Assembly: GCA_022452145.1 (NCBI GenBank)
Contig: JAKURY010000015.1
Span: forward strand, 1 to 54,518
Length of the DNA stretch: 54,518 nt
From: Acidimicrobiales bacterium
GTDB lineage: Bacteria; Actinomycetota; Acidimicrobiia; Acidimicrobiales; MedAcidi-G1
Direction: 5' to 3'
The number at the start of each line of letters is the position of its first letter. Positions within the stretch are counted from its first letter, which is position 1. Below the pieces are notes generated by a model that saw nothing but the letters and a program-made list of their open reading frames with translations, did no database searches and was not told the DNA's origin. Below, one piece after another: positions 1 to 54,518 of this stretch. The position numbers and the translations under genes were made by a program.

Positions 1-168
1 GGCCTGCGCATGCACTACGAGGCGTGGCTGCAGCTCCGGGGAGAGGCACCGGCGGATCGGCGGATTGGCACTCTCGCCGATCGCAGCCGGGCCCTCGTCC
101 ACAACCTCGGGGGCTATCCGGGCGAGATGGTGTCCTTCGTGGGGATCGTCGGCACCGAGCTGGGTTGA
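1..168 (+). CDS. C-terminal fragment of an unidentified protein
   Basis: An open frame enters from the left edge in frame 1 and ends at TGA 166-168, giving 55 residues ending in GIVGTELG. The fragment begins GLRMHYEAWLQL and contains no motif I recognise. It is probably the tail of a longer gene because the frame has no stop back to base 1 and its composition is protein-like (hydrophobic/charged alternation). The next gene (210-917) is convergent to it. No function is assigned. Confidence 0.55.
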   Translation, partial: GLRMHYEAWLQLRGEAPADRRIGTLADRSRALVHNLGGYPGEMVSFVGIVGTELG

Positions 169-209
169 GGAGGGCGCCCGCCGGCGCAGGAGCGCCGTCC
201 CGGTTCGCG

Positions 210-917
210 TCAGGGAGCCATCGCCACCCAGGCGTCGACCACGGCACCATCGCCGAACGACTCCAGGGACGGCAGCCGGCGGTTCCACATGAAGAGGGCC
301 AGGTCGGACGCCGTGCCCCGCACTGCCGCATCGCCCCGGCCGTGCTCGTGTACGACGTTTAGCACGTCGTCCACGGCGGTCAGCAGCCACTCGCCGTCCC
401 CGTCGGTCCGGTGGAGGTGGAGTGATCCTTCCGGGTAGCCGGTCGTGGGTCCCCGCATCTGGTACCTCCAGGCGACGTCGAGGGCCTCGGCGATCCCGTC
501 GGCTGCCAGGTCCGCGTCGATGGGATCGGCGTCGCCGGCGGCGTTCTCGGCATCCCAGCGGTGGATGGCGGTCTCATGGGCGACCCGGCGACCGATCCAA
601 CCGACGTCACGACCCTCGGCGGGGCACCAGTTCCAGGCCGGGGCCTCCGGGTCCGCGTCGGCCAGCAGCGCCAGCAGCGCGTCCAGGGCCTCGACGGTTG
701 TCGAGGTGTCGTCGGGATCGGGCCTGGTGGGCCGGTCGGGCGAGGCGGCCGCCACCTGGGTGGCCATGAACCCCCACACGCTCCGCATGTGATCGGCGAG
801 GCCGGTGTTGTCCCAGTCGGGGCAGTGCTCCACCCGGGCATCCGGGGCCCGGTCCACGGCGGCCAGCAGGGCCCTCCCTTCTCGTTCGATTGCGGTCAGG
901 TACCCGGCACGTTCCAT
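210..917 (-). CDS. Maleylpyruvate isomerase family, mycothiol-dependent-type protein
   Basis: 235 residues of the DinB/MDMPI metalloenzyme fold. The three expected zinc ligands are visible: His43 in LADHMRSVWGF, and Glu115 and His119 in the HETAIHRWDAE segment; the N-terminal CPDWD (residues 32-36) matches the CPxW motif of the family. A C-terminal MDMPI_C-like segment follows from about residue 150. Family members use mycothiol in isomerisation or S-transfer, but the true substrate is unknown, as many paralogues lack a known reaction. The ATG at 917 is preceded by CAGACT (924-929, minus strand) and a 6-base gap, consistent with a leaderless transcript. Family assignment is firm; the reaction is not. 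Confidence 0.85.
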   Translation of the reverse strand: MERAGYLTAIEREGRALLAAVDRAPDARVEHCPDWDNTGLADHMRSVWGFMATQVAAASPDRPTRPDPDDTSTTVEALDALLALLADADPEAPAWNWCPAEGRDVGWIGRRVAHETAIHRWDAENAAGDADPIDADLAADGIAEALDVAWRYQMRGPTTGYPEGSLHLHRTDGDGEWLLTAVDDVLNVVHEHGRGDAAVRGTASDLALFMWNRRLPSLESFGDGAVVDAWVAMAP

Positions 918-1004
918 GGCCGGAGTCTGGCCCGGCTCGGCCCGGAACGGCCAGTCGTCGGCCGCCGTTTCATGGGCCGCCGGCCATCGGGGTGGGTCGG
1001 CGAC

Positions 1005-1877
1005 TCAGGAACCCGGCGGCCCGTCCTGTTCGCGGAGGAAGGCCTCCAACTCGGCGGCCAGGTCGTCGCCCCTGGGCATGAGGTCCTCGCTCTGGTCGAC
1101 TTGGGACTCCAGCCGGCGCACGTGGGTACTCACCTCGTCGTCGCCGGCCACCGCCTGGTCCACCCGCGACTGCCACTCGGCGGCGGGGCCGTCCAGGTCG
1201 GCATGTGCGGTGTCGATGCCGCTGACCTGCTCGAACCGACGGAGCAGGGCGCGGGTGGCCTTGGGATTGGGGGAGTCGGGCAGGTAGTAGGGGACCGAAA
1301 CCCGCAACGAGATGACCGGCACGCCGGCCCTGTCGAGGGTGTCGTGGAGGACGCCCACCACCCCGGTCGGCCCCTGGTACGACGGCCGGTCCAGGCCCAG
1401 TCGGTCGGCCAGGTCGCGGTTCGTGGAGCTTCCGGTGACCGCCGGAGGCCGGGTGTGGGGCGACATGCCGCTCATGGACCCGAGCGTCACCACCATCCGT
1501 GACTCGGACCGGATAGCCGCCTCCAGCAGGGCCTCGGTGAACGTCCGCCACCTGAGGTGGGGTTCGACGCCGGACACCAGCACCAGGTCGCGTTGGCCCT
1601 CAGCGGTCCGGACGGCCAGCACCCGGTTGGTGGCCCAGCGGATCCAGCGCACGTCGTGGTCGTCGAACTCCACGACCGGTCGTTCCTGGGTGAAGTCGAA
1701 GAACGTCTCAGGGTCGACGTCGCCGACCTGCACGCTGCCGAGGCGTTCGGCCAGCCACTCAACCGCTGAGGTGGCCGATCCGGCGGCGTCGAACAGCCCG
1801 CGGAAGGCCACGACCAGGATCGGACGGTCCAACCCTGCGGCCAGCTGGTCGTCGGCAGTCCACCGGAGCTCCTCCAT
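1005..1877 (-). CDS. PAC2 (proteasome assembly chaperone-like) family protein
   Basis: 290 residues from ATG 1877. The pattern RPILVVAFRGLFDAAGSATSA at the N-terminus, the central strand/loop around LVLVSGVEPHLRW, and the motif VTGSSTNRDLADRLGL followed by SYQGPTGVVGVLH are typical of actinobacterial PAC2-domain proteins, which often occur as a single copy in genomes with a Pup-proteasome. A C-terminal tail from about residue 235 (VDQAVAGDDEV to the end) is charged and probably helical. The frame stays open upstream to 2249, but that would run through the divergent promoter region and into the MFS gene, so the ATG at 1877 is preferred. Function in actinobacteria is not established. Confidence 0.8.
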   Translation of the reverse strand: MEELRWTADDQLAAGLDRPILVVAFRGLFDAAGSATSAVEWLAERLGSVQVGDVDPETFFDFTQERPVVEFDDHDVRWIRWATNRVLAVRTAEGQRDLVLVSGVEPHLRWRTFTEALLEAAIRSESRMVVTLGSMSGMSPHTRPPAVTGSSTNRDLADRLGLDRPSYQGPTGVVGVLHDTLDRAGVPVISLRVSVPYYLPDSPNPKATRALLRRFEQVSGIDTAHADLDGPAAEWQSRVDQAVAGDDEVSTHVRRLESQVDQSEDLMPRGDDLAAELEAFLREQDGPPGS

Positions 1878-1902
1878 TCCGACAGGTTCGCAGATGGAAC
1901 CA

Positions 1903-1963
1903 CCGGATCGGGGACCGGCCGCAGGGTCGGGGCCTGTTGCCGGATCGGGGACCGGCCGCAGGG
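1903..1963. repeat. 24-bp direct repeat, 37-bp period, in divergent promoter region
   Basis: An identical 24-base sequence beginning CCGGATCGGGGACCGGCC occurs at 1903-1926 and again at 1940-1963. The copies lie between the divergently transcribed PAC2 gene and the MFS gene, so they were probably made by a 37-bp tandem duplication. No known operator motif is evident in them. Confidence 0.85.
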
Positions 1964-2012
1964 GCCCGTGCCGGGTCAGGCCCGCTGGACGACGCCGTGC
2001 GAGCATCCGACT

Positions 2013-3233
2013 GTGACGACCGCCGGGGACCACCGCCACCCGTACCGGTGGGTCCTGTTCGTCGGGATCTGCGGCGTCTACTTCGCCTTCGGGGTGGTGG
2101 CCATGTCGGTTCCCCCGCTGGTGGGCGAGGTCCGGGCCGACCTGGGCCTCAGCCGCGGCGCCATGGGCCTGGCCCTCGGAGCCTGGCAGCTCGTCTACAT
2201 AGTGAGCGCACCGATAGGCGGCCGCCTGATCGACCGACTGGGCGTCCACCGCGGCATCCTGCTCGGGTCGCTGGTGGTCATGGCGAGCGGGTTCGTCCGT
2301 GCGGCCGCCGGTGGCTTCGGCACCTTCTGGCTGGCCATCTCCCTGTTCGGGGTGGGTGGCCCGCTCATCTCGGCGGGAGCCCCGAAGGCCGTGAGCCTAT
2401 GGTTCACAGCAGAGCGGGAGCGCCGCCTGGCCATCGGCGTCTACAGCACCATGCCGGCCATCGGGGGAATGGCGACCCTCGTACTCTCCAACTCCGTCCT
2501 CATGCCGTTGACCGGCTCGTGGCGGGCAACCGTTGTCATCGAGACGGGCCTGATGGTCGTCGCCCTGCTCGCCTGGCTGGTGGTCTCGGGTCGTGCACCC
2601 GACCCGCCTGCCGCTGTCACGCCGCCTAGTGGTGTCGTCGTCGTCGGCCGACGGGGCCTGTTGGCGAGCTCCGAGTTCCGGCTGATCCTGGTGCTGGGCC
2701 TCGGCGTGTTCTTCGTCGGCCACGGCCTCGGGGGTTGGATGCCCGAGGTACTCAGGGAGCACAGCGGGTTCTCACCGATGGCGGCGGCCAACTGGGCGGC
2801 GCTGGGTGGCCTCGTGGGCGTGGTCGCCTCCCTCGTCGTTCCCCGTAGCACCGAACGCCGGCGCCTCCCGACGACGATGGCCGCCATGCTGCTGCTGGTC
2901 GCCGTGGGCGTGGTTGCCATCGTCATCCTCCCCACGGTTCTGGATCCGATTCCCGTCGCCATGGCCGGGGTGCGGTCTGCCATGGTCCCGCTGGCGCTGG
3001 TGGCCCTAATGGAGTCCGAGGGCGTGGACGGGTCCAACACCGGCGTCGCCTACGGCCTCTGGTTCGCGGTGGCCGAGGTCGGTGGCGTGACCGGACCCCT
3101 GGTGCTGGGCCGCGTGGCCGACACCTCGGCCGGCTTCGGTGGAGCGCTCGTCCTCGTGGCCCTGGTGTGTGTCGCCATGCTCGTTCCGATTGCCCGGCTC
3201 CGGCGGTTCACCGACACGGGTCTCCGCCGGTGA
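2013..3233 (+). CDS. Major facilitator superfamily transporter (CynX/NimT-like)
   Basis: 406 residues from GTG 2013, with about twelve hydrophobic segments separated by short loops and the MFS signature-like loop GGRLIDRLGVHRG between TM2 and TM3 near residue 75. A cytoplasmic central loop (residues about 195-215, RAPDPPAAVTPPSG) divides two six-helix halves. It is an inner-membrane secondary carrier; the substrate cannot be read from the sequence. The start is chosen because GAGCAT at 2001-2006 sits 6 bases before GTG 2013, while the alternative ATG 1968 adds a non-hydrophobic 15-residue extension that overlaps the repeat region. The gene is transcribed divergently from the PAC2 gene. Confidence 0.85.
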   Translation: MTTAGDHRHPYRWVLFVGICGVYFAFGVVAMSVPPLVGEVRADLGLSRGAMGLALGAWQLVYIVSAPIGGRLIDRLGVHRGILLGSLVVMASGFVRAAAGGFGTFWLAISLFGVGGPLISAGAPKAVSLWFTAERERRLAIGVYSTMPAIGGMATLVLSNSVLMPLTGSWRATVVIETGLMVVALLAWLVVSGRAPDPPAAVTPPSGVVVVGRRGLLASSEFRLILVLGLGVFFVGHGLGGWMPEVLREHSGFSPMAAANWAALGGLVGVVASLVVPRSTERRRLPTTMAAMLLLVAVGVVAIVILPTVLDPIPVAMAGVRSAMVPLALVALMESEGVDGSNTGVAYGLWFAVAEVGGVTGPLVLGRVADTSAGFGGALVLVALVCVAMLVPIARLRRFTDTGLRR

Positions 3234-3306
3234 TCCGGACCCGGAGTAGTTTCGGCGGTGGCCTGACGGGAGGTCAGGCATCCCGGCAGCACCGGGCGGG
3301 AGCCCC

Positions 3307-5637
3307 ATGACCACCAACGACACTGGAGCCGACCCGACTGAGGCCTATGCGGGCTTTCGGGGCGAGGTCGGTCGGATCATGTCCACCTCGACCCCTGACT
3401 GGCCACAGCCCCCGACGGCTCCTGACGGCGCGCCCAACGTGCTGGTCGTGCTGGTGGACGACCTCGGGTACAGCGACGTCGGGTGCTACGGCTCCGAGGT
3501 GGACACCCCGAACATCGACCGGTTGGCCGCCGAAGGCCTGCGCTACGCCAACTTCCACGTCAACCCCATGTGCTCGCCCACACGGGCATCCCTGCTCACA
3601 GGGCTGAACCACCACCTGGCCGGTGTGGGCACCGTGTGCCACATGGAGCCGGGCTTTCCCGGCTACGCGGCGACCATCAGGGAGGACGCAGTCACGATGG
3701 GTGGGGTCCTGAGGGATGCCGGCTGGTCGACGCTCATGGTCGGCAAGTGGCACCTCTGTCCGGACTCGCAGCTCACCGAGGCCGGTCCCCGGAACGGCTG
3801 GCCGTGCCAGAAGGGCTTCGACCGCTTCTACGGGATCCTGGACGGCTTCACGAACTTCCACCAGCCCCACCGCCTATACGAGGACAACCGGGCCCTGGAC
3901 ATCGACGACTTCCCCGACGGCTACTACTTCACCGACGACCTGACCGACCGGGCCCTCGGCATGGTCGCCGAACTCCGGGACGGGCACCCCCGCAGGCCGT
4001 GGTTTCTGTACTTCGCCCACGGGGCGGTCCATGCTCCGCTGCAGGCCAAGCCTGCTGACATCGGAAAGTACCGGGGTCGCTACGAGGCGGGCTGGGACGA
4101 GGTCCGCCGTCGCCGCTTCGAACGCCAGAAGGAGCTCGGGATCATGGCGGCCGACGTCGTGCTGCCACCCCGCAACACCGAGGAGGGCTACGCCGTCAAG
4201 GCGTGGGACGACCTGTCGGCGATGGAGAGGGAGCTATTCGCCAGGTACCAGGAGATCTTCGCCGGCATGGTCGACAACGTCGACCAGAACCTGGGTCGCC
4301 TCCGAGACGGGCTGGAGGCCATGGGCGAGTGGGAGAACACGATCGTCGTGTTCACCTCGGACAACGGCGGGAGCAGGGAGGGGCTGGACAACGGCACGTC
4401 GGCCTACTTCCGCACGCTGATCGGCCAGACCCGCACCAACCCGTTGGACTCCGTCGAGCTCGACCACTCGCGCCTGGACCTGATGGGCGGACCCAGGACC
4501 CTGCCCCACTATCCGTCGGGCTGGGCGATGGTGTCGGGCACGCCCTTCCGCCTCTACAAGATCAACACCCACCAGGGCGGCCACCAGGTGCCGTTCATCC
4601 TCTCGAAGGGTTCGGGCCTGCCAGGCGGAGGCGGCATCCGTCGCCAGTACCAGCACGTCACCGACCTGCTGCCCACCCTGCTGGACCTCGTCGGCGTCGA
4701 CATGCCGACCACCGTGCACGGGCGACCCGTTCCGGCCCCGGCAGGGGCCAGCTTCACGCCGTCGATCCACGACGGGGCGGCGGCCAGCACCCATCCCGAG
4801 CAGTACTACGAGCAGATGGGGCACCGGGGTATGTACCGCGACGGCTGGTCGGCCGTCGTCTGCCGGAAGCCACGCACGCCGTTCAGCGACGAGGTCTGGG
4901 AGCTGCACGACCTGGAAGAGGATCCGACGGAGAGTCGGAACCTGGCCGACGAGCACCCGGAGAAGGTCGCCGAGCTGGTCGACGCCTGGGAGCGGGCGGC
5001 CTGGGCCAACCAGGTGTTCCCGCTGGACGAGGGCAACAACGTCAAGAACCTGCTCAGGCCACCGTGGAACGCCGAGATGGAGGCAGAGGCCCGCTTCCTG
5101 CCCGACAGCCCGACCACCGAGCGCTACCGGTCCCTGCAACTCGTCAACTCCCGTTCGTTCGAGGTCGAGGTCTCGCTGGACCTGGCTGCCGGCGACCGCG
5201 GCACGCTGGTGGCCCACGGCGACCAGGGCGGCGGCTACGCCCTCTACGTGGTCGACGACCGGCTGCTCCTGGCGTGGAACGGCTACGGCTCCATGACCGA
5301 GGTCGACGGGGGTCCGGTGGTCGCAGGCACGTCGTCGATCCTGCTGGTGGTCGAGGCTGTGGGGAACCTGGCCGTGCACGTCGAGCTGAGGGTGGACGGG
5401 ACGGTCGTGGCCGGTGCCCGCGACCTGCCGGCTCTCACCGCGATGGCGCCGTTCCAGGGCATAGACGTGGGCATCGACAGGCGTTCGCCGGTGTCGTGGT
5501 CGATCCGGGAGAGGTACGGGACCTTCACGTGGTCCGGGACCCTGCACCACGTGACCTACCGTCCGGGGGAGCCTGCCCCCGACGCCGGGCCGCGCTGGCT
5601 GGATGTCCTGCGCGAGGCGGGCACCAGGTTCGAGTAG
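3307..5637 (+). CDS. Arylsulfatase (formylglycine-dependent sulfatase, S1 type)
   Basis: 776 residues. The sulfatase signature CSPTRASLLTG begins at Cys89, the residue converted to formylglycine by FGE; Asp51-Asp52 (VLVDDLGYSDVG) are the expected calcium ligands, and VGKWHLC near residue 146 is the second signature region. A later FTSDNGG segment supplies further metal ligands. The C-terminal 150 residues (from about 610) look like a separate beta-rich region. It would hydrolyse sulfate esters of an organic substrate. There is no obvious signal peptide, so it is either cytoplasmic or exported by an unrecognised route. The start at 3307 follows GGGAG; ATG 3379 (Met25) is an alternative. No formylglycine-generating enzyme gene is in the window. 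Confidence 0.9.
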   Translation: MTTNDTGADPTEAYAGFRGEVGRIMSTSTPDWPQPPTAPDGAPNVLVVLVDDLGYSDVGCYGSEVDTPNIDRLAAEGLRYANFHVNPMCSPTRASLLTGLNHHLAGVGTVCHMEPGFPGYAATIREDAVTMGGVLRDAGWSTLMVGKWHLCPDSQLTEAGPRNGWPCQKGFDRFYGILDGFTNFHQPHRLYEDNRALDIDDFPDGYYFTDDLTDRALGMVAELRDGHPRRPWFLYFAHGAVHAPLQAKPADIGKYRGRYEAGWDEVRRRRFERQKELGIMAADVVLPPRNTEEGYAVKAWDDLSAMERELFARYQEIFAGMVDNVDQNLGRLRDGLEAMGEWENTIVVFTSDNGGSREGLDNGTSAYFRTLIGQTRTNPLDSVELDHSRLDLMGGPRTLPHYPSGWAMVSGTPFRLYKINTHQGGHQVPFILSKGSGLPGGGGIRRQYQHVTDLLPTLLDLVGVDMPTTVHGRPVPAPAGASFTPSIHDGAAASTHPEQYYEQMGHRGMYRDGWSAVVCRKPRTPFSDEVWELHDLEEDPTESRNLADEHPEKVAELVDAWERAAWANQVFPLDEGNNVKNLLRPPWNAEMEAEARFLPDSPTTERYRSLQLVNSRSFEVEVSLDLAAGDRGTLVAHGDQGGGYALYVVDDRLLLAWNGYGSMTEVDGGPVVAGTSSILLVVEAVGNLAVHVELRVDGTVVAGARDLPALTAMAPFQGIDVGIDRRSPVSWSIRERYGTFTWSGTLHHVTYRPGEPAPDAGPRWLDVLREAGTRFE

Positions 5638-5680
5638 GCGACCCGGGGATCCCCCGGGCGGACGGGAAACGGAGTCGAGG

Positions 5681-6304
5681 ATGGACCTGCAGGAGTTGGT
5701 CGGTCCGGCGCACACGGCGCTGTGCATCGTGGAGTGCCAGAACGGGGTGGTCGGGCCGGAGTCCAGCATGGCTGCCGTGGCCGATGCCGTGGCCAAGGCC
5801 GGATTGCTGTCCCGCCTGGGTGGCCTGGCCGCAGCGGCACGCACCGCCGGGGTGAAGGTGGTGCACGCCACGTTCCACTCGAGGGCCGACCAGTGGGGCG
5901 GCAACCGGAACTCCCGCCTCTTCGCTGCGGCCAGGAGGGCCGATGTGCAGCAGGTGGTCGGGACGCCGGCCGTGGATCCGACACCAGAGCTTGGCTACGA
6001 GCTGGGTGTCGACGTGGTCCTGCCCCGCTTCCACGGACTCTCGGCAGACTCAGGCAGCGGGCTGTCGGCCATGCTCCACAACGAGGGGATCACCACCGTG
6101 GTAGTCGCCGGGGTGACCCTAAACGTGGCCATCCCCAACACCGTCTTCGACCTCGTCAACGCCGGCTTCCAGGTCGTGGTGCCGACCGACGGATCGGTGG
6201 CCACCCCCGTGGCCTACGGCGACCAGGTGCTCGCCCACACCCTGGCCTACGTGGCGACCCTCAGCGACGTGACGACCCTCACCGAGGCCTGGCTGCAGGC
6301 CTGA
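5681..6304 (+). CDS. Isochorismatase/cysteine-hydrolase fold protein lacking the catalytic triad
   Basis: 207 residues with the isochorismatase-like Rossmann layout: ALCIVECQNGVVG (residues 13-25), the central VVLPRFHGLSA and the late VVVAGVTLNVAIPNT. The canonical Asp, Lys and Cys are replaced: Glu18 stands where Asp occurs in D-x-QN, Arg116 where Lys occurs, and Ala150 where the nucleophilic Cys occurs. So either the protein is not a cysteine hydrolase or it uses another mechanism. ATG 5681 is chosen over the in-frame ATG 5603, which lies inside the sulfatase gene; 43 bases separate it from the sulfatase stop, so co-transcription is likely. The role is unknown; proximity suggests a link to sulfate-ester metabolism, which is only inference. 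Confidence 0.8.
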   Translation: MDLQELVGPAHTALCIVECQNGVVGPESSMAAVADAVAKAGLLSRLGGLAAAARTAGVKVVHATFHSRADQWGGNRNSRLFAAARRADVQQVVGTPAVDPTPELGYELGVDVVLPRFHGLSADSGSGLSAMLHNEGITTVVVAGVTLNVAIPNTVFDLVNAGFQVVVPTDGSVATPVAYGDQVLAHTLAYVATLSDVTTLTEAWLQA

Positions 6305-6307
6305 TAC

Positions 6308-6330
6308 GACCGGCCCGAAGGGCCTCGGTC
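6308..6330. terminator. Bidirectional hairpin between convergent genes
   Basis: GACCG/CGGTC outer arms and GCCC/GGGC inner arms with a GAA loop form a hairpin between the stops at 6304 (+) and 6336 (-). There is no T-tract, as is common for GC-rich actinobacterial terminators. Confidence 0.45.
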
Positions 6331-6335
6331 CGGCC

Positions 6336-7577
6336 TCAGGGCCGACGGCGGCGCAGGCCGACGGCCAGCGAGACCAGGATCCCCACCAGGACCCCCTGTT
6401 CGACCCGTGGGCTGAGGGCCAGGGTGGCGCAGAACGTCACCCACGCCACGACTGCGTTGGACTGCGAACGCCGGGCCATTCCCAGGAGCTGCCTGGGTTT
6501 CACCAGGCCGACCACGGCCGCGATGACCACCCCGCCAAGGGTGGCCCGGGGGAGCGGGGCCAGAACGTCGGCGAACGGCAGGAAGGCCAGCACGGTGGCT
6601 CCGGTGACCAGGCCGGACCAGCGCGTCCTGGCCCCGGCCAGTCGGTTCAGCGACGACCGGCTGAAGGATCCACCCACCGGGAACGACCCGGAGACGGCGG
6701 CGGCCACGTTGGCCACTCCCGAGCTCACGAATTCCCGGCTGGCACTCCACCGCTGGCAGTCCGCCTCGGCGAACACCCGGGCGATGGAGGCCGGCTCGGC
6801 GAAGCCCACCAGGGCGATGAGGATGCCGCCGACCAGCAGCGAGCCGGTCGAGCCCCAGGGGAGGTCCAGCGAGAGGGTGGGGAGGTCCGTCGGCACGTTG
6901 CCGACCACCGGTCCGTCGTATCCGGTCATTCGGCTGACCACGAGGCTGCCCCCGACGGCGATGAGGGCACCGGGAAACATCCTGTGCACGACCCTGCGAC
7001 CTGCCAGCACCAGCAGGACGGTCGTGGCGGCTATGGCCAACGACGCTCCTTCCCAGTCGCCGGGATGGCCCAGCGACCAACCGGCCCGCCAGAGCACCCC
7101 ACCCCCCGGGGCCGCTGCGCCGACTGACTTCGGAAACTGCGAGGCCAGGATCAGGATTGCCGCCGCAGAGGTGAATCCGGTGACCACCGGGTCACGCATC
7201 AGGTGGGTGACCACGCCCAACCGGAAGAGCCCCAGCAGCAGACGGGTGACGCCGACCACCAGGGCGAGCAGGGCGGCCAGCGCCACGTAGTCGGTGCTGC
7301 CGGGGTCGGCCAGGCTGGCCAGCACACCGAAGGTCAGCAGGCTGGTGAGCGCCACCGGTCCCGTCTGGAGGTATGGCGATGAGGCGAAGAGGGCAAACAG
7401 GATCGGTGGCAGCGCCGAGGCGAAGAGCCCCAGGTGGGACGGCAGCCCGGCCAACTCGGCGTAGGCCATCGACTGGGGGATCAGCACCATTGCCACGCTC
7501 AGCCCGGCCACCACGTCGGCGGGGACCGGCCGGCTCGGGGGAACGGTGAGGGGCTCGGTGGTCGCTCCGTCGGTCAC
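6336..7577 (-). CDS. SulP (SLC26) family anion transporter without a STAS domain
   Basis: 413 residues, almost wholly hydrophobic segments. The N-terminal PADVVAGLSVAMVLIPQSMAYAELAG motif and the following GLFASALPPILFALFASS are the SulP signature; further typical stretches are PVVTGFTSAAAILI and VSGSFPVGGSFSRSSLN. SulP proteins carry sulfate, bicarbonate or other anions across the inner membrane. Typical members have about 550-700 residues with a cytoplasmic C-terminal STAS domain; this one stops directly after the last membrane helix (VGLRRRRP), so the STAS domain is missing. The start is GTG at 7577. It converges with the isochorismatase-fold gene and lies near the sulfatase, so sulfate transport is an attractive but unproven guess. 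Confidence 0.88.
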   Translation of the reverse strand: MTDGATTEPLTVPPSRPVPADVVAGLSVAMVLIPQSMAYAELAGLPSHLGLFASALPPILFALFASSPYLQTGPVALTSLLTFGVLASLADPGSTDYVALAALLALVVGVTRLLLGLFRLGVVTHLMRDPVVTGFTSAAAILILASQFPKSVGAAAPGGGVLWRAGWSLGHPGDWEGASLAIAATTVLLVLAGRRVVHRMFPGALIAVGGSLVVSRMTGYDGPVVGNVPTDLPTLSLDLPWGSTGSLLVGGILIALVGFAEPASIARVFAEADCQRWSASREFVSSGVANVAAAVSGSFPVGGSFSRSSLNRLAGARTRWSGLVTGATVLAFLPFADVLAPLPRATLGGVVIAAVVGLVKPRQLLGMARRSQSNAVVAWVTFCATLALSPRVEQGVLVGILVSLAVGLRRRRP

Positions 7578-7641
7578 CTCGGCACCCTAGGTGCCCCGTC
7601 GCCGGGTCCTGCCGACCCGGTCCGAGGTCAGCTGCTGTTGG

Positions 7642-7647
7642 TAGCGT
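7642..7647 (+). promoter_or_regulatory. Leaderless -10 element TAGCGT for Nudix gene
   Basis: TAGCGT is followed by 6 bases and then ATG 7654, placing the expected transcription start on the start codon. No Shine-Dalgarno sequence intervenes. Confidence 0.5.
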
Positions 7648-7653
7648 CGGGCG

Positions 7654-8535
7654 ATGGCCGGTGGACGGGGCAGCATGCGGCCCACAGGTACGCCTCGCCA
7701 CGAGTTGCCGGTGGACGGCGTGCCGATCAGGCCGGCAGCCACGATCCTGCTGGTGGCCGACCGGCCGGACCTGCACGTCCTGACCCTGCGACGGACCGAC
7801 GCATCCACGTTCGTGGCCGGGCACACCCTGTTTCCCGGTGGCGCGGTGGACGAGGGTGACCACGACCCACGCTGGCCGTCGCTGGTTACCGGATTGTCGG
7901 CCAGCGCCGCTGCGGAGCGGCTGGGAGTGGCCGACGGCCTGGGGTTCTGGACCGCAGCGGTCCGCGAGACGCTGGAGGAGGTCGGCGTGGCGGTCGGTAC
8001 CGGGGATCCCGTGTTGGCCGCCCGACTGGTGGAGGGCCGCCGTGACCTGGAGGCAGGGCGGATCGGCCTGGTCGACCTGGTCCGGGAGAGCGGGACCAGC
8101 CTGGACCTGTCGGGCATCCACGCCGTGGCCCGGTGGGTGACGCCGATGCCCAGCATCAAGCGGTACGACACGTACTTCTTCGTGGCCACCGTGGACCCGA
8201 ACGTCCAGCCGGAGGTGGACGGACGCGAGGCGGTGCACGCCGAGTGGTGCAGGCCGGCGGACGTCCTGGAGCGGTGGCGGGCCGGCGAGCTCACGATGAT
8301 CAGCCCGACTATCAGCATGTTCCAGCGGCTGGCCTCCCACGTTTCGGCCACCGGCGTGCTGTCCGCAGCAGAGGCCGGCGGACCCGTGCTGAGGGCCCGG
8401 ATCCTCGACGACTCGACCACGCCGGTCCGCTTCGAGGGGGATCCGGGCTTCAACGAGCCGGGGACCAGGGAGAGCCTGGGCTGGGTGTGGCTTCCTGCCG
8501 GGGACCGCCCCGACCCCACGACCGGGTGGGCCTGA
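7654..8535 (+). CDS. Nudix hydrolase, NUDT19-like
   Basis: 293 residues. The Nudix box is split: GG at residues 62-63 (FPGGAVDEGD) and the metal-binding REtlEEvG at 104-111 are separated by about 40 residues in place of the usual dozen or so, the insertion seen in the NUDT19/acyl-CoA diphosphatase branch. The core from Pro27 (PAATILLV) to about 230 fits the fold, with the motif GIHAVARWVTPMPSIKRYDTYFF typical of that branch. It would cleave a nucleoside diphosphate linked to another moiety, possibly a CoA derivative; the substrate is not shown by sequence. It is divergent from the SulP gene. Confidence 0.82.
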   Translation: MAGGRGSMRPTGTPRHELPVDGVPIRPAATILLVADRPDLHVLTLRRTDASTFVAGHTLFPGGAVDEGDHDPRWPSLVTGLSASAAAERLGVADGLGFWTAAVRETLEEVGVAVGTGDPVLAARLVEGRRDLEAGRIGLVDLVRESGTSLDLSGIHAVARWVTPMPSIKRYDTYFFVATVDPNVQPEVDGREAVHAEWCRPADVLERWRAGELTMISPTISMFQRLASHVSATGVLSAAEAGGPVLRARILDDSTTPVRFEGDPGFNEPGTRESLGWVWLPAGDRPDPTTGWA

Positions 8536-8550
8536 CCCGACCAGCGCCCG

Positions 8551-8556
8551 TAGAAT
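8551..8556 (+). promoter_or_regulatory. Leaderless -10 element TAGAAT
   Basis: TAGAAT, a 7-base gap and then GTG 8564. This is one of the best -10 matches in the window and fixes the otherwise ambiguous start of the next gene. Confidence 0.55.
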
Positions 8557-8563
8557 TGGCTTC

Positions 8564-9088
8564 GTGTCCGCTCCCTCCCACGTCCCCACGCCGGTCGTCC
8601 GCTCCAGCGATCGCTCCTACTCCGGCCCACTGCGCCGCCTGGGTCCCTGGCGGGCCGGACGCCCCGGTGAGGTGGTCGACCAGGGTGGCCAGCCCAGCGG
8701 CACCAGCCTTGGCAGCCAGGGACCGGACCAGGGCTTCGCATTCCGCCTCGCCCGGTCGTTCGTGCCGCGCCTCCGCCTGGGTGCGGGCGAGCGGGTGCCC
8801 GATGTGGTCGCCGGTTGCGTCGGCGTGGCCCTCAAGCGGGCGGCCCTGTCCGGTCGGGCTCCGATGGTCGCCGACCTGGAGGTGGCCTTCAGCCTGTTCG
8901 GATTCATGGACGAGCCGCCCACCGACGAACGCCTGGCCGATCGGCGGCGCCTGTTCGCCGAGGCCTCCCACCACCACAACTACGCCGAGGTGCGACGCAT
9001 AGTCGACCTCGTCCCGAACAGTGCGCTGGGTGCGGACGGCGAGCCGGGTCCGGACGCGGCGAGCGTCGCTTCTGCCCGCGCCCACTGA
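8564..9088 (+). CDS. Conserved-looking hypothetical protein, 174 residues
   Basis: Not recognised. Residues 1-55 are polar and Gly/Ser/Pro-rich and probably disordered; residues 56-155 (GFAFRLARSFVPRLRLGAGE through HHHNYAEVRRIVDLVP) look like a compact, mostly helical domain with a three-His run. It has no signal peptide and no membrane segment. It starts with GTG directly after a strong leaderless -10 and is followed 28 bases later by the membrane gene 9117-9758, so the two are probably one transcript. Codon use resembles the neighbours. Confidence 0.65.
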   Translation: MSAPSHVPTPVVRSSDRSYSGPLRRLGPWRAGRPGEVVDQGGQPSGTSLGSQGPDQGFAFRLARSFVPRLRLGAGERVPDVVAGCVGVALKRAALSGRAPMVADLEVAFSLFGFMDEPPTDERLADRRRLFAEASHHHNYAEVRRIVDLVPNSALGADGEPGPDAASVASARAH

Positions 9089-9116
9089 GCCGGTCCGACC
9101 CGGAACCCGGTCCACG

Positions 9117-9758
9117 GTGATCCCCGAGCCAACCGGAACGCCCGACGCCCGGAAGGGGCGGGTCCTCGACTCGGTCATCCCGATCGCCCTGTTCCTGGTG
9201 CTGAACCGGGTGTGGGGCCTGGGTGCCGGGGTGGCGGGTGCGACGTTGTGGAGCATCAAGGTTGCGGTCGACCGCCGCCGTCGCGGGGAGGCCGTAGGCC
9301 AGTACCTGCCGATCCTGGTGGCCTACCTGGTGGTACGGGCCATCGTCGGAATCCTCACCGATTCGGAAGCCGTCTACTTCGGGATCGGCATCGGGACAAA
9401 GGCGGCCATCGGCGTGGCCCTGGTCGCGACCGTCGTGGCGGGTCGTCCGGTACTCGCCCGCTATGCCCCGATGGTCGTCCCGTTCAGCGCCGACACGAAG
9501 GCCCACCCCGTCTACCTCCGGGTGATGGGCCGGCTGACCGTGTTCCTGGGCCTGTACCAGTTGCTGACGTCGGCGTGGGACATCTGGCTGTTCAACCGGA
9601 CGTCGACGGACGGCTACGTGCTGATCCGGTTCGCGGTCGGCTGGCCCGCAGGCACCATCGCAACGATGGTCGCCTTCGCCTACGCCGATCGGGCCCTGCG
9701 ACCCATCCCCGACTACCCCGGGATCCTCGACCTGATGGAAGGGTCCGCGGACGGTTGA
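9117..9758 (+). CDS. Multi-pass membrane protein, VC0807/DUF3159-like
   Basis: 213 residues from GTG 9117. About six hydrophobic helices are visible, beginning with DSVIPIALFLVLNRVWGLGAGVAGATLWS and ending with AGTIATMVAFAYADRAL; basic loops such as VDRRRRG and TKAHPVYLRVMGRLT lie between. The arrangement resembles the DUF3159/VC0807 family of small inner-membrane proteins, whose function is unknown. ATG 9021 would start inside the preceding gene, so GTG 9117 is preferred. It probably shares the promoter at 8551. Confidence 0.7.
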   Translation: MIPEPTGTPDARKGRVLDSVIPIALFLVLNRVWGLGAGVAGATLWSIKVAVDRRRRGEAVGQYLPILVAYLVVRAIVGILTDSEAVYFGIGIGTKAAIGVALVATVVAGRPVLARYAPMVVPFSADTKAHPVYLRVMGRLTVFLGLYQLLTSAWDIWLFNRTSTDGYVLIRFAVGWPAGTIATMVAFAYADRALRPIPDYPGILDLMEGSADG

Positions 9759-9834
9759 CCGTAGGCCCGAATGGGTCGCCGGGGTTTCGCCGGTGGGAGG
9801 ATCTTCCGTCGGGGACGACGAGGGAGGCGACCTG

Positions 9835-10692
9835 ATGGCCGATGGGGATCTTCGGGGCTACGGGGTGCTGGTGACAGGTGGAGGTACCGGCATCGGACGA
9901 GCTTGCGCCGAGGCGCTGGCTGCCGACGGCGCCGTGGTGACGATCTGCGGGCGGACCGAATCCCGACTCACCGATGCTGTCGACCGCATCCGGCCGGGCC
10001 ACGGTGGCAGCGTGCACCACCTGGTGGCCGATGTGACGTCGGAAGACGACGTACGCGCGGCGGTGGCCGCCACGGTCGCCAACGCCGGGAACCTCCGGGG
10101 CGTTGTGGCCAACGCAGGTGGCGGTGGCGGCCTAGGGCCGTACCACCTCCAGGACCTCGCCCAGTTCGAGGCGGTTCTGCGCCTCAACGTGATCGGCACG
10201 ATGCTGTGCGTTAAGCATGCGGTGCCCGAGATGGTGGCTTCGGGAGGCGGCTCGTTCGTCGGCATGTCGTCGATCGCAGGCCACCAGAATCACGTCCACT
10301 TCGGCGCCTATCCGGTGGCCAAGGCGGGGATCGAGGCGATGATGCGGAACGCCGCCGACGAGTTCGGCCGGTCCAACGTGAGGTTCAACGCCATCCGCCC
10401 CGGCTTCATCGCCACCGAGATGATGGAGTTCGTGCCGCGTGACAGCGAGGTCTATGCCGGCTACGTGCGCAATACGCCCCTGGCGCCGACCTCGGACACG
10501 GGCGTCGGGGCACCGTCCGACGTGGGAGCGTTGGCCAGGTTCCTGGTCGGTCCGGAGTCGCGCTGGATCACCGGGACGGCCATAAACGTCGACGGCGGCC
10601 AGGCGTTGCGGGCCGGACCCGACTTCTCCCCGTTCATCGCCCCGTCGCTCGGCGACGAGGTCATGGCCGGCAACAGGCCCGGGGACGGCTGA
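9835..10692 (+). CDS. Short-chain dehydrogenase/reductase (SDR)
   Basis: 285 residues. The classical SDR marks are all present: cofactor loop TGGGTGIG (14-21), NAGG (93-96), catalytic Ser146 in MSSIAG, and Tyr159-x3-Lys163 (YPVAK). The C-terminal GTAINVDGGQAL is the usual FabG-like end. Arg40 after the second strand (ICGRTES) suggests NADP(H) preference, which is inference. ATG 9835 is chosen because GGGAGG lies 8 bases ahead; ATG 9793 would add 14 unrelated residues. It converges on a cytochrome P450, which together with the zinc alcohol dehydrogenase downstream suggests an oxidative pathway for a lipid or terpenoid-like compound, but the substrate is unknown. Confidence 0.9.
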   Translation: MADGDLRGYGVLVTGGGTGIGRACAEALAADGAVVTICGRTESRLTDAVDRIRPGHGGSVHHLVADVTSEDDVRAAVAATVANAGNLRGVVANAGGGGGLGPYHLQDLAQFEAVLRLNVIGTMLCVKHAVPEMVASGGGSFVGMSSIAGHQNHVHFGAYPVAKAGIEAMMRNAADEFGRSNVRFNAIRPGFIATEMMEFVPRDSEVYAGYVRNTPLAPTSDTGVGAPSDVGALARFLVGPESRWITGTAINVDGGQALRAGPDFSPFIAPSLGDEVMAGNRPGDG

Positions 10693-10708
10693 CCCCACGG
10701 CGGCCGTC
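10684..10708. terminator. Hairpin spanning convergent SDR and P450 ends
   Basis: GACGGC (10684-10689) and GCCGTC (10703-10708) can pair across a 13-base loop between the stops of two convergent genes. There is no T-tract, so the call is tentative. Confidence 0.35.
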
Positions 10709-11918
10709 AGGCCGCGTCGAACTCCAGATGGGCCCGGCGGAGGCCGTAGACGAAGGCGTTCGGCATCTCCACTGGCGCGGTTCCCGGCTTCAGGCGCAGG
10801 TCGACGACCCGCTGAACGAACTCCTCGAAGAACACCCGGACCTCCAGGCGGGCCAGGGCTGCGCCCAGGCAGAAGTGAGTGCCGAACCCGAATGCCAGGT
10901 GGTTGTTGGGGGTCCGGGTGACGTCGAACTTCTCGGGGTCGTCGAAGTGCAGCGGGTCCCTGTTGGCCGACGAGTACATGAGGAGGAGCTGGTCTCCGGC
11001 CCGGACCGACGTGCCGGCCACCTCGGTGTCGGTGGCGGCCGTCCGGCACATGTTGTGGATGGGCGTCACCCACCGGATGAACTCCTCGGTGGCCACCGTC
11101 AGGTCGGCGCCGTCGCGGAGCAGGGCCCACTGTTCGGGTCGTTGCGCCAACTCCACGAGCGTCCGGGCTATCACCGTCCGCGTGGTCTCGGCCCCACCGT
11201 CCAGGAGCAGCAGGCAGTCGGAGATCATCTCGTCCAGGCCGAAGTCGTGGCCTTCGAGGCCCTTCCGTTCACGGTCGATCCATACCGTCATGACGTCGTC
11301 CATCGGACAGCCCTCGGTCACCGTGAGCTTCTTGGCCTCGTAGAGCTCTGCGGCCGCCCCGGCGAATTCCATTGCCGCGGCGACCCCGTCGTGGTCGTGG
11401 TAGCGGGGTCCGCCTCCGAGGGCGATGGTCCTCTCCGACCAATCCTGGAGTTGCGGCCACATGTCGTGGGGGAACCCGAGCAGCAGGCCGATCATCTGGG
11501 CTGGTAGCGGTGCTGCCAGCTGACTAATGACCTCGGCTTCGCCGGCCGGGAGCACGGCGTCCAGCAGGCCTGTGACCACGCCGCGCACGTGGTCCTCCCA
11601 CCGACCGGCCGCCCGCGGGGTGAACCGACGGGACACCAGGTTGCGTCGGACAGTGTGGTGGGGGTCGTCCAGGCCGATGATGGACCGGTCGGCTGGGATG
11701 TTCGGTCGGTAGCCGCGCTCGGTTCCCGAGGAGATGAAGGTGGCCTTGTCCCTCTCGATGGAGACGATGTCGTCGTAGCGGGAGATCCCCCAGAGGTCGT
11801 TGACGGTGTCACGGTGGACGGGATCGTGCTCGCGGAGCCAGGCGTAGGTGGGGTACGGGTCGGTGACGTAGAAGTCGCCGTCCAGCAGGTCGATGGAGCG
11901 CGGCTCGCTGTTGCCCAT
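10707..11918 (-). CDS. Cytochrome P450 (bacterial class I type)
   Basis: 403 residues. Present are the I-helix motif LLLDGGAETTRT, the K-helix ExxR (EEFIRW) and the heme-binding loop FGFGTHFCLGAALARLE with the axial Cys. There is no fused reductase or membrane anchor, so it needs a separate ferredoxin/reductase, which is absent here. ATG 11918 is chosen because TACGAT lies 6 bases upstream; the open frame continues to 12260 but that would overlap the divergent alcohol dehydrogenase gene. The sequence resembles the CYP125/CYP142-like actinobacterial group in overall pattern, but I would not assign a substrate. Confidence 0.92.
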   Translation of the reverse strand: MGNSEPRSIDLLDGDFYVTDPYPTYAWLREHDPVHRDTVNDLWGISRYDDIVSIERDKATFISSGTERGYRPNIPADRSIIGLDDPHHTVRRNLVSRRFTPRAAGRWEDHVRGVVTGLLDAVLPAGEAEVISQLAAPLPAQMIGLLLGFPHDMWPQLQDWSERTIALGGGPRYHDHDGVAAAMEFAGAAAELYEAKKLTVTEGCPMDDVMTVWIDRERKGLEGHDFGLDEMISDCLLLLDGGAETTRTVIARTLVELAQRPEQWALLRDGADLTVATEEFIRWVTPIHNMCRTAATDTEVAGTSVRAGDQLLLMYSSANRDPLHFDDPEKFDVTRTPNNHLAFGFGTHFCLGAALARLEVRVFFEEFVQRVVDLRLKPGTAPVEMPNAFVYGLRRAHLEFDAA

Positions 11919-11924
11919 GGTGGG

Positions 11925-11930
11925 ATCGTA
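11925..11930 (-). promoter_or_regulatory. Leaderless -10 element TACGAT for P450 gene
   Basis: Read on the minus strand, TACGAT is followed by 6 bases and ATG 11918. Confidence 0.5.
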
Positions 11931-11997
11931 CGGTCGGGTCGTCGACCGACGGCAAGTGGGCGCGGCCCGCGGCGGTCGACATCGGGGAGGGGGCGCC

Positions 11998-12939
11998 ATG
12001 CGAGCCGTACGGACGATCGACGCTGCGTTCCGGGTGGTGGAGGTGGACGAGCCCGGGGGCGACGGCGTGCTCGTCGAGGTGGCGTCCGCCGGAATCTGCG
12101 GCTCCGACCTGCACATGGCGGGGTTCGGGCTGACCAACACCTTCGGCCACGAGGTGGCCGGCCACCTCGCCGACGGCACGGCGGTCGCCGTCCAGCCCAC
12201 GCTGACCTGTGGTACCTGCGACCGTTGCGCGGCCGGTAGCGCCCAGCAGTGCCGCTCCATGGCCCTCTACGGCCTGGCCATGGATGGTGGAATGGCCGAC
12301 CGCATGGTGGTCCATGAGTCCTGTCTGGTCCCGCTGGCCGCCGGCGTCCCCGTCGGAGATGCCTGCCTGGTCGAGCCGATTGCCGTGTCGGTGCACGCCG
12401 TGAACGTCGCCGAGGTGCAGCCCGGCCACCGGGTGCTCGTCGTGGGCGGGGGGACCATTGGCCTGACCGCGGTGGCGGCAGCCCGACGGGCCGGCGCCGA
12501 CGTGGACCTGTCGGCCCGCCATCCCCACCAGGTCGAGTCCGGGGAACGCTTGGGCGCCGGAACGGCTGCGTCAGGCGAGTACGACGTGGTCATAGAGGCC
12601 GCAGGCACCGAGAGCGCCCTGGTGTCGGCCATCGACCACGCCCGCCCGGGTGGGACGGTCTCGATACCGGCCGTCTACTGGGAGGGGATCACCATCCCGA
12701 ACATCATGTCCATGTTCCTGAAGGAGGTCAGCCTCAGGCCGTCGTCCATGTACGGCTGTTCGGGACGCCACGGGCCGGACGTACGGGAGATCGACGAGGC
12801 GGCGACCCTGCTGGCGGCGGTTCCCGAGCTCTCCGACGCGGTCATCACCCACCGGTTCACCCTGGACGACGCCCCCGAGGCCTTCCGGGTGGCCGCCGAT
12901 CGTCCGGCCGGGGCCATCAAGGTGGTGTTGGAGCCCTAG
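11998..12939 (+). CDS. Zinc-dependent alcohol dehydrogenase (MDR superfamily)
   Basis: 313 residues. Catalytic zinc ligands Cys34 (GICGSD) and His51-Glu52 (FGHEVAG), structural zinc Cys71, Cys74, Cys77 and Cys85, and the Rossmann loop VVGGGTIGLTA around residues 149-159 are visible. It would oxidise a sugar alcohol or secondary alcohol with NAD(P). ATG 11998 follows a strong GGGGAGGGGG ribosome-binding site. It is slightly shorter than the usual 340-350 residues, mainly through short N-terminal and inter-domain loops. It is divergent from the P450 gene and shares a roughly 80-base intergenic region. Confidence 0.88.
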   Translation: MRAVRTIDAAFRVVEVDEPGGDGVLVEVASAGICGSDLHMAGFGLTNTFGHEVAGHLADGTAVAVQPTLTCGTCDRCAAGSAQQCRSMALYGLAMDGGMADRMVVHESCLVPLAAGVPVGDACLVEPIAVSVHAVNVAEVQPGHRVLVVGGGTIGLTAVAAARRAGADVDLSARHPHQVESGERLGAGTAASGEYDVVIEAAGTESALVSAIDHARPGGTVSIPAVYWEGITIPNIMSMFLKEVSLRPSSMYGCSGRHGPDVREIDEAATLLAAVPELSDAVITHRFTLDDAPEAFRVAADRPAGAIKVVLEP

Positions 12940-12942
12940 GAC

Positions 12943-12983
12943 GGTGCCGTACGCGCGGATCCCGTAGTCCCGGTGACGGCGCC
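12943..12983. terminator. Possible bidirectional terminator hairpin
   Basis: GGTGCCGT (12943-12950) can pair with ACGGCGCC (12976-12983), with one G-U pair, between the convergent stops at 12939 and 12984. The loop is long (25 bases), so confidence is low. Confidence 0.3.
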
Positions 12984-13562
12984 TCAGGCCAGGGTCACCG
13001 ACGGGAGCGGGTACCGGCTGTCGCGCGAGAACACCTCGCGCACCAGCGGCTCGAACTCCTCGAGTGCCATCTCGTCGTAGTTCCGCTCGAAGCAGTTCTG
13101 GTCGTACTCGGCGCAGAACGCCGCGCAGTCGTCGAACCACCGGTGTTCCCGGAACTGCTCACGGGCGTCAGGGTCCGCTCCGAGGTGGTGGAAGTAGTAG
13201 TACCCCTGGAACACGCCGTGGTGCCGGATGATCCAGTGGGTGCGTTCGTCCACGTAGGGCCGAAGGATGTCGGCGGCCACCGCGCTGTGGTTCTCCGGGG
13301 CGATGGGATCGCCAACGTCGTGCAGTAGGGCGGCCACCACCATCTCGTCGTCCTCGCCGTTGCGCAGCGCCCGGGTGGCGCTCTGCAGGCTGTGGTGGAA
13401 CCGGTCCACCGGGTAGCCCAGCAGCGGGCCCTCCATGGCCTTGAGAGTCGCCAGGAGGTGGTCGGCGAGGTGGGCGGCCTTGTGGGCGACCAGCTCGCGG
13501 CAGATCAGCTCGTAGTCCTCCGGGGTGCCGTCCACCATGTGTTCGAAGCTCACGGTCTCCAT
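12984..13562 (-). CDS. HD-domain protein related to PhnZ-type di-iron oxygenases
   Basis: 192 residues of HD fold. Candidate metal ligands are His56/His57 (FHHSLQSATRAL), His81-Asp82 (LLHDVGD), His92 (ENHSAV) and His114-His115 (IRHHGVFQGYYYFHH). The spacing and the strings HHSLQSATRALR, ALLHDVGD and HHGVFQGYYYFHHLG resemble the PhnZ/TmpB/myo-inositol-oxygenase-like branch, in which a mixed-valence di-iron centre cleaves C-P or C-C bonds, as opposed to the phosphohydrolase branch. The C-terminal YDQNCFERNYDEMALEEFEPLVREVF is also characteristic of that group. No phosphonate genes are nearby, so the substrate is open. Confidence 0.75.
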   Translation of the reverse strand: METVSFEHMVDGTPEDYELICRELVAHKAAHLADHLLATLKAMEGPLLGYPVDRFHHSLQSATRALRNGEDDEMVVAALLHDVGDPIAPENHSAVAADILRPYVDERTHWIIRHHGVFQGYYYFHHLGADPDAREQFREHRWFDDCAAFCAEYDQNCFERNYDEMALEEFEPLVREVFSRDSRYPLPSVTLA

Positions 13563-13623
13563 GGGAGCGAAGTCTGGCAGGCCGACGCACGGGACGGGAG
13601 CTCGGTGCTGCGAGGTCGACCGG

Positions 13624-13629
13624 TAAGGT
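13624..13629 (+). promoter_or_regulatory. Leaderless -10 element TAAGGT for ABC exporter
   Basis: TAAGGT, a 7-base gap and then GTG 13637, with no ribosome-binding site between them. Confidence 0.5.
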
Positions 13630-13636
13630 CGCCGCC

Positions 13637-14587
13637 GTGCCAGCGGTCGCCGTATCCAACCTCACCAGGTCGTACGGCGACGTGCTGGCAGTCGACGACC
13701 TGTCCTTCACCGTGGAGCCCGGCGAGGTGTTTGCCCTGCTGGGGCCTAACGGAGCTGGCAAGTCGACCACGCTCGAGATCCTGGAGGGCCACAGGAGTCG
13801 GGACGGCGGCTCGGTGGACGTGCTCGGGCGGGATCCCGGAGACGGTGATCGGGAGTTGCGGGATCGCATCGGAATCGTCCTCCAGGAGGTCGGGATCGAG
13901 CGTGAGCTGACCGTACGCGAGGTGCTGGAGCACTACGGCGCCTGCTACACGCGGCGCCGTCCGGTGGACGAGGTGCTGGCCCTCGTCGGCCTGGATGGCC
14001 TCGGTGACCGGCGGACCCATCGCATGTCCGGCGGGCAGAAGCGGCGCATCGACCTGGCGACCGGCCTGATCGGTGATCCGGACCTGCTGTTCCTGGACGA
14101 GCCGACCACCGGCTTCGACCCGTCGGCACGGCGCCAGGCCTGGGAGGTGGTCGACGGCCTGCGGTTGTTGGGAAAGACGATCCTGCTGACCAGCCACTAT
14201 ATGGACGAGGTCGAGGCGTTGGCCGACCGCGCCTTGGTCATCGTCGGGGGTCGGGCGGTAGCCACCGGTACCCCCGACGAACTACGGGGCAGCGCCGGTA
14301 GGGAGACGCTGATACGGGTCCGGTTCCCCGTGGAGGTGAGCGGAACGGTGGACGGCCTGCTGGCCGCGCTGGTGGGCAGGGCCTCTGTGCGCAACGGGGT
14401 GCTGGAGGTCCGGACACCAGCACCGACCGCGGATCTCCACCACCTCACCACGTGGGCCGTCGACCGCGGGCTGGAGCTTGACGGCCTGGAGGTCAACCGT
14501 CCCACCCTTGAGGACGTGTACCTGGACCTCATCGGCCACGCCGGCGATGCCGACGGCCCGGACAGCCGGGCGGCCCCCGATGGCTGA
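13637..14587 (+). CDS. ABC-2 type exporter, ATP-binding subunit
   Basis: 316 residues. Walker A GPNGAGKST, Q-loop VLQEVG, ABC signature MSGGQKRRIDLATGL, Walker B LLFLDEPTTGFD and the switch His in SHYMDEVEALADR are present. The C-terminal 80 residues (from about 230) form the DUF4162-like tail typical of DrrA/NatA-type drug or lipid exporters. Its stop overlaps the start of the permease gene by 8 bases (14580-14587), so the two are translationally coupled and form one exporter at the inner membrane. Substrate unknown. Confidence 0.92.
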   Translation: MPAVAVSNLTRSYGDVLAVDDLSFTVEPGEVFALLGPNGAGKSTTLEILEGHRSRDGGSVDVLGRDPGDGDRELRDRIGIVLQEVGIERELTVREVLEHYGACYTRRRPVDEVLALVGLDGLGDRRTHRMSGGQKRRIDLATGLIGDPDLLFLDEPTTGFDPSARRQAWEVVDGLRLLGKTILLTSHYMDEVEALADRALVIVGGRAVATGTPDELRGSAGRETLIRVRFPVEVSGTVDGLLAALVGRASVRNGVLEVRTPAPTADLHHLTTWAVDRGLELDGLEVNRPTLEDVYLDLIGHAGDADGPDSRAAPDG

Positions 14588-15407
14588 CCGCTTCCCCTCG
14601 TCGCTGGGGCTGCTGGCCCGACAGATCGGCTACCAGAACCGCCTGTTTCGGCGGACGGCGATCTCGGCGTTCTTCACGCTGGCCTTTCCGCTCATCTTCC
14701 TGCTCCTCGTCGGGGCGATGTTCGGCGACATCGACGTGGCTCCAGGTCAGGTGGTCGCCGCTGCGCAGTTCTACGCCCCGGTCCTGGCGGTGTTCACCGC
14801 CGTGTCGGCCACCTACACCAACATCGGGATCGTCACGGCGATCTACCGGGACGAGGGGGTCCTCATGCGGATCCGCAGCACGCCCCTGCCCCGATGGGTC
14901 TACATGGGCGGGGTGGTCGGCTCCGGTGTCTTCATCGCCGTGCTCGGCTCGCTGATAATGCTCGCCGTGGGCTTCGGGTTGTACGGCCTCGAGATGGAGG
15001 CAGACAGGATTCCGGTGGCCGTGGTCACCTTCGTCGTGGGGGTGGCCTCGTTCTCCCTGCTGGGCCTGGCCCTTGCATCGGTCACGCCCTCCGGGCAGTC
15101 GGCGCCGGCGTTGGCCAACGCCACCATCCTGCCGCTGGCGTTCATATCCAACGTGTTCATCGTGGTGCCCGACCCGGCACGCTGGCTGGACGTGGCCGGC
15201 GACGTCTTCCCGCTCAAGCCCTTCGTGGAGGCTTTCTACGCCGCCTTCGATCCGTTCCGGACCGGTTCGGCGTGGGAGCCGGGCCTGCTGGCCCGGATCG
15301 CCGCCTGGGGCCTGCTCGGCGCCCTCGTCGCAGTCCGTCGATTCAAGTGGGAGCCGTCGACCGGTGCCGGACTGGGGGGCACCCGGGGCCGTCGTACCCG
15401 GGGCTGA
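14580..15407 (+). CDS. ABC-2 type exporter, permease subunit
   Basis: 275 residues with six hydrophobic segments in the ABC-2 layout: RTAISAFFTLAFPLIFLLLVGAMF, FYAPVLAVFTAVSATYTNIG, the amphipathic coupling helix YRDEGVLMRIRSTPLPRWVYMGG, two central helices and a last pair before the basic tail. It partners the ATPase encoded immediately upstream with an 8-base overlap. ATG 14580 gives the compact N-terminus; the in-frame ATG 14478 is inside the ATPase gene. The short C-terminal tail is Gly/Arg-rich. Confidence 0.9.
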   Translation: MADRFPSSLGLLARQIGYQNRLFRRTAISAFFTLAFPLIFLLLVGAMFGDIDVAPGQVVAAAQFYAPVLAVFTAVSATYTNIGIVTAIYRDEGVLMRIRSTPLPRWVYMGGVVGSGVFIAVLGSLIMLAVGFGLYGLEMEADRIPVAVVTFVVGVASFSLLGLALASVTPSGQSAPALANATILPLAFISNVFIVVPDPARWLDVAGDVFPLKPFVEAFYAAFDPFRTGSAWEPGLLARIAAWGLLGALVAVRRFKWEPSTGAGLGGTRGRRTRG

Positions 15408-15432
15408 CCCGCAGCTGGCCGGTCCTACGCAG

Positions 15433-15446
15433 CCGGGCTGGCCCGG
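15433..15446. terminator. Short GC hairpin between convergent genes
   Basis: CCGGG (15433-15437) pairs with CCCGG (15442-15446) around a 4-base loop, between the permease stop (15407) and the fbiD-like stop (15455). Confidence 0.35.
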
Positions 15447-15454
15447 AGCCCACG

Positions 15455-16018
15455 TCAGCCTTCCAGCGCCACCAGGTCCTCGGGGTCGTCGACGTCCCAG
15501 GCCAGGTCCGGGTCCAGCAGGCTGCGCCACGCCACGCCCAGGCGCTCGGCCTCGGCCACGTGGGCGGCGAACGAGCCGGGACCGTAGGCGAACCGGAAGC
15601 CCACGCCGGTAGGCACCACGGCCACCGGCGTGCCGTCGTGGTGCCGGTCCGGCACCAGGGTGATCCCGTCGAACGCGGCACAGTGGTCCAGGCGGGTGGC
15701 CCGTGGCAGGTCGGCGTGGGCCACCACCACGGTGGCCACCCCGTTATTGGCCAGAGCCTCCATGCCGGCCTCCACGGCCCGGTTGAGGCCGGGTCCGTCC
15801 ACCCTGACCACGTCGGCGCCCTGCGATCGGGCCCAGGCATCGACGTCATCGTCGTCGCAGACCACGGTCACGGGGAGGGGAGCCGCCGCGGTCACCACGG
15901 TCTCGGCCATGCGTCGGGCCAGGTCGGCCCGGGCCAGGCCGTCCAGGACCTCGGCCAGTCGGCCCTTGGCCGATCCGAAGGCCTTCACTGGGATCAGCAC
16001 CGCCACGGCTCCGGACAC
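15455..16018 (-). CDS. fbiD: FbiD/CofC: phosphoenolpyruvate or 2-phospholactate guanylyltransferase (F420 biosynthesis)
   Basis: 187 residues. The family opens with AVLIPVKAFGSAKGRLA (nucleotide-binding PVK-x(5)-K-R), followed by TVVCDDDDV and VVVAHADLPRA, which matches the CofC/FbiD guanylyltransferase fold. The enzyme activates PEP or 2-phospho-L-lactate with GTP, the first step of coenzyme F420 side-chain assembly, in the cytoplasm. GTG 16018 is preferred because TACAGT (16025-16030, minus strand) lies 6 bases ahead; the open frame extends further upstream only through repetitive GC-rich sequence. The rest of the F420 pathway is not in the window, but an F420-type oxidoreductase is encoded at 36839-37840. 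Confidence 0.88.
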   Translation of the reverse strand: MSGAVAVLIPVKAFGSAKGRLAEVLDGLARADLARRMAETVVTAAAPLPVTVVCDDDDVDAWARSQGADVVRVDGPGLNRAVEAGMEALANNGVATVVVAHADLPRATRLDHCAAFDGITLVPDRHHDGTPVAVVPTGVGFRFAYGPGSFAAHVAEAERLGVAWRSLLDPDLAWDVDDPEDLVALEG

Positions 16019-16024
16019 CGGACC

Positions 16025-16030
16025 ACTGTA
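16025..16030 (-). promoter_or_regulatory. Leaderless -10 element TACAGT for fbiD-like gene
   Basis: On the minus strand TACAGT is followed by 6 bases and GTG 16018. Confidence 0.5.
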
Positions 16031-16150
16031 CGGGTCGATGTCCGGACCGCTCGTTGTTGGCTGTCCACCGGAGCCCGGAGCCCGGAGTCCGGGGTCCTCG
16101 TCCCGGGCTGAGCGCGGGTCGTGGGCCCGGGGGGAGTGGGCGCGGGCCCG

Positions 16151-16156
16151 TAGGGT
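16151..16156 (+). promoter_or_regulatory. Leaderless -10 element TAGGGT for gpsA
   Basis: TAGGGT is followed by 6 bases and ATG 16163. Confidence 0.5.
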
Positions 16157-16162
16157 TGCGCC

Positions 16163-17179
16163 ATGTCGACCGTCGAAGCGGTGTCGAGGGTGGCAGTCAT
16201 CGGTGCCGGCTCCTGGGGTACGACGGTGGCCGCCCTGCTGGCTCCCGTGGTGCCGACCGTGCTGTGGTCCCGGCGGGCCGACGTGGCCGCCGACGTGTCT
16301 GCCGGTCGCGGCAACCGGCGCTATCTGGACGGCTACCCGCTGCCCAGCGAGCTGGAGGCCACCGACGACCTGGCCGTGGCGGTGGGCGGCGCCGATCTGC
16401 TGGTGGTCGGCGTGCCCACCCACGGCTTCCGCCACACGCTGGAGTTGGCGGCCGCCGCCGTCGGGTCCCGGACGCCCGTGATCAGTCTGGCAAAGGGCTT
16501 CGAGCGTTCGACCGGGTTGCGGATGAGCCAGGTGGCGGCCGAGGTGCTGCCCGGTCGGCCGGTCGGCGTACTGACCGGGCCGAACCTGGCCAGGGAGATC
16601 CTGGAGGGGCGATCGGCGGCCACCGTCATCGCAGCCACGGATCCGGCCGCGGCGTCGGCCCTCCAGGGGTTGCTTGCGTCGGACCGGTTTCGGGTCTACA
16701 CCAACGAAGACCTGGTCGGCTGCGAGCTGGGTGGTGCGCTGAAGAACGTGATCGCCCTGGCCGCCGGTATGGCCGAGGGGCTCGACACCGGCGACAACGC
16801 CCGGGCCGCGCTCATCACCCGTGGCCTGGCGGAGATGACCCGGCTGGGCGTCGCCCTGGGGGGCGACCCCATGACCTTCGCCGGCCTAGCCGGCATGGGC
16901 GACGTCATGGCCACCTGCATGAGCTCCCAGAGCCGGAACCGGTGGGTGGGTGAACAGGTGGGGCGCGGTGCTGAGCCAGACCGTGTGCTGGCCGGCATGG
17001 ACCAGGTGGCCGAGGGCGTACGCACGGCCACCGTTGCCTGCGAGCTGGCTGCGAGCGTCGCCATGGAGGTGCCGGTCGCCGAGGGCGTGCGGTCGGTGTT
17101 CGACGATGGCCGGTCACCCACCGAGGTCTGGTCGGCGCTCATGGCACGGCGGACCGGCCCCGAGGTGGCGACCACCTGA
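16163..17179 (+). CDS. gpsA: NAD(P)-dependent glycerol-3-phosphate dehydrogenase
   Basis: 338 residues, the normal length. The dinucleotide loop GAGSWG (14-19), the GPNLAREI stretch, catalytic Lys194 in ALKNVIALAAG and the substrate-binding GDNARAALITRGLAEMTRLG are all present. It reduces dihydroxyacetone phosphate to sn-glycerol-3-phosphate for phospholipid synthesis. The TGA overlaps the ATG of the next gene (TGATG, 17177-17181), so the unknown 493-residue protein is translationally coupled to it. Confidence 0.95.
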   Translation: MSTVEAVSRVAVIGAGSWGTTVAALLAPVVPTVLWSRRADVAADVSAGRGNRRYLDGYPLPSELEATDDLAVAVGGADLLVVGVPTHGFRHTLELAAAAVGSRTPVISLAKGFERSTGLRMSQVAAEVLPGRPVGVLTGPNLAREILEGRSAATVIAATDPAAASALQGLLASDRFRVYTNEDLVGCELGGALKNVIALAAGMAEGLDTGDNARAALITRGLAEMTRLGVALGGDPMTFAGLAGMGDVMATCMSSQSRNRWVGEQVGRGAEPDRVLAGMDQVAEGVRTATVACELAASVAMEVPVAEGVRSVFDDGRSPTEVWSALMARRTGPEVATT

Positions 17180-18660
17180 TGGCGCGGTTGGCGGACCGAC
17201 TCCGGAGGCGTCGCGTGCCGGTTCCGGAAGCGGTGGGCACACGGTTGGGTACCGACGACGGCTTCCGGGCCGTGGTAGACGCCCGCTCGGCCGTCCAGCA
17301 GGCGGGTGCCGGCCATCGAGTCGAGTGGTGGATCGGGGGCGACGACCGGTGGTACGCGCCGGCCGTGGAGGCGGCGGTGCGCCAGGACAGACCCGGTCCG
17401 GCGCCCGTGCTGGAGACCCGCATGCGCGTTGCCGGCGGCGACGTGGTGGCCACGACCTGGGCCGCGGTGGCTAGCGGGTCGAGCGGTCCTGCGGTGATGG
17501 TGGAGCTGGTCAACGAGACGCCGGTTCCGGTTGCCGTGGCGGTGACGGTGCAGGCCGCCACCGGCGGAGCGATACGCCGCCTGGCCGTGGACGGGCGGCG
17601 CCTGCTGGTCGACGGGAAGACGGCGGTGGTCGTGGACCGGGAGCCCGGCCGCTACGCCGTGGTCGACGCGGCGGCAGACCTATGGGAAACGGTGACCGGC
17701 GGTCGGGCCGTGACCGTCCCCCCGGATCCCGTCAGGTGTCGGATCGGCGCTGCGGCCGGTGCGCTGGTCGTCCCGTTGCCCCACCGGACCGCCCTCCGGT
17801 TCGCGGTGCCGGCAGGCGACCTCCTGGACAACCCGTCGGCGGTGTTCCCCACGGCGGAACGGGTCGCCGCGGGATGGGCGGGTCGACTGGCCGATGCGGC
17901 CACCGTGGACCTGCCGGACCCACTGATGGCGTCAGGAGCGCACCGGGACCTCGTCGACCTCCTGCTGGCCGATCCGACCCCGGCCGGGTCCGTCGAGCTC
18001 TGCCGCTGGGGGCTGGCCCGCGCCGCCGTGGAGCGCCTGGTACACGCCTCCGGTCCTCCCGGCGACCGGTTGGTGGCCGCAGCCCGGCTCTGGCGCCTCG
18101 GGCGTGAGCCGTCGTGGTTTACCGGACCCGCCGGGATTCCGTTGGATGACCTGGTCCGGTCGGCGGTAGATGCCCAGGCCGCCCGATGGGCCCTGGGCCG
18201 CATGTCCGGACTCTTCGCGGCTCTCGGCGACGCCCAGGCGGCCGCCGATGCCGGACTTCTGGCTGACGTGGCCGGACCGCCGGACCTCGTGGCGGCCGAC
18301 GCCCCCACGGCATCGGTGCGCGCACTGGCCGACCGGCTGGCCAACACGTCGACGGATGGGTTGGACCTGCTCGGTGACGTTCCGGATGCCTGGTTGGGAG
18401 GCGGCGTCGAGGTACACGGGCTGGCCACCCCACACGGGCGCCTCGGCTTCGCCATCCGGTGGCACGGTGAGCGACCGGCCCTGCTCTGGGAACTGGAGCG
18501 CCACGACGACCGTCCGGTGGTCCTGCGGGTCCCGGGCCTAGACACCGCCTTCTCCACAGTCGAGGCTTCGGGAGAGGTCCTGCTGGCCGCCCCGGCGGGT
18601 CGGGTGCCGTCGCCCCGCCGGTCGTCCGGGTCGTCGCCCGATGGGGGATCGTTCTCCTAG
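17179..18660 (+). CDS. Unidentified 493-residue protein coupled to gpsA
   Basis: Not recognised. No signal peptide and no membrane helix. Residues 1-220 are rich in beta-strand patterns (VMVELVNETPVPVAVAVTVQA, RRLAVDGRRLLVDGKTAVVVD) suggestive of an immunoglobulin-like or sandwich domain; residues 230-380 are Ala/Leu-rich and helical with no identified repeat unit; the end (from about 400: VEVHGLATPHGRLGFAIRWHGERPALLWEL) is again beta-like. The C-terminal tail is Ser/Gly/Pro-rich. One base overlaps gpsA, and its TAG stop is part of the rnhB -10 element. Position between gpsA and rnhB suggests a housekeeping rather than an accessory role. Confidence 0.75.
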   Translation: MARLADRLRRRRVPVPEAVGTRLGTDDGFRAVVDARSAVQQAGAGHRVEWWIGGDDRWYAPAVEAAVRQDRPGPAPVLETRMRVAGGDVVATTWAAVASGSSGPAVMVELVNETPVPVAVAVTVQAATGGAIRRLAVDGRRLLVDGKTAVVVDREPGRYAVVDAAADLWETVTGGRAVTVPPDPVRCRIGAAAGALVVPLPHRTALRFAVPAGDLLDNPSAVFPTAERVAAGWAGRLADAATVDLPDPLMASGAHRDLVDLLLADPTPAGSVELCRWGLARAAVERLVHASGPPGDRLVAAARLWRLGREPSWFTGPAGIPLDDLVRSAVDAQAARWALGRMSGLFAALGDAQAAADAGLLADVAGPPDLVAADAPTASVRALADRLANTSTDGLDLLGDVPDAWLGGGVEVHGLATPHGRLGFAIRWHGERPALLWELERHDDRPVVLRVPGLDTAFSTVEASGEVLLAAPAGRVPSPRRSSGSSPDGGSFS

Positions 18661-18663
18661 GGT
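18658..18663 (+). promoter_or_regulatory. Leaderless -10 element TAGGGT for rnhB, overlapping an upstream stop codon
   Basis: TAGGGT begins with the TAG stop of the 493-residue gene and is followed by 6 bases and ATG 18670. Confidence 0.5.
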
Positions 18664-18669
18664 CGACCC

Positions 18670-19365
18670 ATGGCCGGTCGACCCCGCATGCGGGCAGCCC
18701 TGAGGGGCAGGGCCCCGGGGCTGGTCGCGGAACGCGAGTTGTGGGATGCCGGCCACCGGGTGGTCGCAGGTCTCGACGAGGTCGGCAGGGGTGCATGGGC
18801 CGGCCCGCTCACCGTCGGGGTGGTGGTCCCCGACCGGATCCGGCGCATCACAGGGGTCAGGGACTCCAAGATGCTCACCGAGCCCGAGAGGGAGGCCCTC
18901 TTCGGCCGCATAACCGCATGGGCCGAGGCGTGGTCTGTAGGGCATGCCAGCAACGACGAGTGCGATGACCTGGGCATGTCCGATGCCCAGCGGCTGGCGG
19001 CCCGCCGGGCACTGGAAGGCCTCGGCATCACCGTGGACCGGGTGGTCCTGGACGGCAGGTGGGACTTCGTGGGTGGGGGACGGGCCCGTACCATCGTGCG
19101 GGGTGACTCCACCAGCCTCTCGATAGCGGCGGCCTCCGTGGTGGCCAAGGTGACCCGCGACCGGATCCTGCGTGACGCCGACCGCCTCCACCCGGGCTTC
19201 GGGTTCGCCGAGTCCAAGGGCTATCCCAGTCCGGTCCACAGGGCCGCGCTGGCACAACGGGGTGCCACCACCTACCACCGGCGCTCCTGGTCGTTCATGC
19301 ACGGGCTCCCGGCGATCGGCGAACCACCCCGGGATCGGGCCGGCGCCCCGCCCCGCCTGTTCTGA
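18670..19365 (+). CDS. rnhB: Ribonuclease HII
   Basis: 231 residues. The active-site carboxylates are visible: Asp36-Glu37 in GLDEVGRG, Asp128 in VVLDGRWDF and Asp146 in RGDSTSLSIAAASVVAKVTRD. The motif DSKMLTEPERE and the C-terminal GFAESKGYPSPVHRAAL are characteristic. It removes RNA embedded in DNA (misincorporated ribonucleotides, primers) in the cytoplasm. ATG 18670 fits the adjacent -10. Confidence 0.93.
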   Translation: MAGRPRMRAALRGRAPGLVAERELWDAGHRVVAGLDEVGRGAWAGPLTVGVVVPDRIRRITGVRDSKMLTEPEREALFGRITAWAEAWSVGHASNDECDDLGMSDAQRLAARRALEGLGITVDRVVLDGRWDFVGGGRARTIVRGDSTSLSIAAASVVAKVTRDRILRDADRLHPGFGFAESKGYPSPVHRAALAQRGATTYHRRSWSFMHGLPAIGEPPRDRAGAPPRLF

Positions 19366-19417
19366 CCCGGCTTCGCCCGTACAGGCCCCGCCTTCGCCGA
19401 TACGGACGCGGCGTCGC

Positions 19418-19423
19418 TACCGT
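19418..19423 (+). promoter_or_regulatory. Leaderless -10 element TACCGT
   Basis: TACCGT is followed by 7 bases and GTG 19431. Confidence 0.5.
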
Positions 19424-19430
19424 TTCGTAC

Positions 19431-19850
19431 GTGCAGCGCACCGTTCGACTCCTGTGGCTCCTGGTCGGTTGGACGGCCATCGTGTGGGTCGGCCGCATCC
19501 GCAACCTCGTCGGCGACGCCGACATCACCGGCGGGGCCAGGGCCTGGCGGATCGTGGTCGCCGTACTCTTCCTGGGCTTGGCCGCCGTGGTCGCCACGGT
19601 GCCCCTCGGGCTCTGGCACCGTCGCCCCCTGGGCTCGACACGGCTGGTCGCCATCTTCTGCCTCTGGACGATCGCCTTCTGGTCCGTCCGGGGTGCCGGC
19701 CTCCTGCTAGGTGACCATGAGGCCGGCTTCAAGGTGGTCCACACGGTGCTGGCCGGCGTTTCCATCGCGCTGGCGGTGCTCCTGCAGCGCGCCGACCGGA
19801 GGCTGGCCGTCGACGCCGCGGCGCACCGAGCCGCCGCCGACGACCGCTAG
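19431..19850 (+). CDS. Small four-helix membrane protein, unknown
   Basis: 139 residues. Four hydrophobic segments (LLWLLVGWTAIVWVG, IVVAVLFLGLAAVVATVPLGLW, LVAIFCLWTIAFWSVRGAGLLLG and VVHTVLAGVSIALAVLLQ) with Arg-rich cytoplasmic loops. The C-terminal 25 residues are Ala/Arg/Asp-rich and soluble. No family is recognised. The GTG start follows a clean leaderless -10. Confidence 0.7.
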   Translation: MQRTVRLLWLLVGWTAIVWVGRIRNLVGDADITGGARAWRIVVAVLFLGLAAVVATVPLGLWHRRPLGSTRLVAIFCLWTIAFWSVRGAGLLLGDHEAGFKVVHTVLAGVSIALAVLLQRADRRLAVDAAAHRAAADDR

Positions 19851-19862
19851 CCTGACCGCCCT

Positions 19863-20198
19863 ATGGGTCAGCCGGTCACCGTCGTCAGCAAGCCGTCGTC
19901 GCGTGCCGGGATCGTCCGGTACGAGACCAACCGTGCCCTAACCGGCATGGGCCACGAGCGCTACAGCGCCGGAGACGAGGTTGCGGGGACCACGCCGGCC
20001 GACGAGCTGGCCCGACGGCTGTTCGCCCGCGGCGGGATCGCCCGGGTGCATGTGAACGGCAACATCGTGACCATCCAGCTGGCCGACGTCGAAGCCGATG
20101 CCGACGGGATCGATGAGGTCATCGCCAGCCTCTACCTCTACTGGGTGGAGGGCGTCGAGGTTCCCGGCGACGACGAGTTGACCGACGTAGCGGGCTGA
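19863..20198 (+). CDS. Nfu N-terminal-domain-like protein
   Basis: 111 residues. The pattern GIVRYETNRALTGMGHERY then PADELARRLFARGGIARVHVNGNIVTIQ resembles the Nfu/NifU N-terminal (Nfu_N) domain, in which a short beta-alpha unit ends in VxxVxxxxNxITI. The C-terminal iron-sulfur scaffold domain with its CxxC is absent: the protein has no cysteine at all. So any role in cluster assembly would be as a partner and not as a scaffold. It lies 12 bases after the membrane protein gene. Confidence 0.6.
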   Translation: MGQPVTVVSKPSSRAGIVRYETNRALTGMGHERYSAGDEVAGTTPADELARRLFARGGIARVHVNGNIVTIQLADVEADADGIDEVIASLYLYWVEGVEVPGDDELTDVAG

Positions 20199-20244
20199 CG
20201 CCCACTGGGGCGCCATCGGCGATCCCGCACCAGACTCGGTGGCC

Positions 20245-21477
20245 ATGGGAGTGCTGCCGGTCGACGTCCATCCCTCCGAGGTAGGCCTGGATGCCACCCG
20301 CCTTGGGAGGGTGGCCGACTTCGCCCGGGCCTTCGTGGACGACGGCCACATGGTGGGCACCGACGTGCTGGTTGCCCGCCACGGCCGCGTGGTGCTCCGT
20401 TCCACGTCCGGCCTGGCCGACCGGGAGAACTCGGTTCCCGTGGCCGACGACACCCTGTGGCGGATCTTCTCGATGACCAAGCCGATTACCTCGGTGGCCG
20501 TGATGCAGCTGGTGGAGGAGGGGCGCCTCAGGTTGCGCGACCCGGTCTCCGGCGTCCTGCCCGAGTTCGCCGACCCGCGGGTGTTTGTGGGCGGGACCGC
20601 TGATGTCCCGGAGGTGGTGCCAGCCGATCGCCCCATCGCCATTGCCGACCTGCTCAGCCACACCTCGGGCCTCAGCTACTCCATCCTGGACCAGCACCCG
20701 GTGGATGAGATGTACCGGCGCGCCGGACTGGCGACGCTGGAGCGTGGGGGAACCCTGGCCGACACGATCACCCGGCTGGCCGCCCTCCCGCTCCGCCACC
20801 AGCCGGGGACCCGGTGGTCGTACTCCATGGCCACCGACGTGTTGGGCCGCGTCGTCGAGGTGCTGGACGACCGACCGTTCGCCGACTGCCTCGCCGAGAG
20901 GGTGCTGCAACCCCTGGGCATGCACGACACGTCGTTCCGGGTGCCCGACGAGCGGGTGGACCGCCTGTCCTCCTGCTACGGCTTCGCTCCGGGTGCCGCA
21001 CCGGCCCTGGTGGATTCCGGCCCGACGAGCGCCTTCCGGGAGCCGTCGTGGCACAGCGGCGGCGGCGGGCTGGTTTCGACGACCGGCGACTACCACCGGT
21101 TCTGCAGCGCCCTGGTGGGCGGCGGCATGCTGGACGGAGCACGCATCCTGGGGCCGCGGACGCTGCGCTCCATGATGGCCAACCACCTGCCGGGAGGCGC
21201 CCACCTGGACCAGGTCGGCGATCCGCTGTACACGCCGGGCTTCTTCGCCGGTTGTGGCTTCGGGCTGGGGTTCGCCACCGTGGAGGATCCGGCGGCCGGG
21301 AGGATCCTCGCCTCGCGTGGAGAGGCGTCGTGGGGTGGCATGGCCAGCACCGCCTTCTGGGTCGACCCGGTGGAGGGGATCCACGCGGTGTTCATGACCC
21401 AGCTGGTGCCGTCTGGTACCCACGTGTCGCTGCGCTGGGACCTGCGCACGCTCGTCAACCAGGCGATCCTGGACTGA
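20245..21477 (+). CDS. Serine beta-lactamase-like esterase (class C fold)
   Basis: 410 residues from ATG 20245 (GTG 20239 is an alternative; CAGACT at 20231-20236 fits the ATG better). Nucleophile Ser77 and Lys80 lie in the SMTK motif (SxxK); Tyr193 in WSYSMATDVLG is the general base of the YxN-like motif, with Met in the middle position, and GEASWGG near the end replaces the KTG triad. This combination is typical of EstB-type esterases and other hydrolases rather than true beta-lactamases. There is no signal peptide, so it acts in the cytoplasm. It precedes the RNA methyltransferase gene by two bases. Confidence 0.87.
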   Translation: MGVLPVDVHPSEVGLDATRLGRVADFARAFVDDGHMVGTDVLVARHGRVVLRSTSGLADRENSVPVADDTLWRIFSMTKPITSVAVMQLVEEGRLRLRDPVSGVLPEFADPRVFVGGTADVPEVVPADRPIAIADLLSHTSGLSYSILDQHPVDEMYRRAGLATLERGGTLADTITRLAALPLRHQPGTRWSYSMATDVLGRVVEVLDDRPFADCLAERVLQPLGMHDTSFRVPDERVDRLSSCYGFAPGAAPALVDSGPTSAFREPSWHSGGGGLVSTTGDYHRFCSALVGGGMLDGARILGPRTLRSMMANHLPGGAHLDQVGDPLYTPGFFAGCGFGLGFATVEDPAAGRILASRGEASWGGMASTAFWVDPVEGIHAVFMTQLVPSGTHVSLRWDLRTLVNQAILD

Positions 21478-21479
21478 AC

Positions 21480-22094
21480 GTGGCTGACGAGGTCGGCGTC
21501 GGGCCACACCCGGAACCCTGGCCGGACGACCCGCGGCTGGACCCGGAGCTGTTGGCTGGTGGTGACAGGCGCAACGTCGTGGACGGCTACCGGTACTGGT
21601 CTCGGGAGGCCATCGTGGCTGAGCTGGACAGCCGTCGCCACCCGTTCCACGTGGCGGTGGAGAACTGGGAGCACGACCTCAACATCGGCACGGTGGTGCG
21701 CAACGCCAACGCCTTCATGGCCGCCGGGGTGCACATAGTGGGTCGCCGCCGGTGGAACCGTCGGGGCGCCATGGTCACCGACCGCTACCAGCACGTGACC
21801 CACCACCCGGACGTGGCCGACCTGGTGGCTTGGGCGGATACTGCTGGCCTGGACGTGGTCGGGATCGACAACCTGCCCGGTTCGGTGCCGCTGGAGTCGA
21901 CGGTGCTGCCCGAACGGTGCGTGCTGGTGTTCGGACAGGAGGGTCCCGGCCTCTCCGACGCGGTGCGGGAGGTGGCGACGATGGTCTGCTCGATTGCCCA
22001 GTACGGGTCCACCCGGTCGATCAACGCCGGGGTGGCATCGGGCATTGCCATGCACGCCTGGATCCGCCAGCACGCCGGCCCGCCACCGTCGTGA
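21480..22094 (+). CDS. SpoU/TrmH-family RNA 2'-O-methyltransferase
   Basis: 204 residues from GTG 21480. The three SPOUT motifs are present: NIGTVVRNANAFMAAG (motif 1), CVLVFGQEGPGLSD (motif 2) and AQYGSTRSINAGVASGIAMHAW (motif 3), which forms the trefoil-knot SAM site. It lacks the N-terminal L30e-like RNA-binding domain of RlmB/TsnR enzymes. Target tRNA or rRNA nucleotide unknown. The ribosome reaches GTG 21480 two bases after the esterase stop, so coupling is likely. Confidence 0.88.
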   Translation: MADEVGVGPHPEPWPDDPRLDPELLAGGDRRNVVDGYRYWSREAIVAELDSRRHPFHVAVENWEHDLNIGTVVRNANAFMAAGVHIVGRRRWNRRGAMVTDRYQHVTHHPDVADLVAWADTAGLDVVGIDNLPGSVPLESTVLPERCVLVFGQEGPGLSDAVREVATMVCSIAQYGSTRSINAGVASGIAMHAWIRQHAGPPPS

Positions 22095-22111
22095 GGCCAC
22101 GGGCCCCCTTG

Positions 22112-22139
22112 CCAGTATCGAACATATGTTCGATACTGG
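22112..22139. promoter_or_regulatory. LexA (SOS) box upstream of imuA, within a perfect 28-bp palindrome
   Basis: The core TCGAACATATGTTCGA (22118-22133) matches the actinobacterial LexA consensus TCGAAC-N4-GTTCGA. It is extended by a further six bases on each side into a perfect 28-base dyad. It ends four bases before the imuA GTG (22143), so a bound repressor would cover the promoter. Confidence 0.9.
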
Positions 22140-22142
22140 GAT

Positions 22143-22895
22143 GTGGCCACACCCCTTCGGTTTCCCTCCTCCCTGTTCGCCGAGCCCGACCCCTTCGACG
22201 ACGTGGGGGACGGGGAGCGGATCGGGCCGGACGCTGAACCGACCCGACTGCGGCCGGTGCCCCCGGCGGCCGCCCGTCGGGTCCGGCCCACCATGCTGGC
22301 CGTCGACCGGACCCTGCCGGTGCTGCCGGCCCTCGGCGGGCTGTTCCCGGGGGGACTCCGCCGGGGCACCACGATCGGCGTATCGGGGGTGGGAGCTCGC
22401 TCCCTGGCCATCGCCCTGATGGTCCGGGCCACGACCACCGGATCGTGGGTGGCCGTCGTCGGGGACCCCGACCTGGGCCTGGCGGCGGCGGCCGGGCAGG
22501 GCCTGGCCCTGGAGCGTCTGGTGATGGTGGACGTCCCGGATCCGACGGCGTGGGGACCGGTGGTGGCCACCCTTGTCGGGGCTTTCGACCTCGTCATGGT
22601 GGCGCCTCGGCACCGTGTCGGGGCGGCCGACGTCCGCCGCCTGGCAGCCCGGTGCCGGGAACGGGGTTCGGTGCTGCTGCGCCTCGGCGATGGCCCGTGG
22701 CCCGGTCGCCTCGACCTGCGCCTGGTCGTGGGTGGGGCCGCGTGGGTCGGGCCTGACGGTGGGCACGGACGGTTGTGCTCCAGACGGGCAGGGGTGACGG
22801 CCTCGGGTCGGGGGATGGAATACACAGGTCGCCGTACGGAGCTGCTGCTGCCCGGTCCGGACGGGGTCACGGCCGGGGTCACGACCGGGGCGTGA
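22143..22895 (+). CDS. imuA: ImuA, RecA-like mutasome accessory protein
   Basis: 250 residues from GTG 22143. The layout LPVLPALGGLFPGGLRRGTTIGVSGVG... followed by AVVGDPDLGLAAAAGQGLALERLVMVDVP is that of the actinobacterial ImuA (ImuA') RecA-fold family. The would-be Walker A (GVSGVGARS, residues about 80-88) lacks the Lys, so ATP binding is doubtful. ImuA works with ImuB and DnaE2 in SOS-induced translesion synthesis. Its stop overlaps the imuB start (GTGA, 22892-22895). The LexA box just upstream indicates DNA-damage induction. Confidence 0.82.
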   Translation: MATPLRFPSSLFAEPDPFDDVGDGERIGPDAEPTRLRPVPPAAARRVRPTMLAVDRTLPVLPALGGLFPGGLRRGTTIGVSGVGARSLAIALMVRATTTGSWVAVVGDPDLGLAAAAGQGLALERLVMVDVPDPTAWGPVVATLVGAFDLVMVAPRHRVGAADVRRLAARCRERGSVLLRLGDGPWPGRLDLRLVVGGAAWVGPDGGHGRLCSRRAGVTASGRGMEYTGRRTELLLPGPDGVTAGVTTGA

Positions 22896-24550
22896 GCGGC
22901 GCGGCCGATGCTCCGGGCGGGGTCCGGACCCTGGTGGTCCGGTGTCCCGACTGGCCGTTGACGGCCCTGGGGGTCGAGCCCTCCGAGCCTGTGGTGGTCC
23001 TGGCCGCCGGGCGGGTGTTGGCCACCACGGTCGCTGCCCGGAAGGCCGGGGTGGCCCGGGGACAGCGGCGCCGTGAGGCCCGGTTCAGGTGCCCCGAGGT
23101 CCGGGTGCTGGAGCGCGACGACGCCCGGGAGGCTCGCAGGTTCGAGGCCGTGGCAGCGGCCCTGGGAGATGTCACCCCGTGGCTCGAGGTGTGGCGTCCC
23201 GGGTTGTGCGCCTTCGGGGTCCGGGGTCCGGTCCGCCTGTCCGGCGGCGAGGCGAACCTGGTCCGCCGAACCGCCCGGGTGGTGGCCGTGGCGCTCGACG
23301 ACCTGGTGGGATCGGCTGCCGACCATCCGGGTTGCGGGATCGGGGTGGCAGACGGGGGGTTCGCCGCCGGCCTGGCTGCCGGAACGGCCGACGCCTCGGT
23401 GGTCGACGGGGGCGGGGCGGTGGTGGTCCCCCCGGGTGGGACGCCGGCCTTCCTGGCCCCGCTGCCACCCGCGGTGCTGGGGCGCCCGGCGCTGGCGGAC
23501 GTGCTGGTCCGCCTGGGGTTGGACACCCTGGGGGCGTTCGCTGCCCTGCCCGCCACCGACGTCCTGGCCCGCTTCGGGGCCGAGGGGCGCGACGCCCACC
23601 GCCTGGCCTCGGGAATCGACGAGCGGTCACCGGAGAGGAGGCCGATACCGCCGGACCTGGCTGTGTCCGTGGCCTTCGACCCACCGGTGGAGCGGATCGA
23701 CCGGGCGGCGTTCGCCGCCCGGTCCCTGGCCGAGGCCCTCCATGGTCGGCTGTCGGGTCGTGGCCTGGCCTGCACCCGGGTGGTGGTCGAGGTCGAGACG
23801 GAGCACGGGGAACGGCTGGACCGGCGCTGGCGGGACGAGGGTGTGCTGGGCCCGGGGGCGGTGGCCGACCGGGTGCGATGGCAGTTGGAGGGGTGGCTCC
23901 ACGGACCGCCAACCGTCCGACCCACCTCGGGGATCACCAGGCTGATCCTCATCCCTGACGAGGTGGTGCCGGCCACCGGTCGCCAGGTGGGGTTCTGGGG
24001 TGGAGCGTCGGCGGCCGATGAGCGGGCGGCCCGGGCCTGCAGCAGGGTGGAGGGCCTGTTAGGTCCCGGGTCGGTGCGGGTGCCGGAGTGGCGGGGCGGC
24101 CGGGACCCGGGGGAGTGCCTTGCCCTGGTGCCGTTCGACGGCTGGGAGGGCGACGGGTCCGACGATCCGTCCCGGGTGGTGGCCGCAGCGGCCGACGGAC
24201 CACCGTGGCCCGGGGCACTACCCGGCCCCCTGCCGGCCGCCATCCACGCCGAGCCGGCCGCCGTCGAGGTGTGCGACGTCGCCGGTCGACCGGTGACGGT
24301 CGACGGGCGGGGGGTGTTGTCGGCACCACCGCACCTGTTGGTGCCGGCCTCCGGTCCGGTCGGATCGGAGGCCACAGCGGCCGGGGACCGGGTGGTGGCC
24401 TGGGCTGGGCCGTGGCCGCTGCACGAGCGGTGGTGGGATCCGGGACGCCGGCGGCGCCGTGTCCGCCTCCAGGTGGTGACCGCCGACGGGACGGCCCGCC
24501 TGGTCGTGCTGGAGGGCGGCCTGTGGAGCATTGCCGCGACCTACGACTGA
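22892..24550 (+). CDS. imuB: ImuB, catalytically inactive Y-family polymerase homologue
   Basis: 552 residues from GTG 22892, which overlaps the imuA stop. It has the Y-family (UmuC/DinB) fold, with a little-finger-like region from about 260. The N-terminal VRCPDWPLTALG replaces the DxDxF metal motif and no SxDE is present, so it cannot polymerise, as known for ImuB. A beta-clamp-binding motif QVGFWG (residues 365-370) corresponds to QLPLWG of mycobacterial ImuB. It serves as an adaptor joining DnaE2 and the clamp at lesions. The last 63 bases of the gene including the stop are duplicated downstream. Confidence 0.9.
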   Translation: MSGAADAPGGVRTLVVRCPDWPLTALGVEPSEPVVVLAAGRVLATTVAARKAGVARGQRRREARFRCPEVRVLERDDAREARRFEAVAAALGDVTPWLEVWRPGLCAFGVRGPVRLSGGEANLVRRTARVVAVALDDLVGSAADHPGCGIGVADGGFAAGLAAGTADASVVDGGGAVVVPPGGTPAFLAPLPPAVLGRPALADVLVRLGLDTLGAFAALPATDVLARFGAEGRDAHRLASGIDERSPERRPIPPDLAVSVAFDPPVERIDRAAFAARSLAEALHGRLSGRGLACTRVVVEVETEHGERLDRRWRDEGVLGPGAVADRVRWQLEGWLHGPPTVRPTSGITRLILIPDEVVPATGRQVGFWGGASAADERAARACSRVEGLLGPGSVRVPEWRGGRDPGECLALVPFDGWEGDGSDDPSRVVAAAADGPPWPGALPGPLPAAIHAEPAAVEVCDVAGRPVTVDGRGVLSAPPHLLVPASGPVGSEATAAGDRVVAWAGPWPLHERWWDPGRRRRRVRLQVVTADGTARLVVLEGGLWSIAATYD

Positions 24551-24618
24551 GCTCCGGACGGCCCGCCTGGTCGTGCTGGAGGGCGGCCTGTGGAGCATTG
24601 CCGCGACCTACGACTGAG
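24489..24618. repeat. Tandem duplication of the imuB 3' end
   Basis: A 63-base sequence covering the last 20 imuB codons, the TGA and one further base (24489-24551) is repeated identically at 24556-24618 after 4 bases. The second copy lies after the stop and has no start codon of its own. The two copies are 100 percent identical, so the duplication is recent or maintained. Confidence 0.95.
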
Positions 24619-24706
24619 TCCCGGCCGACCGGTGACCGGGCCCGGTCCACGGGGTAGGTTTCCCGGCCACGGCGACGCCCGGACCCGGACGGCGCCACGA
24701 CACAGG

Positions 24707-25222
24707 ATGGGAGCAGCGGTGGTCGAGCGGGAGGAGATGGACTGGACCCTCTACGGGACGGCGGTCCGCGACCTGGCCCGGATGGTGGCCGACGACGACT
24801 ACCGACCCGACATGATCCTGTGCATCGCCCGTGGTGGGCTCTTCGTGGCCGGCTCGCTGGGCTACGCCCTAGCCGTCAAGAACCTCTACGTGATGAACGT
24901 GGAGTACTACACCGGCGTGGAGGCGCGGCTGGACCTACCGGTGATCCTGCCGCCCTACGTGGACTGGGTGGACCTCGGCGACAAGCGGATCCTCATCGTC
25001 GACGACGTGGCCGACACCGGACACACCCTGGCCCTCGTGCGCGACACCTCCCTGGCCCAGGTGGCCGAGGTGCGATCCGCGGTGCTGTACCAGAAGCCGC
25101 AGTCGATGGTCGACTGCGAGTACGTCTGGCGCCACACCGACAGGTGGATCAACTTCCCGTGGTCCACCGAGCCACCCGTGGTGGACCTCTCGTCGGCCGG
25201 TACGGCCGTGCTGGACGCCTGA
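24707..25222 (+). CDS. Phosphoribosyltransferase (purine salvage type)
   Basis: 171 residues from ATG 24707 (GTG 24719 is an alternative). The PRPP-binding loop ILIVDDVADTGHTLA (residues about 96-110) is unambiguous, and YRPDMILCIARGGLFVAGSLGYAL is the preceding strand-loop of type I PRTases. The closest layout is that of xanthine/hypoxanthine-guanine PRTases, which join a purine base to PRPP, though Gpt-like paralogues with other roles exist. It lies 42 bases from the convergent amidase gene at the edge of the purine-like locus. Confidence 0.83.
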   Translation: MGAAVVEREEMDWTLYGTAVRDLARMVADDDYRPDMILCIARGGLFVAGSLGYALAVKNLYVMNVEYYTGVEARLDLPVILPPYVDWVDLGDKRILIVDDVADTGHTLALVRDTSLAQVAEVRSAVLYQKPQSMVDCEYVWRHTDRWINFPWSTEPPVVDLSSAGTAVLDA

Positions 25223-25226
25223 CCTA

Positions 25227-25253
25227 CCTCGGCTGATTCGAGGGGTCGCCCTC
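25227..25253. terminator. Two alternative hairpins between convergent genes
   Basis: CCTCG/CGAGG (25227-25243) and GAGGG/CCCTC (25240-25253) overlap and could each terminate one of the convergent transcripts ending at 25222 and 25265. Confidence 0.45.
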
Positions 25254-25264
25254 TGGCCGGCCGC

Positions 25265-26719
25265 TCAGGCGTGGATCGGCGCCCTGTGTTCCGACCAGCG
25301 AACCTCGGCCTCGAGTTGCGCCCCGACCGCGATGAGCAGGTCCTCGCGACCGTAGGCGGCGACCAGCTGGACGCCTACCGGCAGGCCGTCCGAGGAGCCG
25401 AGCGGCAGGGAGATGGCCGGCTGGCCCGAGGTGTTGAACGGCGAGGTGTACACCGAGTAGGGGACGGAGCCCTTCGAACCGCGGACCGGGTCTTCGTCGG
25501 TGGGGGTGAGCTCGCCGAGAGGGGGAGGTGGAGCGGCCGTCGTCGGGGTGAGCAGCAGGTCGAAGTCCTCCCACCAGGTCGCCAGGGCCCTGCGCCAGGT
25601 GCCCATAACCGCCTGAGCCCTGGCGTAGTCCGGTGCGGTGAATCCGCGACCCCGTTCGGCCAGGAACCAGGTGCCGGGCTCCACGTCGTCGGCGGTGACC
25701 GTACGGCCCAGCCTGGCGCCGAGGGTCTCGAGGCTCACGACGGCGCCCACGCTCCAGTTCAGGATGAAGGCCCAGGCGAGCTCCTTCAGCTCGCCGATCT
25801 GCCCGAAGGCCTCGGGACGCGATTCGACCACCTCGTGGCCCATGTCGGCCAGCAGGTCGGCTGTCCGGCGGGTGGCGGCCTCGCAGTCCGCATGGGTCGG
25901 GACCCGGTGGTTGTCGGGCATTAGGCCGATGCGCAGGCTGCCCGGATCGGCGCCGACCCGTTCCGCGTACGGGCGCCCGTGGTCGGGGGCGACCACGCCG
26001 TCGCCGGGGAAGGGGATGGCGCAGGCGTCCAGGATGGCCGCGGTGTCGCGCATGGTATGGGTGACGACGTGCTGGCAGGAGAAACTCCACTCCTCCTTCG
26101 GGCCCTGGGAGATCCGTCCCCTGGACGGCTTGAGGCCGACCAGGCCGCACATGGCTGCTGGGATGCGGATGGAGCCGCCCCCGTCGCTGGCGTTGGCCGC
26201 CGGGACCATGCCGGAGGCCACCGCGGCGGCCGCGCCGCCGGAGGATCCACCGGGTCCGTGCCCGGGGTTCCAGGGGTTACGGGTGGGGCCGTAGGAGCGA
26301 GGCTCGGTGGTGGCGACCAGGCCCAATTCGGGCGTGTTGGTGCGCCCCACGTTGATGAAGCCGGCCTGCTTGTAGCGGGTGACCAGGTTGGAGTCGGCGT
26401 CGGCGGTGAAGCCGGCGTCCTTCAGGGCCTGCATGCCGCCGTGCTGGGGCTGGCCGGCCTCCTCGGCCCAGAGGTCCTTGATGAGCATCGGTACGCCGCG
26501 GAACGGTCCGTCGGGTAGGTCGTCGGAGGCGGCCAGCTCCAGGGCACGGTCGAACTGACGGTGGATGACGGCGTTCAGGTTGCCGTTGAGGCGCTCGATG
26601 CGGTCGATCGTGGCCTGAACCGCCTCGACCGCCGACAGGTTGCCGGCGCGGATCATGGCGGCCAGGCCGACGGCGTCGACCCGGGCCAGCTCGTCGGCGG
26701 GGCGGGAGGTGTAGTCCAT
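25265..26719 (-). CDS. Amidase, amidase-signature family
   Basis: 484 residues. The Ser-cisSer-Lys triad of amidase-signature enzymes is visible as Lys81 (PMLIKDLW), Ser159 (GPGGSSGG) and nucleophile Ser183 (SDGGGSIRIPAAMCGLVGLKPS). It hydrolyses an amide to acid plus ammonia or amine in the cytoplasm; the overall pattern resembles 6-aminohexanoate-cyclic-dimer hydrolase and related amidases, but the substrate is open. TACGGT lies 8 bases upstream of ATG 26719 (positions 26728-26733, minus strand), giving its own promoter, 76 bases from the regulator gene on the same strand. Confidence 0.92.
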   Translation of the reverse strand: MDYTSRPADELARVDAVGLAAMIRAGNLSAVEAVQATIDRIERLNGNLNAVIHRQFDRALELAASDDLPDGPFRGVPMLIKDLWAEEAGQPQHGGMQALKDAGFTADADSNLVTRYKQAGFINVGRTNTPELGLVATTEPRSYGPTRNPWNPGHGPGGSSGGAAAAVASGMVPAANASDGGGSIRIPAAMCGLVGLKPSRGRISQGPKEEWSFSCQHVVTHTMRDTAAILDACAIPFPGDGVVAPDHGRPYAERVGADPGSLRIGLMPDNHRVPTHADCEAATRRTADLLADMGHEVVESRPEAFGQIGELKELAWAFILNWSVGAVVSLETLGARLGRTVTADDVEPGTWFLAERGRGFTAPDYARAQAVMGTWRRALATWWEDFDLLLTPTTAAPPPPLGELTPTDEDPVRGSKGSVPYSVYTSPFNTSGQPAISLPLGSSDGLPVGVQLVAAYGREDLLIAVGAQLEAEVRWSEHRAPIHA

Positions 26720-26795
26720 GGCGCTGGACCGTACCGGTGGATACGGCGGCGGTCCGGATCGGGGCGGCTCAACAACCGGTCCGGTGGTGGTCCGG

Positions 26796-27164
26796 CTACC
26801 CGTCGGCCTCGGCCCGCTCCAGGTAGTTGTAGACGGTGAACCTGCTCACCCCGAGGGCCTCGGCGACGTCCTCCACCGACTTGCGGAGCGTGAAGGCCCC
26901 CCAGTCGTTCAGCAGCGACACCGCGTCCTGCTTCTGGGAACGGTCCATCTCAGCGCACGGGAGCCCGATCTCGTGCTCCGCAGCAGCCAGGAGGGTGTCC
27001 AGGGCACGGTGCAGGTCGGGTCGCCTGAGGCCACCGACCACCTTGCCCTCCCAGACCAGCGGAAGGTCGGACTCCGTCAACTCGTCGATGGACAGGACCG
27101 TGCCGCCGAGGGCGTCGGCGATCGGCTGGATCGCCTCCACCAGTGGGTGCACCTGCCGGGTCAT
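26796..27164 (-). CDS. HTH_22 (YheO-like) transcriptional regulator
   Basis: 122 residues. The C-terminal region (residues 95-116, KSVEDVAEALGVSRFTVYNYL) is the HTH_22 helix-turn-helix with its SRxTVYxYL recognition helix. The N-terminal 65 residues look like a shortened YheO/PAS-like sensing domain. It is divergent from the molybdenum-hydroxylase operon, and the 73-base gap carries the 17-base element that recurs 20 kb away, so it is the best candidate for the factor controlling the purine-like locus. A leaderless -10 TAGGGT (27171-27176) serves it; the element covers its -35 region, suggesting autoregulation. Confidence 0.8.
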   Translation of the reverse strand: MTRQVHPLVEAIQPIADALGGTVLSIDELTESDLPLVWEGKVVGGLRRPDLHRALDTLLAAAEHEIGLPCAEMDRSQKQDAVSLLNDWGAFTLRKSVEDVAEALGVSRFTVYNYLERAEADG

Positions 27165-27170
27165 GGCCGA

Positions 27171-27176
27171 ACCCTA
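27171..27176 (-). promoter_or_regulatory. Leaderless -10 element TAGGGT for the HTH_22 regulator
   Basis: On the minus strand TAGGGT is followed by 6 bases and ATG 27164. The -35 region falls inside the 17-base element. Confidence 0.5.
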
Positions 27177-27190
27177 GTCAGGTCCGCTAA

Positions 27191-27207
27191 GTTGACAAAA
27201 TGTTGAC
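27191..27207. promoter_or_regulatory. Shared 17-base operator candidate, copy 1
   Basis: GTTGACAAAATGTTGAC contains a direct repeat of GTTGAC with an 11-base period and an ACA-AAA-TGT dyad. It lies between the divergent regulator and hydroxylase genes, overlapping the -35 regions of both. The identical sequence occurs at 47282-47298 upstream of the PLP-enzyme operon. Confidence 0.7.
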
Positions 27208-27231
27208 GCGAGCGCCGCGAGACGGCAGCAT
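27203..27231 (+). promoter_or_regulatory. Promoter of the molybdenum-hydroxylase operon
   Basis: TTGACG (27203-27208), a 17-base spacer, CAGCAT (27226-27231), then 6 bases to GTG 27238. The -35 hexamer overlaps the second half of the 17-base element. Confidence 0.5.
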
Positions 27232-27237
27232 TACAGG

Positions 27238-28101
27238 GTGACGGTCACGATCGCGCGCACCCTCGACGACGCCTGCGCGGCTCTGGCCGCGGATCCGGAG
27301 GCGCTTGTCCTGGCTGGCGGTACCGACCTCATGGTCGAGGTCAACCGGGGAGACCGCAGTATCGGCAACGTGGTGGCCATCGACCGCGTAAAGGAGTTGC
27401 GGGGTTGGACCCGCGAGGGGGACGTCCTGCGCATCGGTGCCGGAATGACCTACGCGGAGATGGCCGATCCGGAGTTCGCCGCCCTCGTGCCGGCGCTGGC
27501 CCAGGCCGCGCGCACGATCGGTTCACCGCAGATCCGAGCCACCGGCACCATCGGGGGCAACGTGGCCACGGCGTCGCCGGCCGGCGACATGCTGCCCGTT
27601 CTCGTCGCCCTAGACGCCGTCGTCGAGCTCCGGTCCTCCGACGGCGGGCGCCACCTCCCGCTCGACGAGTTCGTGGTCGGCGTCAAGGCCAACGCCCTGG
27701 ACCCCGGCGAGCTGATCACCGCTGTGAGGGTTCCGGTGCTGGACGGACCCCAGGAGTTCCTGAAGGTCGGACCCCGCAATGCCATGGTCATCTCGGTGGC
27801 GTCGGTGGCCCTCGTGGTCGACCCGTCCGGACGAACGATCCGGGTGGGCCTGGGTTCGGTGGGGCCGGTGCCGCTGCGGGCCACCGAGGCCGAGGTGCTC
27901 ATAGCGGCCCGCATCGACTGGGAGGGCGGCGGACCGCTGGCGGCGGTCGACGTGGACAGGTTCGGCGACCTGGTGGCCGACGCCGCCCGACCCATCGACG
28001 ACCACCGGGGCACGGCCGCCTACCGCCGGCATGCCATCGGCGTCATGGCACGTCGGGCCCTGGTCCGGGCCTTCGGGGCGGCCGAAGGGGAAGCCGCGTG
28101 A
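27238..28101 (+). CDS. Molybdenum hydroxylase, FAD-binding subunit (XDH/CoxM-like)
   Basis: 287 residues. LVLAGGTDLMVEVN (FAD pyrophosphate loop) and RATGTIGGNVATASPAGD (second FAD loop) are the family marks, and the C-terminal CO_deh_flav_C domain runs from about 170. It passes electrons from the Fe-S subunit to NAD or another acceptor. It is the first gene of a tight operon; its stop overlaps the start of the 2Fe-2S gene (GTGA, 28098-28101). The three subunits match those of xanthine dehydrogenase and aerobic CO dehydrogenase; substrate choice rests on the large subunit and the context. Confidence 0.92.
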   Translation: MTVTIARTLDDACAALAADPEALVLAGGTDLMVEVNRGDRSIGNVVAIDRVKELRGWTREGDVLRIGAGMTYAEMADPEFAALVPALAQAARTIGSPQIRATGTIGGNVATASPAGDMLPVLVALDAVVELRSSDGGRHLPLDEFVVGVKANALDPGELITAVRVPVLDGPQEFLKVGPRNAMVISVASVALVVDPSGRTIRVGLGSVGPVPLRATEAEVLIAARIDWEGGGPLAAVDVDRFGDLVADAARPIDDHRGTAAYRRHAIGVMARRALVRAFGAAEGEAA

Positions 28102-28595
28102 GGACCGATCCCTACGTCCTGACCGTCAACGGCCATCTCCACGAGGTGGTCGACGGCTGGGCCGGTGAAAGCCTGCTGTTCGTGCTCCGGGAACGCCTCG
28201 GCCTGCCGGGGTCCAAGAACGCCTGCGAGGAGGGAGAGTGCGGATCGTGTTCGGTCCGCCTGGACGGTGAGTTGGTCTGCAGTTGCCTGGTGCTGTCCGC
28301 GGCTGCCGCCGACCGTGCCGTCACCACGGTGGAGGGCCTGTCGGCCACCCACGCCGACGCAGGCCCACTGGCCGACGTGCAACGGGCGTTCGTCGATGCC
28401 GGTGCCGTCCAGTGCGGCTTCTGCACCCCGGGGCTCCTCATGGCCGTGGACGCCCTGTTGGCCGGCGACCCGGATCCCGACGAGCTCACCGTGCGCGAGG
28501 CCATCAGCGGCAACCTCTGTCGGTGCACCGGCTACGGCCGGATCCTGGACGCCGTGGACCGGGCCGCGGCCATCCGACGGGAGGCCCACCCATGA
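28098..28595 (+). CDS. Molybdenum hydroxylase, 2Fe-2S subunit
   Basis: 165 residues. The plant-type 2Fe-2S ligands are Cys43, Cys48, Cys51 and Cys61 or Cys63 (NACEEGECGSC...VCSC). The second cluster uses Cys106, Cys109 (CGFCTPG) and Cys141, Cys143 (CRCTGYG). It relays electrons from molybdenum to FAD. The GTG start overlaps the previous stop, and its own stop overlaps the next ATG (ATGA), showing translational coupling across the three subunits. Confidence 0.94.
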   Translation: MRTDPYVLTVNGHLHEVVDGWAGESLLFVLRERLGLPGSKNACEEGECGSCSVRLDGELVCSCLVLSAAAADRAVTTVEGLSATHADAGPLADVQRAFVDAGAVQCGFCTPGLLMAVDALLAGDPDPDELTVREAISGNLCRCTGYGRILDAVDRAAAIRREAHP

Positions 28596-30898
28596 GCGCG
28601 GTGACGACCACGACGGTCGGCGAGCGGACCCGGGCTCCCGGCATCGGCGAGAGCGCCCCCCGTCCTGACGGGGTCCCCAAGGTGACTGGTGACTTCGCGT
28701 TCTCCAGCGACCTCTGGCACGACCGGATGCTCTGGGGTGGCACCCTGCGGTCTCCCCATCCATCGGCCCGGATCTCGTCGATCGACGTCGCTCGGGCGGT
28801 GGCCACCACCGGGGTCCACGCCGTGCTGACGCACGCCGACGTGCCCGGAATGGCCACCTTCGGCCTCGAGCACCGCGACCAGCCGGTGCTGGCCGGCGAC
28901 GAGGTGCGGTACGAGGGTGAACCGGTGGCCATAGTGGCTGCCGACCATCCCGAGACAGTCCGTCGGGCGTTGGACGCCATCGTCGTGGAATACGAGGTCA
29001 CCGAGTCGCTCGTCGACCCGTCGTCGGCCGAGGCGGCAACACCCATTCATCCGGACGGCAACCTCATCCGTCGGATCCACCTGCGCCACGGCGACCCGTC
29101 GGCCGCCCGGCGCGACGGCCTGGTCACCGTGGAGGGCACCTATGAGGTGGGCATGCAGGACCAGGCCTTCCTCGGCCCGGAGTCGGGGCTGGCAGTTCCG
29201 GCCGATGACGGCGGGGTGGACCTGTTCGTCGCCACCCAGTGGCTCCACGCGGACCGCGACCAGGTGGCCGACTGCCTCGGGCTGGACCCCGACAGGGTCA
29301 GGGTGACCCTGGCCGGCGTGGGCGGGGCGTTCGGCGCCCGGGAGGACCTCAGCCTTCACGTCCACCTCTGCATGCTCGCCCTGTACACCGGTCGGCCGGT
29401 GAAGATGGTCTATTCACGCCAGGAGAGCTTCCACGGGCACGTGCACCGGCATCCGGCCCGCATGTGGTACCGGCACCACGCCGAGCCCGACGGCACGCTG
29501 GTCCGGGTCGAGGCCCGGCTGCTCCTCGACGGCGGGGCCTACGCCTCGTCCAGCGGCGCGGTGATCGCAAACGCCACCTGCTTCGCCGCCGGGCCCTACC
29601 GGGTCCCGTCGGCCGACATCGACGGGGTGGTGGTGCGCACCAACAACCCGCCCTGTGGGGCGATGCGGGGATTCGGGGCGGTCCAGACCTGCATGGCCCA
29701 CGAGGCCCAGATGGACCGCCTGGCGGCCGCCCTGGGAATGGACCCGATCGACCTACGGCTCAAAAACGCCCTGGCCCCCGGCGACCGCCTGATCACCGGA
29801 CAGGTGCTCACCGGCACGCTCCCGGTGGCGGAGGTAATCCGGACCTGCGCAGAGCATCCGTCGGCCGCCGTGTGGTCCGACGAGCCCATGACCCGGCCGG
29901 GCGGTGCCGGCCGGACCGCCGACGCCGGCCACGTGGTGCGCGGCGAGGCGCTGGCCGTGGGGTTCAAGAACCTCATGTTCTCGGAGGGCTTCGACGACTC
30001 GTCGGCCGCCCGGTGCGAGCTGCGCGACGGGGTGGTGACCATCACCAGTGCGTGTGCCGAGGTCGGCCAGGGCTTCGTGACCCTGGCCGTCCAGATCGCC
30101 CGTGAGGTGCTGGGCGTGGACGATGTGCTCCTGGCCCCGGCGGAGACGACGACCATCGGGTCGGCCGGCTCGACCTCGGCCAGTCGCCAGACCTGGATGT
30201 CGGGTGGCGCCGTACAGAAGGCCTGCGAGGAGGTACGAGCCGCCCTCCTGGCCCGGGTGGCGGATTCCCACGACGTGCCAGTCGACGACCTGGTCCTGGT
30301 CGACGGCCGGGTGGCCTCGCTCTCGGGGAGCCTGAGCGTGGACCTGGCCGAGGCCAGCGTCCAGCCTCTGTCGGCCGACGTGGTCCACCGGCACGCCCCG
30401 ACCTCGCCGTTGGACGCCGACGGGCAGGGCGATGCCCACGTCTCGTTCGCCGTCTCGGCCCACCGAGCCATCGTCGACGTAGACCCGGACCTCGGGCTCG
30501 TGCGGGTAGTCGAGCTCACCACCTCCCAGGACGTGGGGAGGGTGCTCAACCCGCTCCAGGCGGTCGGACAGTTGGAGGGCGGTGCCGCCCAGGGCGTCGG
30601 GCTGGCCGTCATGGAGGAGGTCCTGGTTTCTGACGGTCGAATCCGCAACGCCTCGTTCACCGACTACCTGGTGCCCACAGCCCTGGACATGCCACCGGTC
30701 GAGATAGCGCTTCTGATAGAGCAGCCGGAGCCCGGGGCGCCCTTCGGCGCCAAGGGGATCGGCGAGCCGCCGTGCATCTCGTCGACCGCAGCGGTCGTCG
30801 CCGCCCTGCGCGACGCCACGGGCCTGGAGCTGGCCCGGGTGCCGGTGCGCCCGGTCGACATAGCCCTGGGCGGCGACGCCCCGGGGATGGACCGATGA
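28592..30898 (+). CDS. Molybdenum hydroxylase, molybdopterin-binding large subunit
   Basis: 768 residues with the aldehyde oxidase/xanthine dehydrogenase a/b hammerhead (residues about 20-130) and Mo-binding domains (140-745). GGAFGAREDL, AMRGFGAVQT and the C-terminal KGIGEPP with the presumed catalytic base Glu725 are present. It hydroxylates a heterocycle or aldehyde using water. CoxL enzymes carry the active-site CSFR loop; I do not see it here, so CO dehydrogenase is unlikely. With AllC-like and 8-oxoguanine-deaminase-like genes downstream, a purine or similar N-heterocycle is the likely substrate. Confidence 0.92.
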   Translation: MSAVTTTTVGERTRAPGIGESAPRPDGVPKVTGDFAFSSDLWHDRMLWGGTLRSPHPSARISSIDVARAVATTGVHAVLTHADVPGMATFGLEHRDQPVLAGDEVRYEGEPVAIVAADHPETVRRALDAIVVEYEVTESLVDPSSAEAATPIHPDGNLIRRIHLRHGDPSAARRDGLVTVEGTYEVGMQDQAFLGPESGLAVPADDGGVDLFVATQWLHADRDQVADCLGLDPDRVRVTLAGVGGAFGAREDLSLHVHLCMLALYTGRPVKMVYSRQESFHGHVHRHPARMWYRHHAEPDGTLVRVEARLLLDGGAYASSSGAVIANATCFAAGPYRVPSADIDGVVVRTNNPPCGAMRGFGAVQTCMAHEAQMDRLAAALGMDPIDLRLKNALAPGDRLITGQVLTGTLPVAEVIRTCAEHPSAAVWSDEPMTRPGGAGRTADAGHVVRGEALAVGFKNLMFSEGFDDSSAARCELRDGVVTITSACAEVGQGFVTLAVQIAREVLGVDDVLLAPAETTTIGSAGSTSASRQTWMSGGAVQKACEEVRAALLARVADSHDVPVDDLVLVDGRVASLSGSLSVDLAEASVQPLSADVVHRHAPTSPLDADGQGDAHVSFAVSAHRAIVDVDPDLGLVRVVELTTSQDVGRVLNPLQAVGQLEGGAAQGVGLAVMEEVLVSDGRIRNASFTDYLVPTALDMPPVEIALLIEQPEPGAPFGAKGIGEPPCISSTAAVVAALRDATGLELARVPVRPVDIALGGDAPGMDR

Positions 30899-32199
30899 GC
30901 GGCCTCCACATCGACGGAGACCGGCTGCTGGGGAGGATCGACGACCTGGCCACCATCGGTCCGATCGACGGTGGTGGTTCCTGCCGCCTAGCCCTGACCG
31001 ACGAGGACAAGGGTGGCCGCGACCTCGTCGTGGCATGGATGACGGACCTGGGCCTGGACATCAGCATGGACGGCATCGGCAACGTGGTGGGGGTGCGGGC
31101 CGGCCGTACCGACGGCCCCCCTGTAATGACCGGGAGCCACATCGACACGGTCCGGACGGGGGGCCGCTTCGACGGCAACCTGGGGGTCCTGGCCGGCCTC
31201 GAGGTGATCGAGACCCTCGAGCAGCACGGGATCAGGACCGAGCACCCGTTCGCCGTGGCCTTCTTCACCGACGAGGAGGGCTCCCGCTTCCCGCCGGACA
31301 TGCTGGGCAGCCTCGTCTACGTGGGCGGCATGGGCCTCGAGGAGGCTCTGGACATCGTGGGCATCGACGGCGCGGTGGTCGGCGAGGAGCTGGACCGCAT
31401 CGGCTACCGGGGGACCTCGCCGTGCCCCGGCGTCGCTCCCCGGGCCTTCGTGGAACTCCACGTGGAGCAGGGACCGGTGCTGGAGGCCGAGGGCGTCACC
31501 ATCGGAGCCGTCACCGGGGTCCAGGGAATCTCGTGGACCGAGCTGGCCATCACCGGCCAGTCCAACCACGCCGGCACCACGCCTATGGATCTCAGGCACG
31601 ACCCCGGATACGTGGCTGCTGCCATCGCCACCCACGTTCGCCAACTGGCGGTCCGGATGGGTGGCCGCCAGGTGGCCACCGTCGGTCGCCTGGAGCTCCA
31701 TCCCAACCTCGTCAACGTGGTCGCAGCCACCGCCACGCTGACCGTGGATCTGCGCAACACAGACGAGGCGCTCCTCTGCGAGGCCGAGGCCGACCTGGCC
31801 GGGTTCGTGGCCGCCGCCGCCACCGCCGAGGGGGTGAACGTCGCCGAGCGCACGCTGGCCCGGTTCCAACCGGTCGTGTTCGACGACCGGGTGGTCGACA
31901 CCGTGGCCGCCGTGGCCGCCGACCTGGGCCACTCGGTGAGGCGGCTCCCGTCTGGTGCCGGACACGACGCCCAGATGATGGCCCGCCTCTGTCCGACCGG
32001 CATGGTCTTCGTGCCCAGCCGGGACGGCATCAGCCACAACCCGGCCGAGTTCACCGAGCCCGAGGACCTGGTGGCCGGCGGCGACGTGCTGCTGCGGACC
32101 ATGCTGACCCTGGACTCAAAGGACCTGGCCGAGCCCGGGTCAGGGGGGCCGGATGTGGGCCACGACGCTGCGACCCGAGATGCCGGAGCCTCCGCATGA
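30895..32199 (+). CDS. M20-family amidohydrolase, AllC/N-carbamoylase-like
   Basis: 434 residues. Metal-binding motifs GSHIDTV (His82), DGNLGVLAG (Asp93), DEEGSRF (Glu127/128), ELHVEQGP, SNHAGTTPM, GAGHDAQMM and ISHNPAE match the branch that includes allantoate amidohydrolase, beta-ureidopropionase and L-carbamoylases. It would hydrolyse a carbamoyl or ureido compound to ammonia, CO2 and an amino acid or ureidoglycine-like product in the cytoplasm. ATGA overlap with the previous gene shows coupling. AllC is the best guess from context, but motif level alone does not separate the substrates. Confidence 0.9.
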   Translation: MSGLHIDGDRLLGRIDDLATIGPIDGGGSCRLALTDEDKGGRDLVVAWMTDLGLDISMDGIGNVVGVRAGRTDGPPVMTGSHIDTVRTGGRFDGNLGVLAGLEVIETLEQHGIRTEHPFAVAFFTDEEGSRFPPDMLGSLVYVGGMGLEEALDIVGIDGAVVGEELDRIGYRGTSPCPGVAPRAFVELHVEQGPVLEAEGVTIGAVTGVQGISWTELAITGQSNHAGTTPMDLRHDPGYVAAAIATHVRQLAVRMGGRQVATVGRLELHPNLVNVVAATATLTVDLRNTDEALLCEAEADLAGFVAAAATAEGVNVAERTLARFQPVVFDDRVVDTVAAVAADLGHSVRRLPSGAGHDAQMMARLCPTGMVFVPSRDGISHNPAEFTEPEDLVAGGDVLLRTMLTLDSKDLAEPGSGGPDVGHDAATRDAGASA

Positions 32200-33170
32200 G
32201 CCGGGTCCTGACGGTAGGCGCAGCGCAGATGGGACCCATCCAGCAGGCCGACACGCGTACGCAGGTCGTCGAGCGGCTCATCGCCCTGCTCCGCTCCGGA
32301 AGCGCTGCCGGTTGCCACCTCGTGGTCTTCCCGGAGTTGACGCTCACCACCTTCTTCCCGCGGTGGTGGGTGGACGACCTGGCCGAGGCCGACCGCTTCT
32401 ACGAGACCGAGATGCCCGGCCCGGAGACCCGCCCCCTCTTCGACGAGGCCCGACGCCTCGGCGTGGGGTTCCACCTCGGCTATGCCGAGCTGACCCCGGA
32501 CGGCCACCGCTACAACACAGCGATCCTTGTCGAGCGGGACGGTTCGATCGTCGGGAAGTACCGCAAGGTGCACCTGCCCGGCCACTCCGAACACGAGCCG
32601 TGGCGGGCCTTCCAGCACCTCGAGCGCTACTACTTCGAGCCGGGCGACGGCTTCGCCGTGCACGGGGCGTTCGGTGGGGTAGTCGGCATGGCCATCTGCA
32701 ACGACCGCCGCTGGCCCGAGACCTACCGGGTGCTAGGCCTCCAGGGCTGCGAGCTGGCTCTCATCGGATACAACACGCCGATCCACTACGCGCCTGATCC
32801 CGACCAGGATCGCCTGCAGGGGTTCCACAACCGGCTGGTACTCCAGTCCGGCGCCTACCAGAACGGCATGTGGGTGGTCGGCGTGGCCAAGTCCGGTGAG
32901 GAGGAGGGCTGTGCCCTGCTGGGCGAGAGCGCCATCGTCGCCCCGTCGGGCGAGGTCATGGCGCAGTGCTCCACCGACGGCGACGAGCTGGTGGTGGCCG
33001 AGGCCGACCTGGACCTGTGCGCGAACTACAAGGAGACGCTGTTCGACTTCGACCGGTACCGCCGGCCCGAGGTCTACGGTCGTATCACCGCCCAGCGGGG
33101 GCCGGAGGTTCCCGCCGAGGTCCGATCGGCCCTGGATGCCAGCGTGGAGTCAGGGGAGGAGCGGCCATGA
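32196..33170 (+). CDS. Nitrilase-superfamily N-carbamoyl-D-amino-acid hydrolase-like
   Basis: 324 residues. The Glu-Lys-Cys triad is Glu47 (FPELTLTTFFPRWW), Lys124 (KYRKVHLPG) and Cys168 (AICNDRRWPE). Glu47 in the FPEL context, RKVHLPGH and the CNDRRWPE string are those of D-carbamoylases (Agrobacterium enzyme: Glu47, Lys127, Cys172). It would remove an N-carbamoyl group, releasing CO2 and ammonia. Together with the M20 enzyme it provides two chemically similar, structurally unrelated decarbamoylating steps. ATGA overlaps on both sides. Confidence 0.92.
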   Translation: MSRVLTVGAAQMGPIQQADTRTQVVERLIALLRSGSAAGCHLVVFPELTLTTFFPRWWVDDLAEADRFYETEMPGPETRPLFDEARRLGVGFHLGYAELTPDGHRYNTAILVERDGSIVGKYRKVHLPGHSEHEPWRAFQHLERYYFEPGDGFAVHGAFGGVVGMAICNDRRWPETYRVLGLQGCELALIGYNTPIHYAPDPDQDRLQGFHNRLVLQSGAYQNGMWVVGVAKSGEEEGCALLGESAIVAPSGEVMAQCSTDGDELVVAEADLDLCANYKETLFDFDRYRRPEVYGRITAQRGPEVPAEVRSALDASVESGEERP

Positions 33171-35749
33171 CCAGCTTCGAGTTGAACGGGGTGCAGGTCG
33201 AGGCGTCGGGTGACCACGCCCACCTGCTGGCCGCCCTGCGCGACGAGTTGGGCGTCACCTCGCCAAAGGACGGCTGTGCGCCGTCAGGGCAGTGCGGGTG
33301 CTGCACCGTGCTGGTCGACGGGAAGGCCCGGATCTCGTGCCAGACGTCGATGGAGAGGACCGAGGGGGCGTCGATCACGACCCTGGAGGGCCTGCCGGAC
33401 GGGGAGCGGGAACGCTACGCCACGGCGTTCGCGGCCCATGGCGCCCTGCAGTGCGGATTCTGCACGCCGGGCATCCTCCTGCGCGCCAAGGCGCTGGTGG
33501 ACAGGAAGGGCGAGGCCTTGACCCGCGACGATGCGGCCCGGCACCTGGGCGCCCACCTCTGCCGGTGTACCGGCTACGTGAAGATCCTGGATGCCGTGGG
33601 GTCGCTGGCCTCGGGCGAGATACCGGTGCCCCTGCCCCTGGGTGGCATCGGGACCAGCGGGGTGAAGGTCGAGGCCGCCGAGCTGAGCCTCGGCGACCGC
33701 CCGTTCATCGACGACATGTCGCCCGACGGCTTGCTGCACGCCGCCCTCCGCCTGGCCGACCACGCCCGGGCCGACGTGGTCCGAATCGACGCCACGGCCG
33801 CCGAGGCCGTCGACGGCGTCCACCGTGTGCTGACCGCGGCCGACATCCCCGGTGAGCACCGGGTCGGGATCATCCACACCGACTGGCCGGTGATGATCCC
33901 CGAGGGTGGCCGCACCTCCTACCTGGGCGACGTGCTGGCCGTGGTGGTGGCCGACGACCGGGAGACGGCCCGCCGGGCCGCGACGCTGGTCGACGTCGAG
34001 CTGGTGCCGCTGACCGTCTACAGCGACCCTGTCGTGGCCGTGGACGCCGACGAGGACGCGGTCTGGGAGCTTGACGGCAACGTGCTGTCGGTGTCGACCT
34101 ACGCCCGTGGCGACGTGGAGGCCGCGCTGGCCAGTTCGGCCCATGTGGTCGACGAGGTCTTCCAGACCCAGCGCATCGAGCACGCCTTCGTGGAGCCCGA
34201 GTCCACCCTGGCCGCGCCGACGGCCGACGGCGGGCTGTACGTCTACTCCGGGGGACAGGGTGTGTGGGACGACCGCAACCAGATCGCCTCGGTGCTCGGC
34301 ATAGACACCAACCGGGTGACCGTGGAGCTGGTATCGAACGGCGGGGCCTTCGGCGGCAAGGAGGACATGTCCAACCAGGCCCACACGGCGCTGGCCGCCT
34401 GGCTGCTGGACCAGCCGGTGAAGTGCACGCTGTCACGGGAGGAGTCCCTCCTCATGCACCCCAAGCGCCATCCGATCCGGATGGCCTACCGGGCTGGTTG
34501 CGACGCCGATGGGATGCTGACCGGCCTGTGGGCGCGGATGATCGGCGATTCGGGGCCGTACGCCTCGGTGGGGATGAAGGTCCTGGAGCGGGCTGCCGGA
34601 CACGCCAGCGGCCCCTACATGCTTCCCACCATCGACGTGGAAGCCACCGCGGTGAGGACCAACAGCCCGGTGGGCGGGGCCTTCCGAGGCTTCGGGGCCA
34701 ACCAGGCCCAGTTCGCCATGGAGGGCGTGATGGACCGCCTCGCCGAGAAGGTGGGGATCTCCGGGTGGGAGATCCGGAGCCGCAACGTCATATCGCCCGG
34801 GGCGGTGTGGGGTCCCGGCCAGGTCATGGACGACGGGTGCCTGGGTGCCCGGGCCTGCCTCGACGACGTGAAGCAGGCATATGACGACGCGGTGGCCGTC
34901 GGCCTGCCGGTCGGCCTGGGCCTGGGCCTCAAGAACTCCGGCCTCGGCAACGGCTTCAAGGAGGTCGCCAGGGCCGTGGTGCGCTTCGGAGACGACGGGC
35001 GGATCCAGGTCCGGCACTGCTGGACCGAGATGGGCCAGGGCATCCACACGGTGGTCGTGCAGGTGGCCGTCGAAGAACTAGGTGTGGATCCCGACCTGGT
35101 CGACGTCATAGTCGACACCACCAGGGAATTGGGTGCCGGCCAGACCACCGGCAGCCGGGGGACGCTCATGGGTGCCGGTTCGGTGGCAGACGCCTGTCGA
35201 AACGCCATCGCCGACGGGTGCCGGACCGGCGTCGACTACGAGGGCGAGTACCGGGTGGACTGGACCAACTCGATGAACGAGGGGCTCGAGAACCCGATCA
35301 TCCACTCGACCTTCGGCTATGCGGCCCAGATGGTGGTGCTGGATCCGGAGACCGGCGATGTGGACAGGGTTGTGGCCGCCCACGACGTGGGTCGGGCCGT
35401 CAACCCGATGCTCTGCGAGGGCCAGGTGGAGGGGGCGGTCCACATGGGGCTCGGCTACGCCCTCACCGAGGGATTCCCGGCCGACGCCGACGCCCGACCC
35501 CGCAACGACACCCTTCGCAGCCTGGGCATCATCCGCCCCAAGGACATGCCCGAGGTCGACGTGCGCCTGGTGGAGTCGCCGCAGCCCGGCGCGCCCTATG
35601 GCATCAAGGGCGTCGGCGAGATCGGCCTCGTGCCGACGGCCGGTGCTGTGGCCGCCGCCCTGCATGCCCACGATGGTGGGTGGCGCCACAGTCTGCCGAT
35701 GGCCGCTCCCGGCCAGCAGGAGCACTGGGCTGACTGGGACGGTCGTTGA
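33167..35749 (+). CDS. Fused 2Fe-2S/molybdopterin xanthine dehydrogenase-like enzyme (XdhD type)
   Basis: 860 residues joining both parts that are separate in the upstream enzyme. The N-terminus carries the ferredoxin cluster (Cys37, Cys43, Cys46, Cys58, with the unusual GCAPSGQCGCC spacing) and the second cluster (Cys96, Cys99, Cys132, Cys134). The Mo part starts near residue 170 and includes SNGGAFGGKEDM, GAFRGFGANQ and catalytic Glu818 (KGVGEIG). Domain order and spacing match the XdhD/selenium-dependent molybdenum hydroxylase group found beside ssnA in enterobacteria. There is no FAD domain, so it may share the FAD subunit at 27238 or use another acceptor. Confidence 0.9.
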   Translation: MTSFELNGVQVEASGDHAHLLAALRDELGVTSPKDGCAPSGQCGCCTVLVDGKARISCQTSMERTEGASITTLEGLPDGERERYATAFAAHGALQCGFCTPGILLRAKALVDRKGEALTRDDAARHLGAHLCRCTGYVKILDAVGSLASGEIPVPLPLGGIGTSGVKVEAAELSLGDRPFIDDMSPDGLLHAALRLADHARADVVRIDATAAEAVDGVHRVLTAADIPGEHRVGIIHTDWPVMIPEGGRTSYLGDVLAVVVADDRETARRAATLVDVELVPLTVYSDPVVAVDADEDAVWELDGNVLSVSTYARGDVEAALASSAHVVDEVFQTQRIEHAFVEPESTLAAPTADGGLYVYSGGQGVWDDRNQIASVLGIDTNRVTVELVSNGGAFGGKEDMSNQAHTALAAWLLDQPVKCTLSREESLLMHPKRHPIRMAYRAGCDADGMLTGLWARMIGDSGPYASVGMKVLERAAGHASGPYMLPTIDVEATAVRTNSPVGGAFRGFGANQAQFAMEGVMDRLAEKVGISGWEIRSRNVISPGAVWGPGQVMDDGCLGARACLDDVKQAYDDAVAVGLPVGLGLGLKNSGLGNGFKEVARAVVRFGDDGRIQVRHCWTEMGQGIHTVVVQVAVEELGVDPDLVDVIVDTTRELGAGQTTGSRGTLMGAGSVADACRNAIADGCRTGVDYEGEYRVDWTNSMNEGLENPIIHSTFGYAAQMVVLDPETGDVDRVVAAHDVGRAVNPMLCEGQVEGAVHMGLGYALTEGFPADADARPRNDTLRSLGIIRPKDMPEVDVRLVESPQPGAPYGIKGVGEIGLVPTAGAVAAALHAHDGGWRHSLPMAAPGQQEHWADWDGR

Positions 35750-36813
35750 GCCCGACGGCGCCCGACGGCGAACCGGTACTGGCCCCCGACCAGACTCCGG
35801 GCCTGGTCTGCGCGCACCACCACCTCTACTCGGCGCTGGCCAGGGGCATGCCGGCCCCGCCCCGCACCCCCACCGGCTTCGCGGAGATCCTGGAGTTGGT
35901 GTGGTGGCGCCTCGATAGGGCACTCGACCTCGAGTCGATCCGCTGGTCGGCGATGCTCGGTGCGCTGGAGGCCCTGGAGCGCGGCTGTACGGCGGTCATC
36001 GACCACCATGAGTCGCCCGAGGCCATCGACGGCTCGCTCACGGTCATAGCCGAGGCCTGCGCCGAGGTGGGCGTCAGGGTGAGCTGTGCCTACGGGGTCA
36101 CCGACCGGCACGGTGCCGCGGGGGCGCGCCGCGGCCTGGCCGAGAACGAGCGGTTCCTGCGCGACGGGGGTCGGGGCATGGTCGGCGTGCACGCGGCCTT
36201 CACCTGTACCGACGGGACCCTCGAGGCTGCCGCAGGCCTGGCCGGGGAGATGGGCGTGGGCGTCCACGTGCACGTGGCCGAGGGGCGTGCTGACGAGGCT
36301 GCGGCCGCCCGGCTCCGGCACCTGGCCGCCGACGACTGGTTGCTCATCCACGGGGTCCACCTTCCCGACGACCACGGCCTGGCCGGGACGATGGTCCACA
36401 ACCCGCGGTCCAACATGAACAACGCCGTCGGCTACGCCCGCCCCGCCCGGTTCGCCAGCCCGGTGGCCCTCGGGTCGGACGGCATCGGCGCCGACATGCT
36501 GGACGAGTTCCGGGTCGCCTACGCGCGGCACAGGGAGGATGACGTGACGGCCTCGCCGGAGGCGGCATGGGGATGGCTGGCCACCGGCTGGGACCTGTTC
36601 CCGGAGGCTCGCTCCGACCGCGTGACCTGGTCGTACGCGGACATGGACCCGTGGCGCCTGGCCTTCACGACCGGGGTGGGGCCGAGCACCATCGAGGTGG
36701 ACGGCAAGGTCGTGCTGGCCGACGGGCGCCCCACGCGGGTCGACCCCGCCGAGGTCCGCGCCCGGGCCGCCGAGGAGGCGGTGCGCCTGCACCGTCGCAT
36801 CTCGGAGATCTGA
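35746..36813 (+). CDS. SsnA-like amidohydrolase with short N-terminus
   Basis: 355 residues from TTG 35746, overlapping the previous stop (TTGA). PGLVCAHHHLYSALARGMP (metal HxH), HVHVAEGRADE, LLIHGVHL and LGSDGIGADM match the SsnA branch of the amidohydrolase superfamily, whose gene sits beside xdhD in E. coli. Usual members have about 440 residues; here about 60 residues of the N-terminal beta-sandwich are missing while its C-terminal half (TIEVDGKVVLADGRPT) remains. The first bases hold a 10-bp tandem repeat (CCCGACGGCG twice, 35751-35770). Possible deaminase or hydrolase of a heterocycle; unproven. Confidence 0.82.
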   Translation: MSPTAPDGEPVLAPDQTPGLVCAHHHLYSALARGMPAPPRTPTGFAEILELVWWRLDRALDLESIRWSAMLGALEALERGCTAVIDHHESPEAIDGSLTVIAEACAEVGVRVSCAYGVTDRHGAAGARRGLAENERFLRDGGRGMVGVHAAFTCTDGTLEAAAGLAGEMGVGVHVHVAEGRADEAAAARLRHLAADDWLLIHGVHLPDDHGLAGTMVHNPRSNMNNAVGYARPARFASPVALGSDGIGADMLDEFRVAYARHREDDVTASPEAAWGWLATGWDLFPEARSDRVTWSYADMDPWRLAFTTGVGPSTIEVDGKVVLADGRPTRVDPAEVRARAAEEAVRLHRRISEI

Positions 36814-36838
36814 GAGATGACCGGAAGATGAGGAACCA

Positions 36839-37840
36839 ATGACACGCCTTGCCCTCTACCTGCAGGACGCCCATCCGATCCCCGAGGCGATCCAGTACGC
36901 GCGCTACGCCGAGGAGCGCGGCTTCGAGGCCGTCTGGCAGGCCGACTCGCGCCTGGTGCGCGACGCCGTCGTGCCCATGGCCGCCTTCGCCGCGTGCACC
37001 GAGACCATCAGGATCGGATCCGGTGTCGTGGACTGCTGGACCCGCAACCCGGCCCGCCTGGCGTCGACCTTCTCGACGCTGGACGACCTGGCACCGGGAA
37101 GGGTCATCCTTGGCATAGGCGCCTGGTGGGAGCCGCTGGCCTCCAAGGTCGGGGTGTCCCGCCGGAAGCCCCTCACGGCCATGCGGGAGACCGTCGAGGT
37201 GTGTCGGGCCCTGCTGGCCGACGAGACGGTGACCTACGACGGCGAGTTCGTGCACCTCGACGGCGTGGAGCTGGACTACGTGTACCAGGAGCGCCGACCC
37301 AAGGAGGTCCCGATCTACATCGGGGCCACCGGCGACAGGATGCTGGAGCTGACCGGCGAGATCGCAGACGGCGTCGTGCTGAACTACCTGGTGTCGCCCG
37401 AGTACAACCGGCGGGCCATGGACCGCCTGGCCGACGGCGCAGCCCGGGCCGGTCGGTCCCTGGACGACCTGGACCGCCCGCAGCTGGTGGTGTGCTCGGT
37501 GGCCGAGACCCGCGCCGAGGCCCTGGACGGAGCCAGGCTCATGGTCACGCAGTACCTGGGCCAGCAGCCCCACATCATGAAGGCCTCCGGCGTGCCCGAG
37601 TCGCTGCTCGACGAGATCGGCCGGGTGCTGACCTGGCCGGCCACCCACGAACAGGTCGAGGCTGCCTCCAAGCTGGTACCCGACGACATCGTGCAGATGA
37701 TCTGCGCGGCGGGCACCGCCGACGAGGTGCGTGAGAAGGTGGCCCAGTACATGGCCGACGGCTGCACCTGCCCGATCCTGTACCCGCTGGGGCCCGACGT
37801 CAGCCTGATGGTCGACACGTTCGCCGACTGGACCCCGTGA
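36839..37840 (+). CDS. LLM-class (luciferase-like) F420-type oxidoreductase
   Basis: 333 residues of a TIM-barrel luciferase-like monooxygenase. Characteristic stretches are [54 protein letters not shown] and [32 protein letters not shown]. Actinobacterial members with the GIGAW and IGATG loops often use coenzyme F420, whose biosynthesis gene fbiD is also in the window; FMN use cannot be excluded. Its place between SsnA-like and 8-oxoguanine-deaminase-like genes suggests a redox step on a heterocycle. It starts 25 bases after the previous stop. Confidence 0.87.
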
Positions 37841-37857
37841 CCCTGTCGACGCTGCGA

Positions 37858-37914
37858 GGCTGGTCTGCATGAGCCCCCGACCTTTCCTAACCGGCTGGTC
37901 TGCATGAGCCCCCG
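37858..37914. repeat. 22-bp direct repeat duplicating a start codon, 35-bp period
   Basis: A 22-base unit beginning GGCTGGTCTGCATGAGCC is present at 37858-37879 and 37893-37914. The second copy contains the start codon of the deaminase gene (ATG 37904); the first copy contains an equivalent ATG at 37869. Confidence 0.9.
37869..37907 (+). other. 12-codon leader ORF created by the duplication
   Basis: ATG 37869 opens a frame MSPRPFLTGWSA whose TGA (37905-37907) overlaps the next ATG (37904), giving ATGA. The leader could couple translation to the deaminase gene or slow it. It may equally be an unused by-product of the duplication. Confidence 0.35.
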
Positions 37915-39202
37915 CCTGGTGCTGCGCGGAGCCCGCCACCCGGGCGACATAGCGGTCGCCGACGGCCGGATCGTGGCCGTCGGGACGATCCCGCCCGAGC
38001 CGGACGACGTGGTGGTCAACTGCGACGGCGACATCATCACCGCCGGCCTCGTCAACACGCACCACCACCTGTACCAGTGGATGACCCGGGGTCGGGCCGT
38101 CGGGTGCGGCCTGTTCGGGTGGCTTGTCGAGCTGTACCCGGTCTGGGGTCGGCTCTCGGTCGCCGACGTGCGGGCTGCGGCCCTCGTGGGGCTGGGAGAG
38201 CTGGCCGCCACCGGCTGTACCACGGCCTCGGACCACCACTACCTGGTGCCCCGTGGCGACGACACGGTGTTCGACGCCATAGTGGATGCCGCAAGTGAGG
38301 TGGGGATACGGCTGCACCTCTCCCGCGGGTCGATGGACCTCGGGGAGAGCCGGGGCGGGTTGCCACCCGACCACGTCGTGGAGGACCGCGACGCCATCCT
38401 GGCCTCCACCGAGTCGGTGATCGCCCGCCACCACGACGGCGAGATGGTCCACGTCACGGTGGCGCCGTGCAGCCCCTTCTCGGTCACCCCCGAGCTGATG
38501 GTGGAGTCGGCCGAGCTGGCCCGACGCCACGGGCTGCGCCTCCACACCCACCTCTGCGAGACGGTCGAGGAACAGCAGCACTGCCTGGAGCGGTTCGGTC
38601 GCCGACCGGTCGAGATGCTGGACGAGTGGGGCTGGGTGGGCGACGACGTGTGGCTGGCCCACGGAATCCACATAGACGATGGCGAGATGGCCCGACTGGG
38701 GGCCGCCGGCACGGGGGTGGCCCACTGCCCCTCGTCCAATGCCCGCATCGCGGCGGGAATGTGTCGGGCCACCGATCTGCGCGCCGCCGGGTGCCCCGTG
38801 GGCCTGGGGGTGGACGGCGTTGCCTCCAACGAGGTGGGTGGCCTCTTTCCGGAGTTGCGGCAGGCCCTCTACACGGCCCGGCTCCGTGAAATGCGCCCGG
38901 ACGCGCTGATGCCGGACGACGTCGTGGAGATGGGCACCCGGGGGGGCGCCCGCTGCCTCGGCATGGACGACGTGGGGTCGATACAGGTCGGAATGCGGGC
39001 CGATCTGGCCGTCTGGCCCGGAGACGACCTGGGTGACATCGCCGATGCGCTCACCGCCCTCGTGCTGGGTCCGGACCGCAGGGTCCGGTACCTCTTCGTG
39101 GAGGGTCGGAGGGTGGTGGCCGACGGCCGGCTGACGGGCACTGACCTGTCGGCCGCCCACCGCGACCTGGCCGAGCGTTCCCGCCGCCTCTGGGAGGCCT
39201 GA
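37904..39202 (+). CDS. 8-oxoguanine deaminase-like amidohydrolase
   Basis: 432 residues. The metal-binding His53 and His55 (NTHHHLYQWMTRG), the FGWLVELYPVWGRL loop and GCTTASDHHYLVP are the marks of the 8-oxoguanine deaminase branch of the amidohydrolase superfamily; HTHLCETVEEQQ, AHGIHIDD and LGVDGVASNE give the remaining ligands and the catalytic Asp. Members deaminate 8-oxoguanine to urate or related compounds with release of ammonia. Unlike the SsnA-like paralogue it has the complete N-terminal beta-sandwich. It follows the duplicated start region. Confidence 0.87.
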   Translation: MSPRLVLRGARHPGDIAVADGRIVAVGTIPPEPDDVVVNCDGDIITAGLVNTHHHLYQWMTRGRAVGCGLFGWLVELYPVWGRLSVADVRAAALVGLGELAATGCTTASDHHYLVPRGDDTVFDAIVDAASEVGIRLHLSRGSMDLGESRGGLPPDHVVEDRDAILASTESVIARHHDGEMVHVTVAPCSPFSVTPELMVESAELARRHGLRLHTHLCETVEEQQHCLERFGRRPVEMLDEWGWVGDDVWLAHGIHIDDGEMARLGAAGTGVAHCPSSNARIAAGMCRATDLRAAGCPVGLGVDGVASNEVGGLFPELRQALYTARLREMRPDALMPDDVVEMGTRGGARCLGMDDVGSIQVGMRADLAVWPGDDLGDIADALTALVLGPDRRVRYLFVEGRRVVADGRLTGTDLSAAHRDLAERSRRLWEA

Positions 39203-39244
39203 GCGGCATACGCACAGGCGGGCCCCATGGGCCATGATGCAGCC

Positions 39245-39478
39245 GTGCAGATCGCCGCCGAATTCACCATCGAGCCCTTCGTCGAGGGAGCGCCGGGACC
39301 CCACGTCCGGGCGGCCATAGACGTGGCCGAATCGGCCGGCCTTACCGTCGAGGTGGGGCCGTTCGGGACAGCGGTCAGCGGGACGTCCGAAACCGTGCTG
39401 GACACCGTGGACGCCGTGGTCAGAGCAGCGATCGCCAACGGCGCCACTCGCGTTTCTCTCCAGTTGACGGTGGCCTGA
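39245..39478 (+). CDS. Thiamine-binding/YkoF-fold small protein
   Basis: 77 residues from GTG 39245, beginning QIAAEFTIEPFVEG. The family pattern EFTIEPFVEGxPGPHVxAAI then VEVGPFGTAVSG and GATRVSLQLTV is that of the MTH1187/YkoF-like thiamine-binding domain. Its function in actinobacteria is unclear; a link to hydroxymethylpyrimidine or thiamine is possible and would fit a heterocycle locus, but is inference. CATGAT at 39233-39238 lies 6 bases before the GTG; ATG 39227 is the other in-frame choice. Confidence 0.75.
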   Translation: MQIAAEFTIEPFVEGAPGPHVRAAIDVAESAGLTVEVGPFGTAVSGTSETVLDTVDAVVRAAIANGATRVSLQLTVA

Positions 39479-39511
39479 CCGACGGTTTCAGAGCTGGTCC
39501 ATCGGAGTGGA

Positions 39512-39540
39512 GCATCCTGCGGATTTGTGTGCAAGGATGC
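39512..39540 (+). promoter_or_regulatory. Leader hairpin upstream of the BMP lipoprotein gene
   Basis: GCATCC-TGC pairs with GCA-A-GGATGC around a 10-base AT-rich loop (GGATTTGTGT). It lies within the 130-base gap preceding the transporter genes. No known riboswitch consensus was recognised. Confidence 0.35.
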
Positions 39541-39608
39541 CCGGCGTGCCGTCCCGGGGTGTCGAGGGCCACTGGGGTCCGGACCGGCTCGGCCGGAGGG
39601 AGAATCAA

Positions 39609-40688
39609 GTGCGACGCAGTCTTGTCGGCCTGCTGGCCGTTGTCCTGGGCCTTTCGCTCATCGGGGCCTCATGTGGATCCGATGATGACAGTTCCACCAA
39701 GGCAGCCTTCATCTATCTCGGGCCGCCGGGGGACGCCGGCTGGACCTGGGCCCAGGATCAGGGTCGCAAAGCCGCTGCTGAGGCGACCGGGGCTGAGACG
39801 GCGTACGTCGAGTCCGTACCCGAGGGCACAGCGGACTTCGGAAACTACGTCCGCGATTTCATCGACCAAGACTTCGACCTGATCGTCGGGGGGTCGTTCG
39901 GCTACATGGACGACATGGAGGCACTGGCCGCCGAGTTCCCGGACGTCGTGTTCGACCACATCTCTGGCTACAAGGCCAACGGGTCCAACTTCGGCAACAG
40001 TTTCGGCCGCATGTATGAGCCCCGCTACCTGTCCGGAATGGTGGCTGGCTCGGCAACGTCGTCGAACCTCATCGGCTACGTGGCAGCCTTCCCCATCCCG
40101 GAGGTCATCCGCGGAATCAATGCCTTCACCCTCGGCGTTAGGGAGACCAACCCGGACGCTGAGGTAGAGGTGGTCTGGACCAGCACCTGGTTTGATCCGG
40201 TGGTCGAGGGCGACTCCGCCCAGGCGATCCTGGACAAGGGTGCTGATGTGATCGCCATGCACCAGGACTCCACGGCAGCCGGCGAAAAGGCCGAGGCGGC
40301 GGGTGCTCGCTGGGTGGCCTACAACTCGGACATGAGCGCACATGCCCCGGCGGCACACCTGACGGCTCCGGTCTGGAACTGGGGCCCCCGCTTCACGGAC
40401 CTCATTGAGCAGACCGCAGCCGGCACCTACGAAGGTGGCTACTACTGGGGTTCGATGGCCGACGGCGTCGTCGACCTGGCACCCATCGCCGATGACGTGG
40501 ACGCAGCCGTGAAGGCGGCGGTCGCCGAGCGGAAGCAGCAGATCATCGACGGTTCCTTCCACCCGTTCCAGGGTCCGATCAACGCACAGGACGGCAGCGT
40601 CCTGGTGGCGGCCGGTGACGTACTGGACGACGGCACCATGCTCGGCATGGACTTCTTCGTCGAAGGGGTGATCGGCTCCCTCGGCTGA
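39609..40688 (+). CDS. BMP-family substrate-binding lipoprotein of an ABC importer
   Basis: 359 residues from GTG 39609 after AGGGAG. A short basic start, hydrophobic helix and lipobox-like LIGASC place the lipidated Cys at residue 22. The BMP/PnrA/Med pattern follows: FIYLGPPGDAGWTWAQDQGRKAA, DFDLIVGGSFGYMDDM and FGNSFGRMYEPRYLSGMVAG. Such proteins bind nucleosides or purine-like compounds outside the membrane and deliver them to the permease. Ligand identity is not shown, but the adjoining purine-type enzymes make a purine or purine-like ligand likely. A strong hairpin separates it from the ATPase gene. Confidence 0.9.
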   Translation: MRRSLVGLLAVVLGLSLIGASCGSDDDSSTKAAFIYLGPPGDAGWTWAQDQGRKAAAEATGAETAYVESVPEGTADFGNYVRDFIDQDFDLIVGGSFGYMDDMEALAAEFPDVVFDHISGYKANGSNFGNSFGRMYEPRYLSGMVAGSATSSNLIGYVAAFPIPEVIRGINAFTLGVRETNPDAEVEVVWTSTWFDPVVEGDSAQAILDKGADVIAMHQDSTAAGEKAEAAGARWVAYNSDMSAHAPAAHLTAPVWNWGPRFTDLIEQTAAGTYEGGYYWGSMADGVVDLAPIADDVDAAVKAAVAERKQQIIDGSFHPFQGPINAQDGSVLVAAGDVLDDGTMLGMDFFVEGVIGSLG

Positions 40689-40708
40689 TTCCAGCTTCCT
40701 GATGTACG

Positions 40709-40739
40709 CGGCGCCGGCGGGGACGACCCGCCGGCGCCG
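40709..40739 (+). terminator. 13-bp perfect hairpin between lipoprotein and ATPase genes
   Basis: CGGCGCCGGCGGG (40709-40721) pairs perfectly with 40727-40739 around the loop GACGA. Being inside the operon and with no T-tract, it is more likely an attenuator or mRNA 3'-end stabiliser for the lipoprotein message than a full terminator. Confidence 0.6.
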
Positions 40740-40783
40740 TCACGTCCGGCAGCCTGTCGTGCCCCCGGACACCGGATGATCCG

Positions 40784-42331
40784 ATGAGCCCCGCCCCCGG
40801 CGATGCTCCGGCGACCGCGGCGCCGGCGGTCGAACTGCGTGGGGTCTGGAAGCGCTTTCCAGGAGTGGTGGCCAACGCCGGTGCGCACCTGACGGTCTGG
40901 GCCGGCACCGTGCACGCCGTGCTCGGCGAGAACGGGGCCGGCAAGTCCACGCTCATGAACGTGCTGTCGGGCGTCTACAGGCCCGACGAGGGCGAGGTCC
41001 GGATCGACGGCGTGGCCCGCCACTTCCGCTCGCCGGCCGATGCGCTGGCAGCCGGCGTGGGGATGGTGCACCAGGAGTTCCGCCTGGTGCCGTCGTTCAC
41101 CGTTGCCGAGAACGTGGTGCTGGGCGCCGCCGAACGGATCGTCCGTCGCCAGGCCGTCGAGTCGGCGGTCGCCGAGCTGGCAGAACGGTTCGGGCTGGCC
41201 ACCGAACCGGACCGACCGGTGTGGCAGCTCTCGATGGGGGAGCGCCAACGCGTCGAGATCCTCAAGGCGCTCTGGCGCGACGCCCGCATCCTGATCCTGG
41301 ACGAGCCGACGGCCGTGCTCACCCCGGGAGAGGCCGATGAGCTGGGCCGCATCCTCCGCCACATGGCCGAGGATGACCGCACGGTGATCTTCATCAGCCA
41401 CAAGCTGCACGAGGTGACTGGCTTCTGCGACGAGGCCACGGTGCTCCGGGGCGGCGAGACGGTAGCCGCCTCGCTGCCGGTGGCGGAGACCGACTCCTCG
41501 GCACTGGCGGGGCTAATGGTGGGCTCCTCTCCGGCCATCAGCGAGCGCCCAACGCCGGTGGCCGCCGGTGGGCCGATGCTCACCGTCGTCGGCCTGGCGT
41601 GCCTGGACGACCGGGGCCTGCCGGCCCTGCACGGGGTCGACCTGACGGTCCGCGCTGGCGAGATCGTCGGCATCGCAGGGGTGGCGGGCAACGGCCAACG
41701 CGAGTTGGCCCAGGCCGTGGCCGGGCTGCGCCCGACCACCGGTGGCTCCGTGCACATCGACGGGATCGACCTCACGGCGGCCACGCCGCGCCAGCGGTTC
41801 GGAGCCGGGTTGGGCTACATCCCGGAGGACCGCATGGGGGTGGGACTGGCTCCCCGGTTGAGCGTCACCGACAACGCCATCCTCCGGACCTACTCCAGCC
41901 ACCGGCGTGGCCCGTTCCTGGATGCCGAGGCGGCCACGGCCCACTGCCGGGACATCGTGGACCGCTTTGCCGTGCGTACCGGACCGCTGGACCAGCCGAT
42001 CGCCGGGCTGTCGGGCGGCAACCTGCAGCGCCTTCTGGTAGGACGGGAGTTGAGCGACCGGCCCCGGGTGGTGGTGGCCGCCCAGCCGACCCGCGGCCTG
42101 GACGTCCAGGGGGTCAAGGCCATTCAGGACCTGCTGGTGGCCGAGCGCGGGGTCGGCGTCGCCATCCTGCTGATCTCCGAGGACCTCGACGAGCTGCTGA
42201 CGCTCGCCGATCGCCTGCTGGTGATGCACGGAGGTCGGGTGGTCGCCGAGTTCGATCCCGAGGCTGCCGGGCGACATGACATCGGCGAGGCCATGGTCGG
42301 CAACGCCTCGACAGGCGTGGCAGCCACGTGA
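40784..42331 (+). CDS. Nucleoside-type ABC importer, double ATP-binding protein
   Basis: 515 residues with two nucleotide-binding domains. The first has Walker A GENGAGKS (49-56), signature LSMGERQRVEIL and Walker B LILDEPTAVL; the second has the degenerate GVAGNGQRE, signature LSGGNLQRLLVGREL and VVAAQPTRGLD. This asymmetric pair is normal for the RbsA/YufO group. It energises the two permeases encoded next; its stop overlaps the first permease start (GTGA, 42328-42331). Confidence 0.92.
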   Translation: MSPAPGDAPATAAPAVELRGVWKRFPGVVANAGAHLTVWAGTVHAVLGENGAGKSTLMNVLSGVYRPDEGEVRIDGVARHFRSPADALAAGVGMVHQEFRLVPSFTVAENVVLGAAERIVRRQAVESAVAELAERFGLATEPDRPVWQLSMGERQRVEILKALWRDARILILDEPTAVLTPGEADELGRILRHMAEDDRTVIFISHKLHEVTGFCDEATVLRGGETVAASLPVAETDSSALAGLMVGSSPAISERPTPVAAGGPMLTVVGLACLDDRGLPALHGVDLTVRAGEIVGIAGVAGNGQRELAQAVAGLRPTTGGSVHIDGIDLTAATPRQRFGAGLGYIPEDRMGVGLAPRLSVTDNAILRTYSSHRRGPFLDAEAATAHCRDIVDRFAVRTGPLDQPIAGLSGGNLQRLLVGRELSDRPRVVVAAQPTRGLDVQGVKAIQDLLVAERGVGVAILLISEDLDELLTLADRLLVMHGGRVVAEFDPEAAGRHDIGEAMVGNASTGVAAT

Positions 42332-43419
42332 GGCGTCCGGTACTCGCCCGTCGCGACCAGGTGCTCCGGGGTGGCCAGCCGTTGGCCTTCGCGGTGGGCC
42401 TCGCCGTGGCCCTGGTGGTGGGGGTGTTACTGCTGATGGGCTCCGGCCACGACCCGCTGCGGGTCTACGGGCGCATGTTCGATGCCTCGCTGGGCGATCC
42501 CCGGGCCTGGTCGGTGACCCTCAACCGGGCCGTGCCCCTGGGGCTGGCGGGGCTGGCCGTGGCCGTGGCGGGGTCCATGGGGCTCTGGAACATCGGAGCC
42601 GAGGGCCAGATCATGGCCGGGGCGATCGGTGCCGCCTGGGTCGCCCGGATCGGCGCCGGATGGCCGGGACCCGTACTGGTGACGGCCATGCTGGCCGCCG
42701 CTGTGGTCGGTGGCGGCCTGCTGGCCCTCGGTCCGGCGATCGCCCGTGCCCGGATCGGCGTCAACGAGATCATCACCACGCTCATGCTCAACGAGGTGGC
42801 CATCCGCCTCGTCCAGTGGCTTATCCACGGTCGCTGGAAGGATCCCGGTTCGCACAACTTTCCGTTGGCTCCGATGCTTCCCGCCAACGGCCGCCTGCCC
42901 ACGCTCTTCGAGCGGGCACACGTGGGCGTCGTGCTTGCCGGAATCGTCATCGCCCTCTTCGGCCTGGCCGCCAGCCGTACGGCCTGGGGGTACGAGCTCA
43001 GGGTGGCAGGCTCCTCGGGGGCTACGGCCCGCTACGCCGGGATCTCCCTGAAGCGAAAGATCCTGACCGTCCTGGTGCTGTCCGGCGGCGTCGCCGGCTT
43101 CGCCGGCGGCGTGGAGTTGGCGGGAACCGCCGACCGGATCACCGAGGGCCTCTCCAACGGGTTCGGCTTCGCCGGGATCATCGTGGCCGCCCTGGCCCTC
43201 ATGCGACCGTCGGGCGTCGCCGCCGTGGCCCTGCTTTTCGGTGCAGTGCAGATAGGAGGCCAGAGCATCCAGACCATGGGGGTGTCGTCCTCGGTCTCGA
43301 CCATCCTGCAGGCCCTTATCCTCTTCGGCGCCATAGCCGCCGGGGTGCTCAGCCGCTACCGGATCGAGATGGTTGCCGGTGACACGGTAGGGGCGGCAGC
43401 CTCGGGGGACGGCTCGTGA
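42328..43419 (+). CDS. Nucleoside-type ABC importer permease 1 (YufP-like)
   Basis: 363 residues, about nine to ten hydrophobic segments. GLAGLAVAVAGSMGLWNIGAEGQIMAGAIGAAWVAR and GVNEIITTLMLNEVAIRLVQWLIHG are the BPD_transp_2 family marks of the YufP group. It forms the inner-membrane channel with the second permease. GTG 42328 overlaps the ATPase stop; the stop overlaps the next GTG (43416-43419). Confidence 0.92.
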   Translation: MRRPVLARRDQVLRGGQPLAFAVGLAVALVVGVLLLMGSGHDPLRVYGRMFDASLGDPRAWSVTLNRAVPLGLAGLAVAVAGSMGLWNIGAEGQIMAGAIGAAWVARIGAGWPGPVLVTAMLAAAVVGGGLLALGPAIARARIGVNEIITTLMLNEVAIRLVQWLIHGRWKDPGSHNFPLAPMLPANGRLPTLFERAHVGVVLAGIVIALFGLAASRTAWGYELRVAGSSGATARYAGISLKRKILTVLVLSGGVAGFAGGVELAGTADRITEGLSNGFGFAGIIVAALALMRPSGVAAVALLFGAVQIGGQSIQTMGVSSSVSTILQALILFGAIAAGVLSRYRIEMVAGDTVGAAASGDGS

Positions 43420-44348
43420 ACGAGGCGTCGCTCATCGGCCTGCTGGAGGCCACGGTGTCGTTCGGCGCCCTCCTCTACCTGGCCGCCCTGGGCGAGATGA
43501 TCACCGAGAAGGCCGGCATCCTGAACCTCGGCGTCGAGGGGATGATGGCCATTGGAGCGGTCACCGGGTTCGTGGTGGCGCTCCAGACCGGGAATCCGTG
43601 GGTGGCCCTGGTGGCCGCCATCGGCGCCGGGGCCCTCGCCGGCCTGCTCCACGGCCTGTTCACAGTCGTGCTGGGGGCCGAGCAGGTGGTCTCCGGCCTC
43701 TCCCTGACCATCCTGGGGATCGGCCTCGCCGCCTACATCGGCAAGGGTTTTGTCGGCAGGCCTGCCGGTGCCGAGCTGGTGCCGGTGGACTGGGGGCCGT
43801 TGACGGACATCCCGTGGGCCGGCCCGGTGCTGTTCCAGCAGTCGCCGCTGGTCTACATGGCCGTGCTGGCCGGCCTGGCGGCCTGGTTCGTGCTGGGTCG
43901 GACCCGTCTGGGCCTGGCGGTGCGGGCTGCCGGAGAGTCGGCTTCGACCGCCGATGCGGCCGGCCACTCGGTGGTCGGGCTGCGGCTGGGAGCCGTCGCT
44001 ACGGGCGGAGCTCTGGCCGGTGCGTCGGGTGCCTACCTGACGCTGTCCATCACACCGCAGTGGGTCGAGGGCGTCATAGCCGGTAGGGGCTGGATCGCCG
44101 TGGCCCTCGTCATCTTCGGGGCATGGCGGCCCGGCCGGGTGGCCCTGGGGGCGCTGCTGTTCGGCTTGACGCTGGCGCTCAAGACCCGCCTCCAGACCTT
44201 CGGGGTGGACTTCTCACCCATCCTGCTTTCGATGCTGCCCTACCTGTTGACCGTGGGCGTGCTGGTGGCCATCTCGATCCGGGCCCGCAACCGGCCGTCG
44301 CCGGCTCCGGCGGCCCTGGGCATTGCCTACCGGCGCGAAGAGCGTTGA
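43416..44348 (+). CDS. Nucleoside-type ABC importer permease 2 (YufQ-like)
   Basis: 310 residues. TVSFGALLYLAALGEMITEKAGILNLGVEGMMAIGAVTGF and GAEQVVSGLSLTILGIGLAAYIGKGFVG are the YufQ-type marks. It completes the four-component BMP importer. GTG 43416 overlaps the preceding stop; the gene ends at a double hairpin facing the convergent PLP-enzyme operon. Confidence 0.92.
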   Translation: MNEASLIGLLEATVSFGALLYLAALGEMITEKAGILNLGVEGMMAIGAVTGFVVALQTGNPWVALVAAIGAGALAGLLHGLFTVVLGAEQVVSGLSLTILGIGLAAYIGKGFVGRPAGAELVPVDWGPLTDIPWAGPVLFQQSPLVYMAVLAGLAAWFVLGRTRLGLAVRAAGESASTADAAGHSVVGLRLGAVATGGALAGASGAYLTLSITPQWVEGVIAGRGWIAVALVIFGAWRPGRVALGALLFGLTLALKTRLQTFGVDFSPILLSMLPYLLTVGVLVAISIRARNRPSPAPAALGIAYRREER

Positions 44349-44363
44349 CCTGAGGGGCTTGCC

Positions 44364-44412
44364 TCTCCGCACGGTCCGACAGAGCGGAGAATCATGGGCG
44401 GACGTGTCCGCC
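44364..44412. terminator. Double hairpin between importer and PLP operons
   Basis: TCTCCGC (44364-44370) pairs with GCGGAGA (44384-44390), and GGCGGA (44397-44402) with TCCGCC (44407-44412). The two hairpins sit between convergent stops at 44348 and 44422 and may each serve one direction. Confidence 0.5.
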
Positions 44413-44421
44413 GTCGGTGGG

Positions 44422-45672
44422 TCAGGACCGTTCGACGCCGGTCAGGAGGACCACGACCTCCTCGGCGGGGTCGATGCAGCCGTCCCGCCGGGCGGCCAGC
44501 AGGCCAGCCAGGCCGGCGGTGCCGGTCGGGTCGGCGGCCACGTCCGTATTGGCCCGCACCAGCCGGTGGGCCTCGACCACGTCGGCCTCGGTGGCCACCA
44601 CCGGCCCGCCCGGGGCCGACCCCAGGAGCATGTCGTGGACCAGCACCCGCCAGTCGTAGGTGACGTCGTCCAGGAGCCCGGTGGCCGCAGAGGTGGGATC
44701 CTCCCAGGGCCACATGGCGCTGCCGTCATCTTCCGTTCCATCCGGGTCGGCCAGTGCAGCCTCGCGGTCATCGGCGCCGGCCACCCGGTCGAACGCCCGG
44801 GTCAGGGGAGCGCACCCCTCGGCCTGGACGGCGACGAGTCCCGGTCGTGCCGTGGGACCGCCGAGGTCTACGGCGTCGGTCAGGGCCTGCACGGTGCTGC
44901 TGGCCAGTGCCCCGCCTCCCACCTGAACCAGGAGGCTGGTGGGCGAGCGGTCGTGGGAGGCCCACTCGGCGGCCAACTCGAAGCCCAGGGTCCGACCACC
45001 GTCGAGGGTGAGCAGGTTGTCGGTGCCCTGACAGCCGAATGGGACGGCACCGTCGGCCACCATCTCCCTGAACCGGAGGATGCAGGGGTCACCGGCCTCG
45101 CCGTCGCGTCGTCGACAGACCCGGACGTCGGCCCCGAGGTCGGCCAGACGGTCCAGCACGGCGTCGTCGGCCCAGGTCGGGACGTGGACGACCAGTGGGC
45201 GTCCGACTGCCCCGGCGATGACGGCCGCTCCCATGGCGGCGTTTCCACACGAGGCGATGGCAAGCGGGGTGGTCGACGGGACCTCGTCCACCGCCAGGTG
45301 GAGGGCCAGGCCGAAGAGGTGCCGGGCCTTGTGGCTTCCCGACACGTTGCCGGTCTCGTCCTTGGCCCATATCCCGCCCGTCTGGCCGATGGCATCGCCC
45401 AGGGCTGTCAGGTGGCGGTACGGGGTGGTGGCGAACCCATGACCGTCCACGTCGGCAACGGCGTCGTCCAGTCGACGGACCAGGTCCACGAACCGGTCGT
45501 CGGACCAGCCGGCGGCCAGGGCGGCGTGGTGGGACCAGAGCAGGGTCCGGAATGCGACGAACGGGTTTGCTCCCTCGGCCGGCCCGTCGTCGGGCCCGGG
45601 CCAGGTGGCGCCGGGCGGGCTGCCCAGCCATCCGATCCTGCGGTCGGGCCCGCCTGTCGTGGCGCCGTCCAT
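44422..45672 (-). CDS. PLP-dependent fold-type-II lyase/dehydratase
   Basis: 416 residues. Schiff-base Lys115 lies in GNVSGSHKARHLFG; the phosphate-binding loop is CGNAAMG and a VQVGGGALASS stretch follows, as in threonine synthase and serine/threonine dehydratase relatives. Substrate unknown: members act on beta-substituted or hydroxy amino acids and release ammonia. The second gene of a two-gene operon, it starts 15 bases after the 45688-47250 gene, which encodes another fold-type-II enzyme. The C-terminal 30 residues (DPTGTAGLAGLLAARRDGCIDP) match the threonine-synthase-type end. Confidence 0.82.
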   Translation of the reverse strand: MDGATTGGPDRRIGWLGSPPGATWPGPDDGPAEGANPFVAFRTLLWSHHAALAAGWSDDRFVDLVRRLDDAVADVDGHGFATTPYRHLTALGDAIGQTGGIWAKDETGNVSGSHKARHLFGLALHLAVDEVPSTTPLAIASCGNAAMGAAVIAGAVGRPLVVHVPTWADDAVLDRLADLGADVRVCRRRDGEAGDPCILRFREMVADGAVPFGCQGTDNLLTLDGGRTLGFELAAEWASHDRSPTSLLVQVGGGALASSTVQALTDAVDLGGPTARPGLVAVQAEGCAPLTRAFDRVAGADDREAALADPDGTEDDGSAMWPWEDPTSAATGLLDDVTYDWRVLVHDMLLGSAPGGPVVATEADVVEAHRLVRANTDVAADPTGTAGLAGLLAARRDGCIDPAEEVVVLLTGVERS

Positions 45673-45687
45673 GGGTCGGCCGACCGG

Positions 45688-47250
45688 TCAGTCGGCGGCC
45701 AGCACCCCGGTGCGGGCGTTGAACTCGTCGATCATGGCGTCCCAGATCGGGGCCATGGTCTGGATGTGGCGCCAGAAGTCCTGTCCCCGGCGGACCTCGA
45801 AGTCGGCGAACTCGACGCCCTGCTGCTCCACCCACGTGTAGTAGGCGAGGTTGAAGATGCGGTTCCTGCCCGTGTCGTCCAAGACCTCGACGTGGGAGGT
45901 GTCGGCGTCCAGCAGGTGTGTGGCGACCGCGGCGGTGGCCTCGGCGGGTCCGAACCCGGCGGCGTAGCGGCCGACGGTCATGGCCTCGCGTTCGCTGCCG
46001 TACATCTCGGACCCGTCCGTGGCCACCGTGACGATGGCGTCGTCGGGTCCGAGGTCCAGCTCCTTGGCCGTCTTGATCGACGCCACCACGTTGCAGATGC
46101 TGGACAGGCCGAAGTGGCAGAGGGTGTCCAGGACCGCGGTGTCCACTCCCATCGATGCCAGCTGCGCCAGCCCCTCGGCGGTGCCGAAGGCCATCCCCAG
46201 CTCATCGCATGCCGTGTCCGAGACGCCGACGACGATGTCGGTGTTGGTGACGTTGTGGATCAGGGGGATGTGCTTGTCGCCTATGCCCTGGATGTTGTGC
46301 TCGCCGAAGCCGTTGTAGAGCATCGTCGGACACTCCAGGGCCTCGACCGCTGCGATCCTGGCGCCGTGGTCGGCCTTGAGTCGTTCGCCGGCGGCAAGGG
46401 TGCCCGCCGAGCCGGAGGCGGCCACGAAGGCGGCCAGACGCAGGCCGGGGCGTAGCGCTGCGTGGTGCAGGTACAGGTGCTCCAGGGCCCGACCGGTCAC
46501 CTCGTGGTGGCCGACGTGGTTGGCGAACTCGGTGAACTGGTTGAGGATGAAGTTGACGGGATCCTTCTCCAACTCGTTGCAGGCGTCGTAGATCTCCTTG
46601 ACGTTGCTCTCCGAGCCGGTGGTACGGATCACGTCGTCGGGCTCCGCGATCCACTCCTCCAGCCACTCGAAGCGTTCTCGGCTCATGTTCTCCGGGAGCA
46701 CGGCGACGCCCCGGCAGCCCATGAGGCGCGAGATGGCGACGCCACCCCGGGCGTAGTTGCCGGTCGACGGCCAGATCGCCCGGTGCAGCGTCGGGTCGTA
46801 CTGGCCGGTGACCACCCGGGGGACCAGGCAGGAGTAGGCGGCCAGCACCTTGTGGGCTCCGATCATTGGGAACCGGTTGCCGAACGCCACGATGATCGGC
46901 GACGCCACACCGGTCAGTTCCGACGGGAGCACCACGTGCTCCGGCAGGTCGGTGAACCCACCGTGCAGGTCGTTGTACCAGTGGACCCGGAACAGGTTCC
47001 GGGCGTCGGCGGCATTGCGGTCGACGCTGGACAGGGCGGTTCGGACGCCGTCGGGGATCCTGGACGGGTCGGCCAACTGGGCGAAGGTGGGGAGCACGAT
47101 GCCCTGCTCGCGGAACCGGTCGACGCTGCGCTGGTAGCGATCTTCGTCGACCAGGTCGGTGGACAACCCGAAGCGGGAGGTGTCGAAGGTGGCGGGGTCG
47201 AAGGTGGGAGCAGCGAACGCGCCAATCCCGGCATCGCGGGGGGTGCTCAT
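45688..47250 (-). CDS. PLP-dependent fold-type-II enzyme, large
   Basis: 520 residues. Schiff-base Lys134 occurs in [15 protein letters not shown]; the phosphate-binding loop is [12 protein letters not shown] (in place of SxGNxG), and [17 protein letters not shown] and [17 protein letters not shown] follow. Length exceeds the usual 320-420 residues, with added N- and C-terminal segments. Sequence pattern is recurrent in soil and marine bacteria as a 'cysteine synthase/threonine dehydratase-like' protein, but I know no firm reaction. It is first in the operon: TAGCCT (47257-47262) lies 6 bases ahead of ATG 47250, and the 17-base element is just upstream. Confidence 0.78.
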
Positions 47251-47256
47251 GCCCGC

Positions 47257-47262
47257 AGGCTA
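47257..47262 (-). promoter_or_regulatory. Leaderless -10 element TAGCCT for the PLP operon
   Basis: On the minus strand TAGCCT is followed by 6 bases and ATG 47250. The 17-base operator candidate overlaps the matching -35 position. Confidence 0.5.
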
Positions 47263-47281
47263 ACCACTGGCCTGCATCCGC

Positions 47282-47298
47282 GTTGACAAAATGTTGAC
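47282..47298. promoter_or_regulatory. Shared 17-base operator candidate, copy 2
   Basis: Identical to 27191-27207: GTTGACAAAATGTTGAC. It begins 32 bases upstream of the PLP operon start codon and covers its -35 region. On the plus strand no TANNNT lies at the right distance from TTGACA, so it is unlikely to be a forward promoter. Confidence 0.7.
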
Positions 47299-47416
47299 AT
47301 GGGAGGCCTGAGGCGGACCGGGTGGGAGGTTGGTGTCGTGCGCCGGTCATGACGGGTGTCACCCGCCACGTCGGGGTGCCGCGGAATTCGGTTGCCGCGA
47401 TGCAAGGCTGTCCCCC

Positions 47417-48151
47417 GTGATTCGACGGACCCTCGGTGCCCTGTTGACGATCGGCGTGATCGGCGTGGTGGTCGTGCTCGCCGCGCGCGTGGCCGAACCG
47501 TCGGTGCGGCCGGTCCTGTACCCGGTTTCGGCGTCGCCGGCGACTACCGCTCCGGTCTCGGCTTCGTCCGATTCGAACGTCGGCTCAGCACCAGCCGCCG
47601 AGCCGGCATCCGGTGCGACGACCGTGCCAGTGGCCACGACGGTTGCACCGACTGCCACGGTGCCTGCTCCCGCCACCACGGTTCCACCTACCACGACGAC
47701 CGTGGCTCCTGTGGACGAGGTGGCCGTGCTGACAGCCTCCTATTCCTGGGGGCGGAGTTCGGAGGCCGTTGAGCTCCAGCAGGTGCTGGGGGTCGAGGCC
47801 GATGGCTGGTACGGGCCTGCGACCCGGGCGGCGCACCTGGCCGAGAACGAGGCACGTGGCCTCCCGGTCGACGCCGTGGCGACGGCGCCCACCACGACCA
47901 CGACGACGGCGCCCACCGCCACGACGACCGTGGCGACGACCACGACGACGGCGCCCGCCACCACGGTTCCGTCGACCACCACGGCCGTCCCGACGACCAC
48001 GGTGCCGCCGCCCAGCACCACTGCGGGGATGTTCGGGAACCTGGGGGCCCAGCTGATGGCCCAACTGCTGGGCCAGCCGTGCATCGCCGACGGTGACCTG
48101 AGTGACTGCGGCCCCGAGGTCGACGCCCTCGTGAGGGGGCTCGTGGGCTGA
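47417..48151 (+). CDS. Secreted or membrane-anchored Thr-rich protein with peptidoglycan-binding motif
   Basis: 244 residues from GTG 47417. An N-terminal membrane segment (RRTLGALLTIGVIGVVVVLAARV) serves as signal or anchor. Residues 35-100 and about 155-205 are Thr/Ala/Pro/Val repeats such as TTTTTTAP, typical of glycosylated wall-spanning linkers. Between them, YSWGRSSEAVELQQVLGV-x-DGWYGPATRAAHL fits the PG_binding_1 fold (GxxG..VxxLQxxLG..DGxxGPxT). The C-terminal 40 residues carry CIADGDLSDCG, perhaps a disulfide loop. A cell-envelope role is likely; the precise one is unknown. Confidence 0.75.
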   Translation: MIRRTLGALLTIGVIGVVVVLAARVAEPSVRPVLYPVSASPATTAPVSASSDSNVGSAPAAEPASGATTVPVATTVAPTATVPAPATTVPPTTTTVAPVDEVAVLTASYSWGRSSEAVELQQVLGVEADGWYGPATRAAHLAENEARGLPVDAVATAPTTTTTTAPTATTTVATTTTTAPATTVPSTTTAVPTTTVPPPSTTAGMFGNLGAQLMAQLLGQPCIADGDLSDCGPEVDALVRGLVG

Positions 48152-48183
48152 GCCTGCCTTCGGGTCCCCGACCGGAAGCAGGC
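48152..48183 (+). terminator. Hairpin after the secreted protein gene
   Basis: GCCTGC (48152-48157) pairs with GCAGGC (48178-48183), extended by TTC/GAA past one bulge. It lies directly after the stop and ends before the LexA box of dnaE2. Confidence 0.45.
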
Positions 48184-48198
48184 CGCCCCGGTTGAGGA

Positions 48199-48220
48199 TC
48201 GAACACCTGTTCGATATGGT
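48199..48220 (+). promoter_or_regulatory. LexA (SOS) box and -10 of dnaE2
   Basis: TCGAACACCTGTTCGA (48199-48214) matches TCGAAC-N4-GTTCGA and abuts the -10 TATGGT (48215-48220), which is 6 bases from ATG 48227. Bound LexA would block the promoter. Confidence 0.9.
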
Positions 48221-48226
48221 CCGGAG

Positions 48227-51200
48227 ATGGGCTGGTCCAGTTCCCGGATGCCGTGGCGTGAGCTGGAGGGCCGCCTCTCCGACCGTTCGTTCGATCCGGT
48301 GCCCCGTCCGGCACCGGCGGCCGCCGCGAGGCCCCGGCCCGTGGGGCCGTCGGCCGGCGCAGCGCCGGGAGGCCGGGTGCCCTACGCCGAGCTGCACTGC
48401 CACTCCCACTTCAGCTTCCTGGACGGGGCCTCGTCGCCAGACGAGTTGGTGGCCGAGGCCGTCCGCCTGGGGCTCACCGCCCTGGCACTCACCGACCACG
48501 ACGGCTTCTACGGGGTGGTGCGGTTCGCCGAGGCGGCCCGGGAACACGGCCTGCCGACCGTGTTCGGCAGCGAGCTGTCGCTGGACGCATCAACTGCCCG
48601 TACCGCCGTCGGTGACCCATCGGCCACCCACCTGCTGGTGCTGGCCGAGGACCCGACCGGCTATGCCCGGCTGGGCACCGCCATATCAGAGGCCCAACTG
48701 GCCGGAAGCAAGGGACACCCCCGACTCTCCCTGGATCGGCTCACCGACCTGGCCGGAGCGGATCCCCACTGGACGGTCCTCACCGGGTGCCGGAAGGGCG
48801 CCGTTCCGGCAGCCCTCCAGCGCGATGGTCCGGCGGCGGCAGGACGGGCCCTGGACGACCTGGTGGAACGGTTCGGCCGCCAACGGGTGGTGGTGGAGCT
48901 CTGGGACCACGGGTACCCGCTGGACGCCGAGCGCAACGACGCCCTGGCCCGCCTCGCCGTGGGCGCCGGCCTGGGCGTGGTGGCCACCAACAACGTCCAC
49001 TACCACCGCCCGGCCCGTCGCCGCCTGGCCACCGCCATGGCCGCGGTGCGGGCCCGCCGGTCGATGGACGAACTGGATGGCTGGCTTCCGGCCGCCGGGA
49101 CGGCCCACCTGCGCTCCGGGGTGGAGCAGGCCCGACGGTTCGCCCGATGGCCGTCGGCCGTGTCCGCAGCGGCCGAGCTGGGTGGGCGGTGTGCATTCGA
49201 CCTCCGCCTGGTGGCCCCCGGCCTGCCGCCCTACCCGTGTCCCGACGGGCTGGACGAGATGGCCCTCCTGCGTCGGCTGGCCGCCGACGGGGCCACCGAC
49301 CGCTACGGAGGGCGCACCTCCGAACGCGTCGTGGGGGCATGGGCCCAGGTCGACCGGGAGCTGGACATCATCGCCACACTCGGATTCCCCGGGTACTTCC
49401 TCGTGGTGTGGGACATCGTGGAGTTCTGCCGGCGGGAGGGGATCCTCTGCCAGGGACGGGGATCGGCGGCCAACTCGGCGGTCTGCTACGCGCTGGGCAT
49501 CACCAACGCCGACGCTGTGGGCCTGGGCCTGCTGTTCGAGCGGTTCCTCTCCCCGGAGCGGGACGGGCCGCCCGACATCGACCTGGACATCGAGAGCGGT
49601 CGCCGGGAGGAGGTCATCCAGTACGTGTATGGCCGCTACGGCCGTCGGCACACCGCCCAGGTGGCCAACGTCATCACCTACCGGGCCCGCTCGGCGGTGC
49701 GCGACGCGGCCCGGGCACTGGGGTACGACCCGGGTCAGCAGGACGCCTTTGCCAAGGGCCTGGAGCGTCGGCTGTCGCCTGACGGGTCGACGACCGACGG
49801 CGGGTCGGCCTCCGGCGGTGGAGCGGTTCCGGCCGGGATCCCGGCCGACGTGGCCACCCTGGCCGACGAGTTGTGCGACGCCCCCCGGCACCTCGGCATC
49901 CACTCCGGTGGCATGGTCATCTGCGACCGGCCGATGGCCGAGGTGTGCCCGGTGGAGTGGGGGCGCATGGCTGACCGCAGCGTCCTGCAGTGGGACAAGG
50001 AGGACTGTGCCGCGGTTGGGCTGGTCAAGTTCGATCTGCTGGGCCTGGGCATGCTCAGCGCCCTGCACCACACCCTGGACCTGGTGGCCGCCCACGAGGG
50101 AACCCAGGTCGACCTGGCACGCCTGGACCAGGACGAGGCCGTCTACGACATGATCTGCGCTGCCGACACCATCGGGGTGTTCCAGATCGAGAGCCGGGCC
50201 CAGATGGCCACCCTGCCCCGGTTGCGGCCCCGCTGCTTCCACGACCTGGTGGTCGAGATCGCCCTCATCCGGCCCGGTCCGATCCAGGGCGGATCGGTCC
50301 ACCCCTACATCCGGCGTCGTAACGGGCAGGAGGAGGTCACCTACCTCCACCCGTCGTGCGAGAACGCCCTGGCAGGGACCCTCGGCATCCCGCTGTTCCA
50401 GGAACAGCTCATGCGCCTCGCCATCGACGTCGCCGGGTTCACCGCCACTGAGGCCGACCGGCTCCGCCAGGCCATGGGCTCCAAGCGCAGCCACGCCCGC
50501 ATGGAGGCCCTCCACCAGCGGTTCCTGGACGGGGCGGGGGAGCGCGGGGTCCCGTCCGACGTCGCCGAACAGGTCTGGCAGAAGTTGGCCGCCTTCGCCG
50601 ACTACGGCTTCCCGGAGAGCCATGCCGTGTCGTTCGCCCACCTTGTGTACGCCAGTTGCTGGCTCAAGTTCCACCACCCGGCGGCGTTCTGTGCCGGCCT
50701 GCTGAATGCCCAGCCCATGGGCTTCTACTCGCCGCACACCCTGGTCCAGGACGTCCGACGCCACGGCGTGGAGGTCCGCACCCCGGACCTGAACAGGTCC
50801 GCGGCCGACGCCACCCTTGAGCCGGGGGAGCGGGGATCTGCCGTCTCGGGAGCGCCGGGGGAGCGGGGATCCGGGGGACCGGGAGTGCCGTGGCCCGCGG
50901 GCCGGGGCGGGCCGGCCATCCGGATGGGCATCGGGTCGGTCCGGAGCATCGGCGGGGACCTCGCCGACGCCATCGCCGCCGGCCGACCGTACACGTCGAT
51001 CGAGGACCTCCAGCGGCGGGTGGATCCCGGCCGTCCGGCCATGGAGGCGCTGGCCACCGCCGGGGCGTTCGCCGCCTTTGACGTGGATCGGAGGGAGGCC
51101 CTGTGGGCGGCGGGAGCGCTGGCTGCCACCGGACCCGACCGTCTCGCCGGGATGGTCACCGGGACCGAGCCCCCGCCACTGCCAGCCATGGGTGCTTCGG

Positions 51201-51601
51201 AGGTGGCCCGGGCCGACCTGTGGGCCACCGGGGTGTCTCCCGACGGGCATCCCACCCGGTTCCTCCGTCGACGCCTGGCCGCCGACGGCGTGGTCACGGC
51301 GGTCGACCTGCGGTCGGTGGGCGACGGGGCCCGGGTCAGGGTGGCTGGCGTGGTCACCCACCGGCAGCGTCCCCACACCGCCGGTGGGGTCACGTTCCTG
51401 AATCTGGAGGACGAGACCGGGCTGGTCAACGTGGTGGTGTCGAAGGGTTGCTGGGCCCGCTACCGGGACGTGGCGGTTGGGGCCCCGGCACTGCTGGTAC
51501 GGGGTCGGGTGGAGGCCTCCGAGGGGGTCGTCAACGTGGTGGCCGAACACCTGGCCCCCCTCGGGGTCCGACCACCGGCCAGTTCCCGGGACTTCCGCTG
51601 A
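48227..51601 (+). CDS. dnaE2: Error-prone DNA polymerase DnaE2
   Basis: 1124 residues. The start MGWSSSRMPWRELEGRL matches mycobacterial DnaE2 (MGWSNG...). A PHP domain (YAELHCHSHFSFLDGASSPDEL, residues about 47-115), catalytic acidic residues Asp450 and Asp452 in PPDIDLDI, and Asp603 in VKFDLLGLGML are present; the HhH region and C-terminal OB fold (VRVAGVVTHRQRP...NLEDETGLVNVVV) follow. It lacks the clamp- and tau-binding tail of DnaE1 and so needs ImuB. It synthesises past lesions after damage. A Gly/Pro linker near residue 866-900 contains an in-frame 33-base repeat. Confidence 0.96.
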   Translation: MGWSSSRMPWRELEGRLSDRSFDPVPRPAPAAAARPRPVGPSAGAAPGGRVPYAELHCHSHFSFLDGASSPDELVAEAVRLGLTALALTDHDGFYGVVRFAEAAREHGLPTVFGSELSLDASTARTAVGDPSATHLLVLAEDPTGYARLGTAISEAQLAGSKGHPRLSLDRLTDLAGADPHWTVLTGCRKGAVPAALQRDGPAAAGRALDDLVERFGRQRVVVELWDHGYPLDAERNDALARLAVGAGLGVVATNNVHYHRPARRRLATAMAAVRARRSMDELDGWLPAAGTAHLRSGVEQARRFARWPSAVSAAAELGGRCAFDLRLVAPGLPPYPCPDGLDEMALLRRLAADGATDRYGGRTSERVVGAWAQVDRELDIIATLGFPGYFLVVWDIVEFCRREGILCQGRGSAANSAVCYALGITNADAVGLGLLFERFLSPERDGPPDIDLDIESGRREEVIQYVYGRYGRRHTAQVANVITYRARSAVRDAARALGYDPGQQDAFAKGLERRLSPDGSTTDGGSASGGGAVPAGIPADVATLADELCDAPRHLGIHSGGMVICDRPMAEVCPVEWGRMADRSVLQWDKEDCAAVGLVKFDLLGLGMLSALHHTLDLVAAHEGTQVDLARLDQDEAVYDMICAADTIGVFQIESRAQMATLPRLRPRCFHDLVVEIALIRPGPIQGGSVHPYIRRRNGQEEVTYLHPSCENALAGTLGIPLFQEQLMRLAIDVAGFTATEADRLRQAMGSKRSHARMEALHQRFLDGAGERGVPSDVAEQVWQKLAAFADYGFPESHAVSFAHLVYASCWLKFHHPAAFCAGLLNAQPMGFYSPHTLVQDVRRHGVEVRTPDLNRSAADATLEPGERGSAVSGAPGERGSGGPGVPWPAGRGGPAIRMGIGSVRSIGGDLADAIAAGRPYTSIEDLQRRVDPGRPAMEALATAGAFAAFDVDRREALWAAGALAATGPDRLAGMVTGTEPPPLPAMGASEVARADLWATGVSPDGHPTRFLRRRLAADGVVTAVDLRSVGDGARVRVAGVVTHRQRPHTAGGVTFLNLEDETGLVNVVVSKGCWARYRDVAVGAPALLVRGRVEASEGVVNVVAEHLAPLGVRPPASSRDFR
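50821..50871. repeat. In-frame 33-base tandem repeat in dnaE2 linker
   Basis: The 18-base unit GCCGGGGGAGCGGGGATC occurs at 50821-50838 and 50854-50871, a 33-base period (11 residues, PGERGS...). It falls in a Gly/Pro-rich loop between the polymerase/HhH part and the OB fold. Confidence 0.8.
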
Positions 51602-51628
51602 CCCCGCACGGCACCGGCCCGGGCCGCG

Positions 51629-51645
51629 GCCGGGAATAACCCGGC
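51629..51645 (+). terminator. Hairpin after dnaE2
   Basis: GCCGGG (51629-51634) pairs with CCCGGC (51640-51645) around AATAA, 28 bases after the dnaE2 stop. Confidence 0.45.
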
Positions 51646-51676
51646 TGTCCGGCTGACGGTCCAGCACACTGGTGCA

Positions 51677-52891
51677 ATGCGTTCCGCCCCGCGCGTCATC
51701 CCGGCCGTCCCATCGGCCGACGTCCGCCAGCGGATCGTCGCGCTCGCCATAGGGGTGGTGGCGGCGTCTGCAGGTGGCCTGGTGCTGGCCACCGCAGAGG
51801 GGACGCTGGCCGACCTGCCGGGCCTCCTCCTCCTGGTACCGGGTGCCATTGCACTGCGGGGCAACGTGTTCGGCGCCATGGGGAGCCGCCTGGGAACCGC
51901 CGTGCATGCCGGCACCTTCCGACTCTCGGCCCGACCCGATGGCGTGGTCGGGCAGAACCTGCTGGGAGCCGCTGCCCTGAGCCTGGTCCTCAGCGCAGTC
52001 CTCGGCCTGATGGCCCGCGGGACCGCTATCGCGTTCGGGGTCACCCCGACGATGACCCTGGCCGACTTCGTGGTGGTGTCGACCCTGGGAGGGTTGCTGG
52101 CCTCGGTATTCGTCGGTGCGGTGACCCTCGGGCTGGCGGCCGGGTCCATCCGCTTCGACTGGGACCTCGACAACGTGCTGGCGCCGCTCGTCTCCACCCT
52201 CGGGGACCTGGCCACCGTGCCGGCACTCGTGGTGGCCGCCGGGCTGGCCGAACGATCGGGGCTGACCGATGCACTGGGCGGAAGCCTCGGGCTGGTGGCG
52301 GTCGTGGTCCTGGTGGTGGCGTGGCGTTCTCCGCTGGTCGACGTCAGGCGAATCGTCCGCCAGTCGCTCCCGGTGCTGGTCGCCGCCGGGTTGCTCGACC
52401 TGATCGCCGGGGTGACCGTCGAGAGGCGCCTCGACGACCTGCTGGCCGCCGAGGCGATGCTCGTCCTGCTGCCTGCCTTCCTGGGTACCGCGGGAGCCCT
52501 CGGCGGGATCCTCTCAAGCCGCCTCTCCACCCAGTTCCACCTCGGCCTGGACGACGCCACTCCGTTGCCGACCCGATCCAGCCTCCGCGAGTTCCGGTCA
52601 CTTGCCCTGCTAGCCCTACCGGTGTTCGCCTGTTGTGCCGTGATCGCCCAGTGGGCGTCGGTGGCCACCGGCCAGACCACGCCCGGGCTCGGAGACCTGC
52701 TGGCCGTGGTCATGATCGCCGGCCTGGTGGCCACCGTGCTGGTCGTCGTCGTGGCGTACTACACGACGATGGCCGCCTACAGGTTCGGTCTGGACCCGGA
52801 CACCTACGGCATCCCGGTGGTGATGTCGAGCCTCGACCTGGTCGGGGCGTCCACCCTGATCCTGGCCATGGTGGCCGTGGGGGTGGCATGA
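51677..52891 (+). CDS. MgtE/SLC41-like divalent cation transporter
   Basis: 404 residues with about ten membrane helices forming two repeated MgtE-type halves. The signature strings are PGAIALRGNVFGAMGSRLGTAVHAG and NVLAPLVSTLGDLATVPAL in the first half, and LPAFLGTAGALGGILSSRLSTQFHLG with DPDTYGIPVVMSSLDLVGASTL in the second. It lacks the cytoplasmic N and CBS domains of bacterial MgtE, so it resembles the eukaryotic SLC41 arrangement. It would conduct Mg2+ or a similar ion. CACACT (51665-51670) lies 6 bases before ATG 51677. The PhoU/TrkA_C gene follows after 88 bases. Confidence 0.88.
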   Translation: MRSAPRVIPAVPSADVRQRIVALAIGVVAASAGGLVLATAEGTLADLPGLLLLVPGAIALRGNVFGAMGSRLGTAVHAGTFRLSARPDGVVGQNLLGAAALSLVLSAVLGLMARGTAIAFGVTPTMTLADFVVVSTLGGLLASVFVGAVTLGLAAGSIRFDWDLDNVLAPLVSTLGDLATVPALVVAAGLAERSGLTDALGGSLGLVAVVVLVVAWRSPLVDVRRIVRQSLPVLVAAGLLDLIAGVTVERRLDDLLAAEAMLVLLPAFLGTAGALGGILSSRLSTQFHLGLDDATPLPTRSSLREFRSLALLALPVFACCAVIAQWASVATGQTTPGLGDLLAVVMIAGLVATVLVVVVAYYTTMAAYRFGLDPDTYGIPVVMSSLDLVGASTLILAMVAVGVA

Positions 52892-52946
52892 CCACGCCAA
52901 GGTGTGCTGATCCCGGAACCCTTTCCGACCGGTCGACGGTCGGGAA

Positions 52947-52952
52947 TACCAT
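52947..52952 (+). promoter_or_regulatory. Possible -10 element TACCAT for the PhoU/TrkA_C gene
   Basis: TACCAT would start transcription about 20 bases before ATG 52980; GAGGA in between is a plausible ribosome-binding site, so this gene appears to have a leader. Confidence 0.4.
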
Positions 52953-52979
52953 TGACCCACTACATCGAGCGAGGATCTG

Positions 52980-54218
52980 ATGGACGAAAGACCCCGCAAC
53001 CTGCGGGCCATGTTGGCCGAGGCCAAGGACACATCGGAGCTGATGGTCGACCTGGCCTACGCGTCGGTCTACTTCGGCGACCCGGACATGGCTGAAGAGG
53101 TCGACGAGCTCGAGGAGCAGATGAGCGAGCTGGTCCATGACATGCGCGCGGTGTGCGTGCTGGCGGCCCGCAGTCCCCGGGAGGCCGAGGGCATGTCGTC
53201 GGTGCTCCAGGTGGTGTCTGCGATCGAGCGCATGGCCAACGACGCCGTGGACATCGCCCGGATCGTCACCCACCGCCTGGGCATACCCCGCCAACTGGTG
53301 GCCGACCTCTCCGACGCCGAAGAGGTGTCGCACCGGGTGCTCGTGAGCGAGGGCTCGCACATGGCGCACCGTCCTCTCTCGGCCCTCGAACTCCCGGTGC
53401 AGGCCGGCATGCGGGTCATGTCGATCCGTCGTGGTCGTGAATGGGACACAGACATCGGTGGGGACACCGTCCTCGTCCCCGACGACGTGCTGTTCCTGCG
53501 AGGGTCGCCCGAGGGCATCACCCGGCTGCGCGAGCTCGCCGCCGCACCGGTCTGGGAGCCGCCACGCGCCGACGACACCGCCGCGGTCACCGACCTCGAT
53601 CGGGCGGTCGACGTCCTGGTCGAGATGAAGCACCTCTCCGAGCCCGCCGTGGGCCTCGCCTACCGTGCCCTCGTCTTCGGCGACCGCGGCCGCGCCGCCG
53701 AGGTGCGCCACCTCGAGGACCGGCTGGACGAGATGAAGGACCACCTCGAACTGTGGGTGCTGCGGTCGGCCGGCGCTGACCTGGAGCCGTCGGCGCTGCG
53801 TGGGCTACTGCACCTCGCCGAGGCCGCCGAGGACATCGGCGACCAGGCCCAGATGATGGTCTGGATCATCGAGAAGGACGAGGAACTGCACCCGATCCTC
53901 GGCATCGCACTCGGCGAGGCCGACGAGGTCGTGGTGCGCTACCCGGTGGCCGAGGGCTCGCCGATCGACGGCTCGTCGCTCTCCGAGTTGGGCATGAACA
54001 TCGAGCCCGGCTTCACGGTGCTCGCCATCCGGCGGGGTGGCCGCTACGTGTACCGGCCGCGGGGCGGCGTGCGTCTGGCTGCCGGCGACGAACTCATCGC
54101 TAGCGGCCCCGACGAGGGCCGGTCGCTGCTCGCCCGCATGTGCGGCTGGGACCTCGTCGAGGACGAGGAGGGCGACGACGAACTGGTCCCCGCCGGAACC
54201 GGTTCTGCGAGTGCCTGA
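52980..54218 (+). CDS. Duplicated PhoU-TrkA_C regulatory protein
   Basis: 412 residues made of two similar halves. Each has a PhoU-like helical unit (residues about 10-110: SELMVDLAYASVYFGDPDMAEEVDELEEQM; and about 205-300: SEPAVGLAYRALVFGDRGRAAEVRHLEDRL) followed by a TrkA_C/RCK_C beta domain (about 125-195 and 310-395). Such proteins regulate ion channels or transporters by ligand binding at TrkA_C. Immediate proximity to the SLC41-like gene suggests that it is its regulatory partner, which is inference. The tail is acidic (EDEEGDDE). There is no NAD-binding TrkA_N. Confidence 0.88.
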   Translation: MDERPRNLRAMLAEAKDTSELMVDLAYASVYFGDPDMAEEVDELEEQMSELVHDMRAVCVLAARSPREAEGMSSVLQVVSAIERMANDAVDIARIVTHRLGIPRQLVADLSDAEEVSHRVLVSEGSHMAHRPLSALELPVQAGMRVMSIRRGREWDTDIGGDTVLVPDDVLFLRGSPEGITRLRELAAAPVWEPPRADDTAAVTDLDRAVDVLVEMKHLSEPAVGLAYRALVFGDRGRAAEVRHLEDRLDEMKDHLELWVLRSAGADLEPSALRGLLHLAEAAEDIGDQAQMMVWIIEKDEELHPILGIALGEADEVVVRYPVAEGSPIDGSSLSELGMNIEPGFTVLAIRRGGRYVYRPRGGVRLAAGDELIASGPDEGRSLLARMCGWDLVEDEEGDDELVPAGTGSASA

Positions 54219-54224
54219 CTCCGA

Positions 54225-54518
54225 CTAGTCGGCGGACTCCTCCTGGGGTGCCGGCGGGACGGTCACGACCGTCGCCCCGTCATCGTCCCCGCCGCGGAAC
54301 AACTCGGCGATGGCGCCGAGCGAGCCCAGCGTCGCCGAGAGGTCGGTCGGCAGGAAGATCTTGGTGGCGTTGCCGTCGGCGACCACGCCCAGTGCCTCGA
54401 GGTACTTGATGGCCAGCAGGTCGGGCGTCGGGTCGCCGTCGTGGATGGCGCCGTAGACGCTGCGTACGGCGGCGGCCTCGCCCTCGGCCACCGTCAGCTG
54501 GCGGTACCGCTCAGCGTC
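54225..54518 (-). CDS. SPFH/band-7 (stomatin-like) protein, C-terminal fragment
   Basis: The frame runs off the right edge at 54518, leaving about 97 residues that begin DAERYRQLTVAEGEAAAVRSVYGAIHDGDPTPDLLAIKYLEALGVVADGNATKIFLPTDLSATLGSLGAIAELF. This is the helical C-terminal part of SPFH/slipin proteins, which assemble on the membrane as oligomers; the AEGEA and KYLEAL...KIFLPTDL strings are diagnostic. The N-terminal membrane anchor lies beyond the window. It is convergent to the PhoU/TrkA_C gene, six bases apart. Confidence 0.85.
   Translation of the reverse strand, partial: DAERYRQLTVAEGEAAAVRSVYGAIHDGDPTPDLLAIKYLEALGVVADGNATKIFLPTDLSATLGSLGAIAELFRGGDDDGATVVTVPPAPQEESAD

Follow-up and report, generated by a model that had tools for sequence, protein, structure and literature searches.

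Two overlapping mini-ORFs and a 35-nt duplication between an oxidoreductase gene and an 8-oxoguanine deaminase gene: a putative translational relay

The junction and its repeat

The window (the whole 54,518-nt stretch of DNA analysed here) carries a gene for a luciferase-like oxidoreductase, followed on the same strand by a gene for 8-oxoguanine deaminase (Table 1). The deaminase scores 552 bits against NF006055, above that model's cut-off of 532, and so qualifies as an NCBIfam equivalog. The two genes adjoin each other in all 44 usable junctions of the family. In the window, the 63-nt spacer between them is tiled by two very short open reading frames, mini-ORFs A and B, with 4-nt overlaps throughout and no untranslated base. 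The stop/start overlaps are GTGA (37837-37840), ATGA (37869-37872) and ATGA (37904-37907), each having one of the lengths (4 or 1 nt) by which coupled pairs are recognised.

The first-pass annotation described a 22-base unit containing an ATG, repeated at a 35-base period, with the first ATG opening a 12-codon ORF whose TGA overlaps the second. All of this is confirmed: the copies are exact and lie 35 nt apart from start to start, and the frame opened at 37869 (ATG AGC CCC CGA CCT TTC CTA ACC GGC TGG TCT GCA TGA) encodes MSPRPFLTGWSA and ends in a TGA (37905-37907) overlapping the deaminase ATG at 37904. That description captured mini-ORF B but overlooked mini-ORF A, which bridges the rest of the gap. 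Mini-ORF A runs from the upstream stop to the first ATG, and together with B it tiles the 63-base gap; we call an ORF of this kind a "relay". The repeat also needs restating, because 22 nt is the length of the identical part and the true unit is 35 nt, with a linker that resembles deaminase codons in three related genomes (G004, G009 and G008).

Table 1. Features of the oxidoreductase-deaminase junction, in window coordinates.
Feature	Position	Strand	Remarks
Upstream gene, luciferase-like (LLM class) oxidoreductase	36839..37840	+	PF00296, E 1.1e-73; stop is the TGA of GTGA 37837-37840
Mini-ORF A (relay 1), GTG...TGA, 11 codons	37837..37872	+	start overlaps upstream stop, stop overlaps first ATG (ATG1)
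GAGG, Shine-Dalgarno-like, 9 nt before ATG1	37856..37859	+	invariant in 7 of 7 genomes compared
Repeat copy 1, 22 nt	37858..37879	+	
Mini-ORF B (relay 2), ATG...TGA, 12 codons, MSPRPFLTGWSA	37869..37907	+	stop overlaps deaminase ATG
13-nt linker, diverged remainder of the 35-nt unit	37880..37892	+	
Repeat copy 2, 22 nt, contains deaminase start	37893..37914	+	
Downstream gene, 8-oxoguanine deaminase	37904..39202	+	NF006055 above cut-off; PF01979

Allowing up to 3 mismatches, the 22-mer has two forward-strand sites and no reverse-strand site in the 2.08-Mb draft genome, both at this junction; as a control, the pattern read backwards has one site. The viral contigs searched with the 22-mer gave no match. 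Elsewhere in the cluster, NTGA overlaps occur at other same-strand junctions (TTGA at 35746-35749, GTGA at 42328-42331 and GTGA at 43416-43419), and a small ORF (39227-39478) whose product has a thiamine-binding-protein domain (PF01910) lies between the deaminase gene and a gene for a Bmp-type substrate-binding protein.

Relatives and the history of the duplication

The family sample comprised 48 genomes: the deaminase is encoded in 46 at the threshold used, both genes were matched in 45, and 44 gave a usable junction. Named records that duplicate G genomes were counted once only, and G031, G065 and G066 are absent from the junction counts. G012 is also outside them, because its contig opens inside the last part of the oxidoreductase gene and the match was misplaced; read by eye, its junction is of the direct in-frame kind. 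Contigs C77, C111 and C112 of G012 hold two further fragments that match the window with 93-94% identity over the end of the oxidoreductase gene, which suggests a mixed bin or additional copies.

Two relays are found in 4 of the 44 junctions and one relay in 8, namely a trio of sister genomes within the genus (g1) and five of the six g4 genomes, whose relays are entered at TGATG and left at TGATG or ATGA. The path from gene to gene is direct in 21 (or 19, once two g2 TTG overlaps are recast as short gaps) and absent in 11: seven g6 genomes with a 13-nt gap, two g2, one g4 and one g3 with an 8-nt overlap. The g6 junctions (loci such as L136 and L140) have no relay, and five of the seven carry AGAGGA before the deaminase ATG, perhaps as an alternative to overlap. 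Every gap of at least 19 nt holds a relay (12 of 12 genomes), and the remaining 32 junctions have an overlap or a gap of at most 13 nt. These 12 long-gap genomes belong to just two clades and so do not count as 12 independent cases.

Frame offsets within g1 were measured from the overlapping start to the conserved core. This distance is divisible by 3 in all nine direct genomes measured, and the remainder is 2 in the trio and 1 in the four genomes with two relays. Since the frame moves by one base at every overlap, the number of hops tracks the frame offset. Any relay necessarily obeys this arithmetic; what the arithmetic does not impose is the presence of a relay each time.

All 17 genus genomes have a match to the region. 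A 63-nt spacer with the duplication occurs in four of them (the window genome G000, G004, G008 and G009), while the sister trio (G001, G007 and G013) has a 28-nt spacer, exactly 35 less, with a single copy. Looking for single-copy relatives was among the checks proposed in the first-pass annotation, and their existence upholds its claim that a mutational duplication created the arrangement. A tree built from the two genes together (2151 coding columns; 18 rows, of which 16 are genus genomes, all but G012, and two are from g4) groups the four duplicated genomes with support of 91/91, which is below the tool's star, and the presence of the duplication maps to one change. The duplication is therefore old, is common to this clade of four and probably extended an existing relay.

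The three relatives also bear on the annotation's refuting case, in which neighbours would carry two copies with a mutated ATG. That case occurs only in a form that keeps a start codon: GTG replaces the first ATG in G004, G008 and G009, and the 12-codon frame and its TGA overlap are intact. With ORF B starting at GTG, these genomes have the same two-relay tiling as the window genome.

Their assemblies also speak to whether the repeat is an artefact of a metagenome-assembled genome. The window genome is a 46-contig draft, direct repeats can misassemble, and a second copy of the species was not found. However, the assemblies of three other species carry the 63-nt spacer with a diverged duplication, and we regard an artefact as extremely unlikely.

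Identity between the two 35-nt copies is 27/35 in G000, 27/35 in G004, 22/35 in G009 and 20/35 in G008. The linker matches the deaminase codons at 11 of 13 sites in G004, 9 in G009 and 8 in G008, and at 5 in G000. The first 22 nt are identical between copies in G000, with 12 to 16 matches in the other three. All eight mismatches between the G000 copies thus fall inside the 13-nt linker (hypergeometric P 5.5e-5 against uniform divergence), which argues against uniform divergence after one duplication in the G000 lineage and means that the 22-nt parts were probably homogenised there. Both G000 copies have the T of TCTGC, where the other six genomes compared have G. The pattern favours one old 35-nt duplication with later local homogenisation in G000, for which tandem-repeat expansion/contraction or local conversion would do as a route; a second, independent duplication of equal period is less likely.

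Mini-ORF A has an equal length in the four duplicated genomes and the trio. In the trio it reaches the deaminase ATGA alone, encoding VIALDTRGWTA in two genomes and MTGPDTRGWTV in one. The direct g1 genomes have an in-frame N-terminal extension of the deaminase at the place of mini-ORF A, so A may be a frame-shifted form of that extension; the comparison suggests this origin, with the polarity being our inference.

An extended deaminase is also the basis of another explanation, that translation begins at an in-frame start farther upstream rather than mainly at ATG 37904. In all four duplicated genomes the deaminase frame stays open over 21 codons, back to the TGA of the upstream gene, and G004, G008 and G009 share an in-frame GTG five codons upstream (with another two codons upstream in two of the three). 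The window has no in-frame upstream ATG, GTG or TTG, so no such start is common to all four, and the trio has the same MSPRLVLRG start with a different frame upstream. We consider a longer N-terminus very unlikely.

Conservation and chance

Sequence conservation at the junction is uneven. Among the four duplicated genomes, a single site varies in the 16 nt preceding the ORF B start, compared with 14/21 for ORF B codons 2-8, 6/11 for the 11 nt before the main ATG and 153/373 for four-fold sites. For this 16-nt block, whose limits were chosen post hoc with the data already seen, Fisher's test gives P 0.0038 relative to four-fold sites and P 0.00019 relative to the 32 sites lying between the ORF B start codon and the main ATG. 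A scan over all 16-nt windows with permuted sites gave P 0.007, and across four widths P ranged from 0.044 (10 nt) to 0.003 (20 nt). The block thus has the initiation-site conservation by which a ribosome-delivering uORF is judged. Its letters double as codons for RGWSA, the end of mini-ORF A, and seven sequences are too few to tell coding constraint from ribosome-site constraint.

Shine-Dalgarno (SD)-like sites were scored with general anti-SD letters rather than those of the host 16S, because no 16S gene was detected in the window's draft genome. On this scale, the GAGG of the ORF B start scores -5.9 kcal/mol in all four duplicated genomes, and the best site of the main ATG is weaker in each (-4.1 to -4.7 kcal/mol, or -4.1 to -5.6 with a wider rule). 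GAGG there serves the ORF B start rather than the main ATG; in the single-copy trio it precedes the deaminase ATG, so the duplication shifted the main start away from it. Sites at the start of mini-ORF A are weak in every one of the 12 relay genomes (-3.0 to -3.6), which makes the step from the upstream gene to A the least supported one. Main-start sites have a median of -5.25 in relay genomes versus -3.0 in gap genomes (P 0.045), a difference that fits SD-helped reinitiation and equally fits plain SD-driven initiation. The two starts could not be told apart clearly by predicted RNA accessibility, and no sigma-70-type promoter was found in the spacer.

The first-pass annotation offered translational coupling or a leader peptide as what the arrangement resembles. 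A leader peptide or attenuator, in which stalling within the 12-codon ORF would set deaminase expression, has in its favour a short upstream ORF adjoining a metabolic gene. The peptides, however, differ among the four genomes (MSPRPFLTGWSA, VSDRQVLWGRWA, VKNRPVLWGRWA and VKNRPVLWDRWA), and codons 2-8 vary more than four-fold sites do. At the junction there is no terminator-like site and no Rfam match, and the RNA fold is ordinary (z +1.28 from a single-fold prediction). These results speak against a riboswitch along with the leader peptide and attenuator, to which we give very little credence. Mini-ORF A varies evenly across codon positions (5, 6 and 6 of 10 sites in seven genomes), so neither ORF indicates a peptide function. 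Putative coupling fares better, being supported by the conserved ribosome-site block, frame and overlap.

Chance deserves more weight. The deaminase may start independently, with the mini-ORFs being accidents of GC-rich, stop-poor sequence, an ATGA start and a duplication that copied ATGA. When spacers are randomised between fixed ends, a relay appears with probability 0.59 at a length of 28 nt and 0.10 at one of 63 nt. For a 19-nt spacer the value is 0.66 ahead of ATGA and 0.06 ahead of ATGG, and a 34-nt spacer ahead of ATGG also gives 0.06; the junction's own letters give 0.15. A single relay is therefore nearly free once the spacer length is right. An upstream ORF of at least 6 codons that ends on the start is present in 45.6% of random spacers before ATGA, and in 9.3% it comes with an SD-like site equally strong. 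The start codon itself supplies three of the four bases of a 4-nt overlap, which arises easily according to the available text of PMC12548453. In addition, the rate at which ORF B evolves equals or exceeds that of four-fold sites, and 10 of the 12 relay genomes have an SD-like site of -4 kcal/mol or stronger before the main start, as independent initiation would have it.

Across the whole window, 3 of 18 junctions hold a relay (the present one counted) against 1.1 expected, an unconvincing excess. The others are same-strand gaps at 3230-3309 and 52888-52982, each bridged by one relay ORF (26 and 30 codons, with uncertain starts); their null probabilities are 0.80 and 0.03, respectively.

Against a neutral by-product stand the ribosome-site block, conserved before the ORF B start and not before the main ATG; the bridging of 12 of 12 long gaps, though in two clades only; and simulated retention in the four species, at 0.0045-0.12. 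The simulations used four-fold branch lengths, which sum to 0.836 among the four duplicated genomes, and modelled substitutions only, from root states typed by hand. Under neutrality, all four genomes retained the start, frame and GAGG of ORF B with probability 0.0009-0.0037, or 0.029-0.054 at half rate (100,000 runs each). The relay path was simulated with 2000 runs per model, so the smallest values rest on few runs. It survived in all four tips with probability 0.0045-0.026 at the four-fold rate and 0.05-0.12 at half rate, for the trio relay 0.69-0.77 and 0.81-0.86, and for the g4 relay in five tips 0.001-0.088 and 0.0125-0.24. At half the neutral rate such retention is no surprise, nor is it for the trio under any of the models. 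Taking both sides together, we consider a neutral by-product possible but doubtful.

A putative relay and its known counterparts

The reading we lean towards, with moderate confidence, is that the 63-nt gap is a functional translational relay, in which termination-reinitiation coupling would be combined with SD-driven loading at ORF B. Ribosomes stopping at GTGA 37837-37840 would restart on mini-ORF A, further ribosomes would load at GAGG 37856-37859 for mini-ORF B, and termination at ATGA 37904-37907 would be followed by restart on the deaminase. Each overlap would shift the frame by one base, so that one hop fixes one unit of offset and two hops fix two. Mini-ORF A most likely descended from a frame-shifted N-terminal extension of the deaminase, and mini-ORF B would have arisen by the 35-bp tandem duplication in the ancestor of the four species. 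We infer the translation of the mini-ORFs, their coupling and this order of events from the anatomy, clade distribution and conservation pattern of the junction.

Published distance rules come from E. coli and H. volcanii, neither of which is close to the present organism. In the available text of Huber et al. 2023 (PMC10666635), which studied six native pairs in these two species, reinitiation drops steeply with distance: it is almost nil at about 20 nt, and at 38 nt the loss in E. coli is 80-90% or complete. For two pairs, the last 15 nt of the upstream gene were enough. Applied here, these rules predict that an unbridged gap of 63 nt would leave the genes uncoupled and that mini-ORFs with 33 and 36 coding nt would couple them again. 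The earlier study (Huber et al. 2019, PMC6728339) tested 14 overlapping pairs for coupling, and its available text gives "13 of 14 cases" without the predicate.

A more tentative proposal, which we think unlikely as it stands, is that the relay acts as frame repair. The ribosome would stop, step back one base per overlap and continue, so the number of mini-ORFs would equal the frame offset and duplicating a start would add a hop. With the upstream stop on an NTGA start, a frame-breaking indel would not uncouple the genes, and relay chains without a function of their own could grow.

If the relay is real, the series of direct overlap, one relay and two relays would be a natural record of coupling that survives frame-breaking changes. 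The 12 natural relay variants of one junction would also make it testable whether tiny intercistronic ORFs are selected as ribosome bridges. Relay ORFs further bear on the annotation of very short ORFs, as gene calls usually omit those of 6 to 12 codons.

Several known systems share parts of this arrangement. Bicistronic-design cassettes consist of an SD, a short first cistron and a stop overlapping the start of the target gene; unlike them, the junction is natural and has an extra relay upstream. The open-licence titles and abstracts searched contained no series of relay ORFs between two genes, which is weak evidence of absence.

As far as the available text of Huber et al. 2019 and 2023 goes, coupling through 4-nt (ATGA/GTGA) and 1-nt (TGATG) overlaps uses junctions of the types seen here, and its dependence on distance is what would make a 63-nt gap a barrier. 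Unlike those pairs, the ORFs here have 11 and 12 codons, show no sign of peptide function and are chained between enzyme genes, with the coupling being putative.

The nearest precedents, judging by the accessible part of Brown and Wade 2025 (PMC12548453), are short ORFs that deliver ribosomes to a coupled gene and the mycobacterial MIRU elements, which insert at start codons and contribute an ORF coupled with a -4 overlap. ORF B is like the former in having its own SD-like site and ending on the main start, but its place is between two genes, where it forms a series with a mini-ORF A that begins on the upstream stop, and its origin from a duplication of the main start is visible. The junction resembles MIRU in placing repeat-derived sequence at a start codon with a short ORF in a -4 overlap; unlike the multi-copy MIRU, its repeat is not dispersed or mobile, with two sites in the genome, both of them here.
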